Origin: a virus
DNA: 33,466 nt
Virus record (IMG/VR): IMGVR_UViG_3300009507_000004
Span: 1-33,466 of that record
Reading direction: 5' to 3' (one strand)
The notes under the pieces: model-generated
Database searches by the model: none
Told to the model about the DNA's origin: nothing
Seen by the model: the letters and a program-made list of their open reading frames with translations, nothing else
Part shown: one piece after another, positions 1 to 33,466 of the stretch
Layout: each line of letters starts with the position of its first letter
How positions within the stretch are numbered: position 1 is the first letter of the stretch
Translations under genes and position numbers: made by a program

Positions 1-123
1 AATGGTTATCTTCATACCTTGCCATAAGTTTCATATTATCTTCGTTTGTTATCATAATTGTATTTTTATTGGATTACCTTTCCTTCGTTGGAGTGGTCGC
101 TTTGATAAACATTTCCTTCGTTG
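1..123. repeat. Terminal direct repeat, left copy
   Basis: These 123 bases are identical to the last 123 of the window (33344-33466). They hold the first 55 bases of the methyltransferase gene (minus strand), the end of the repeat-protein gene and about 1.3 of its 33-bp units. The simplest reading is an overlap left by assembling a circular or circularly permuted genome. A true short terminal repeat cannot be excluded from sequence alone. Confidence 0.95.
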
Positions 124-410
124 GAGTGGTGGCTTTGAGAAACCTTTCCTTCGTTGGAGTGGTCGCTTTGATAAACATTTCCTTCGTTGGAGTGGTAGCT
201 TTGATAAACATTTGCTTCGTTGGAGTGGTGGCTTTGATAAATTTCTCCTTCGTTGGAGTGGTCGCTTTGATAAATGTGTCCCCTTGATTTTATTCTACTC
301 AAATTTATAATCCCCTCAAATTCCCCAAAATCCAATCCCGAAATATTAATGTTTCCATCCTCGTTTGTGAACTCTGTTTTTAATAATTTTACTAATTCTT
401 GTTTTGTCAT
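66..410 (-). CDS. 11-residue tandem-repeat phage protein, unknown function
   Basis: 114 residues. Residues 1-44 form a non-repeated head (MTKQELVKLLKTEF, then LDFGEFEG). The rest is six copies of an 11-residue unit of the form N-V-Y-Q-S-D-H-S-N-E-G, ending KVIQ. The unit varies at position 1 (H/E/N/K) and position 6 (D/H/Y). It resembles the short 'xGxLYQxxxKV' repeat proteins seen in some Gram-positive phages and Bacteroidota elements, which are thought to form regular beta structures; that comparison is from memory. The stop codon lies 10 bp before the methyltransferase start across the circle, so the two are probably co-expressed. The role is unknown. A DNA- or surface-binding repeat is possible but not shown. 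Confidence 0.8.
   Translation of the reverse strand: MTKQELVKLLKTEFTNEDGNINISGLDFGEFEGIINLSRIKSRGHIYQSDHSNEGEIYQSHHSNEANVYQSYHSNEGNVYQSDHSNEGKVSQSHHSNEGNVYQSDHSNEGKVIQ
82..279 (-). repeat. 33-bp tandem repeat, six units
   Basis: Six head-to-tail units of 33 bp start at 82, 115, 148, 181, 214 and 247 and keep one reading frame on the minus strand, giving an 11-residue protein repeat. A core of about 16 bases (CTTCGTTGGAGTGGT) is invariant. Changes cluster at a few positions, mostly the codons for residues 1 and 6 of each repeat. Near-identity at the DNA level suggests recent expansion or ongoing slippage, so the copy number may be an assembly estimate. Confidence 0.95.
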
Positions 411-472
411 AATTATATATTTTTACTTATTATTGTAGATAGTAAATCTCTAAATTCTGAAATAAGTCGCTA

Positions 473-631
473 TCACGCCACTTCGCTATCCACAACAACG
501 GGTATATCACATTGCTTTAATTCGTCTAATAAATCAATTACAGTTTCAACGTCAATTACCATTGTTGTACTTCCGTGAGATTCTTGAAATCCGTTTCCTC
601 TTACTCTCTTTTTTAATTCTTCTATATTCAT
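473..631 (-). CDS. Small hypothetical protein (cassette-like region)
   Basis: 52 residues starting MNIEELKKRVRG and rich in acidic residues toward the end. An upstream ATG at 697 is open, but that start would lie inside the preceding gene and translate the intergenic inverted repeat. The ATG at 631 has the A-rich leader (ATATTAAAATG) typical of this genome, so I use it. No family recognised. It is the last ORF of the cassette-like array, 62 bp before the repeat-protein gene. Confidence 0.65.
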   Translation of the reverse strand: MNIEELKKRVRGNGFQESHGSTTMVIDVETVIDLLDELKQCDIPVVVDSEVA

Positions 632-658
632 TTTAATATAATTTTTAGTTAATAATTC

Positions 659-686
659 GCAACGTGGCATACCCAAACACGTTAGC
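659..686. repeat. Inverted repeat between cassette-like ORFs
   Basis: On the minus strand GCTAACGTG and CACGTTGC pair around an 11-base loop, leaving one unpaired T in the left arm. It lies directly after the stop of the 694-897 ORF. It shares the GCTAACG start with the other junctions in this region. Confidence 0.7.
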
Positions 687-693
687 AACAAAT

Positions 694-897
694 TCACTCA
701 ATTTCGGTGGTTTGTTTAGCTTTTATGCACTTGTAACCTTCTCTCTTAAATTTTCGCCAAGAACATCTTTCAGCATCCCATAACTTCATCCACTTTTCAA
801 TTGAAGCGGTTCTTGTTCTTTCAAATGTGTAGGGCAAGATAAATGTTCCGTTCATAGAAGCTATTACCCATCCTTTGTCTATTTCTTTTGATTTCAT
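694..897 (-). CDS. Small hypothetical protein (cassette-like region)
   Basis: 67 residues from MKSKEIDKGWVIAS. An in-frame ATG at 921 is possible, but the ATG at 897 follows GATTTAAACAACGAAAT, almost the same leader as the neighbouring ORF that starts at 1164, so I prefer 897. The C-terminal part (WMKLWDAERCSWRKFKREGY) is rich in tryptophan and basic residues, resembling small phage proteins of unknown role, possibly nucleic-acid binding. No catalytic motif is visible. It is flanked on both sides by TGCTAAC-type inverted repeats. Confidence 0.7.
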   Translation of the reverse strand: MKSKEIDKGWVIASMNGTFILPYTFERTRTASIEKWMKLWDAERCSWRKFKREGYKCIKAKQTTEIE

Positions 898-925
898 ATT
901 TCGTTGTTTAAATCCGTTCATCAGT

Positions 926-978
926 TGCTAACATTATCTATAAATGCATTGAAACGCATTATAGATTTAGCGTTAGCA
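926..978. repeat. Long imperfect inverted repeat between cassette-like ORFs
   Basis: Arms of 22-23 bases pair almost completely: TGCTAAC...ATGC against GCAT...GTTAGCA, with an 8-base loop and one or two bulged bases. One end overlaps the stop codon of the 973-1164 ORF and the other lies just before the next ORF. There is no T-tract, so it does not look like a terminator. It is the best-formed of the seven related junction elements. Confidence 0.85.
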
Positions 979-1164
979 CAAATACTCTGCATAAGTTTCC
1001 ATAAACCAATTCATACCTTGCTCTTCTGCTTCAATTACATATTCCCACACATCTTCTGTAAGGCTTTCTTTTTCGTACATATAATCAGAGTACTTTAAAG
1101 TTTCGTAATCCATTCTTTTGTCTATAGCAGTTTTTGCTATTTGTATCATTTCTTTTTCTTCCAT
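973..1164 (-). CDS. Small acidic hypothetical protein (cassette-like region)
   Basis: 63 residues starting MEEKEMIQIAKTAIDKR and ending with a tyrosine-rich, acidic stretch (EYVIEAEEQGMNWFMETYAE) then YLC. Starting at the ATG at 1242 would read through the previous gene's end and through an inverted repeat. The ATG at 1164 has a good leader (TTTAAAAACGAAAACA). No family recognised. The last codons (TTG TGC TAA) already form part of the downstream inverted repeat. Confidence 0.7.
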   Translation of the reverse strand: MEEKEMIQIAKTAIDKRMDYETLKYSDYMYEKESLTEDVWEYVIEAEEQGMNWFMETYAEYLC

Positions 1165-1204
1165 TGTTTTCGTTTTTAAATCGTTAAAATTTCTGTGTTT
1201 ACAT

Positions 1205-1226
1205 TTAGCGTTAGCACCAATACTAA
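1205..1226. repeat. Near-palindrome between cassette-like ORFs
   Basis: A 22-base near-palindrome, TTAGCGTTAGCACCAATACTAA. Almost all half-site mismatches are transitions, so on the minus strand most positions still pair as G-U. It sits 2 bp after the stop of the 1229-1408 ORF and carries the CGTTAGCA element shared by its neighbours. Confidence 0.75.
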
Positions 1227-1228
1227 TT

Positions 1229-1408
1229 TTATAGTTTTTCAAGAGTAATTTCTAACTTTTCACGCCTTGAATATATGCCTTTATTAAAATCGTTTCTAAC
1301 TAAAAACCATATTAGTTTCCATTTACCAAATATTCTACCTGTATTTTCACCTTCACTCTTATCCCCACTTTCAGAAAAAATAGAGTAACTTAATGTTTTG
1401 TATTTCAT
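1229..1408 (-). CDS. Small basic hypothetical protein (cassette-like region)
   Basis: 59 residues: starts MKYKTLSYSIFSESGDKSEG and continues with an aromatic and basic middle (RIFGKWKLIWFLVRND) ending LEKL. The frame is fully open between two inverted-repeat junctions, and the reading frame starts at an ATG 12 bases from the previous junction, which supports a real gene. No family recognised. It overlaps the spurious long start of the 973 gene. Confidence 0.6.
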   Translation of the reverse strand: MKYKTLSYSIFSESGDKSEGENTGRIFGKWKLIWFLVRNDFNKGIYSRREKLEITLEKL

Positions 1409-1419
1409 AATCCGTACTG

Positions 1420-1435
1420 TGCCTAACCGTTAGCA
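1420..1435. repeat. Compact inverted repeat between cassette-like ORFs
   Basis: TGCTAACGGTTAGGCA on the minus strand: TGCTAAC and GTTAG-G-CA pair, with one extrahelical G and almost no loop. It contains the stop codon TAA of the 1430-1714 gene and ends 12 bases before the next ATG. Confidence 0.75.
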
Positions 1436-1714
1436 ACCATTTATTTTATGGTCAATTTCTTTCAGTTCATCTACTTTTCCCGTCTTTAGTGCTTGTTCAT
1501 AAGCAAAGTCATATAATTCAACCAAATGCTCTTTATACATTTCAATTATTAAAGGTTCGTGCTTATCCGTTGTTTCAGGAAAATATTGCCCTTGCTTTAG
1601 TGCGTTGTCAAAAGCGTTATCTATCCATTCTTGTATGGTCTGACCTTGTGGTATAAACAGTTGGTTATTTCCATAAAGTGCATACATTAGTATTTCAAAT
1701 TGTTCTTTCTTCAT
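1430..1714 (-). CDS. Hypothetical protein (cassette-like region)
   Basis: 94 residues starting MKKEQFEILMYALYGNN. Acidic and mainly alpha-helical in appearance, with regular leucine/tyrosine spacing in the second half (EMYKEHLVELYDFAYEQAL). No signal peptide or membrane segment. The leader AAACGAACTAATTATG supports the start. It ends NGC-stop, where the TGC TAA bases belong to the downstream inverted repeat. No family recognised. Confidence 0.75.
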   Translation of the reverse strand: MKKEQFEILMYALYGNNQLFIPQGQTIQEWIDNAFDNALKQGQYFPETTDKHEPLIIEMYKEHLVELYDFAYEQALKTGKVDELKEIDHKINGC

Positions 1715-1750
1715 AATTAGTTCGTTTTACTTTTGTTACTGTTTAGGTCG

Positions 1751-1779
1751 CCACGCACCATATTCAAATACGTTGTGTG
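1751..1779. repeat. Imperfect inverted repeat between cassette-like ORFs
   Basis: Arms CACACAACGTATT and AATATGGTGCGTGG on the minus strand match at about 10 of 13 positions around a 2-base centre. It follows the stop of the 1785-2063 gene by 5 bases. It lacks the exact GCTAACG string but keeps an AACG core. Confidence 0.55.
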
Positions 1780-1784
1780 TAATG

Positions 1785-2063
1785 CTACCTTTTCCACTCA
1801 TCCCAAGTCATTACCTTAATCATACTTTGAGCTTTTTCAAGTGCATCCCGTTTAATATGTTCTTCAAGGTTTGGTTCTTCTTTAATGGTGTTTTCGTACC
1901 TTCTTCCGTACTTATCCCATTTTTCAGTAATTCTCCATTTTCTTTTCCTTAGCGGTTTTTCCTCTACTACATATCCAACAAATACCACGTTCAAATCAAA
2001 CATATTAAACTGCCAAGTCTGTCTTAAATGCTTGTTTACTTCTTTAGTTATTTCTATTCTCAT
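1785..2063 (-). CDS. Hypothetical phage protein (cassette-like region)
   Basis: 92 residues from MRIEITKEVNKHLRQTWQF. The longer start at 2108 would run through the junction repeat. The ATG at 2063 follows AAAAACTTGATTGAA and is preferred. The middle is basic (KPLRKRKWRITEKWDKYGRR) and the end acidic with paired tryptophans (MTWDEWKR). I recall similar short basic proteins in Flavobacteriia phages, all of unknown function. Confidence 0.75.
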   Translation of the reverse strand: MRIEITKEVNKHLRQTWQFNMFDLNVVFVGYVVEEKPLRKRKWRITEKWDKYGRRYENTIKEEPNLEEHIKRDALEKAQSMIKVMTWDEWKR

Positions 2064-2091
2064 TTCAATCAAGTTTTTATTGTTAATAATC

Positions 2092-2124
2092 GCACTACAC
2101 ACAAGCACGTTTGTAAGTAATTGC
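2092..2124. repeat. Imperfect inverted repeat between cassette-like ORFs
   Basis: On the minus strand GCAATTACTTACA and TGTGTGTAGTGC pair with one bulged base and two or three mismatches. It lies between the stop at 2127 and the ATG at 2063. AAACGTG in the loop recalls the AACG of the other junctions. Confidence 0.5.
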
Positions 2125-2126
2125 CT

Positions 2127-2414
2127 TTATTCGTTAAGGTCTGTTTCATTAAAAAAACCTCGTAATCTGCAATCAGTTCCATTGCCATTTAAAAGACGTT
2201 CTACTTCATCATCTACTTGTTTTTGATGTTTACGTCTTATTTCAGAAATAATAAGTTCTTCAATCATCGGCAACTCCGTACAACAATGTGTATAATTAAT
2301 AGCTTTTAATACATCTTTTGCAATGTCAGTTATGTCTTCTTGTTTAAAAAAAGAGCAGTTATTCTCATTAAATCCGTGTTCTTCAAATATATTTATTATT
2401 TTTTGTAGTTCCAT
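2127..2414 (-). CDS. Hypothetical protein (cassette-like region)
   Basis: 95 residues starting MELQKIINIFEEHGFNEN. It has paired cysteines mid-protein (THCCTELP) and a basic stretch (EIRRKHQKQ), and is otherwise mostly helical and acidic. The leader AACTAAAATTAGCAAAAATG matches the early-gene leader type. It is the first (most upstream) ORF of the cassette-like array. No family recognised. Confidence 0.75.
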   Translation of the reverse strand: MELQKIINIFEEHGFNENNCSFFKQEDITDIAKDVLKAINYTHCCTELPMIEELIISEIRRKHQKQVDDEVERLLNGNGTDCRLRGFFNETDLNE

Positions 2415-2440
2415 TTTTGCTAATTTTAGTTGTTATTCAA

Positions 2441-2470
2441 CGCTACTAATCATACACTTTCAAGTTAGCC
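2441..2470. repeat. Imperfect inverted repeat at upstream edge of cassette-like region
   Basis: GCTAACTT and ATTAGTAGC on the minus strand pair partially. Next to it GCCATAGCTATGTGGC (2468-2483) forms a second small palindrome that covers the end of the 2477 gene. The weakest of the seven junctions, but again with GCTAAC just after a stop codon. Confidence 0.5.
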
Positions 2471-2476
2471 ACATAG

Positions 2477-2725
2477 CTATGGCAAGAATGTTACATCAAC
2501 CTTATCACCTTTAGAAACTTTGTTCTCCATCTTACTATATTGGTAAGGTAATTTTAGTTTTAAACATCCGTGATTGTTTTCAGAGGTAAATCCAGATTTC
2601 TCAACCACAAATTCAAGCGATTCGTTTTTCCGGAGTCCGTCAGTTATTATCTTAATCTGTTCTATTGCATCCGTTTTACTTATTTCGTGGTTGCAAAGTT
2701 TCTCAATAATTTGTTTTACTTTCAT
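2477..2725 (-). CDS. Hypothetical protein
   Basis: 82 residues starting MKVKQIIEKLCNHEISKTDA and ending in a beta-rich segment (KGDKVDVTFLP). The first 35 residues look helical. The ATG overlaps the TGA of the upstream gene (ATGA, 2722-2725), indicating translational coupling with the zinc-ribbon protein and MazG-like protein. No recognised domain. Confidence 0.75.
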   Translation of the reverse strand: MKVKQIIEKLCNHEISKTDAIEQIKIITDGLRKNESLEFVVEKSGFTSENNHGCLKLKLPYQYSKMENKVSKGDKVDVTFLP

Positions 2726-3072
2726 AGTTTACTTTTAATTCTGTTTAATATTTGCTTATACACTAAATCCTTTATTTCTTCAATATTATCGTCTGAAGCC
2801 ATTGAAAATTTATGCTCATCGTTAAATACGTGTATTATCATATCCTTGCCTTTCTTTATTTCTATGGAGATATTATCCATATTATAAATCATTTCCTTTT
2901 GTTCTTCGGTTAATTTATCTGAAGGCAAACCTCTTAATTTTCTTTGGCGTATCATAAACTTTCTGTTTTCATTTTTCCTCAACGAATCAAGTTCAGTATA
3001 ACACGTTTTACAAATTACACCTCTGTTTATTTTAGAGATGCACATTTTACATTTGTATTTATTATTATTCAT
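2722..3072 (-). CDS. Small zinc-ribbon-like hypothetical protein
   Basis: 116 residues. The N-terminus carries two CxxC knuckles (C8-x2-C11 and C20-x2-C23), the pattern of a small zinc ribbon. A basic segment follows (RKFMIRQRKLRG), then an acidic, helical C-terminus. Zinc binding is an inference from cysteine spacing. The ATG overlaps the TGA of the MazG-like gene (3069-3072), and its own TGA overlaps the next start, so these three genes are translationally coupled. The role is unknown; a nucleic-acid-binding regulator would fit. Confidence 0.75.
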   Translation of the reverse strand: MNNNKYKCKMCISKINRGVICKTCYTELDSLRKNENRKFMIRQRKLRGLPSDKLTEEQKEMIYNMDNISIEIKKGKDMIIHVFNDEHKFSMASDDNIEEIKDLVYKQILNRIKSKL

Positions 3073-3521
3073 AGTTTGTTTTTTAATTCCTCAACAAATT
3101 TTCTTAAATCTCTTACAGGTATCTGATGCCTTGACCTAAACTTCTCTGCAAAGTTAGAATACGGACAACCTGTATTTATATTATACGTATCTTCATCTTT
3201 CAATTGAACTCCTGTAATCAAACAAAATTTTGGTTTTGCATATGACAGTATTTCCTCAGGTGTCTCCGAAAGAGATTCAATATCTTCGACATACGTCCGA
3301 AGGATATCTTCTATTTTCAACTCTTGAGCGTCTATTCCTACCTTCTGACCTTTTAATGCTTCTATGTAAAGCGTTGCGTCCATTAGTTCCTCTTGTAAGT
3401 GTTGTAGCCAATCTAATACGTTTAAATCGTTTCTTTCTAGTGTTGTGCCATATTTTTCTATTCCTTCGTTAGAACGCTTCTTATATGCTTCTAACACTTT
3501 GTTTACTATTTTGTCTTCCAT
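3069..3521 (-). CDS. MazG-like nucleotide pyrophosphohydrolase domain protein
   Basis: 150 residues. The N-terminal 60 residues (EKYGTTLERNDLNVLDWLQH, then EELMDATLYIEAL) match the helical phage MazG-like family as I know it, with the acidic EELxDA stretch that would bind metal. MazG enzymes hydrolyse (d)NTPs to monophosphates and are common in phages, where they may adjust nucleotide pools or (p)ppGpp. The C-terminal half has no domain I recognise and carries cysteines (FCLITG, TGCPYS). Lies 3 bp after the gene above it in transcription order and is coupled to the next. Confidence 0.7.
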   Translation of the reverse strand: MEDKIVNKVLEAYKKRSNEGIEKYGTTLERNDLNVLDWLQHLQEELMDATLYIEALKGQKVGIDAQELKIEDILRTYVEDIESLSETPEEILSYAKPKFCLITGVQLKDEDTYNINTGCPYSNFAEKFRSRHQIPVRDLRKFVEELKNKL

Positions 3522-3524
3522 ATC

Positions 3525-3767
3525 TTACTTGTCTACACATTTTAATAATAGTTCGCCCTCTACCTTGTCAATCTTTTTTATCGCTCTGTAAATGTTTAAG
3601 CTATTTCTTTTGACTTTCTTTCTTTCTTCGCTTGTTGAGTTCTTTCCTAGTTCAGCCACGTTGTCTGCATCTATCTCTAGGAGTAAATCAATTCTTTCTT
3701 TGTTGCTTGAAATGTTGTTTTCTATCACTTCCTGTACTCTTGCTTCTATTTTGTCTATGTTGCTCAT
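3525..3767 (-). CDS. Hypothetical coiled-coil-like protein
   Basis: 80 residues starting MSNIDKIEARVQEVIENN. Highly charged and almost entirely helical in appearance, with no membrane segment. The ATG is one base downstream of the stop of the C5 methyltransferase, so it probably belongs to the same message. No family recognised. Confidence 0.7.
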   Translation of the reverse strand: MSNIDKIEARVQEVIENNISSNKERIDLLLEIDADNVAELGKNSTSEERKKVKRNSLNIYRAIKKIDKVEGELLLKCVDK

Positions 3768-3768
3768 C

Positions 3769-4437
3769 TTAAAATAATTCTGTTTGTTTAATGTCTTGTT
3801 TTCTTCTTATCCCTACTACTGTTTCAAGTATTGTTTTTCCTGCTTCGTAATCTACAAGGTTTCTTGCTATTTTTCTTTTGTCTTGCTGTCCTCTATAAGT
3901 GCTTAAATCTATTTTGTGAAATTTTTCTAAAAAAATACGCTCTTCATTTACTTGTCCGCACATCTTTCCCTTGCCTAATTCTCTTTCGTTTAAATTGTTT
4001 GGTAAATTAAAATTAGTCCAATATAGATGTCTGCCTCTTTTTTTTGCAGATATTAATGGCTCGTAATATGGTACAACATTTTCAACTACGTATTTTCCAT
4101 TAAAAAAAGTATCTAAAAATATAATCTCAGAATATAATTTCATATCTGGATAAACCGCTTTAAAATTAGTTGTGTTTTTTTGTGTTATTCTAACCTTGCT
4201 ATGAGTTGGACAAGGTGGTGAACTCCAAATAAAATCAAATTCTTTATAATGGTCTAACAAATACTGGTGTGCATCTGCTACTATTACTTTGTCATTTGGA
4301 AACCTCTCTTGGTATAACCTTGCAGCTTCTTTATCTAACTCTACTGCAGTAACTTCTATATCTGCAACTTCGTCCCATTTGTATCTGTTTCCACCAAGAC
4401 AGGCGTACAAATTGAGTATTTTAATTGTTTTCATCAT
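3769..4437 (-). CDS. DNA (cytosine-5) methyltransferase-like protein
   Basis: 222 residues. Motifs in order: an AdoMet-binding start (ILNLYACLGGNRYKW, residues 7-21), an acidic ribose contact (VELD, 32-35), the catalytic PPCPTHS with C76, and ENV (119-121). These are hallmarks of C5 cytosine methyltransferases, which methylate DNA from S-adenosylmethionine. It is shorter than typical enzymes (about 300 or more residues), mainly in the target-recognition region. No restriction enzyme neighbours it, so it is an orphan, likely for evading host restriction or for regulation. The start overlaps a 36-codon ORF. Either of two adjacent ATGs could be used. Confidence 0.8.
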   Translation of the reverse strand: MMKTIKILNLYACLGGNRYKWDEVADIEVTAVELDKEAARLYQERFPNDKVIVADAHQYLLDHYKEFDFIWSSPPCPTHSKVRITQKNTTNFKAVYPDMKLYSEIIFLDTFFNGKYVVENVVPYYEPLISAKKRGRHLYWTNFNLPNNLNERELGKGKMCGQVNEERIFLEKFHKIDLSTYRGQQDKRKIARNLVDYEAGKTILETVVGIRRKQDIKQTELF

Positions 4438-4531
4438 CTTGTTTGTTTAGTTGTTTTTTCTTTTCGTTTATTAAATCTAGTTCTTTTCTTATCTCTTGCA
4501 ATCTTTCTAGTATCTCATCTAAATGCTCCAT
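4421..4531 (-). CDS. 36-residue coiled-coil mini-protein
   Basis: Short ORF starting MEHLDEILERLQEIRKELDL and ending in a lysine-rich stretch then DDENN. Heptad-like leucine/isoleucine spacing suggests a small coiled coil. It overlaps the end of the DnaA-domain gene by 17 bases and the start of the methyltransferase by 17 bases, an arrangement that suits translational coupling. The short length keeps confidence modest. Confidence 0.5.
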   Translation of the reverse strand: MEHLDEILERLQEIRKELDLINEKKKQLNKQDDENN

Positions 4532-4925
4532 TTCTTAAGTCTTTCATTATTATCTCTTTTAGTCCTGCAACCTTTAGTTTCAAAGATTCGTTTTCTTCTA
4601 CTAGCCTTTTGTTTTCTTGTTCTACTGTTTCAAGTCCGCAAAGTTTTCTGTCTAAATCTTTGTAAAATAGATTATAATAAGGCTCATACGTCAGTTCGTT
4701 TATAGTGCTATTTAATGCGTTTATCACAGTTGCGTGGTTCTTTCCTACTGATTCGCCTATTTGATGCAAAGAATGTGGTGTGTGCTTTCTGCAGATTGAA
4801 TAATAAATACTTCTAGGATAAGTTAGCTTTCTGCTTCTTACGTTTGAATCTAGTTCTACATCAAAAAAGTTTTCTATTTCTTCTTTTATTGATTGTAGTG
4901 TGATTTTTGATTGTAGTGCTTCCAT
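4515..4925 (-). CDS. DnaA C-terminal (domain IV) DNA-binding protein
   Basis: 136 residues from MEALQSKITLQ. Residues about 30-80 match the DNA-binding domain IV of the replication initiator DnaA: PRSIYYSICRKHTPHSLHQI followed by GESVGKNHATVINAL, the equivalent of DnaA's TxxSLxxIGxxFGxRDHSTVxxA signature. The ATPase domain of DnaA is absent. A coiled-coil tail follows (VEQENKRLVEENESLKLKV). Such a protein could bind DnaA boxes on phage or host DNA as an origin-binding protein, competitor or regulator; this is inference. A longer start at 5000 exists, but the ATG at 4925 has the leader AATTAAAACTAAAACA. Confidence 0.85.
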   Translation of the reverse strand: MEALQSKITLQSIKEEIENFFDVELDSNVRSRKLTYPRSIYYSICRKHTPHSLHQIGESVGKNHATVINALNSTINELTYEPYYNLFYKDLDRKLCGLETVEQENKRLVEENESLKLKVAGLKEIIMKDLRNGAFR

Positions 4926-4942
4926 TGTTTTAGTTTTAATTG

Positions 4943-5134
4943 TTATTGTTTTATTTGTGATTGTTTTATGTCGTCTATTGCTTCTTTGATTCCTGCACAA
5001 TGCAAATATAATTCCTTTTCTTCATATAGCAAAAGGATTTCTTCTAATTGTTCTATTTCCATTCCTTCCTTGTGTAATTCGTGAGTATCTCTGTAAGCGT
5101 ACCAAATGTACTCTCTTTTTTCTTCTTCGGTCAT
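4943..5134 (-). CDS. Small acidic hypothetical protein
   Basis: 63 residues starting MTEEEKREYIWYAYRD, very rich in glutamate and leucine, helical. Its ATG overlaps the TGA of the exonuclease gene (ATGA, 5131-5134), so it is translationally coupled to it. No recognised family. Confidence 0.7.
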   Translation of the reverse strand: MTEEEKREYIWYAYRDTHELHKEGMEIEQLEEILLLYEEKELYLHCAGIKEAIDDIKQSQIKQ

Positions 5135-5835
5135 AGTGCGTTGGTTCTTAATTTTAGCAAATTATAGCAAAGTATGTATTTCTCTCGTGCCTTGCTCTTG
5201 TATATCTTTTTGAATAGTTCAAATACCTTTCTTCTGAATTGGTATGCTGTTGTGCATTCTTTAAACGCTTTCTTGCAATATGCTTTTCCGTACCCTTTAC
5301 AAAAGTTTACATTGTCAGCAGTATCTCCTACAATCATTTGCTCATAAAAGAAATACAAAGCTTCCTGTTCTGTTTGTACTCTTATGCTTTGGTGGTTATA
5401 GTGATAGTTGTAAATGGTCGCAGGGAATTGCAAATAGTCTTTGTCTATAGATACAATTATGCTTTCTTCTTTGTTCTTTGCCCACATAGACGCTACAAGG
5501 TCATCGGTTTCATATCCTGCCTTGTAAATAGCATCGTAAGACTCTTGCACGTATTTTGTAAGTTCGTTCAATAGAGGTGGTATATTTGCCTTCTTTCTAT
5601 TGGCTTTGTACGTTGGTGTCAGCATCTTTCTAAAATTACCTTTAGAACCGCAGAATGTTACAACCTTGTCAATCTCGTATGTTTCTTCTAGCTTGTTTAC
5701 AATAGACATAAAAACCTCGTCAAACTTAAAAACAACTTCTTCAAGATTATCATTAAAAGGAGAGTCATCGGGATTTTCTTTTTCTTTGTAGCAACTACTC
5801 CAAAGCAAGCTATCAGCATCAAATAGTATAGTCAT
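5131..5835 (-). CDS. 5'-3' exonuclease / flap endonuclease-like (PIN fold)
   Basis: 234 residues. An N-terminal acidic strand (ILFDADSLLW), a helical-arch region with TPTYKANRKK, then clustered acids in YETDDLVASM and VSIDKDYLQF, and the helix-hairpin-like VGDTADNV. Together these give the metal-binding layout of phage T5/T7-type 5' nucleases, which remove RNA primers and flaps or degrade host DNA. It is somewhat shorter than T5 exonuclease. The stop codon overlaps the next gene (ATGA). The leader AATAAAACTAAAAACTATG follows a GC-rich stem-loop at 5852-5867. Confidence 0.85.
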   Translation of the reverse strand: MTILFDADSLLWSSCYKEKENPDDSPFNDNLEEVVFKFDEVFMSIVNKLEETYEIDKVVTFCGSKGNFRKMLTPTYKANRKKANIPPLLNELTKYVQESYDAIYKAGYETDDLVASMWAKNKEESIIVSIDKDYLQFPATIYNYHYNHQSIRVQTEQEALYFFYEQMIVGDTADNVNFCKGYGKAYCKKAFKECTTAYQFRRKVFELFKKIYKSKAREKYILCYNLLKLRTNAL

Positions 5836-5851
5836 AGTTTTTAGTTTTATT

Positions 5852-5867
5852 GGGGGATTTCTCCCCC
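5852..5867 (-). promoter_or_regulatory. GC-rich stem-loop with GAAA loop before exonuclease
   Basis: Perfect 6-bp stem GGGGGA/TCCCCC closed by a GAAA tetraloop (minus strand), 17 bases before the exonuclease start region. No T-tract follows on the minus strand. The upstream flank TAAAACCAACGGG also precedes the stem-loop at 30684-30699. It may be an attenuator, a processing signal or an mRNA-stabilising element. Confidence 0.7.
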
Positions 5868-5878
5868 GTTGGTTTTAT

Positions 5879-6220
5879 TTATTTAGCCGTTCTAAAGCCT
5901 TTTCTTAATGTGTTTATTTGATGCTTGCAATCATTTAAGCTATCTACATATTTTAATGTGGATTTTTTGATGTAATATTTTACGTCATTTACGCTAATAC
6001 CCAAATACTTTCCGTTTTCACAAAAGTCTACATTGCTTTCTTTCCACCATTCGTAAGCCATATCAGAAGAAGATATAACACTTCTAATCGCTTTCCCTTG
6101 CGCAAGAGTTACATTTTGATAAGAATACAATGAAGTATAAATTAATTCACATTGATTTTCAAAAAAAGATAATTCATTTTCGTCTTGTAATTGCTCTAAT
6201 AAATTGTTGTAAGTTGTCAT
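5879..6220 (-). CDS. Hypothetical protein, first gene behind an early promoter
   Basis: 113 residues starting MTTYNNLLEQLQDENELSFF. Helical and rich in asparagine, serine and tyrosine, with no membrane segment. A possible helix-turn-helix around residues 70-90 (GKYLGISVNDVKYYIKKS) is suggested by spacing only. It is the first gene after the promoter at 6251-6258 and the terminator at 6272-6308, so it opens a new transcription unit. No family recognised. Confidence 0.75.
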   Translation of the reverse strand: MTTYNNLLEQLQDENELSFFENQCELIYTSLYSYQNVTLAQGKAIRSVISSSDMAYEWWKESNVDFCENGKYLGISVNDVKYYIKKSTLKYVDSLNDCKHQINTLRKGFRTAK

Positions 6221-6250
6221 AATATATAGTTTTAGTGATTAATTATGTAA

Positions 6251-6258
6251 CAAATATA
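6251..6258 (-). promoter_or_regulatory. Bacteroidota-type promoter (-7 box)
   Basis: TATATTTG on the minus strand matches the Bacteroidota -7 consensus TAnnTTTG, 30 bases upstream of the 6220 start. The -33 region is T-rich but lacks a clear TTG because it lies in the U-tract of the preceding terminator. It would drive the exonuclease/DnaA-domain block. Confidence 0.6.
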
Positions 6259-6271
6259 TAAACTATTGTTG

Positions 6272-6308
6272 AATAAAAAAAATAAAAAGGGAATTTTTTA
6301 CAATCCCC
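6272..6308 (-). terminator. Rho-independent terminator
   Basis: Minus strand GGGGATT pairs with AATTCCC (one G-U) around a short A-rich loop, followed by TTTTTATTTTTTTT. It lies 51 bp after the stop of the 6360-6530 membrane protein and closes the replication/sigma operon. Confidence 0.8.
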
Positions 6309-6359
6309 TCCAATTTTATAAATTTATTTGTTAATATTACGTATTACTTTTTTATTGTT

Positions 6360-6530
6360 TCAGAAATCGCCCATCAGCACATATATGCACCAAACTGTTA
6401 TGGTACTAAAAAAACAAATACCAAGAAACGCAAGAGCAGCTTCTAAATGGATTAAAGCAATACATTCAATTAGGCAAGCAAATAACAATATCAACAAAAT
6501 CTTTACTTTAAAATCTTTACCTATTTTCAT
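6360..6530 (-). CDS. Small two-helix membrane protein
   Basis: 56 residues starting MKIGKDFKVKILLILLFACL and ending YVLMGDF. Two hydrophobic stretches (about residues 10-30 and 33-52) are separated by a short polar turn (HLEA), suggesting an inner-membrane hairpin. The stop (TGA at 6360) and the ATG, three bases below the previous stop, fit a real cistron at the end of the operon. No family recognised. A superinfection-exclusion or accessory lysis role is possible but unsupported. Confidence 0.65.
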   Translation of the reverse strand: MKIGKDFKVKILLILLFACLIECIALIHLEAALAFLGICFFSTITVWCIYVLMGDF

Positions 6531-6533
6531 ATC

Positions 6534-7247
6534 TTATAATTCCATTAATTCATTCACAACAGTTTTCCCACCCATCACTACTGCACATCCAATAGCAGGT
6601 TTCTTGCCTCGTTTTGCATAAGCAAAAGCGTATTTGTCAAAGTCGATACCACAACCTACCTGTGTTCCGAATACTTTAAAGTTAGCACCAACAAACCATT
6701 GAGTGTAACATTGAGTATGGAGATGCCCTTGAACTGTGTTCATCATATCTGCTCTACATTTCGTATGGGCAGTACCACCTTCTCCGTGAATGTATTGAAC
6801 ATTATCAATTACCAACCTATCTACGAAATTCCAATTAGGCACTTCTAATACCTCGCTAAATGACTTTATCCAAGCCTTCGGAACTCCTGCACTAAACGCT
6901 TTCCTTGAGATGATTCTATCGTGGTTTCCGATAAGTACATCAGCATTAGGGAACATCTTGTACCAACGACTCAAACGTTCGATAGCAAACTCTAATTCTT
7001 CTCCTGCACCCATACCGTCGGGGTCGCTTTCGTGGTAACTTGAATAATGCGAATCAATCACATCACCAATAAATACAACTCTATTACAGTTATACTTTGC
7101 ATACACCTCTGCGCAGTGGTTAAGGTATTCGTCTAAAGAAAATGGTTCGTGCAAATCACCTATCACTAAAACTCTTGTTTCTTTCTTTGTAAGGTTCTCA
7201 AATGCTTTGAGTTTGTTTCCTCTTAATCTTGGTCTAAAATCTTTCAT
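6534..7247 (-). CDS. Calcineurin-like metallophosphoesterase
   Basis: 237 residues with the full set of metallophosphoesterase motifs: GDLH (30-33), GDVID (61-65), GNHD (107-110), and later HGEGG and GHLHT. These bind two metal ions and hydrolyse phosphoester bonds. Substrates vary widely, and phage homologues include dephosphorylating enzymes and nucleases, so the substrate is not predictable here. The gene overlaps the upstream nuclease-like gene by 14 bases, placing it in the DNA-metabolism operon. Confidence 0.9.
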   Translation of the reverse strand: MKDFRPRLRGNKLKAFENLTKKETRVLVIGDLHEPFSLDEYLNHCAEVYAKYNCNRVVFIGDVIDSHYSSYHESDPDGMGAGEELEFAIERLSRWYKMFPNADVLIGNHDRIISRKAFSAGVPKAWIKSFSEVLEVPNWNFVDRLVIDNVQYIHGEGGTAHTKCRADMMNTVQGHLHTQCYTQWFVGANFKVFGTQVGCGIDFDKYAFAYAKRGKKPAIGCAVVMGGKTVVNELMEL

Positions 7248-7629
7248 ACTGTTTTGCTTGTTTTATGTTTAAATATCCTACTTCTTTTTTTACTTTTTCG
7301 TTTCTGTCAAAATCTGTTGTTGCGGGATTCAATTCGTTTATTTGCCAATCAATATTTAAATTATTTAAATTCCAACCATAAATCCCTTTAGGTGTAGAGT
7401 TTATGTAAACAGGTGTTTCTCCTTTCTTGCACTTATTAATCATAGCATCGTACTTCTTTTTTTCTATGAGTAAAGTATTATAGTGCTTTCTTCTACATTT
7501 CAATTCTATCCTGCATTTTAGTTTTTCGCTATAACAATCCCAAAAACTGAATTTATCATCTGATTGTTGCAGGTCTGAAATTTTTAATTTAAGCCAATCA
7601 AAAAGTTCTTTTTCTGTATTAATACTCAT
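7234..7629 (-). CDS. Nuclease-like protein (possible PD-(D/E)XK fold)
   Basis: 131 residues. The core CRIELKCRRKHYNTLLIEKK resembles the E-x-K strand plus following helix of PD-(D/E)XK nucleases, and an acidic residue precedes it (FWDCYSEK). I recall similar short proteins in Flavobacteriia phages next to DNA-metabolism genes. Function as a nuclease, perhaps Holliday-junction or repair type, is inferred from this motif only. It overlaps both neighbours by 11-14 bases, so co-translation is likely. Confidence 0.6.
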   Translation of the reverse strand: MSINTEKELFDWLKLKISDLQQSDDKFSFWDCYSEKLKCRIELKCRRKHYNTLLIEKKKYDAMINKCKKGETPVYINSTPKGIYGWNLNNLNIDWQINELNPATTDFDRNEKVKKEVGYLNIKQAKQYERF

Positions 7630-8023
7630 TGAATAATTTTTTCAATCTCTGAACCATTCCACGAACACAAGAGCCACAGCTTGAAGGTTGTTTCCTTTCG
7701 TTGAATATTCTATTGCTTATTTTCAAAAGAGTAAGTTGGTCAGACTTTGAAACCTGTGTTGGATTTCTTTTGAAGAACTCTGTCAACGTTGTGTGTTCTG
7801 TTTCTGTCAAGCAGTTAGGTCGTCTGTAAGGGAATAACTTATTCAAAACGTCTTTGCGCTTATCGCAACCGCAATCTTCTCCTGCTATGAATTTAACAGC
7901 TTTATCTATCCCCGTGGCTTTGGTTATTTTTGCAATCGTGTCGCCTAACCCTTTGGATTCTTTTTCTTGGTTTGCTTTCCAATCTTTGTAGGCTTTGGTG
8001 CGTTTGTCTTTTGGTTCTTCCAT
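7619..8023 (-). CDS. Conserved cysteine-containing phage protein
   Basis: 134 residues. Basic N-terminus (KDKRTKAYKDWKANQEKESK), then GLGDTIAKITKATGIDKAVK, a CGC motif (EDCGCDKRK), and a C-terminal CGSC (PSSCGSCVRGM). I recognise the GLGDTIAKITKATGIDKAV / GEDCGCDKRK pattern as common in Bacteroidota phages and prophages, always of unknown function. The four cysteines could hold a metal. Overlaps the nuclease-like gene by 11 bases. Confidence 0.75.
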   Translation of the reverse strand: MEEPKDKRTKAYKDWKANQEKESKGLGDTIAKITKATGIDKAVKFIAGEDCGCDKRKDVLNKLFPYRRPNCLTETEHTTLTEFFKRNPTQVSKSDQLTLLKISNRIFNERKQPSSCGSCVRGMVQRLKKLFNEY

Positions 8024-8024
8024 A

Positions 8025-8489
8025 TTATAAATTTTTCAGTATTTCTATATTAGCTAAATAAACAGGACTATTATGACTTTCCTTTACTTTTTCTTCTAAT
8101 TCTTTAAGAGTTCCCCAAAAACAACCTGCCTTTACCATCCATTGATTGTCGTGTTTTACACAGTGAACAATTCTTTTAGAAGTGTCGTATGCTGTGAATG
8201 AATAATAATTTTTAGTATATTCTAAATCAGCACCTTCTAAATTAGTACCTTCTAAATTAACACCCTCTAAATTAGCATATTCTAAATCAGCACATCTTAA
8301 ATCAGCACGTCTTAAATCAGCACTTCTTAAATCAGCACTTCTTAAAATATCATCTGTTAAATCAGCATCTCTTAAAATAGCATATCTTAAATCAGCACCT
8401 TCTAAATCAGACCCTCTTAAATAAGCGCCTGTTAAACCCTTTCCTTTGGCTTTTAAAATAACTTCTCCTTTTTTGTTTTTTATCTCCAT
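8025..8489 (-). CDS. Pentapeptide-repeat protein
   Basis: 154 residues. Residues about 18-90 are 14 or so A(D/N)LxX repeats (ADLRS, ADLRR, ADLRC, ANLEG), which fold as a right-handed four-sided beta-helix. Pentapeptide proteins such as MfpA and Qnr mimic DNA and protect gyrase; others have unknown roles. The C-terminal 60 residues (IVHCVKHDNQWMVKAGCFWG) form a small domain that I recall accompanying such repeats in phage proteins. The DNA encoding the repeats is itself a 15-bp tandem repeat (about 8219-8433). It lies one base after its upstream neighbour's region in the operon led by the sigma-like factor. Confidence 0.85.
   Translation of the reverse strand: MEIKNKKGEVILKAKGKGLTGAYLRGSDLEGADLRYAILRDADLTDDILRSADLRSADLRRADLRCADLEYANLEGVNLEGTNLEGADLEYTKNYYSFTAYDTSKRIVHCVKHDNQWMVKAGCFWGTLKELEEKVKESHNSPVYLANIEILKNL
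8219..8433 (-). repeat. 15-bp imperfect tandem repeats in pentapeptide gene
   Basis: The unit reads about CTTAAATCAGCA plus three bases on the plus strand and recurs about 14 times in frame with small changes. It encodes the pentapeptide repeats and offers a substrate for repeat-number change without frameshift. Confidence 0.8.
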
Positions 8490-8491
8490 TG

Positions 8492-8647
8492 TTATAGATA
8501 GTTTAAATCTTCTGTTTTGTCTTCGTTTAATTTGTCTTGCAAAATCTTGATTTCTTTTTGCATCATCTGATTAGTAGTGTAAAGCTGAAATACTACCGCT
8601 TCAATACTTTTCAATCTTTCCTGTACTGTTTTCTTTTTTGCTTTCAT
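8492..8647 (-). CDS. Small coiled-coil protein
   Basis: 51 residues, MKAKKKTVQERLKSIEAVVF..., with heptad-like hydrophobic spacing to residue 40 and an acidic end. Its ATG overlaps the TGA of the sigma-like gene (ATGA, 8644-8647), and its stop lies 2 bp before the pentapeptide-gene start, so it fills the gap exactly and is translationally coupled. No family; a partner of the sigma factor is conceivable. Confidence 0.65.
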   Translation of the reverse strand: MKAKKKTVQERLKSIEAVVFQLYTTNQMMQKEIKILQDKLNEDKTEDLNYL

Positions 8648-9264
8648 AAAAGTTCGTAATCTTCGTTATTTAAATCTTCCCAATCTTCTTGTAAAGCGTC
8701 TTTTAAACTCTCTTTGCAGCGCTTCACGGTGTGATATATGTTTGTGTGGCTTATATCTGTGTACTTTGACATTGTTCGGAAACTCATTCCTGTGTCTTTA
8801 TATATTTTAAAAATATCCCTATCATATTGTTGCCAATTTAAAGACTCCAAATCTATCTTTTCTAAAAACCTTTCTTCTGCTTCTAGTCTGTCAGAAGAAC
8901 CTTGTTCGTCATAGATGTAACTTTCGTCTGCTAAATCTCCAAACGTTACAGGATTGTTTTGTTTGTCCTTGTCTAGGTTTTTAATAAGCCACTCAATAGG
9001 ACTTTTTCTGTGTTTGTTCTTTTGTCCTAGATAAGAATACAAGATACTACGCAGCGTAAAAAATATATATCCACTTTGTACTTTTCCGTTGTCAAACAGA
9101 AAAAAATGATTTCCTCTCTTTTGAACTAGCTTGTGCAGTTTTATGTACATCTCTTGAACGATATCTTCTGCATACATATCGCCACCAATCCCTTTGACCG
9201 TGTTCAGCCATTGATTGTGTTTTTTGGCTATTTCATTAAGCCAAAGGTTGTTGTATTTTGTCAT
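8644..9264 (-). CDS. Sigma-70-like (ECF-type) RNA polymerase factor
   Basis: 206 residues from MTKYNNLWLNEI. Region 2-like helix near residues 30-46 (DMYAEDIVQEMYIKLHK) would bind the -10/-7 element and core polymerase. A C-terminal helix-turn-helix (MSFRTMSKYTDISHTNIYHT, about 157-176) matches region 4 for the -35/-33 element. The overall size fits ECF sigma factors. It sits in the early/middle operon after the helicase, so a switch to later promoters is a reasonable inference. A TTG start at 9279 would add five residues; the ATG at 9264 is preferred. A few early phage proteins with this look are only HTH regulators, so activity is unproven. Confidence 0.8.
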   Translation of the reverse strand: MTKYNNLWLNEIAKKHNQWLNTVKGIGGDMYAEDIVQEMYIKLHKLVQKRGNHFFLFDNGKVQSGYIFFTLRSILYSYLGQKNKHRKSPIEWLIKNLDKDKQNNPVTFGDLADESYIYDEQGSSDRLEAEERFLEKIDLESLNWQQYDRDIFKIYKDTGMSFRTMSKYTDISHTNIYHTVKRCKESLKDALQEDWEDLNNEDYELL

Positions 9265-9350
9265 ACGCCTAAAATACAAAAAAATGTTATTAAAAACAAA
9301 TTATTCTTTTATAAATAAACCGTATACCATTTTTGTTTTTGTTTTAGTTT

Positions 9351-10370
9351 TTAAAATGGTAAATCTTCCACGTTGCCAAACGCTTCCTGCACGTCAATAG
9401 TTGGCAATGTTTCGGGTTCTTTTTCTCCAAAATCCTCGTTCAAAGGATTATATATTCTTTTTAGTTTGTCAATTATATTTTCCTCTTTTACTCCTTCCAC
9501 TAAATTACCTAAACCTATTTTTGTAGGCGACCAATTCAAAATCACAGGATTGTCCGCAGATGTTTCATTCCCTCCCGTGTGTCTGTTTCTTACGTTGTCC
9601 ACGCTGATACGATTATTTGAACTTCCGCTATCTCGGTTTATTGCGTAGGTAAAAGATGCTTTATTTAAAATTGCACCACCTTCGGCTTGAAACGAATTTA
9701 CGTCCTCCTCTTGCCTTTGTCCCGACATCGTTGGGTGTTGTGATACGTGAACAGAACAAACGTCTTTCGAGTGCCTTAAAATCTTTTTAGACGTGTCTAC
9801 CATATCTTGATAAGAGTTGCCCGAATTATAATAGCCACTATCAAATGAATTTATAGGGTCTAAAAAAACAGCGTGAACATCTATATCTTTTTCCTCTATT
9901 AAATACTGCGTAGTTTCCAACGCTTCTTTTATCGTTTCTACTTTCAAGAAAATAAAATGTTCTTCTACCCATTTCAAAGCCTTTTTGTATAGCGGATAGT
10001 TATTCTTTTTTACATCTTTCGCAAAATCACAAAGTAAATAGTTTAAATAATTTAACTTCATAGACCAAGCGGAGTTTTCTTGAAATGCTACAACCCAAAT
10101 CAAACCATTAGCAACACTATGAGCTACTTGAATAGCTTGGTTTATTGTTGTTTTACCTCTACCTTTCTTTCCTACAATACCGTAGAACTCGAATTTTTTA
10201 GCTACGTAGTACTCGTCAAAGCAACTAATTCCCAAAGTATAACCGTGTTCGATTCTACCGTCCACAAAGTCGTTTAAATCATTGTTTACATCTTTGTTGT
10301 CTACAAGAAATTTTGAGTAATCTTGTACATCTTCTTCTGCATCTTTTAAAATTATTGGTTTAATTTTCAT
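9351..10370 (-). CDS. Replicative DNA helicase, DnaB-like (RecA fold)
   Basis: 339 residues. Walker A is GKKGRGKTT (67-75, K73), Walker B ends in VFLD (D171), and SVHVSQHP resembles the sensor strand of DnaB/Twinkle helicases. The N-terminal primase-binding domain of full DnaB (about 450 residues) is absent, as in several phage helicases. It would unwind the fork using ATP. The C-terminus is NVEDLPF, an SSB-like acidic tip, unusual for a helicase. The gene follows the replication initiator and a possible loader, and precedes the sigma-like factor. Confidence 0.85.
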   Translation of the reverse strand: MKIKPIILKDAEEDVQDYSKFLVDNKDVNNDLNDFVDGRIEHGYTLGISCFDEYYVAKKFEFYGIVGKKGRGKTTINQAIQVAHSVANGLIWVVAFQENSAWSMKLNYLNYLLCDFAKDVKKNNYPLYKKALKWVEEHFIFLKVETIKEALETTQYLIEEKDIDVHAVFLDPINSFDSGYYNSGNSYQDMVDTSKKILRHSKDVCSVHVSQHPTMSGQRQEEDVNSFQAEGGAILNKASFTYAINRDSGSSNNRISVDNVRNRHTGGNETSADNPVILNWSPTKIGLGNLVEGVKEENIIDKLKRIYNPLNEDFGEKEPETLPTIDVQEAFGNVEDLPF

Positions 10371-10381
10371 AATATTCTGTT

Positions 10382-10810
10382 TTAGCTAAATCTGTTTATC
10401 GCTTCGGTAATCATATTCTGCAATTTGTCTTTTACAACTTCGATTGTGAATCGTTCTTTTACGTCCTCCAAAGTAAAATCTTTTTGCAAAGATACTTTTT
10501 TTATTTGATTATGATGCAAATCATTGTGAAAACTTTCGTAGAACCTGTCCAAAGGAATAGATAAAACTCTACTGACTTCCTTTTGCATAATCTCATCGAA
10601 CACCGTCGAGTCAAAATCCCTAATTGTCTTGTTTAGTTGCAAAATATACAATTTAGCAAATAAATCGCTATTTAAGGCGTTTATATCTTTCTGACGAGTA
10701 ATCCAATCAAAAATGAAATTGAGTGCATTAGCATCGTTCTGATTAGGCTTAAATGACTTGTTTGTGCTAAACCTCCATTGTAATCTTTCAACTGATTCTT
10801 CTAATGTCAT
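10382..10810 (-). CDS. Hypothetical replication-associated protein (possible helicase loader)
   Basis: 142 residues starting MTLEESVERLQWRFSTNKSF. Entirely helical in appearance, with no nucleotide-binding motif. Its place between the initiator and the helicase is where many phages encode a helicase loader, and I recall similar proteins there in Flavobacteriia phages. The loader role is inferred from position only. The leader TAAACTAAAACACTAAAAAAATG is of the early type. Confidence 0.65.
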   Translation of the reverse strand: MTLEESVERLQWRFSTNKSFKPNQNDANALNFIFDWITRQKDINALNSDLFAKLYILQLNKTIRDFDSTVFDEIMQKEVSRVLSIPLDRFYESFHNDLHHNQIKKVSLQKDFTLEDVKERFTIEVVKDKLQNMITEAINRFS

Positions 10811-10827
10811 TTTTTTAGTGTTTTAGT

Positions 10828-11499
10828 TTATAACTGATTCTTGTAAGGATTCTCTTGATATTTTATTTCTTTGGTAACTGAAACGCTTTTTGTTTTTGTT
10901 TTAGTTGCGTACTTGTCGATTGTTTCTGCTCTTGAAAAAAATTCGGGTGTCAAGAAATTAAAACCGTTGTCTTTGTGAAATTTAGTCTCTACTGAATTAT
11001 TAATCGCTGAAATAATATCTTTCTTGTCGTACCCGTCTTTTAGCCTTGCTTTGTATTTTGATTTTACTTTGTTGTTAATCACTTTAAAACATCTTCCTGT
11101 TTTTGAATTTATGTACTTCAACAAACTATCAAAATCAATCTTTGCCTTTGGCGAAGAAACTACGTATTGTACTTCTTCTTTCTCTTTCTCTTTATCTTCT
11201 ACTTGTACGGTAGGGGTATCGTTACCCCCTTGCCTACCCCCTACGGTAGGGGTGTTTAATTCTTCGTTAAGCTTAGTGTTTGTCTTGTGTTCGTAGCCTT
11301 TTACCTGTGAGTCAATGCTGTTGGTCTGACTTATGTATGCAAATTTAGCCATACCCTCCAAATTAGTCGGTTTAATACCTAAAAATTGCCTGTCTAGTAA
11401 AGCATTCATAAAAGCAACTTTATCTTTGTCGTTTAGTTCATTATAGACATCGTAATAGCTTCTGAAAAAATTAAAACCCTTTCTCTTTGTTTCCTTCAT
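10828..11499 (-). CDS. Phage replication initiator-like protein
   Basis: 223 residues. The N-terminal 70 residues (FFRSYYDVYNELNDKDKVAF) resemble the DUF6291-type head of Bacteroidota replication proteins. A low-complexity linker follows (TPTVGGRQGG, EDKEKEKEEV). Residues about 118-195 match the 'conserved phage C-terminal' domain (YINSKTGRCFKVINNKVKSK, then FLTPEFFSRAETIDKY) found in phage initiators that bind the origin. The linker DNA carries two GGGGTA/TACCCC runs. Expected to mark the origin and recruit the helicase encoded next door. Confidence 0.8.
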   Translation of the reverse strand: MKETKRKGFNFFRSYYDVYNELNDKDKVAFMNALLDRQFLGIKPTNLEGMAKFAYISQTNSIDSQVKGYEHKTNTKLNEELNTPTVGGRQGGNDTPTVQVEDKEKEKEEVQYVVSSPKAKIDFDSLLKYINSKTGRCFKVINNKVKSKYKARLKDGYDKKDIISAINNSVETKFHKDNGFNFLTPEFFSRAETIDKYATKTKTKSVSVTKEIKYQENPYKNQL

Positions 11500-11513
11500 A
11501 TTTTAGTTTTAAA

Positions 11514-11537
11514 ACCCCCCTAAATGAATAGGAGGGT
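11514..11537 (-). terminator. Stem-loop upstream of replication initiator
   Basis: Minus strand ACCCTCCTA pairs with TAGGGGGGT (one G-U) around a 6-base loop, followed by TTTTAAAAC. It lies in the gap between the SSB-like gene and the initiator gene. The U-run is only four long, so it may be an attenuator rather than a full terminator. Confidence 0.6.
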
Positions 11538-11551
11538 GTGATTAATTGTTT

Positions 11552-11893
11552 TTAGAAAGGCAAATCTTGAACAGCTCCTTCAAATTCTACTGTTTGGGTG
11601 TTATCTGCTTTTTCAATTCTCCAAGAGTTTAGACTTGTGAAATACTTTCCTTTCCACTCGTTTGTGCGAATGTTGAAATTTACTTTTACAATATCCCCAA
11701 CTTTGTTGTATTTTGTCAAGTTGGCAACTGCTTCTTCTCCTAATACTTCAAATGCAAAGATTTGTTCTGCATCGTTGTAACCTCCGTTATTGGCAATTAC
11801 AAAGGTTTGTTTCTTCCAATCCTTTCCTGCTTTGGAAGTTCCTTGTTCTACTTCCGAAATGCTTTTGATTGTTCCGCTTAATTCTAATGACAT
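11552..11893 (-). CDS. Single-stranded DNA-binding protein-like (OB fold)
   Basis: 113 residues starting MSLELSGTIKSISEVEQ. Alternating beta strands with KAGKDWKKQTFVIANN and KVNFNIRTNEWKGKYFTSLN resemble OB-fold SSB variants found in Bacteroidota phages. It ends QDLPF, the acidic tip by which SSBs recruit replication and repair proteins. It lies directly after the ERF annealing protein, a common pairing. The sequence is not a canonical SSB, so the family call is moderate. Confidence 0.75.
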   Translation of the reverse strand: MSLELSGTIKSISEVEQGTSKAGKDWKKQTFVIANNGGYNDAEQIFAFEVLGEEAVANLTKYNKVGDIVKVNFNIRTNEWKGKYFTSLNSWRIEKADNTQTVEFEGAVQDLPF

Positions 11894-11897
11894 AATT

Positions 11898-12431
11898 TTA
11901 CTTTTTTAATGTTAATAATGATTTTACTTCTTGTGTTAATTTATATTTTGATTCTACTTGTTGGATTGTAAAGTTGCCCGAATCGAGTGCAGCTTTAACT
12001 TTGTTAAATGCAGGCGTTCCTGCGTGTAGGCTTGTTTTAGACGTTTTACCGTGATTATTGGTTGCGTCTGCGTCTTTGGTGTCGTCTATCAAAAACAAAC
12101 CGTTTAGAGCGTATTTACGTGCGTAAGAAGAAGAACTTCCGTAACTTTGAGATACGTCCATTCCTTTCCTGTTCACATCAATTCCCGCTTGTGCAGTAAC
12201 TTTGTAAGATTTCTCTCCGTCTGTTACTGTTGCAGTTGCTTCTACATAAATTCCTAAAGGGTTTTCTTTTATCTCATCTGATACAGTCAAACAAAGACCT
12301 TGTTTGTAGAGTAGTGGCTTAACCGCTTCGAGAATGTCCTCGCAACTTCTGTAATTGTACTTTCCAAAGTTGTTTCTTTGGTTCTTTGGTGCTTTTAGTT
12401 CGCTTTGAACTTTTACTAATTTTTCAATCAT
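11898..12431 (-). CDS. erf: ERF-family single-strand DNA annealing protein
   Basis: 177 residues. The N-terminal 125 residues match the ERF recombinase superfamily: FGKYNYRSCEDILEAVKPLL, then VTAQAGIDVNRKGMDVSQSY and SSSYARKYALNGLFLIDD, the signature block of the family. ERF proteins form rings that anneal complementary single strands in phage recombination and genome circularisation. The C-terminal 40 residues form a separate helical tail. It is the first gene behind the well-formed promoter at 12458-12489 and leads the replication operon. Confidence 0.92.
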   Translation of the reverse strand: MIEKLVKVQSELKAPKNQRNNFGKYNYRSCEDILEAVKPLLYKQGLCLTVSDEIKENPLGIYVEATATVTDGEKSYKVTAQAGIDVNRKGMDVSQSYGSSSSYARKYALNGLFLIDDTKDADATNNHGKTSKTSLHAGTPAFNKVKAALDSGNFTIQQVESKYKLTQEVKSLLTLKK

Positions 12432-12457
12432 TGTTTTAATTTTTAAGTTATACTTTG

Positions 12458-12489
12458 CAAATATATGTAATTATATCGATAAAGTCAAA
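12458..12489 (-). promoter_or_regulatory. Bacteroidota-type promoter for the replication operon
   Basis: Minus strand: TTTG (-33, at 12486-12489), 20 bp spacer, TATATTTG (-7, at 12458-12465). This is an excellent match to the TTTG/TAnnTTTG consensus of the Bacteroidota primary sigma factor. It lies about 27 bases upstream of the ERF start. Confidence 0.85.
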
Positions 12490-12495
12490 TTTTTA

Positions 12496-12669
12496 TTAAA
12501 TACCTAAAGTTTGAACTCTTAATTCATACTTTTTTTCATCTTCAAGAACTCTAAACCTGTGATTTTTTTCGTCTCTTTCATCATATCCAACAATAGGATT
12601 AACTTTGTAATTCCAAAAGTCCTTTGGCAACTTTTTGCCTACTCTTAATTTTTTTAATTCTATCTTCAT
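12496..12669 (-). CDS. Small basic hypothetical protein
   Basis: 57 residues from MKIELKKLRVGKKLPKDFW. Strongly basic first third, then an acidic middle (YDERDEKNHRFRVLEDEKKY). A longer start at 12717 would overlap the preceding gene. The ATG at 12669 has an A-rich leader. No family recognised. Last gene of the small unit behind the promoter at 13443. Confidence 0.65.
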   Translation of the reverse strand: MKIELKKLRVGKKLPKDFWNYKVNPIVGYDERDEKNHRFRVLEDEKKYELRVQTLGI

Positions 12670-12680
12670 ATCTATGTTTT

Positions 12681-12947
12681 TTATTTTTCTTCGTAATACC
12701 AATATTCTAATTCCCAAGATTCGTACAAAATACTTTCGTCGTTCTTCATAGAATCAAACGGTGGTATTGCTTTTAATAATTCTAAAAGGTCGCTCTCGTA
12801 CTTAATTACCTTTTCTTCTTGAAATACTATGTATTCATTATTTACAATCTCTCCTGTGATGGCGCAGTATATTTCGTTATCTAATTCTTTAAGGTCGTAG
12901 CCTCGTTCTTCGTGCAATCGCTGTATTCTGATGTCGTCTATATTCAT
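12681..12947 (-). CDS. Small acidic hypothetical protein
   Basis: 88 residues starting MNIDDIRIQRLHEERGYDLK. Very acidic and aromatic toward the end (YESWELEYWYYEEK). A single cysteine and a beta-like middle (YCAITGEIVNNEYIVF). Stop and start are spaced 2-11 bp from both neighbours, fitting an operon of small early proteins. No family recognised. Acidic small early proteins are sometimes DNA mimics or host-takeover factors, but nothing specific is visible. Confidence 0.7.
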   Translation of the reverse strand: MNIDDIRIQRLHEERGYDLKELDNEIYCAITGEIVNNEYIVFQEEKVIKYESDLLELLKAIPPFDSMKNDESILYESWELEYWYYEEK

Positions 12948-12949
12948 AT

Positions 12950-13240
12950 TTAATTTAGTTTTGTTGTATTTATTATAAAATCCCCTAAAGACTTTCCGTG
13001 TGATAAATATACATCACTTCCATTGACCAAAGAAAATGGTTGCACCTTTATTCCCTCAAATGTAAAAGAATTTACTGAATTATCAAAAATATCGTGTATT
13101 GAAGTTTTATAATCTTTTACTTCCTCCACTATACTATTATAAAATTGTTCTGAAATCAACAACATTAAACCTTCTTCGTTGTACGTTTCTTGAGGTATCT
13201 TATCAATATAATACCCTAGTTCAGCTATTGCGTTTTTCAT
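12950..13240 (-). CDS. Hypothetical protein
   Basis: 96 residues starting MKNAIAELGYYIDKIPQ. Acidic helices in the first half, then beta-like (FTFEGIKVQPFSLVNG). Its ATG overlaps the TGA of the preceding gene (ATGA, 13237-13240), so it is translationally coupled. No family recognised. Confidence 0.7.
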   Translation of the reverse strand: MKNAIAELGYYIDKIPQETYNEEGLMLLISEQFYNSIVEEVKDYKTSIHDIFDNSVNSFTFEGIKVQPFSLVNGSDVYLSHGKSLGDFIINTTKLN

Positions 13241-13419
13241 AATATTGATTTTTTAAATTCTTCAACTGCTTCTTTTAAATACTGATTCTTGGCTTCAACT
13301 TGCCATTGGTTTAGTTCTTCTGAATCAAATTCCTGTTTGTGTTCTACCAAGTTGGTAGCGCATACGTAAACCGTGTACAGTTTAGCGTATTCTTCTGATG
13401 TTAGTGTGATGTTTGACAT
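13237..13419 (-). CDS. Small acidic hypothetical protein, first gene of a unit
   Basis: 60 residues starting MSNITLTSEEYAKLYTVYV. Acidic and helical. The ATG is 24 bases below the -7 promoter box at 13443-13450, so it leads the four-gene unit 13419-12496. No recognised family. Confidence 0.65.
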   Translation of the reverse strand: MSNITLTSEEYAKLYTVYVCATNLVEHKQEFDSEELNQWQVEAKNQYLKEAVEEFKKSIL

Positions 13420-13442
13420 AATATTTGTTTTTGATTATGATA

Positions 13443-13450
13443 CAAATCTA
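13443..13450 (-). promoter_or_regulatory. Bacteroidota-type promoter (-7 box)
   Basis: TAGATTTG on the minus strand fits TAnnTTTG, 24-31 bases upstream of the 13419 start. The -33 region is T-rich (GTTTTTCGG) without a clean TTG. It lies just after the NinG terminator. Confidence 0.55.
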
Positions 13451-13493
13451 TAACAAAAAAATGATACCGAAAAACTTTTTTTTAAAAAAGCAC

Positions 13494-13522
13494 AAAAAAA
13501 GAGGTTACATTTCTGCAACCTC
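13494..13522 (-). terminator. Strong rho-independent terminator after ninG
   Basis: Minus strand GAGGTTGCA pairs with TGTAACCTC (one G-U) around a GAAA tetraloop, followed by TTTTTTTG. It is the best-formed terminator in the window and lies 31 bp after the NinG stop. Confidence 0.92.
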
Positions 13523-13553
13523 CTTAAACTAAAACAATTATGAAAAACTAAAA

Positions 13554-13943
13554 CTAAAACTCTTTTGATAAATCTTTGTACTTTTGTGTCATTTCTTCTA
13601 AATCTTTAGTTGTAAACTTTACAATCTCTCTCGCTTTTTCAGCAAGCATTTCAGAAGTTCCCTCTCCTTTGTTACTGTCTAGCCATTTGCTAAACTTGTA
13701 TTGTTCGCCCCACCTAAACACGTTACAACACGAGCATTGAACTTGTACATTTGTTTCGTCCCACCTTGTCGAATAATGTTTACGACTTTGAAAGTGTCCC
13801 GCCTGTAATCTTTTCCAATGGTCTTGCTTTCCACAAGTAACACATTCAGCAATTTCATTCTTTGCGTATCTTCTTCTTATGTATTCTGAAAAAGCAGCAT
13901 CAAGTTTCTTGACAACTTGCGAACGTGTTTTTTTCTTTGCCAT
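13554..13943 (-). CDS. ninG: NinG/Rap-like recombination protein (HNH-type)
   Basis: 129 residues from MAKKKTRSQVVKKLD. The pattern CVTCGK ... AGHFQSRKHYSTRWDETN ... QCSCCNVFRWG is the cysteine-histidine core of lambda NinG/Rap, a structure-specific endonuclease that processes recombination intermediates (D-loops, Holliday junctions). A longer frame to 13997 exists but would start in the upstream terminator-side sequence. The ATG at 13943 is only 8 bases below a TATATTTG promoter box, giving an almost leaderless message. It is a single-gene unit bounded by this promoter and a strong terminator. Confidence 0.88.
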   Translation of the reverse strand: MAKKKTRSQVVKKLDAAFSEYIRRRYAKNEIAECVTCGKQDHWKRLQAGHFQSRKHYSTRWDETNVQVQCSCCNVFRWGEQYKFSKWLDSNKGEGTSEMLAEKAREIVKFTTKDLEEMTQKYKDLSKEF

Positions 13944-13950
13944 TGTATTA

Positions 13951-13982
13951 CAAATATAAACAGAATGTTTCTTCTTTAACAA
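13951..13982 (-). promoter_or_regulatory. Promoter for ninG, near-leaderless
   Basis: Minus strand: TTG (13980-13982), 21 bp, TATATTTG (13951-13958). The -7 box ends 7 bases before the ninG ATG, so transcription should begin within a few bases of the start codon. Confidence 0.7.
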
Positions 13983-14000
13983 TATAGTTTTTAACAATTG

Positions 14001-14390
14001 TTACTTTGTAACTCCTTGTTTCTTCTCCCAAGTACGCATTCCACCTAACCCCAACATACCAAATAGCATTGTGTATAACTCATCCATCTGTAATGCAGGC
14101 AAATCACTCCATTCAGGGTGTGCGAAGATAATAAGGTCTCGTAGTATGAAATTATATAGTAAGGCAATACCTATAACCCAACCTATAAAAGGTCTCCAAC
14201 CTGCCACAAATACCGTTCTATGACCTGCCTCAACCTCGTTTATCTTTGTCTGTAATGCAACCAACCTTTCAGCAGTTTCGAGTTGCTTGTTAGGGTCAAG
14301 TTCTTTCCCTTTGATAGCTTCACGAATGTCTTTCGCTAAATCTCCAATTCCTTTTGTGCCTGTTCCTAAAAGTTTACTAATCCAACTCAT
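14001..14390 (-). CDS. Holin, 3TM gene-transfer-type family
   Basis: 129 residues from MSWISKLLGTGTKGIGDLAK. An amphipathic cytoplasmic head of about 60 residues precedes HRTVFVAGWRPFIGWVIGIA, a membrane segment, then a loop rich in acidic residues (AHPEWSDLPALQMDEL) and a second hydrophobic segment (MLFGMLGLGGMRTWEK). The GWRPFIGW motif is typical of the '3TM holin' family used for cell lysis or gene-transfer release. The ATG at 14388-14390 overlaps the TGA of the preceding gene, which settles the start over an open upstream extension to 14450. It is the last gene of the lysis block. Confidence 0.85.
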   Translation of the reverse strand: MSWISKLLGTGTKGIGDLAKDIREAIKGKELDPNKQLETAERLVALQTKINEVEAGHRTVFVAGWRPFIGWVIGIALLYNFILRDLIIFAHPEWSDLPALQMDELYTMLFGMLGLGGMRTWEKKQGVTK

Positions 14391-14656
14391 CTTAATAATA
14401 GTATAAAATATGCAATCATTACGTTTAAATTCACAAGAACTAAATTCCATTGTTTCGCTACGAATACTTGAGGCAATGATAATAAACCTGCAAATATATA
14501 AAACACCACACCTTGTGTTTGTGGAAGCAAATGAGGAGCAGTAATAAAGAAACCTGTCCCCATATATCCTAATCTATTGGCAATTCTTTCTAAAGGCGTT
14601 AAACGTCTTTCCTTGACTAAACTCCTTAATATTGTACTTTTGAATTTATTTACCAT
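14387..14656 (-). CDS. Small membrane protein of the lysis block
   Basis: 89 residues. A basic N-terminus (MVNKFKSTILRSLVKERRLT), then two hydrophobic stretches (about 30-60 and 70-88) ending in LLLR. Overlaps the M15 peptidase gene by 7 bases and the holin by an ATGA. It could be a second holin, an antiholin or a spanin-like partner; no lipobox or periplasmic domain is visible, so a spanin is less likely. Confidence 0.75.
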   Translation of the reverse strand: MVNKFKSTILRSLVKERRLTPLERIANRLGYMGTGFFITAPHLLPQTQGVVFYIFAGLLSLPQVFVAKQWNLVLVNLNVMIAYFILLLR

Positions 14657-15021
14657 CGTGCTTTATGCCCTCTAATATCGTAGTGTGTGAATGTATTGTA
14701 TGCTTTTAATCCTCCTTGTGTCATCTTGCCCTCTGAAATAAGGTACTTAATTATATTAGCAACTTGTTCAGGCGTTTTAGATTCAACAACGATGTCTGCT
14801 GCTTTAGCAAGTAAGTGTTGGCTATTTTTAGAACCTTTGATATTACGATTATGCTCTAGGCTTCTGTATGCCGAATTTATTGAAATAGGCACTCCTAAAT
14901 AGTCTCTCAAGACTTGTAAATTGTCTGCCAAGTCAAGAACGTTAGGCAATAATGCAGTAGGCAATTCGCTTCCGTCTTTGCAATCAAACTCTGATAAACT
15001 AAAGTTCTCTGTTATTCTCAT
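14650..15021 (-). CDS. M15-family peptidase endolysin
   Basis: 123 residues. Fits the Peptidase_M15 (D-Ala-D-Ala carboxypeptidase-like) fold: INSAYRSLEHN, SQHLLAKAADI and THYDIRG, giving the zinc ligands H69, D76 and H113. It would cut peptidoglycan cross-links. No signal peptide, so release depends on the neighbouring holin. Start overlaps the stop of the 50-residue membrane protein (ATGA, 15018-15021). The size matches single-domain phage endolysins. Confidence 0.92.
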   Translation of the reverse strand: MRITENFSLSEFDCKDGSELPTALLPNVLDLADNLQVLRDYLGVPISINSAYRSLEHNRNIKGSKNSQHLLAKAADIVVESKTPEQVANIIKYLISEGKMTQGGLKAYNTFTHYDIRGHKARW

Positions 15022-15170
15022 TTATTTTTTTTATTCATTATGTACCACTTTTGAATAGTGTACCCAATAGTGACAAGCATCAATGTAATCTTTAGAACTA
15101 CGTCTAAATTACTTAACGATATTCCAAATGTGCCAATACTCAATGCGTACACTTTCAAATCTTGTGTCAT
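15018..15170 (-). CDS. 50-residue membrane protein before endolysin
   Basis: Starts MTQDLKVYALSIGTFGISLS and ends WYIMNKKNK. One hydrophobic span (about 8-38) then a basic tail, like small phage holins or holin regulators. The stop TGA overlaps the endolysin ATG, strong support for a real, coupled gene. It begins one base before the stop of its upstream neighbour's region (15172). I recall similar proteins at this place in Flavobacteriia phages. Confidence 0.8.
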   Translation of the reverse strand: MTQDLKVYALSIGTFGISLSNLDVVLKITLMLVTIGYTIQKWYIMNKKNK

Positions 15171-15171
15171 T

Positions 15172-15525
15172 TTATGAAATCTTTAATGCTTGATAATTTA
15201 ACCCCATAAAAGCGTGGATTCCTTCGCTATCTATATCAACAGAATAAGTTGCCCAACCATAAGGGTGGGAATAGTTTCCGTCTTCATCAACTTCTAAATC
15301 CTTCCACAGAACATCTACAAGGTAATCAGTACCATATACTGCTTCTGTTACTACTTCTCCTTCTTCGTTGATTATAGCTTCTGAAATAACTTCTAAACCT
15401 AACTCCACAATTGTATGGGAGTGTGTTGGATAGTTGTTTCCTTCTTCGTCTTGTGCTACTCCTAAACCTTCGATTTTATCGAGTGCTTGTTCTTTGCTAT
15501 TGAATGCGTATTTACCTATTTTCAT
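15172..15525 (-). CDS. Conserved hypothetical protein after the fibre gene
   Basis: 117 residues starting MKIGKYAFNSKEQALDKIEG. Acidic and beta-rich, with repeated EVxxEAxx stretches and aromatic residues (HPYGWATYSV). Such proteins commonly sit beside fibre genes in Flavobacteriia phages, possibly fibre assembly or capsid-associated; this is from memory. Three bp separate it from the fibre gene stop. Confidence 0.75.
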   Translation of the reverse strand: MKIGKYAFNSKEQALDKIEGLGVAQDEEGNNYPTHSHTIVELGLEVISEAIINEEGEVVTEAVYGTDYLVDVLWKDLEVDEDGNYSHPYGWATYSVDIDSEGIHAFMGLNYQALKIS

Positions 15526-15528
15526 ATC

Positions 15529-17154
15529 TTATAATGTTGTTAATTTTACCATTTCTGCATCGCTCAAATATTCATCGTAAACCCTAAATTGTTTAGTCCT
15601 TCCTTTAAATTTATTAGAAGTGTTGTCGGCAGCCGAAAGGGAAATTCTATTTAATATATTCGGTGAAAAATCCCCTATATTTGTTACATCTACCACTTCT
15701 GTACCATTGTGATAAACAACAAGACTTCCACTAATCCATTTTATAGCAATTTTAGCATTATCTTTTGTGCTTGATACATTGAAAAATGCTTGGTTACCTA
15801 CTCCTCCTGCAAAATAATCAATTCTAAATTGAGTGTCTGACATTGTCCTAATTGACATTCTATTACTGAATGTAGTTGTAGAACTGTTTAAACTTACTTT
15901 TAAATTTTGTTCAGAAAAACTACCTTCAAACATAAAAGTACCTTCTTGTGAATTTACTACATTTGATAAATCCCCTGTACTTCCTCCGACATCTTGTGAA
16001 CGTGTTGAAGCTGCTCCGTATGTAGGTATGTATGAAGTTGCGTAGGCTTGTTGTTCTAATTGTCCGCCAAATATTATATTTTTTTCTGTTCCGTCAAAAG
16101 TAGAGGCAGGATTGTTGTCTCCTTTTGCTAATTGGACTCTAAATGTAGCGCTACTTGTTGAATTGACAGAGTCTATAATCAAAGACAGTCTATACCAACC
16201 ATTTCCATAGTCCTCTATTTTAGCCTTGTCAGGACTACCTGCACTACCTAAAGTTCCATTAGAAACATTGTAGTAGGCTTGTAAGGTCGAAGCAGTAGCA
16301 CCTGTTGAAAGTAGTCTAATATAATCAATATTATCTTTCTTCACAAATACAGAACCTGTATAAGTCTGACCCGATGTAGCAGCAAAAAAATACGCGATTC
16401 TTGGAGAAGTGCTTGTAGCAGAAAAAGGTGCTTTTAAGTACGAGCCATTTAAACTCCCTGTTGGAGAAATTTCAACATTTGATTCAATAGTAGGATTGTT
16501 TTCCTTTGTCCAAGACGATTGTGTAAAATCTTCACTATACCCTATCAAATTAGTAGATGAAGGCTCTAACAATAAACTCGGACAACCTCCACCTGTGTAG
16601 TCTAATCTTGGAACGTTTGTGTTTACGTCTGTTATTTCTCTTACCGATACGTTATCCACAGAACTATCATAAGCAGTCCCACCTGTTTTTCTACCTATAA
16701 CAAGAGTAGAATCATTTGCTACACTTACAAAAGTATAAGAACCACTTATTGTTGCGAATCCAAAATTTTCATTACTTGCCCCGTCTTGAAACTTCAATCC
16801 CAATCCACTGCTTATTGTAACATCTATCGTTATTTCGTAAGCCTTGCCAACTGTGAAAACATTATTTTGTCTAATATTCGTAAAAACAGAACCGTCTCCG
16901 ACTATGTGAGCTTCCCCACCACTAATTGTTGCCCCATCTATTTTAGTCCAATCACTATCAGTATCAAAATCCCCATTAGTAACTTCCTCACTGCCTAAAC
17001 CAAGACCTGTATTGATAAATCCGTTTTCATCTACTCTTGAACCTGCTGAACTCCTTGCGAAAGAAGAAAAGTCAGCATCTGCTGAATTAGGAATAACCCC
17101 GTATGCTTTTCCTGCTTGTACTCCACTTGGTGCGTATAAATATTTTAATCCCAT
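15529..17154 (-). CDS. Tail fibre / lectin-like receptor-binding protein
   Basis: 541 residues from MGLKYLYAPSGVQAGKAYGV. The start YAPSG...K(A)YGVIPNS...DADFSSFARSS...SRVDENG is the conserved head of a marine and gut phage fibre family. Two beta-sandwich, carbohydrate-binding-like domains follow (about 60-150 and 215-370, the latter beginning NVPRLDYTGGGCPSLLLEPS), then a LamG-like domain to the end. It probably binds host surface polysaccharide. A nine-codon upstream extension to 17181 is possible, but the ATG at 17154 has the usual leader. Located after the second connector, far from the other tail genes. Confidence 0.8.
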   Translation of the reverse strand: MGLKYLYAPSGVQAGKAYGVIPNSADADFSSFARSSAGSRVDENGFINTGLGLGSEEVTNGDFDTDSDWTKIDGATISGGEAHIVGDGSVFTNIRQNNVFTVGKAYEITIDVTISSGLGLKFQDGASNENFGFATISGSYTFVSVANDSTLVIGRKTGGTAYDSSVDNVSVREITDVNTNVPRLDYTGGGCPSLLLEPSSTNLIGYSEDFTQSSWTKENNPTIESNVEISPTGSLNGSYLKAPFSATSTSPRIAYFFAATSGQTYTGSVFVKKDNIDYIRLLSTGATASTLQAYYNVSNGTLGSAGSPDKAKIEDYGNGWYRLSLIIDSVNSTSSATFRVQLAKGDNNPASTFDGTEKNIIFGGQLEQQAYATSYIPTYGAASTRSQDVGGSTGDLSNVVNSQEGTFMFEGSFSEQNLKVSLNSSTTTFSNRMSIRTMSDTQFRIDYFAGGVGNQAFFNVSSTKDNAKIAIKWISGSLVVYHNGTEVVDVTNIGDFSPNILNRISLSAADNTSNKFKGRTKQFRVYDEYLSDAEMVKLTTL

Positions 17155-17165
17155 AGTTTTATTTT

Positions 17166-17339
17166 TTATATTTCGATACAAGTCAAAGATTCAGTAGTAC
17201 CACCGTCAGCTTCAACTCTTTCTTTAAAGTTTTTTACAATTATCTTGTCAGCGTATTTATTACCCCACCCTGTTAGTGTTGCACCTTGACCCCACCAAGA
17301 ACTAAAGTTTATTATTCCCCAATCTATTGAATTTGCCAT
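17166..17339 (-). CDS. Small hypothetical protein before fibre gene
   Basis: 57 residues starting MANSIDWGIINFSSWWGQGA, rich in tryptophan and glycine, and ending CIEI. The stop lies inside the leader of the fibre gene (overlap with its long start). The tryptophan/glycine pattern recalls small fibre-associated structural proteins. Function unknown. Confidence 0.7.
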   Translation of the reverse strand: MANSIDWGIINFSSWWGQGATLTGWGNKYADKIIVKNFKERVEADGGTTESLTCIEI

Positions 17340-17418
17340 TTTCTACTTTTTTTAAAAACAATTTTAGACGCTCAACGTTTTTTTGTTTTTGTTTGTATTT
17401 TCCTCTTTTTTTACTCAT
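17302..17418 (-). CDS. 38-residue basic mini-protein
   Basis: Starts MSKKRGKYKQKQKNVERLKL, extremely lysine-rich. The ATG overlaps the TGA of the connector gene (ATGA, 17415-17418). It overlaps the next gene by 38 bases in another frame. A nucleic-acid-binding or virion-internal role is conceivable; no family. Confidence 0.55.
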   Translation of the reverse strand: MSKKRGKYKQKQKNVERLKLFLKKVENGKFNRLGNNKL

Positions 17419-17927
17419 AAAACCCAACCTCCAAAATTACCGTCGCCACTAGGAGAAACATCTTCGTCTGAATTGCTTAAATATTCGGGAAACAAAGTTG
17501 TATTATTACAAACGTAATCAATGAATCTACGTGTATAATTCTGTGCTGTTGTTCTTGCTTTTTCGATTAAGAAATCAACTTCATCTTTTACTACTGTTTC
17601 GCTTGTTTCAGAAGTATGTTTGTAAACCCCTCCGTTTGCTATCGTGTAAGCTGCGAAAGGATAGTATTCAACAAGTCCCCAATGGATAAGCATAGGCTTA
17701 ACGTACTTAATCAATAGATTTTTATAGTTAGCGTTTGCAGGGTCATCAATAGTGCCGCCCGAAATCTTTGTTTGAATAGCAACAAGTAAGTCAGTACCTA
17801 GATATTGCTGAATGTGTATGTCCTGCGCAATTCTTAAATATTGAATAAACTTATCAACGTCCACATTCCCGTCGATAGTGCTGTTCCTTTTTATGTCTGT
17901 TGTGGTAATTAGTAATACTTCAGCCAT
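17415..17927 (-). CDS. Head-tail connector-like protein
   Basis: 170 residues starting MAEVLLITTTDIKRNSTIDG. The pattern DVDKFIQYLRIAQDIHIQQY and LKPMLIHWGLVEYYPF matches the Bacteroidota phage connector family that follows the portal (I recall it as DUF6712). Such proteins form the adaptor ring below the portal. Its ATG overlaps the stop of the portal gene, so the two are translationally coupled. Confidence 0.8.
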   Translation of the reverse strand: MAEVLLITTTDIKRNSTIDGNVDVDKFIQYLRIAQDIHIQQYLGTDLLVAIQTKISGGTIDDPANANYKNLLIKYVKPMLIHWGLVEYYPFAAYTIANGGVYKHTSETSETVVKDEVDFLIEKARTTAQNYTRRFIDYVCNNTTLFPEYLSNSDEDVSPSGDGNFGGWVL

Positions 17928-19723
17928 TATTTGAATCTTTTATTAGTTGGTAAAAAACCATTGTAAGGCATATCTTTCGGCTTCATTGCAACCTCTTTCG
18001 GGTTTCTAACTCTGTAACCTTCTTTCTCTGCCTTGTTCGTTGATACAGTTGGCGCGTTTGGATTCTTTACGTCAATGCTTTGTTTGCTTCTGTAAGTCTT
18101 GCGTAGCCATTTGTGATGACAATCTCCTCCGCCTTTGTACTTAAAAATGTCGTAAGTGTTCGCACCCTTTGCCCCCCACCCTGCATTTACAACTCTTTGG
18201 CTCATTTGTACAATATCCTCTTTTCTATAAATCTTATCAGCAGCTACCATTTTCTTGCAAAAATCCCTACTGTTTTCGCTTACTCTATTTGGTGTGTAAG
18301 AATAACGAACTTTGTATTGTACGTCGTCAATCTTTTTATCTTGGCTACTCTTTGCGTTTGGTCTAGCTGTTCCTGTGCTTACAAAGTTATATATTTTAGA
18401 AAGCAACGATTTTTTAGGATTGTTTAATGCGTTTATTTCTGCATCTAGTTGTTCTTCTATTTCGTAATCAACCTCCATTTCGTCAATCAATTCCCACTCG
18501 TCTAAATTCTCTTTTTCTCCTAAATCGTCAAGAGCATCGTCTTTCAGTTGTATGTCGTCGTGAGAACACATTTTAACGCCTGTTTCTTCCTCTTTTGTTT
18601 CTTCATCGACTACATTGTCCAAGTCTGTAAATTCAAGCGGCTGAATAGTCTTAAAATAAGTATTTAAAGATATTCCGTTTACTGCTAGAATCTCATCAAT
18701 AACATCAAGTAATTCATCTTGAAATGTTCTAATCACTAAATTGTCATATAACAAAGAAGCTGTTTTGATTTCGTCAGCGTTGTTTCCTAGTCCGTTCCCT
18801 CCTGTTCTTATTCCCAACAACATCGGAGAAGTAACTTTATGCCCTACGATTAATTTTTCTTGGCATTCTTTTGAAAGGTATTCGTAGTGTTGAGGTGCAT
18901 CGTTTAAAGGTAAATCTTCGACTGTTGTAGCACCTTCTTTGTTGTTGTTAAATGCAACGATAACTTTTTCTCCTCTTGCGCCTGTCAATTTATTCATTAC
19001 ATCACGCTTAATCTCTCTGCGTTGTTCTTCGTCGGGAACTCCGTTGTTAAAGTTGATTACTTTAGTACCACTAAACCCGTTTAAAGTGTCGTTAATTAAG
19101 TAGTCAGCAATTTCTTCTTCTAGTACAGCGTAAGGTAAAGCACCCTGATAATCAACAGGTGGATAATAAGAATATCCTGCAACGTATGGTTTTACTACAT
19201 AGATTTCGTTTTCTTTTCCGTTTCCAAAACCAAAAGCAGGAATACGTAAAGGCTCATCAGAAGGCTTCGCATCAACCCAATTCGGGTGATAGTACCACGC
19301 TTCAATCTCTCCGTCATCATTGCATCTTTCTGCCCGCAAAGTATTCATAGGAAAATGTAGAGCCTTATTGACTTGCCCACCTTTGTAGTTGATTTGAAAA
19401 GCACCCATTCCCAAAAGTTTCCTGTCCATTATAACACCACGCAAACAGTCTTTTGAAAAGATAGTTTTCATTTGTGCATATTGTTCGGGTTTCTTGTTTG
19501 AATCCGTAGCGTCTAAACCCTTTCCGTAAATCATTCGAGCCATTGAGCTAATAATACCCCCGTTCGTTGTTGATTTCGTGCTTCTGTCGATTAGCCATTG
19601 AAAATGATTGTTATCTTCTCCGTACATTATCCAATCCTTGTTTTTTACTTCTTCAACTATTGGGGTCGTGTATTTTGAAAGAGCTACAACCTCAATCTGC
19701 GATTTGTTGTTTCTTCTACTCAT
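17927..19723 (-). CDS. Portal protein with C-terminal extension
   Basis: 598 residues. The core (about 30-380) has portal features: YGEDNNHFQWLIDRS near the start and VGHKVTSPMLLGIRTG then the stem-like FQDELLDVIDEIL around 300-350. It forms the 12-subunit DNA entry ring and docks the terminase. An acidic linker (380-440) leads to an extra domain (about 465-560) with DFCKKM and GGGDCHHKW, conserved cysteine/histidine positions that recur in Bacteroidota phage portals. The core is canonical, but the gene lies after, not before, the capsid genes. Confidence 0.85.
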   Translation of the reverse strand: MSRRNNKSQIEVVALSKYTTPIVEEVKNKDWIMYGEDNNHFQWLIDRSTKSTTNGGIISSMARMIYGKGLDATDSNKKPEQYAQMKTIFSKDCLRGVIMDRKLLGMGAFQINYKGGQVNKALHFPMNTLRAERCNDDGEIEAWYYHPNWVDAKPSDEPLRIPAFGFGNGKENEIYVVKPYVAGYSYYPPVDYQGALPYAVLEEEIADYLINDTLNGFSGTKVINFNNGVPDEEQRREIKRDVMNKLTGARGEKVIVAFNNNKEGATTVEDLPLNDAPQHYEYLSKECQEKLIVGHKVTSPMLLGIRTGGNGLGNNADEIKTASLLYDNLVIRTFQDELLDVIDEILAVNGISLNTYFKTIQPLEFTDLDNVVDEETKEEETGVKMCSHDDIQLKDDALDDLGEKENLDEWELIDEMEVDYEIEEQLDAEINALNNPKKSLLSKIYNFVSTGTARPNAKSSQDKKIDDVQYKVRYSYTPNRVSENSRDFCKKMVAADKIYRKEDIVQMSQRVVNAGWGAKGANTYDIFKYKGGGDCHHKWLRKTYRSKQSIDVKNPNAPTVSTNKAEKEGYRVRNPKEVAMKPKDMPYNGFLPTNKRFK

Positions 19724-20048
19724 TGTAAACTATGTATTCGTTTGTGCTTTCGTGTTGCGTATAAACGCCGTTATTAATGCTGTAATCTTTTACTACTTGG
19801 TCAGTACAAAAGATTCTGCCTTTGTAAACTATTTCAGAGCCATTTAAAGCGTTGAATGTGTAAAATCTATCCTGTACCAAAGCAAAAGAAATATCAGCCT
19901 TTAAATAATACCCGTCTTTTGTAAATGTTGCGGATATGGTTGTGCTAGTGTTTGCTTGTTCGTCTGTTAATACAATAGAATCAGCAGCGTAATCCCTTGG
20001 AATAAATTTCAATTCCTGTGCGTCCGTGCTTGTTGTTAGTATTATCAT
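19716..20048 (-). CDS. Connector-type structural protein
   Basis: 110 residues, beta-rich: MIILTTSTDAQELKFIPRDY. I recall the same protein between major tail and portal in Flavobacteriia phages, likely a neck or minor head protein. The leader is GTTTTAAAATAAAAGAAAATG, of the late type, after a terminator-like hairpin and a candidate promoter. Overlaps the portal start by 8 bases. Confidence 0.75.
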   Translation of the reverse strand: MIILTTSTDAQELKFIPRDYAADSIVLTDEQANTSTTISATFTKDGYYLKADISFALVQDRFYTFNALNGSEIVYKGRIFCTDQVVKDYSINNGVYTQHESTNEYIVYNE

Positions 20049-20059
20049 TTTCTTTTATT

Positions 20060-20092
20060 TTAAAACAATATTAGTGCGTGTTTGTTTTTTGT
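20060..20092 (-). promoter_or_regulatory. Candidate promoter for portal unit
   Basis: Minus strand: TTG within GTTTTGAAAC near 20090, about 21 bp, then TAATATTG near 20062-20069, one mismatch to TAnnTTTG. It lies between the major-tail terminator and the 20048 gene. Weaker than the promoters at 12458 and 30929. Confidence 0.4.
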
Positions 20093-20117
20093 TTCAAAAC
20101 TTTAATTTTAAGACAAG

Positions 20118-20150
20118 AAAAAAGGTATAAACAATTAAGCCTATACCTTT
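20118..20150 (-). terminator. Terminator after major tail protein
   Basis: Minus strand AAAGGTATA pairs with TATACCTTT around a 12-base loop and runs on into TTTTTTC. It lies 27 bp after the stop of the 20177 gene. Confidence 0.8.
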
Positions 20151-20176
20151 CTCTTTTTAATGCGTTAAAACGCTTC

Positions 20177-20710
20177 TTAGTTCGCTTGAACGTCGAATCC
20201 TGTTGCTGCACCCGCAGAGATTATAGAAGAATCCACGAAATACGCTAGATTGTCCTCTTTAGAAGCCAATGTCAAAGTGTACCCGTTAAATTCATTCATA
20301 TCTGCACCGCTTGCAGTGTTTACTGTTACATCTACTCCGTTTTTGATTCCGAAGATTCTAAAACTTCCGTCATATCCTTCTGCAATGATTTGAGGGCGAC
20401 CTTTAGATAAAAGAACCATTTGCGCCTGTGTAGTTGCATCTTGCTTCTTCAATGTAATAGTTCCGCTTCCCTCAAAGATAGAAGTCCCTGCATTGATGTC
20501 TTTAGTGTTTGCTTCGTCAATGTCGTTCGTCCCTCTCAATTCGTATTTGAATACGTCATAAGCAGAACCCATTGCTGTAATTTCTTCGCCTGTAAATGTT
20601 GCATCTGCAAACATTCCTTTGGCGTAATTCGCTACATAAATAGCCTTGATTCCTCCAAGACTATTCAAGCAGTTTGAGTCGTTTCTTCCTGCTGTAATAT
20701 CACAAGCCAT
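20177..20710 (-). CDS. Major tail (tube) protein
   Basis: 177 residues starting MACDITAGRNDSNCLNSLGG. The start 'DITxGRxxxCxxxxGGIKAIYV' and a later GSGTITLKKQ ... MVLLSKGRPQIIAEG are typical of Bacteroidota phage major tail proteins. It should polymerise as hexameric rings around the tape measure. It is separated from both neighbours by terminator-like hairpins, which would give it its own expression level, as expected for an abundant protein. Confidence 0.75.
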   Translation of the reverse strand: MACDITAGRNDSNCLNSLGGIKAIYVANYAKGMFADATFTGEEITAMGSAYDVFKYELRGTNDIDEANTKDINAGTSIFEGSGTITLKKQDATTQAQMVLLSKGRPQIIAEGYDGSFRIFGIKNGVDVTVNTASGADMNEFNGYTLTLASKEDNLAYFVDSSIISAGAATGFDVQAN

Positions 20711-20736
20711 ATTTTTATATTTTAAAAGTTAGTTAT

Positions 20737-20766
20737 AAAAAAAAGGGATAGGCAAGAACCTACCCC
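20737..20766 (-). terminator. Terminator after major capsid protein
   Basis: Minus strand GGGGTAGG pairs with CCTATCCC (one G-U) around a 6-base loop, followed by TTTTTTTT. It lies 25 bp after the capsid stop and upstream of the major tail gene. Confidence 0.85.
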
Positions 20767-20790
20767 TCTTTCAATTTATTTAGTTGCTAA

Positions 20791-21720
20791 TTATGCAGGT
20801 GTGTAAAGTACGATTTCAGCACCGTATGCATATTGCACAGTAGCAGTAAATCTCATAATTACGCGAACATTTTGACTTCCGTCTAAATCTTGCATATCCA
20901 AAACTTTAACCTCATTAGAATCGTTCAACAATCCTGTTCCGAAGAATAAGTTTGTAGATTCAGCAGATACGATGTAGTTAGAAGCCAATCCGTTTGCTAC
21001 GAATACAGGTACTCCGTCAAACATTAAGTCTCCCATTGCTTGATTAGTTCCTTGTCCGTTTACACCGTTTGCACCTACTCCGTTAGCAGCAAAACCACCT
21101 AAAGCACGTACATAAGCACGATATACGTTTTGTGCAACGTACAATTTCAAGTCAGCAGAACCATACAAAGCAGCAGGAATAGCATCAACTACTTTTCCTA
21201 ATTCGTCGATTACGTTTCCTGCGTTGATAGTAGTACCAACTACGTCGATTACATCAGCGTCAGCAGTTGCCAAAGTTACAAGTCCATCGAACTCTCCTTC
21301 GTCCCCGTCAGCACCTTGCCAAATGTTAGATTCCATTTTTGAAGCTACTTTTTCAGCTACGTGAGCAACCAAGAAAGATTGGAAATCGGGTGGCAAAGAA
21401 TCGAAAGCAGAATATCCCATTGAGATCGCGTCCCAATCCGCACGGAAAGGAGTTTTACACAATTCAAGGTTTACTTGAAATTCTTTTGGTGTGATTACTC
21501 TTTCTGTCAAAGTAACATCAGAAGTTGCAGTAAAGTCACAAGAACCGTCAGCAATAAGGTCGCCTGTTGCGATTTTCTTAAGTACTTCTGATTTTTTTAC
21601 GTTTGGTTTTACAGTAATACCACCATTCTCGATAGTGTTACCGCTTAACAATGCAGCAGCGATATAGCCTTGTGCCTTCTCTCCTGCGTAAGTTGTAGTA
21701 ATGTTTGTTGTTGTTGCCAT
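20791..21720 (-). CDS. Major capsid protein
   Basis: 309 residues starting MATTTNITTTYAGEKAQGYI. The N-terminus, then VKKSEVLKKIATGDLIADGS and LCKTPFRADW near 115, and a later ADLKLYVAQNVYRAYVRALG are the conserved blocks of the Bacteroidota phage capsid family, presumed HK97 fold. It follows the protease and scaffold genes and is bounded downstream by a terminator. It has no long N-terminal delta domain, consistent with a separate scaffold. Confidence 0.88.
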   Translation of the reverse strand: MATTTNITTTYAGEKAQGYIAAALLSGNTIENGGITVKPNVKKSEVLKKIATGDLIADGSCDFTATSDVTLTERVITPKEFQVNLELCKTPFRADWDAISMGYSAFDSLPPDFQSFLVAHVAEKVASKMESNIWQGADGDEGEFDGLVTLATADADVIDVVGTTINAGNVIDELGKVVDAIPAALYGSADLKLYVAQNVYRAYVRALGGFAANGVGANGVNGQGTNQAMGDLMFDGVPVFVANGLASNYIVSAESTNLFFGTGLLNDSNEVKVLDMQDLDGSQNVRVIMRFTATVQYAYGAEIVLYTPA

Positions 21721-21745
21721 TTTTTTAAATTTAAACGTTTAATTA

Positions 21746-22327
21746 TTATTTGAATAGTTTGTTATATATAACAGATTTTGTTGTTTTTGGTGCTTTTTGA
21801 GAATACAAGAAAGTGTCTTTTTTAGATGCGTCAGCTTCGGGATTGTGTTTGATTGGTGCAACTTCTTCAGCACTCAATTCAACTTCTTCCTGTACTTCTT
21901 CTTTTACTTCTTCTTTAGACTCAAGTGCCAATTTCAATGCGTCAATTTCTTCTTGCATTTCTTCAATTTTAGCGAAGTGGATTTCTTTTGAAATAGATTC
22001 AACAACTTTTTTAGGTGTTGCAGTTTCAGCTTGCATTTCTTGTTCTTCAACTTTTGCCTCAACAGGTGCTTCTTCTACTTCTTCTTCTTCTTCTTCCTTG
22101 TCTTTGATTTCAGAAATAATTCCTTCTTCAACTACAACAAGAACTTTTCCGTCTTCAAGTTCGTACTCTCCAATAGGTAGAGCAACCTTTTCTTCTTCTG
22201 AAACGATGAAAACCTCGTTTTCTGCTTCAAATGCTTCTGCTTCGATTTCAGTACCGTTTACAAGTTTCATTGTTGCCAACTTAACTTCCATACCTAGCAA
22301 AGCTTTTATTTGGTCGATTTTGTTCAT
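21746..22327 (-). CDS. Scaffold-like acidic protein
   Basis: 193 residues. Starts MNKIDQIKALLGMEVKLATM, a small beta domain to about residue 75 (GEYELEDGKVLVVVEEG), then a very long glutamate-rich, helical region (EEEEEEVEEAPVEAKVEEQE) and basic C-terminus (SQKAPKTTKSVIYNKLFK). The combination of an acidic coiled coil and a basic tail just upstream of the capsid gene fits a scaffold cleaved by the protease. Function is inferred from position and composition. Confidence 0.7.
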   Translation of the reverse strand: MNKIDQIKALLGMEVKLATMKLVNGTEIEAEAFEAENEVFIVSEEEKVALPIGEYELEDGKVLVVVEEGIISEIKDKEEEEEEVEEAPVEAKVEEQEMQAETATPKKVVESISKEIHFAKIEEMQEEIDALKLALESKEEVKEEVQEEVELSAEEVAPIKHNPEADASKKDTFLYSQKAPKTTKSVIYNKLFK

Positions 22328-22383
22328 TTTGTGTGGATTTTATTTAAAACATTAATTAATTACTTTTGTTACAAATTCAGATT

Positions 22384-22536
22384 TTACTCTTGTGTTACTG
22401 TGTAGCTTGATTGATTTTTAAGGTTGCCAATTCCTTGATTGATTAGTTTCCCTTTACAGCAATCTTTTGAGTATTTTTTTCCGTCAGCGCATAAGCACCC
22501 ACGTCTTGAATTTTTAGGACTTGTATAGTTCTCCAT
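22384..22536 (-). CDS. 50-residue CLC/CC mini-protein
   Basis: Starts MENYTSPKNSRRGCLCADGK and continues KYSKDCCKGK, LINQGIG. The pattern C-L-C-x-D-G ... D-C-C-x-G-x-L-x-x-Q-G-I-G recurs in many Bacteroidota phages at this place, usually unannotated. Four cysteines suggest a metal site or disulfide-linked virion component. Its ATG overlaps the TAA of the protease gene by one base (TAATG). Confidence 0.75.
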   Translation of the reverse strand: MENYTSPKNSRRGCLCADGKKYSKDCCKGKLINQGIGNLKNQSSYTVTQE

Positions 22537-23117
22537 TAGTCTTTAAGTATTTCGATTATTTTATTCAATAGTTCTTCTTCTTGTTCTACTTCTGAAAGTT
22601 CTGCCTCCTTTGCAGAAAAACGTCCTTCGATTGATAAACCTAAATACTTACCCTCTTTGATGTCTGCCCAAACCTCGTCATTATCTATCTTCATAACAAC
22701 CGCCCAAGAGCCTTGAACAGCATTCAATCCATAGATAGCTGTTTTGTCTTTTTCTACATCTTCAACTATCCACGATTCAATCACAGAAACCCCGTCTGTT
22801 TTTTCTTCGTGTTCTAAGGTAGCATTGTTGTTGTTTAGATTTTTGAAATACAATTCAGACGCTTTTCTTACCGTTTCTTTTGAGAATACGATATTATATT
22901 CTTCGCCTTTAGAGTTACGTCTGTAAATCTCCTTATCGGGAATAAGAGCCAAAGAAACAACGATACGTTTTTCTTCATCTAAAGTTTTTAATTCTACCTT
23001 TTGCTTTGACAATGCTACGAAGTTCTCCTCGATTGCAGGAGTATGAACCAAGCTAATAGCTTTGATTCCGTCCGTCGATTCGTTTTCGTCTATGATTAAT
23101 TCAACTAATGGAAGCAT
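22536..23117 (-). CDS. XkdF-like prohead protease
   Basis: 193 residues starting MLPLVELIIDENESTDGIKA. The block ISLVHTPAIEENFVALS is the hallmark of the XkdF family (PBSX element), described as a putative serine protease. RRNSKGEEYNIVFSKETVRK, then ATLEHEEKTDGVSVIESWIV and GKYLGLSIEGRF follow, with H-x-E and E/S residues as candidate catalytic sites. It would cut the scaffold during head maturation. The leader is CGTTTTAAAATAAAATAAATATG. Located directly before scaffold and capsid genes. Confidence 0.85.
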   Translation of the reverse strand: MLPLVELIIDENESTDGIKAISLVHTPAIEENFVALSKQKVELKTLDEEKRIVVSLALIPDKEIYRRNSKGEEYNIVFSKETVRKASELYFKNLNNNNATLEHEEKTDGVSVIESWIVEDVEKDKTAIYGLNAVQGSWAVVMKIDNDEVWADIKEGKYLGLSIEGRFSAKEAELSEVEQEEELLNKIIEILKD

Positions 23118-23155
23118 ATTTATTTTATTTTAAAACGTTATTTACTACTTTTTGT

Positions 23156-24982
23156 TTATAGTGATGCACCTTCAACAATGTTTCTGTCTAAACTCTGTGC
23201 AGTTGTTACATCGTTGGAAACCACGAATGCCTTTATAGGTTGCTGTGATTGTGAGCCTATCGCTTCGGCTAGTTGGTTAGTTTCGCTGCTTCCTACGATA
23301 TTAAAACTTGGTGCTTGAACTGTTGGCGCAGGCACAGAAATAGAAGGCGCACTTCCGCCACCTTTAGCGAAACTTGGTGCTTTTGGTTCTTTTGTTGATG
23401 TTATTTTTTTAACATTAGCCAAACCGCTTGCAATAATACCCGCAGCACCTACATATCCAAAAATACCACCCTGTGCAAATGCCTTTGTAGCACCTGCGTA
23501 AGTGTCTTGGATAGCTTGAACTACTGCAATCCCCTTACCGAATTTAGAGTTTTCTCCTACAATGCTAGCAATAGTTCCCAAAGCCTTTGAGGTTTCAGCA
23601 GTTTTTGCGTCTGCCAAATCTCTATCAATTTGCTTTTGCTTTGCGCTGTTTTCTTTTTGAAAAGCCAAGAGTTCGTTGTTGGCATCTTGGAATGCTTGTG
23701 TACCCTCTTTGTACGAATCTCTCTTTGCGGTTAAAAGGTCTGTTTGTATTTGTTTTTCTTGTTCCGCTACATCTTTTAATACTTGTAGTTTATAGTATTC
23801 GTTTTCTATAAGTTCAGCATTCGCTTCAAGTTGCGTTACGTTTCTTTCTCCTTCTGCTTGTATTTGTGAATTTGTTAATTCCAAAGATTCTTTTTGCAAA
23901 GCAACTTCGTTGGATTTCTGCTCACTTCTAAATCCTTCTATTTGAGCCAACACTCCTAGCCTATTAGTTTGTGCTTCTATTAGTGCTATTTGATTCTCAT
24001 CGTTTCCGTTCTTTTCAAATTGAGCCTGTGCTGCCGCTAGAATAGCATCGGCTTGCTTTATCATAGCTTCTTCTTGCTTCTCTAAAACCTCGCCAAGTTT
24101 TTCGTTCGCCTTTACTCGTTCGTCTATTGTTAAAAGGTCGTTATCTCTGATTTGTCTTTGCTTTTCAGCTTGTCGGTCGTAGGTTTCAATAAGTTTAGTT
24201 TGTTCAGCTTGTGCTTTTTCTGACGACTTTGTAAGTTGCACATTGGTCTTTGCTGATTCTATCGCTGCCGATACGCTAACTTTACCAAGCGTTTCTATTA
24301 CCTCTGAAGTTATGCCGCCTATTTCTTTAGCCGCACTCGCTGCATTCTCTGCTATGTCTGTAACTGCTAAAATAACAGAGGTACTAACACCCGATAAACT
24401 TTCTTTTGTTTCTTTTATAGATTCATTTAATTCCTTTATTTTAGTAGGGTCTTTGTCGCCAAAAAATGATTTTTCCCAAGCAAGTTGAGCTTCTTGCAAT
24501 GCTAGCTTAATAGTGAAAAATGTGGCTTTAAGTGGTGCTAGAGCTATATCAATTAAACCATTAATAACTTTTTTTAGAGATTCAAATCTACCTGTCGACT
24601 CTGTGATAGCTTCGTAAACTTCAATAGTGCTATTAACAAGGTCATTGAATACTATTGAAATAGTTTCAAAAGTAACAGCGAATAAATCAGCCACTTTCTG
24701 ATTGCTTTCAAAAACTTCTTTCAAAGTAGTTAACAACCCAACGATTATACCAATACCTGCAGCTTTTATAGCTATACCAAGTCCTTTAAAAGCCTTACCG
24801 ATACCCTTAACACCTTTCTCTGTGTTCTTGGCAGATTCTTCTATGTTATCAATGCTATCCTTCGATTCCTTTCCCAAGTCATCAACTGAATCAGTTAGCT
24901 TTTCAATAGCTTTCGCTAATTTATCAACGTTGCCCTCTGCCTTGCCTGTTTCGGCATCTATTATAATAGTTTCTTTTATCAT
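23156..24982 (-). CDS. Tail tape measure protein
   Basis: 608 residues. Coiled-coil N-terminus (VDKLAKAIEKLTDSVDDLGK), hydrophobic segments at about 70-95 and 480-520 (IGKAFKGLGIAIKAAGIGII), long helical repeats rich in Q/E/K, and a low-complexity alanine/proline end. This is the classic tape-measure composition. At about 0.15 nm per residue a 608-residue tape predicts a tail near 90 nm. The tail chaperones are not next door but 4.5 kb upstream. Its ATG overlaps the TGA of a 46-residue ORF. Confidence 0.85.
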   Translation of the reverse strand: MIKETIIIDAETGKAEGNVDKLAKAIEKLTDSVDDLGKESKDSIDNIEESAKNTEKGVKGIGKAFKGLGIAIKAAGIGIIVGLLTTLKEVFESNQKVADLFAVTFETISIVFNDLVNSTIEVYEAITESTGRFESLKKVINGLIDIALAPLKATFFTIKLALQEAQLAWEKSFFGDKDPTKIKELNESIKETKESLSGVSTSVILAVTDIAENAASAAKEIGGITSEVIETLGKVSVSAAIESAKTNVQLTKSSEKAQAEQTKLIETYDRQAEKQRQIRDNDLLTIDERVKANEKLGEVLEKQEEAMIKQADAILAAAQAQFEKNGNDENQIALIEAQTNRLGVLAQIEGFRSEQKSNEVALQKESLELTNSQIQAEGERNVTQLEANAELIENEYYKLQVLKDVAEQEKQIQTDLLTAKRDSYKEGTQAFQDANNELLAFQKENSAKQKQIDRDLADAKTAETSKALGTIASIVGENSKFGKGIAVVQAIQDTYAGATKAFAQGGIFGYVGAAGIIASGLANVKKITSTKEPKAPSFAKGGGSAPSISVPAPTVQAPSFNIVGSSETNQLAEAIGSQSQQPIKAFVVSNDVTTAQSLDRNIVEGASL

Positions 24983-25119
24983 TTCTTGTATTTTCTTTTT
25001 CGGTTCATTTGCTTAATTCCCTCTTGCATAGTCAAAGGAAGCCTGTTCTTCCCTTTTGCTATTTCTATTTCTTCGCACTCGTTGAAATAGTCGTATTTGT
25101 TTAATAACTTAAAAATCAT
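24979..25119 (-). CDS. 46-residue basic mini-protein before tape measure
   Basis: Starts MIFKLLNKYDYFNECEEIEI and ends in a very basic RKRKYKK. Both ends overlap neighbours as ATGA (25116-25119 with the tail protein stop, 24979-24982 with the tape measure start), so it is a real coupled cistron although short. It lies where a tail chaperone would normally be. Function unknown. Confidence 0.75.
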   Translation of the reverse strand: MIFKLLNKYDYFNECEEIEIAKGKNRLPLTMQEGIKQMNRKRKYKK

Positions 25120-27272
25120 ACTTCATTTAATAGTTCTATATCACTCTCTCCTGTTTGTAGGTTTGTTGTGATGCTGTTAATCTTATACCTATGTCCTGCG
25201 ATTATAAACTCGTCTGCTAGGGTGTGTTTTAACACTATTTTAAGGGGCAAAAAAGCCTTTACTTTAGTTATTCTTCTCTTTTCATTAAAAACGTCTTGAA
25301 TATAGTTTCTGTATCTGTCTTGGAACAAACTATTGTCATTCGTTGAAGCTGTCCATTCGTTTAGTTCAGAATAAAAATTTATGCTCTCCTGTCCTGTGTT
25401 TGTTTGAAAGTTTCTTTGGTTAGAAGGCATAAAAATTGATACTGTTATTTCGCTATGCGTTGTCGTTGTATCTCTAAAACTTATACTTGCGGGATTTTGC
25501 AAAGAAGCATAATGCAACAGAGGTTGTCCGATATAAGGCTCTTGGCTATCATCTGCAAAAAACCCGTACATAATATTCTTTGTTTCTAGCGTATTATCGT
25601 CTGTCAGTCTTTCGTAAACCATTTTTTCAAAAGGTACTTCAACCTTGTACTCCTGTCCTACCCAATTATTCGGATTCTCTCCTTTGTATTCTAATGTCGC
25701 AAACTCTCTGTTTTGTAGTTGTTCAAATTTAGAAGCCAATAGCGTCTTGTGTCCTTTAAATCTAAAGTTGATTTGTTTGTAAGGCAAAGCGATATTTACA
25801 GAACTTGAATTTACATCAACATATTGCGTAATATCGTAATCAGTTCCCCCCGAATAAAAGCTGTCTAATGTTTGTACTTTTATAGTACCGTCATCTTCAA
25901 CGTATGCTGTCAAGTTCCAAAGTTTCCACAATCCTGTCAAGAAATCTAATACTTTCATTTTAGGAAGTTGTTGTGTAGGTAGCCAAGAAAATTTTTCTTC
26001 AATAACGTTTGCAATGGTGTTGCTACGAGCAAAACACAAACCACAATCTCCTATATTAATGTAGCTGCTTCCATTCCAATAAAATATATCTGCGTCTATT
26101 GTTATATCTCCAACTCCAAAAGTCAAGGTTTCTGCTGCTTTTAATTTAACAGTATATGAGCCTACTCTCGTAGTACCTACTTGTTCCGAAAAAGTGTTTC
26201 CACCTGTTACGCCTTCTACTGAATCCAAAAGCGTTTGCACTCCTGTTGCTGTGTCTGTGAAATACAAATAAGCGTTGTACGGAATATTATTGTCATCGGG
26301 ATTAATATCTATGCTGTAAGAATACGAAACTTGGTTAGTTCCACCTCCCACTTCATAATCTCCCACAGTTGTAAATCCGTCAGAATTTGGACTTATAGTA
26401 TAAAAGTTTCCGTCCTGTGAACCACTTGCAATCGCACCTGCTGTTGTGTTTATGTTTGAAATATAAATAGAGTACAAACGAACCCCTGTCGAATAATCCG
26501 CTTCGGCTTCGCCTTTCTTTCGGTGCATAAGCATCATAAGACTAGAATAGGCTGTATTTGTGTACGTAAAAAAGTCATCTGAAAAAGTGATATTGTATTT
26601 TTCTTCGATAGCTTTTACAATTACATAAACCGCAATGCTGTATTTTAAGTCTTTCCAATAAACTCCGTGTTCGTGAACTTGTCCTCCTCCCGTGTGATAC
26701 CATAAATTACCGTCAGTTTCCGTGTTTGCAGTACTATTGTAGTACAATCTATTTACACAAGAAATCAAAGGCGTTTTTATAACACCTGCATAAGTTACTG
26801 AATTTATAGTAAAGTCAGTATTACCACCTTTTAAATTGTCTTTTACGTTTGCTGTGCTGTATTCTTTTTCAAAGTTATCCAACCAATCCAAATCAGAAAG
26901 TAAATCCTCTCCTATCAAGTCTTTTAAGTCTGATAAATCTCCGAAGAATGTAACACGATAAGCGTTCGGTTTGTTATCTTTTAAATCAACCCCCTCTAGT
27001 TTTATATTTCCTTTCTTGAAATCAACACCGTTCAGCTTAATGCTTCCGCTTGTTTTTAGTCTAGCATCAAACCCTCCTACAATGTCAAAATTATAATAGT
27101 GTTTAAATATCTTGTTGTTTGTTTTGGAAGCAGGAATAGTAAATGTTTTGGTAAAGTCAGTAAACACCTTTGCCACATCTTTAACGTTCTGAATTGACTG
27201 CGTCAAAGAAATGGTTTCGTCCTTAAAAAGTTCAACCCTTTCGCTTCCTATGAATAACTGTACTTGTTGCAT
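25116..27272 (-). CDS. Large tail structural protein (baseplate/distal tail)
   Basis: 718 residues starting MQQVQLFIGSERVELFKDET. The N-terminal part (VKDVAKVFTDFTKTFTIPAS, then IKLNGVDFKKGNIKLEGV) matches the large tail protein of Bacteroidota siphoviruses. Middle with beta-rich repeats and a cysteine pair (GDCGLCF), C-terminal LQTGESDIELLNEV. Likely part of the baseplate or tail tip. Starts one base after the previous gene stop. Confidence 0.7.
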   Translation of the reverse strand: MQQVQLFIGSERVELFKDETISLTQSIQNVKDVAKVFTDFTKTFTIPASKTNNKIFKHYYNFDIVGGFDARLKTSGSIKLNGVDFKKGNIKLEGVDLKDNKPNAYRVTFFGDLSDLKDLIGEDLLSDLDWLDNFEKEYSTANVKDNLKGGNTDFTINSVTYAGVIKTPLISCVNRLYYNSTANTETDGNLWYHTGGGQVHEHGVYWKDLKYSIAVYVIVKAIEEKYNITFSDDFFTYTNTAYSSLMMLMHRKKGEAEADYSTGVRLYSIYISNINTTAGAIASGSQDGNFYTISPNSDGFTTVGDYEVGGGTNQVSYSYSIDINPDDNNIPYNAYLYFTDTATGVQTLLDSVEGVTGGNTFSEQVGTTRVGSYTVKLKAAETLTFGVGDITIDADIFYWNGSSYINIGDCGLCFARSNTIANVIEEKFSWLPTQQLPKMKVLDFLTGLWKLWNLTAYVEDDGTIKVQTLDSFYSGGTDYDITQYVDVNSSSVNIALPYKQINFRFKGHKTLLASKFEQLQNREFATLEYKGENPNNWVGQEYKVEVPFEKMVYERLTDDNTLETKNIMYGFFADDSQEPYIGQPLLHYASLQNPASISFRDTTTTHSEITVSIFMPSNQRNFQTNTGQESINFYSELNEWTASTNDNSLFQDRYRNYIQDVFNEKRRITKVKAFLPLKIVLKHTLADEFIIAGHRYKINSITTNLQTGESDIELLNEV

Positions 27273-28397
27273 TTATCTTATATTGTTTATAATATCGTTA
27301 CTAAATTCTACGTTTATTTCGTATGAAATTAACTTGTCATTTAATTGGTCTTTGAATGTCAAAGAACTAGAAGTAATATTTATAGGTAATATATTATTTT
27401 CGTAATTAATCCAAACCTGTTCAGATAAAAGAAGTTGTTTAAAGACTTCGTTGTATTCTTCTGCATAGAATCCCGAGTTCAAAGTCAAAGATTCATTTCC
27501 TTGTTTGTTTAATATTCTTTTTTGGTGGCTATTTATAGAATAGCTTCCGTCTGTTACAATATTAGATTTGTAAGTTTCTTGTTTTGTACCCATTGACAAA
27601 GTAGAGCGTTTGAAAAACCATAAATCTTGCAATGCACCGTATTTATTTACAAATGTAAGTTTGTAAGTTTGATGCAAACATTCTTCAATTTCTTTTATGG
27701 TTATTATTTCCGTGCCTGAAATACTGCTAACTTGTATTTTGTCAGCGTCTAAATTGCCATAAAAATCGTTTGCTATATCTTGAACACAACTAAAGGCTTC
27801 GATAGTTCCACCGTCTGCGATTACTCTTGTATAAAAAGCATCTGAATCCAAAGAAGAATTTGAAACGTATTGTATCGCATCTGTTGATTCGCTAGAACTT
27901 ATGAGTCTTTTTTGAAGTATTATTTCTCCATTATTGAAGTATGTTACGTCTGTGTTTTCTGTTACGTGTACAGGAATTGTTATGTTAGCGTAGTCGTTCG
28001 TTTGAATGAAGCTATTTGATTGCAGTACAGTAGAATCATTTTGTGGATTAGAACCCTCTGAAAAATACCCGTAACCGTCGAAGCCTGTAAGCTGTACAAA
28101 AGCATCAGCAGGTTGCATTGTGTTCTGTAACGTTCTAGTTATTTGATAATCTACCCAAACAGTCGAAGAAGTGTAAGACCCGTCGAAAGTTGTTTCAACG
28201 TAATCTTTTACAAGTTCTGAAATCTCAAACGTGATTTTTTGTGATAAGCTTACTGCAGAGGTGTTTATAGTGTATTTTATCGAACCCCTGTCCGTGGTTT
28301 GTGTGCCTGTGTAAATATACAATTCTAATTTAGCAGAAGTCAAATACTGTTCTGCTATGTGAATGTAGTAAGGACTGCGAACGTTTATTTTGCCCAT
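27273..28397 (-). CDS. Tail structural protein
   Basis: 374 residues starting MGKINVRSPYYIHIAEQYLT. Beta-rich throughout. The first 120 residues (SAKLELYIYTGTQTTDRGSI) recall a Bacteroidota tail protein placed before the large tail protein, which I would call a tail-tip or minor tail protein. Leader GTTTTAAAATAAAAACAATG, late type. Function by position. Confidence 0.7.
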   Translation of the reverse strand: MGKINVRSPYYIHIAEQYLTSAKLELYIYTGTQTTDRGSIKYTINTSAVSLSQKITFEISELVKDYVETTFDGSYTSSTVWVDYQITRTLQNTMQPADAFVQLTGFDGYGYFSEGSNPQNDSTVLQSNSFIQTNDYANITIPVHVTENTDVTYFNNGEIILQKRLISSSESTDAIQYVSNSSLDSDAFYTRVIADGGTIEAFSCVQDIANDFYGNLDADKIQVSSISGTEIITIKEIEECLHQTYKLTFVNKYGALQDLWFFKRSTLSMGTKQETYKSNIVTDGSYSINSHQKRILNKQGNESLTLNSGFYAEEYNEVFKQLLLSEQVWINYENNILPINITSSSLTFKDQLNDKLISYEINVEFSNDIINNIR

Positions 28398-28437
28398 TGT
28401 TTTTATTTTAAAACAACAAACAAAGTACTATGTTAAA

Positions 28438-28965
28438 TTACTTTTTAGTGAAGCCAAAAAACTGACCAATGTCTAAACCAAAAGATTCAATCAATTCGCT
28501 AGGGAGGTTTTTAAATGCCTTTGCAAATGGTTTAGTGAAGAACATCGTAGGCTTAATTCCTTGCGCAAATACAGAACGCTGAACCATAAACGCAATACTT
28601 CTGTAATTACCTTTTTTAAACCTACCTTTTTCGTCCCTTAATCTTAACTTTTTCAACTTGACCCACGGAAGTATATATTTCAATGGTGGCATCTTTTGCT
28701 TAAACGAATAAGGCGACATTCCACCCTTCTGCGTTCCGTTATTTACAAGGTTTGGATTAGAACCTCTCACACCTCTATCGACAAACATACCGTATTCCTC
28801 CATTACAAAGGACAGGCTAAACGATTGCTTGTGAACCTTTAAGTCATACCCTATTGAGTCATAAAGTCCGTTAGAAGCTCTCTTTTTGCCCCTAGTAAGG
28901 TTTGCACGTGATTGAGATACTACGTGTTTAGCAAATCGCTGAAGTGCTTTCTGTGTTTCTAACAT
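28438..28965 (-). CDS. HK97 gp10-like tail completion protein
   Basis: 175 residues starting MLETQKALQRFAKHVVSQSR. The segment ALTRGKKRASNGLYDSIGYD then VEEYGMFVDRGVRG and GMSPYSFKQKMPPLKYILPW match the HK97 gp10 family, which finishes the tail top or forms the head-tail joining ring. Strongly basic. The start overlaps the stop of the upstream gene by 7 bases. Confidence 0.8.
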   Translation of the reverse strand: MLETQKALQRFAKHVVSQSRANLTRGKKRASNGLYDSIGYDLKVHKQSFSLSFVMEEYGMFVDRGVRGSNPNLVNNGTQKGGMSPYSFKQKMPPLKYILPWVKLKKLRLRDEKGRFKKGNYRSIAFMVQRSVFAQGIKPTMFFTKPFAKAFKNLPSELIESFGLDIGQFFGFTKK

Positions 28966-29417
28966 ATTGTTATTTCATTCGGAATAACTACGTTAAAGGT
29001 CGCAGTCCAACCCGCTACTTTGTTATCGAATCTATCAACAAAAGGCTCTAGGGATATTTCTCCGTCTAGTTGGTATTTCTCTCTGTACAGGTCGCCACGT
29101 TTCAACATAGCACCAACACGATTGGCAACAGCAAGCTGCGTATTAAGAACGTCCTGCTCGTTATCGTTACCTACAAATTCATCAACTGTGTCATCTTTAG
29201 ATTCGTCCACTAAATCCATACAAAGCAAAGAGATATTAAACAAAAGAGTTTGACCTCTATCGACTACATTGTTTACAATGAAATGCGATAATGGAAATAT
29301 TGTTTGCTTGTTTAAATCAACCTCAAAGATATTTCCGTATGTTACTGTATTGACAAACGGGTCTTTTAATAGTTCGTCTTTTAGCTTGTCTGTAAGGTTG
29401 TAAAATCCTTGTGCCAT
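28959..29417 (-). CDS. Tail/neck structural protein
   Basis: 152 residues, MAQGFYNLTDKLKDELLKDP. Conserved Bacteroidota phage pattern VNTVTYGNIFEVDLNKQTIF, LSHFIVNNV and FNISLLCMDLVDESKDD. Presumably a tail terminator or neck ring protein since it pairs with the gp10-like gene. Leader GTTTTAAAATAAAAACAAAATG follows a terminator-like hairpin. Confidence 0.75.
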   Translation of the reverse strand: MAQGFYNLTDKLKDELLKDPFVNTVTYGNIFEVDLNKQTIFPLSHFIVNNVVDRGQTLLFNISLLCMDLVDESKDDTVDEFVGNDNEQDVLNTQLAVANRVGAMLKRGDLYREKYQLDGEISLEPFVDRFDNKVAGWTATFNVVIPNEITIC

Positions 29418-29438
29418 TTTGTTTTTATTTTAAAACAT

Positions 29439-29465
29439 AAAAAAACCCCTATTGTTAAATAGAGG
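29439..29465 (-). terminator. Terminator after tail chaperone genes
   Basis: Minus strand CCTCTATT pairs with AATAGGGG (one G-U) around a TAAC loop, followed by TTTTTTT. It lies 14 bp after the stop of the frameshift product and before the 29417 gene. Confidence 0.85.
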
Positions 29466-29478
29466 TCTTGGTTGTGGT

Positions 29479-29745
29479 TTAAGTATTAAAACTCTTTTTG
29501 ATTTTTCTATTCTCGAATTCTGTTTTGTCTTTTAAATAAGCTAGATACAAATAACAAGCTTGTAAAGGGTAACGTGAAACGGGAGTTCCTATTTCTACTC
29601 CGATAATTCTTTGAACTTTCTCATCAGCGAGTGCAACTGCTTCTTCGTAATTTCCCCACTTTTTAGCAAATCCCTTGACTCCTTCTCCAACTCCTCCTCC
29701 AAATAGTTCGGGATAGCTTTCAGCAATCCGTTGGTTAAATTGTAA
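29479..29745 (-). CDS. Tail chaperone frameshift product (second frame)
   Basis: In the -1 frame from the T9 run (29744-29752) an open frame of 88 codons extends past the stop of the 206-residue gene. It reads LQFNQRIAESYPELFGGGVG, then EGVKGFAKKWGNYEEAVALA and LQACYLYLAYLKDKTEFENR, ending KIKKSFNT. The block FxKKWGxY...CxxYLxxxKDKTExExxxIKK is familiar from Flavobacteriia phage tail chaperones. No start codon of its own is plausible, because a TAG in this frame lies just upstream of the slip site. It is the C-terminal part of a fusion of about 245 residues, like lambda gpGT. Confidence 0.85.
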   Translation of the reverse strand, partial: LQFNQRIAESYPELFGGGVGEGVKGFAKKWGNYEEAVALADEKVQRIIGVEIGTPVSRYPLQACYLYLAYLKDKTEFENRKIKKSFNT

Positions 29746-30215
29746 AAAAAAACCGTTGCACCTAGTACAACCGATAAAGGTGCTTGTTTCATTATCTCCG
29801 AATACTTTGAAGAACCCTCGTAATCCTTAATCAGATATTTGCCCCTTTGCTCGTGTGTTATTGGTCTGTACATTACCGCCATAGCCTTGTGCATATTGTC
29901 AAAGTCATTTAGGTACGTTGTAAGGTCTTTATTCTCTCCGTAGGTTATACTATCCAACTTTGGGATAAAACCGTACTTAACACCGTTTAAAATGAATGTA
30001 GGAGTGAATTGCTTGTCTTGTTCAAAGACTGAATTTATCTGTTCTGCAAATCCCTCTATCTTATCAGCAGGCAACATATTGAGTTCCTTTTGTGATATGT
30101 TTAAGAACGTTGTAAGCGTTTGGTCAATCGTTGGCTCTTCTATCTTGCTAAATACTTGGTATTGCTCTAGCGTTATATCGTCAAGTGTTTCGGGAATTGT
30201 TATTTCTATTTTCAT
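29595..30215 (-). CDS. Tail assembly chaperone (gpG-like) with -1 frameshift site
   Basis: 206 residues starting MKIEITIPETLDDITLEQYQ. Helical, matching the 'tail assembly chaperone' type that precedes tape measures in siphoviruses. The codons GTT TTT TTT TAC form a T9 run at 29744-29752, a classic slippery site. Slipping back one base fuses residues 1-157 to the 88-residue frame described separately. The short form is the gpG and the long form the gpGT equivalent, which chaperone the tape measure. The gene starts at an ATGA with the 30212 gene. Unusually it lies 4.5 kb from the tape measure gene. Confidence 0.88.
   Translation of the reverse strand: MKIEITIPETLDDITLEQYQVFSKIEEPTIDQTLTTFLNISQKELNMLPADKIEGFAEQINSVFEQDKQFTPTFILNGVKYGFIPKLDSITYGENKDLTTYLNDFDNMHKAMAVMYRPITHEQRGKYLIKDYEGSSKYSEIMKQAPLSVVLGATVFFYNLTNGLLKAIPNYLEEELEKESRDLLKSGEITKKQLHSLMRKFKELSE
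29744..29752 (-). promoter_or_regulatory. Programmed -1 frameshift slippery site (T9)
   Basis: Minus strand G-TTTTTTTTT-ACA. In-frame reading GTT TTT TTT TAC can slip back one base to TTA CAA. A stop in the -1 frame lies just upstream and the -1 frame then stays open for 88 codons. Both facts support a true shift site. Confidence 0.85.
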
Positions 30216-30442
30216 TTCAACTGCTTTGCGTAATGGTTGTACAATTTAATTATCTGCTCGTTTAGTTCTCCATTCTTCTGACTGTACAGGTGTTCGCCCA
30301 TTCTAGCCTTTCCGTTCTTTGTTACTTGTATCTTGCACTTTCCGAACCTAACCTGTTCCTGTGGTACTGCTTCGACTTTTATTCCGTTTTTAAGACATTT
30401 AGACATCGCTAAAATATCCTCCATTTCTTTTGATGTCGGCAT
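30212..30442 (-). CDS. Small basic hypothetical protein
   Basis: 76 residues starting MPTSKEMEDILAMSKCLKNG. Basic central segment (FGKCKIQVTKNGKARMGEHL). Its stop overlaps the tail chaperone ATG (ATGA). Conserved placement before a tail chaperone suggests a tail role, but the family is not recognised. Confidence 0.7.
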   Translation of the reverse strand: MPTSKEMEDILAMSKCLKNGIKVEAVPQEQVRFGKCKIQVTKNGKARMGEHLYSQKNGELNEQIIKLYNHYAKQLK

Positions 30443-30443
30443 T

Positions 30444-30533
30444 TTATAAGTAAAAAGCTATTCCAAAAAACACCGCCCAATATAACATACTGTACCCTAA
30501 TAGTTTCCAATTACTTTCTTTTGCTGCTTTCAT
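30444..30533 (-). CDS. 29-residue membrane mini-protein
   Basis: Starts MKAAKESNWKLLGYSMLYWA then VFFGIAFYL, one hydrophobic helix. The TAA sits 1 base before the next ATG. It is very short, so support is positional only. Confidence 0.4.
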   Translation of the reverse strand: MKAAKESNWKLLGYSMLYWAVFFGIAFYL

Positions 30534-30537
30534 AATA

Positions 30538-30666
30538 TTATCTTTTAAAGTTTTGTTGTTGGCAATATGATAATTGCATTTTTAGGTTTCTCTTTTCAAT
30601 GTTCACTCTTTCGAGTTCTATCTGCAAGGCTTCAACTCTTGCTTTTAAAAATTCTAGTTGTTCCAT
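30538..30666 (-). CDS. 42-residue coiled-coil mini-protein
   Basis: Starts MEQLEFLKARVEALQIELER. Perfect heptad spacing of leucine/valine over 35 residues. It fits exactly between the GC-rich hairpin at 30684 and the next mini-ORF. No family. A trimer or dimer coiled coil. Confidence 0.6.
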   Translation of the reverse strand: MEQLEFLKARVEALQIELERVNIEKRNLKMQLSYCQQQNFKR

Positions 30667-30683
30667 TGGTTTGAGTTTTAAAA

Positions 30684-30699
30684 GGGAGGTTGCCCTCCC
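30684..30699 (-). terminator. Stem-loop with GCAA loop
   Basis: Minus strand GGGAGG pairs with CCTCCC around GCAA, followed by TTTTAAAA. It lies just after the 30707 gene, and its upstream flank (TAAAACCAACGGGAGG) matches that of the 5852 stem-loop. Probably a weak terminator or processing element. Confidence 0.65.
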
Positions 30700-30706
30700 G
30701 TTGGTT

Positions 30707-30901
30707 TTATATTGTTGTTAGGTCTATTGGGTTTTTGTAAACTCTGTTACCTACTGCGTACCCTGCGTTCCAAAGTTCCTCTCCTGCTCCAATTCCTACA
30801 ACAGTATAGTAGTCCTCATTTTCCAAAACTATCTTTTCTGTATAAGTTGAATTTCCTGACTTGTAAGTTATTGTTTTGTCTTTCCAAATAATTGCTTTCA
30901 T
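30707..30901 (-). CDS. Small hypothetical protein, first gene of structural operon
   Basis: 64 residues starting MKAIIWKDKTITYKSGNSTY. Beta-rich, no membrane segment. It is the first gene after the promoter at 30929-30960 and leader AACTAAAACAAACATTATG. No family recognised. Confidence 0.7.
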   Translation of the reverse strand: MKAIIWKDKTITYKSGNSTYTEKIVLENEDYYTVVGIGAGEELWNAGYAVGNRVYKNPIDLTTI

Positions 30902-30928
30902 AATGTTTGTTTTAGTTGTTTTGTTTTA

Positions 30929-30960
30929 CAAAGATACACCTTTTTTTTAATTACCAAAAC
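30929..30960 (-). promoter_or_regulatory. Strong promoter for the structural operon
   Basis: Minus strand: GTTTTGG (-33, at 30954-30960), about 18 bp of mostly A, then TATCTTTG (-7, at 30929-30936), 27 bases above the 30901 start. The spacer carries an A8 run. Upstream are three phased A-tracts (30961-30985), a layout typical of strong promoters. It lies between the terminase stop and the first structural gene. Confidence 0.85.
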
Positions 30961-30985
30961 TTTTTTCAACTTTTTTCAACTTTTT
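30961..30985. repeat. 10-bp repeats with phased A-tracts
   Basis: On the minus strand CAAAAAGTTG, AAAAAAGTTG and AAAAAAGTTTTGG follow one another at 10-bp spacing, ending in the -33 box of the promoter. A-tracts in phase with the helix bend DNA and can act as an UP element or activator site. Confidence 0.75.
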
Positions 30986-30986
30986 G

Positions 30987-32150
30987 TTAATAAACAAAAT
31001 ATTGCCCTTTGTTTGGGTTTTCTAATTGTGAAGTAATTGCATAACGTGCTGCATCAATACAATGGTTAAAAGCATCAATCGGTTTATTGACTGTGTTGCC
31101 CTCTCTGTCTTTTAGCCACGTATAAGATTGTAGTTCTTTGATTAGGTTCTTGCTTGACCTTGTTACAAATATTTTGTTTTGATTGATTAAGTTGATTCCG
31201 TACACAATAGAATCCTTTCCTTTCGTGCAGGGTAGAACTTGATGTCCGTAAGTCTTTAACTCTGCTATTGATTTGGGTTCTGCTGAATCTGCATAAACCA
31301 TATCCCTTATCCCTTTTGATTTGAACAAGTCTGATATATCACTATTGAGCATTTTCTTTTGATAGATAACCTCGTCAAAGATATAAGCATCGTTGTATTT
31401 GTATAATCCTATTAAGGTTGTAGGGTCATTACTATAACCAAAGTCCATTCCGTAACACAATAGTCTTGCTTTTTTTGGTAAATCTATTTCTTTCCAATCG
31501 GGTATGCACACGCCTTCTAAAGAACCTACTTGACCAAGACCATACACTTTCCACCAATTCGCCCAATACGTGCTTTCTTTTGCCTTATCTCGTGCTGATT
31601 CTATATCTGCTACAATAGTTTCGGGAAGTGCTTCGTTGTCTAGGTATGTAAGTGTGATAAAGTCAGCGTCATCGTTTCCTACTACTTCGGTATGCGCCCA
31701 AAAGTTTGCAGTAGGGTTGAAGTCAATCCATATATCTCCGCTTGTTCTTATCGCAAGTTGATTGTAGGCTTCAAATGGTACGTTGTTAGCCTCGTTCACA
31801 TACAAGACTGTTCTTCTTGCACCTCGTAGCTTATCGGGTTGCTCTACGCTAAAGAATTCAATATAAGAACCGTTTGTAAAAGTGTATTTAAGTGCTGACC
31901 TATTCCATTGACTATCTCTGTATCTTCCTGTCATTATCATAATCTTTAGGAAGTCTTTCATTGCACCTCTACGTAAGTGAGGAATAGATTCAGATACAAC
32001 AGAAACTTCTAGCATTGGAGTTCTGATTGCTCTATCAATAAGTATAGGAAGAATACCGAAAGTTTTACCTGCCGACGTTCCTCCTTGAATTACTTTCTTT
32101 CTTTTGTTTAAAGCGTGCAGCTTTCGTATCGCAGTTGTTGTCTGAAACAT
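30987..32150 (-). CDS. terL: Terminase large subunit
   Basis: 387 residues. Walker A is QGGTSAGKT (22-30) and the Walker B/catalytic acid is VLYVNE (E120). A C-terminal nuclease domain starts near YGMDFGYSNDPTTLIG (RuvC-like acidic sites) with YADSAEPKSI and HCIDAARYA further on. The ATPase drives DNA into the head through the portal and the nuclease cuts it. Size and order fit a typical terminase. One-base overlap with the small subunit stop. Confidence 0.93.
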   Translation of the reverse strand: MFQTTTAIRKLHALNKRKKVIQGGTSAGKTFGILPILIDRAIRTPMLEVSVVSESIPHLRRGAMKDFLKIMIMTGRYRDSQWNRSALKYTFTNGSYIEFFSVEQPDKLRGARRTVLYVNEANNVPFEAYNQLAIRTSGDIWIDFNPTANFWAHTEVVGNDDADFITLTYLDNEALPETIVADIESARDKAKESTYWANWWKVYGLGQVGSLEGVCIPDWKEIDLPKKARLLCYGMDFGYSNDPTTLIGLYKYNDAYIFDEVIYQKKMLNSDISDLFKSKGIRDMVYADSAEPKSIAELKTYGHQVLPCTKGKDSIVYGINLINQNKIFVTRSSKNLIKELQSYTWLKDREGNTVNKPIDAFNHCIDAARYAITSQLENPNKGQYFVY

Positions 32151-32398
32151 TAAAGGTCAAATAAAGGTTGCTCTGTGTTAATTGAGATGTCTTTGGTTTC
32201 TTTTGGCTTACCATACATATAATTCATATACAACTGCAAGGCTTTGAAGTCTTCCCCGTCAATCATTGCTTTTAGTTTCTTGATAGCATCGTCTGAATCT
32301 ATATGTTTGTTTAATCTTTCTATCAAGTGCATTTCTTCCGACTTGCTTTTTCTTCCTGCGCCTTCTCTTTTTCCCCCGTTGCTCTTTCTTTTATCCAT
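32150..32398 (-). CDS. Terminase small subunit-like protein
   Basis: 82 residues from MDKRKSNGGKREGAGRKSKS. The GGKREGAGRK head and helical rest are typical of small terminase subunits that recognise the packaging site. Its last base overlaps the terL start. An alternative TTG start at 32422 would add eight residues and fits the leader motif GTTTTAAATAAAAGAA better than this ATG does, so the true start is undecided. Confidence 0.75.
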   Translation of the reverse strand: MDKRKSNGGKREGAGRKSKSEEMHLIERLNKHIDSDDAIKKLKAMIDGEDFKALQLYMNYMYGKPKETKDISINTEQPLFDL

Positions 32399-32431
32399 AA
32401 TTGAAAAAATGTGATTAGTCAATTCTTTTAT

Positions 32432-32632
32432 TTAAAACAATGTTTTGTTTAGAATGTTAAAAAGATATAAAATAAACACCAATAACCAAAGAGTTAAGAA
32501 TCTGATAAAGCCTTTTGAAGTCAGCTTGTCTTTGTATGAATAAACGAATAGTGGTGTCCCTACGAATACTATTAGAAGTATTGAGAATATAATCCAACAA
32601 ATGTCTTTTATTATTCTTTTGAATGTTCTCAT
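32432..32632 (-). CDS. Small two-helix membrane protein
   Basis: 66 residues starting MRTFKRIIKDICWIIFSILL. Two hydrophobic helices (about 10-31 and 43-60) separated by a basic polar stretch (SYKDKLTSKGFIR). Its ATG overlaps the TGA of the 54-residue gene (ATGA, 32629-32632). No family; an inner-membrane role is likely. Confidence 0.7.
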   Translation of the reverse strand: MRTFKRIIKDICWIIFSILLIVFVGTPLFVYSYKDKLTSKGFIRFLTLWLLVFILYLFNILNKTLF

Positions 32633-32793
32633 ATATTTTTGCTGTATATCATTGTTAAAATAATTTGGAAGATTCCTAAATAAACAACGTGGTCTACTTC
32701 GTATGTTTCTTCGCTTGTGAACTCATAGGGTCTAATACCAAATACCAAACCCTTTACTATTCCTATTTTTAATTCCCACCTTTGTAGTGTCAT
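32629..32793 (-). CDS. 54-residue conserved phage protein
   Basis: Starts MTLQRWELKIGIVKGLVFGI, ends FQIILTMIYSKNI. A hydrophobic C-terminal helix (VVYLGIFQIILTMIY). I recall similar short proteins in Bacteroidota phages near terminase genes. Coupled by ATGA to the next gene. Leader TTTTAAAAAGAAAAGATATG is of the late type. Confidence 0.7.
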   Translation of the reverse strand: MTLQRWELKIGIVKGLVFGIRPYEFTSEETYEVDHVVYLGIFQIILTMIYSKNI

Positions 32794-32804
32794 ATCTTTT
32801 CTTT

Positions 32805-33398
32805 TTAAAACATTCGTATTTGTTGTTTGTGTTCGTTTATTCTTTTCATTGCTTTGTCATAGTATTCTTTATCTAATTCGCAAGCAGTAAGGTCAAACCC
32901 TAAATTATGACAAGCTAAAGCAATAGAACCACTTCCTAAATGGGTATCTAAAATCTTATCTCCTTCTTTTGCGTGGTTCATTAAAAGCCACTCGTATAGT
33001 TTAACAGGTTTTTCCGTTGGGTGTATTCTGTTGGGATTTTGTGGTGCTATCTCAATCCATTTAGAAGTTGTGCCTAAATTTTCTGATAAACTTCCAATCT
33101 CTAACATTGACATTGTAAAATTTATCCCAATAGTTTTTTTCTTCCAAGCAACAAAACCTTTCCATTGTGGTAATTGAAAATTGTTTGCACCCCAAATTAT
33201 TTGCTCTTTACTTACTCTAAATAACTCATTCCAATACTCTTGTGTTGGTCTGCCTTCTAAACTTTTCATTGAACCATTTGCCCTCATATCTTTTGTAGGT
33301 TGGTTTTCATCTCTATAAGGCGGGTCTACAATAGCCAAGTCAAAATGGTTATCTTCATACCTTGCCATAAGTTTCATATTATCTTCGTTTGTTATCAT
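32805..33398 (-). CDS. DNA methyltransferase (adenine-N6 or cytosine-N4), orphan
   Basis: 197 residues. DPPY at 25-28 is motif IV, HPTEKP at 126-131, and DTHLGSGS at 151-158 is the AdoMet-binding motif I, so the order is that of beta-class enzymes. It transfers a methyl group to the exocyclic amine of A or C in DNA. There is no restriction partner nearby. The phage may use it to avoid host restriction. Its start is repeated at position 55 in the left terminal repeat. It follows the repeat protein by 10 bp. Confidence 0.9.
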   Translation of the reverse strand: MITNEDNMKLMARYEDNHFDLAIVDPPYRDENQPTKDMRANGSMKSLEGRPTQEYWNELFRVSKEQIIWGANNFQLPQWKGFVAWKKKTIGINFTMSMLEIGSLSENLGTTSKWIEIAPQNPNRIHPTEKPVKLYEWLLMNHAKEGDKILDTHLGSGSIALACHNLGFDLTACELDKEYYDKAMKRINEHKQQIRMF

Positions 33399-33466
33399 AA
33401 TTGTATTTTTATTGGATTACCTTTCCTTCGTTGGAGTGGTCGCTTTGATAAACATTTCCTTCGTTG
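33344..33466. repeat. Terminal direct repeat, right copy
   Basis: Exact copy of bases 1-123. The right edge stops partway into the 33-bp tandem repeat array. Joining the two copies makes the methyltransferase and the repeat-protein gene neighbours, 10 bp apart, in one minus-strand operon. Confidence 0.95.

Follow-up and report, generated by a model that had tools for sequence, protein, structure and literature searches.

A phage-borne gene-cassette array that very probably belongs to an integron-like recombination system of Flavobacteriaceae

Clusters of attC sites lacking an integron-integrase (CALINs) have been described in virulent phages by Qi et al. (2023, PMC9892861), who found that IntI1 recombined one attC site of phage P12002L in an assay and noted that transcription may be weakly terminated at attC sites. 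That study made no link to arrays in Flavobacteriaceae hosts, and the terms Flavobact- and Bacteroid- are absent from its main text. Surveys of integrons have recorded very few complete ones in Bacteroidetes, and Salinibacter ruber is named as carrying one of them (PMC9024848). The locus analyzed here resembles the phage CALINs in presenting small genes between attC-type sites and no integrase, but its sites are mostly half-sites. As phage-borne attC clusters are already published, it is probably a further member of this group.

The locus lies near one end of the window, the whole stretch of 33,466 nucleotides that was analyzed (IMG/VR record IMGVR_UViG_3300009507_000004). The source phage is assigned to the Flavobacteriaceae phages and its genome looks complete, since the contig ends are 123-bp exact repeats. 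The array comprises seven small ORFs between positions 2414 and 473, as an earlier note on this DNA had reported, all on the minus strand (Table 1). The recurring motif described there, of the TGCTAACG type, is indeed present at several junctions. GTTAGCA/TGCTAAC has eight copies in the window, five of them inside 755 bp; because the whole-window count is barely above chance (8 vs 4.3 ± 1.8), the clustering carries weight and not the copy number, and whole-window counts, not significant alone, were dropped as stand-alone evidence. A scan of viral contigs for TGCTAACG..GTTAGCA, which returned mostly chance matches within coding sequence, and RNA duplex energies of leaders vs tails, which were too noisy, were also set aside.

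Table 1. Cassettes, junctions (J1-J7) and boxes of the array, in the reading direction of the ORFs
Feature	Coordinates	Strand	Remarks
J1	2441-2475	-	R''-like box TATGTGGCTAAC (2475-2464) and first-arm remnant TTGAAAGTGTATGATTAGTAGCG (2463-2441); read directly
Cassette ORF B, 95 aa	2127-2414	-	ORF list
J2	2094-2120	-	R'' of B TTACTTACAAAC (2120-2109); GTG, then C replacing G (2108-2105); R' of C (C)TTGTGTGTAGT (2105-2094); read directly
Cassette ORF C, 92 aa	1785-2063	-	Homologue found
R'' box of cassette C	1772-1783	-	ATTACACACAAC; complementary to R' of C, 6/6 barcode bases
J3	1750-1771	-	First-arm remnant GTATTTGAATATGGTGCGTGGC; cf. chromosomal GCTAACGTATTGGTATATGGTGCGTTGC
Cassette ORF D, 94 aa	1430-1714	-	Fusion
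J4	1416-1440	-	Collapsed site: R'' of D ATGGTTGCTAAC (1440-1429), G, R' of E GTTAGGCACAGT (1427-1416); read directly
Cassette ORF E, 59 aa	1229-1408	-	ORF list
J5	1192-1221	-	R'' of E ATTGGTGCTAAC (1221-1210) and degenerate rest; R'' matches R' of E save small changes
Cassette ORF F, 63 aa	973-1164	-	Stop codon within its own R'' box
J6	930-983	-	R'' of F ATTTGTGCTAAC (983-972) and complete site AACGCTAAATCTATAATGCGTTTCAATGCATTTATAGATAATGTT (974-930); only complete site of the window
Mobile unit, J6 and cassette G	681-974	-	Common to the window and an unrelated prophage, AAC to AAC
R' box of cassette G	921-932	-	GTTAGCAACTGA; read directly
Cassette ORF G, 67 aa	694-897	-	96% identical copy in the prophage of genome G124
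R'' box of cassette G	681-692	-	TTTGTTGCTAAC; 9/9 bases complementary to GTTAGCAAC
J7	658-680	-	First arm GTGTTTGGGTATGCCACGTTGCG, without second arm; profile match
Terminal ORF H, 52 aa	473-631	-	ORF list

An imperfect inverted repeat had been noted after each ORF. One complete stem-loop exists (930-974), but the others are partial, collapsed or degenerate: four sites keep just the first arm, or a remnant of it, from a longer conserved site (J1, J2, J3 and J7), one is collapsed (J4) and one degenerate (J5), and no R'' box was found downstream of ORF H. The J1 remnant is similar to the chromosomal arm GCTAACGTG.TTGTGTATGATTAGTTGC, and a profile of chromosomal first arms had its best window match at 686-657 (J7, E = 2e-4), with 0 of 20 shuffles above 8 bits. 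The core of J4 reads TGCTAAC-G-GTTAGGCACAGT. The R' box of E, GTTAGGC, fits GTTRRRY, contrary to the claim that no repeat matches the classic core exactly. Stop codons TAA inside the repeats, attributed to several ORFs, are correct for cassettes D and F, and the near-identical leader seen in two ORFs is that of F and G.

The meaningful complementarity partly spans the ORF, between the cassette ends, and not the junction. This is the case for cassettes C, where TTGTGTGTAGT (2104-2094) is complementary to ATTACACACAAC (1783-1772), and G, where GTTAGCAAC (932-924) is complementary to GTTGCTAAC (689-681). Both keep full six-base barcodes in the format GTT-N6-AGT ... ATT-N6-AAC, and the R'' box of C follows the end format seen in 111 chromosomal cassettes. 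The R' box of G recurs in chromosome G069 as GTTAGCAACTGG. The window copy is partly decayed: a single site is still complete, and two cassettes retain an intact pair of boxes. As most sites are incomplete, the array may have lost most of its mobility.

Searches with the cassette proteins gave few homologues. Cassette B has no Pfam match and only a weak match of 28% in 250 Flavobacteriaceae genomes, and cassette F has no match among the 250 host genomes searched. A homologue of cassette C, 84% identical, is carried without sites on a phage-like contig from a Lacinutrix MAG. Cassette D is a fusion, whose N-terminal half occurs in viral contigs L156 and L157 and whose C-terminal half occurs in L158 and in gp035 of Cellulophaga phage phi13:2; this C-terminal domain also forms the tail of a protein in two large phages, without sites, and gave a single doubtful match among 300 genomes searched. 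Relatives of cassette G were absent from the viral contigs and the phage collection, and turned up only in the host-genome search.

That search revealed the unit formed by J6 and cassette G in a prophage of the Flavobacteriaceae chromosome G124, with 278 of 295 aligned positions identical (94%) and J6 itself conserved. The homology ends at AAC on either side, and the 200-bp flanks present 39-40% identity, which does not exceed the random expectation of 43 ± 3%. Finding a single ORF-plus-repeat unit with exact boundaries at the repeat had been suggested in the earlier note as a check, together with a comparison of related phages for gain or loss; cassette G occurs in this way in an unrelated prophage, and the array is absent altogether from the close relatives of the window phage that were compared. 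In addition, a unit common to viral contigs L156 and L157 has its break points at AACG and CGTT. As judged from these alignments, exact cassette units are exchanged between phages, the J6 and G case being decisive, and what the prophage copy of unit G shows is phage-phage exchange, not direct exchange with a host array.

These boundaries bear on ordinary phage mosaicism, in which homologous or illegitimate recombination at short shared repeats would move the genes and relic integron sites would hitch-hike. The decay of most window sites, the lack of an integrase encoded in the window phage, the gene fusion in D and the occurrence of C elsewhere without sites are all consistent with it. However, unit G ends exactly at the recombination point on either side, with its complete site conserved alongside, and the unit shared by L156 and L157 also breaks at the box motifs, and we regard mosaicism as an unlikely explanation.

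The earlier note had proposed looking for the repeats elsewhere, and they prove to be members of a large site family present in Flavobacteriaceae chromosomes and phages. Matches to the site pattern were found in 86 of 200 Flavobacteriaceae genomes, with some arrays extending over tens of kilobases. In the loci of the five genomes described below, an exact-box scan gave 93 matches vs 1 in the control, and further phages matched too. A phylum-wide pattern scan matched 13 of 198 genomes with about 10 control matches, and the system is not clearly present beyond Flavobacteriaceae. The chromosomal sites (n = 125) are 121-129 nt long and present an R box, an unpaired spacer, an L stem and a variable loop, with a 6/3-nt internal loop and a stem of about 16 bp. 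G-T wobbles on one strand correspond to A-C mismatches on the other, and the better-folding strand is the one opposite the ORF in most of 12 sampled sites. The chromosomal arrays thus present the attC hairpin architecture with its strand asymmetry, as well as single-gene cassettes bounded by sites with complementary R'/R'' boxes. The core RYYYAAC/GTTRRRY is not kept in them beyond the AAC/GTT anchors and a mostly purine position 4; positions 5-9 of the box vary freely, examples being GTTGTGTGC and GTTACCACA.

The chromosomal cassette ends are complementary and cassette-specific, in the format GTT-N6-AGT ... ATT-N6-AAC. In 111 chromosomal cassettes from five genomes, the end boxes agreed at 6.75 of 9 positions, vs 3.35 ± 0.15 in 2000 permutations. 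Cassette and one site also move as a unit, as for unit G: near-identical duplicate cassettes share one adjoining site in four of five pairs (97-100%) and not the other (46-90%; random 58%). Sites of this family are also found in Polaribacter phage P12002L, one of whose cassettes has the matching boxes GTTGGCAGTAGT ... ATTACTGCCAAC. Among phage cassettes, 8 of 11 take their start codon from the hairpin loop, vs 14 of 101 chromosomal ones, so that a captured gene would be translated in frame across the recombination point.

Short terminal inverted repeats on units that occur in unrelated replicons could also describe small non-autonomous transposon-like elements mobilised by a transposase. We consider this extremely improbable: the terminal repeats vary between cassettes yet match within each, a pattern that would not persist under a transposase with fixed recognition ends, and the units stand head-to-tail in arrays at one recombinase-linked locus.

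A tyrosine recombinase linked to the same repeats, another check of the earlier note, was found in host chromosomes, where an enzyme of XerA/IntI type adjoins one end of the arrays with its gene oriented toward them. Of 26 cases with both on the same contig, 20 have it at most 15 kb from a site (hand tally). At 9 of 15 loci the first cassette begins at most about 90 nt after the recombinase stop codon, with boxes matching at 6-8 of 9 positions; no start was assigned in the other six. The motif CATATAACCA|GTT, common to several loci, marks a putative attI-like junction, and an attI-like site in cis is predicted from sequence for the chromosomal arrays. The recombinase search confirmed that the window encodes no integrase; no recombinase of the array-linked type was found in the window contig nor in eight other array-bearing phage records searched, and one further record (the contig of L087) gave a weaker match. 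The tyrosine recombinase gp038, next to the array of phi13:2, was rejected as the enzyme of the system, since it belongs to another family and does not match integron models.

The array-linked enzymes scored below the TIGR02249 cut-off for IntI in 10 of 10 array genomes, the control set containing no true-IntI genome. In the alignment to VchIntIA (2a3v), IntIA residues 182 to 243 face only residues 277 to 295 of the query, a loss of about 43 residues at the integron-integrase-specific segment (the IntI additional domain); an N-terminal extension of about 95 aa is present. By these predicted features the host enzyme differs from canonical IntI. The scores against XerA or single Xer recombinases (NF040815) are near or above the cut-off (212-239 bits, cut-off 220), and the enzymes align with PDB 5hxy and 4a8e, but their best fold match in the PDB is the integron integrase 2a3v and their genes are located at cassette arrays. 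Similarly to the Vibrio cholerae superintegron, a sedentary chromosomal integron, these loci have a recombinase gene, an attI-like junction, long arrays of one-gene cassettes and, as sites, hairpins about 125 nt in length that combine an R box, a spacer, an L stem and a variable loop. They differ from sedentary integrons in the lacking domain and the N-terminal extension, in R boxes of 12 nt with a six-base variable barcode in place of GTTRRRY, and in a recombinase gene that reads toward the array. The Salinibacter ruber integron is likewise complete and from the same phylum, but was detected by a canonical integron-integrase model; it is set apart here by description only. No description of chromosomal arrays of this kind was found in the open-access literature, preprints and most subscription papers being outside the scope.

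The recombinase linkage also bears on the possibility that the repeats are transcript-level hairpins between operon genes, acting as weak terminators or processing and stability elements with no role in recombination. Their position at stop codons between co-directional genes, the compact stem-loops formed by some of them and the possible terminator activity of attC sites (PMC9892861) fit this idea, and such a function could be a secondary role. As the sole explanation it is highly unlikely, given that box complementarity is cassette-specific and joins two ends hundreds of bases apart, that the exchanged unit breaks exactly at the boxes, that duplicates carry one site only, and that a recombinase is linked to the arrays.

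We therefore consider it very probable that the window region is a phage-borne gene-cassette array of a Flavobacteriaceae integron-like site-specific recombination system. The integron-cassette reading of the earlier note is supported by the site family, the cassette G unit, the relatives without the array and the linked recombinase; it was right in calling the array integron-like, but overlooked the partial sites, the matching boxes at the cassette ends and the non-canonical host integrase. Decayed sites, the site-less homologue of cassette C, the lack of a phage recombinase, the failure to find F or more than a weak match to B in the 250 host genomes, and the restriction of the unit G case to exchange among phages were counted against the integron-like reading.

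In this system the mobile unit would be one hairpin site plus one cassette, and the complementary 12-nt boxes would pair once the cassette is circular, as in attC R'/R''. In host chromosomes the XerA/IntI-type recombinase gene adjoins the arrays, with a putative attI-like junction just past its stop codon. As the phage encodes no integrase, we infer that its cassettes most likely come, go and are exchanged through a host recombinase acting in trans; the array-linked recombinase would be the catalyst of the exchange, a folded single strand its probable substrate, and infection the likely occasion of cassette movement.

In a broader sense, it is reasonably likely that Flavobacteriaceae harbor an unrecognised and widespread integron-like system, in which a XerA-type recombinase without the additional domain uses variable cassette-specific 12-nt boxes, and phages are carriers whose hairpin loop often supplies the start codon. 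As far as sequence features indicate, the host arrays appear to represent a new integron variant. Few complete Bacteroidetes integrons appear in surveys (PMC9024848), yet the site pattern occurs in those 86 of 200 Flavobacteriaceae genomes, and the chromosomal arrays with their recombinase are apparently an overlooked kind of integron in many members of the family. Should the linked recombinase be confirmed, the capture of genes in integron style would not depend on the integrase domain now deemed its hallmark, and, if true, a large pool of uncharacterised cassettes would become accessible. The cassette barcodes allow past exchanges to be read from sequence alone, and the phage array may represent a route for single cassettes between hosts.

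The earlier note had likened the array of seven small ORFs to integron cassettes, a reading that is supported by barcoded boxes, unit exchange, a family of related sites and a linked recombinase. Judged from its sequence, the phage-carried array belongs to an integron-like system and has partly decayed. The ORFs themselves (cassettes B–H) were confirmed by ORF reading, but the repeats reported at their junctions (J1–J7) stood only in part: TGCTAACG-type sequence occurs at several of them, and a complete stem-loop only at J6, while the remaining junctions comprise half-sites together with a collapsed and a degenerate site. Counted across the whole window, the repeats are only marginally more numerous than chance would give, and their clustering is the striking feature.

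Portal, tail and terminase genes of phage type are encoded on the 33,466-base record, with a large terminase about 52% identical to its counterparts in Flavobacterium psychrophilum phages. The same 123 bases open and close the record, which makes it probable that the phage genome is complete and was assembled as a circle; in agreement with this, the array side in relatives runs directly into the terminase genes found at the opposite end of the window. Three close relatives (exonuclease 96–98% identical) lack the array and hold a methyltransferase or different small genes between the same flanking genes. The comparison with related phages proposed earlier showed variability of the array, with other genes in its place: the array is a variable insertion.

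Positions of features in the window and in the compared sequences
Sequence	Position	Feature
Window	1–123 and 33344–33466	Exact direct repeat
Window	66–410 (minus)	ORF with 11-aa repeat run (GNVYQSDHSNE type, 33-bp minisatellite), immediately downstream of array
Window	2414–473 (minus)	Seven small ORFs
Window	658–680	J7, first arm without second
Window	974–681	Unit G (cassette G with J6)
Window	930–983	J6 (hairpin 930–974)
Window	8193–8462	15-bp-period tandem array within coding region
L155, phage-like contig of Lacinutrix MAG	3222–3500	Homologue (84%) of cassette ORF C, without recombination sites
L162, L163, two other phages	near 3001–3117	C-terminal domain of ORF D as tail of larger proteins, without sites
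L156	3400–4250	Loop-encoded N-terminal module and body
L158	3870–4160	Loop-encoded N-terminal module and body
L159 (phi13:2)	gp028, gp032, gp035	Loop-encoded N-terminal module and body
L003, virus record	6753–6962	Tandem and inverted 11-mers GCGGTGCTAAC; superficially like the window repeats, arrangement different
L351 (G124 prophage), reverse complement	~5930 and ~8105	Start module MEFTKQEKSALEW... twice, different sequence after each
G161:C1	2189889–2190797 and 3112748–3113659	Near-identical shorter recombinase copies, own cassette sites beside each; a longer recombinase lies elsewhere in G161

Of 200 Flavobacteriaceae genomes searched with the pattern GCTAACG-TATG-GTTGC, derived from the leaders, 86 matched (about 183 matches vs 30 for the reversed control), frequently in clusters on one strand. 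In genome G069, ORFs alternate with such sites along about 70 kb. Complete chromosomal sites (n=125) span 121–129 nt from AAC to GTT and present an asymmetric unpaired spacer, a stem of about 16 bp, and G-T wobbles opposite the ORF strand that give A-C mismatches on the ORF strand, an anatomy which follows the general plan of attC sites. The top window match to the chromosomal first-arm profile was J7 (E = 2e-4), and by this resemblance the window sites are to be placed in the same family.

Between consecutive sites, a cassette starts with GTT-N6-AGT and ends with ATT-N6-AAC, the six-base barcodes being complementary. Across 111 cassettes the boxes matched at a mean of 6.75 of 9 positions, vs 3.35 ± 0.15 for permuted partners. 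They behave like R' and R'' of integron cassettes, which are complementary because the two make up a single site once the cassette is excised as a circle. Two window cassettes, C and G, retain fully matching barcodes, and those of E match save small changes.

Exchange of single units with exact repeat boundaries, a check proposed earlier, was also found. The strongest such result concerns the window itself: unit G has a counterpart of 94% identity in genome G124, in a prophage-like region whose primase-sized and terminase-sized genes are unrelated to those of the window phage. This homology, which marks out a mobile unit, runs from one AAC to another; identity in the adjoining 200 bases is 39–40% and does not exceed that of random pairs. 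One unit is likewise common to viral contigs L156 and L157, with breaks at AACG and CGTT, and four of five duplicated cassettes in G069 and G170 share one adjoining site at 97–100% and not the other.

In phage arrays the ORF often begins within the hairpin loop and reads across the GTT box, GTT usually being a codon. This occurred in 8 of 11 phage cassettes vs 14 of 101 same-strand chromosomal ones (Fisher p = 8e-5), a comparison that is only descriptive because most chromosomal cassette genes lie on the opposite strand. Such starts explain proteins like D, in which one C-terminal body carries differing N-terminal modules. In the L156, L158 and L159 proteins the same body recurs behind different modules, and the first residues of the body, at the recombination box, are often Val-Ser (GTT AGC).

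A tyrosine recombinase linked to the same repeats, also sought at the earlier note's suggestion, was found beside arrays in host chromosomes, where the best integron-integrase model match adjoins the array in several genomes. It lies within 15 kb of a site in about 20 of 26 same-contig pairs (hand tally, among the matches listed); at 9 of 15 loci, no more than about 90 nt separate the recombinase stop codon from the start of the first cassette, which at several of these follows CATATAACCA. In a search whose control set included no true IntI, which limits the comparison, the enzyme scored near the XerA family cut-off or higher, and under the cut-off for integron integrases. Its fold model, of moderate confidence (mean pLDDT 76), had the V. 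cholerae integron integrase (2a3v) as top structural match, and alignment to 2a3v showed about 43 residues missing in a segment that in integron integrases comprises the integron-specific additional domain.

The same sites and boxes occur in Cellulophaga phage phi13:2, Polaribacter phage P12002L and several uncultivated phages. The array-linked recombinase was absent from these site-bearing phages, save one contig with a weaker match, and we therefore infer that a host enzyme acts on phage cassettes. P12002L is a published phage CALIN (a cluster of attC sites lacking integrase), and one of its sites served the class 1 integrase as a recombination substrate (PMC9892861); that site may or may not be among those read here. 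A phage attC cluster as such is already precedented. A description of the host system was not found in the open-access literature searched and may exist elsewhere; with its variable barcoded boxes and a recombinase without the integron-specific segment, this system looks like a new variant.
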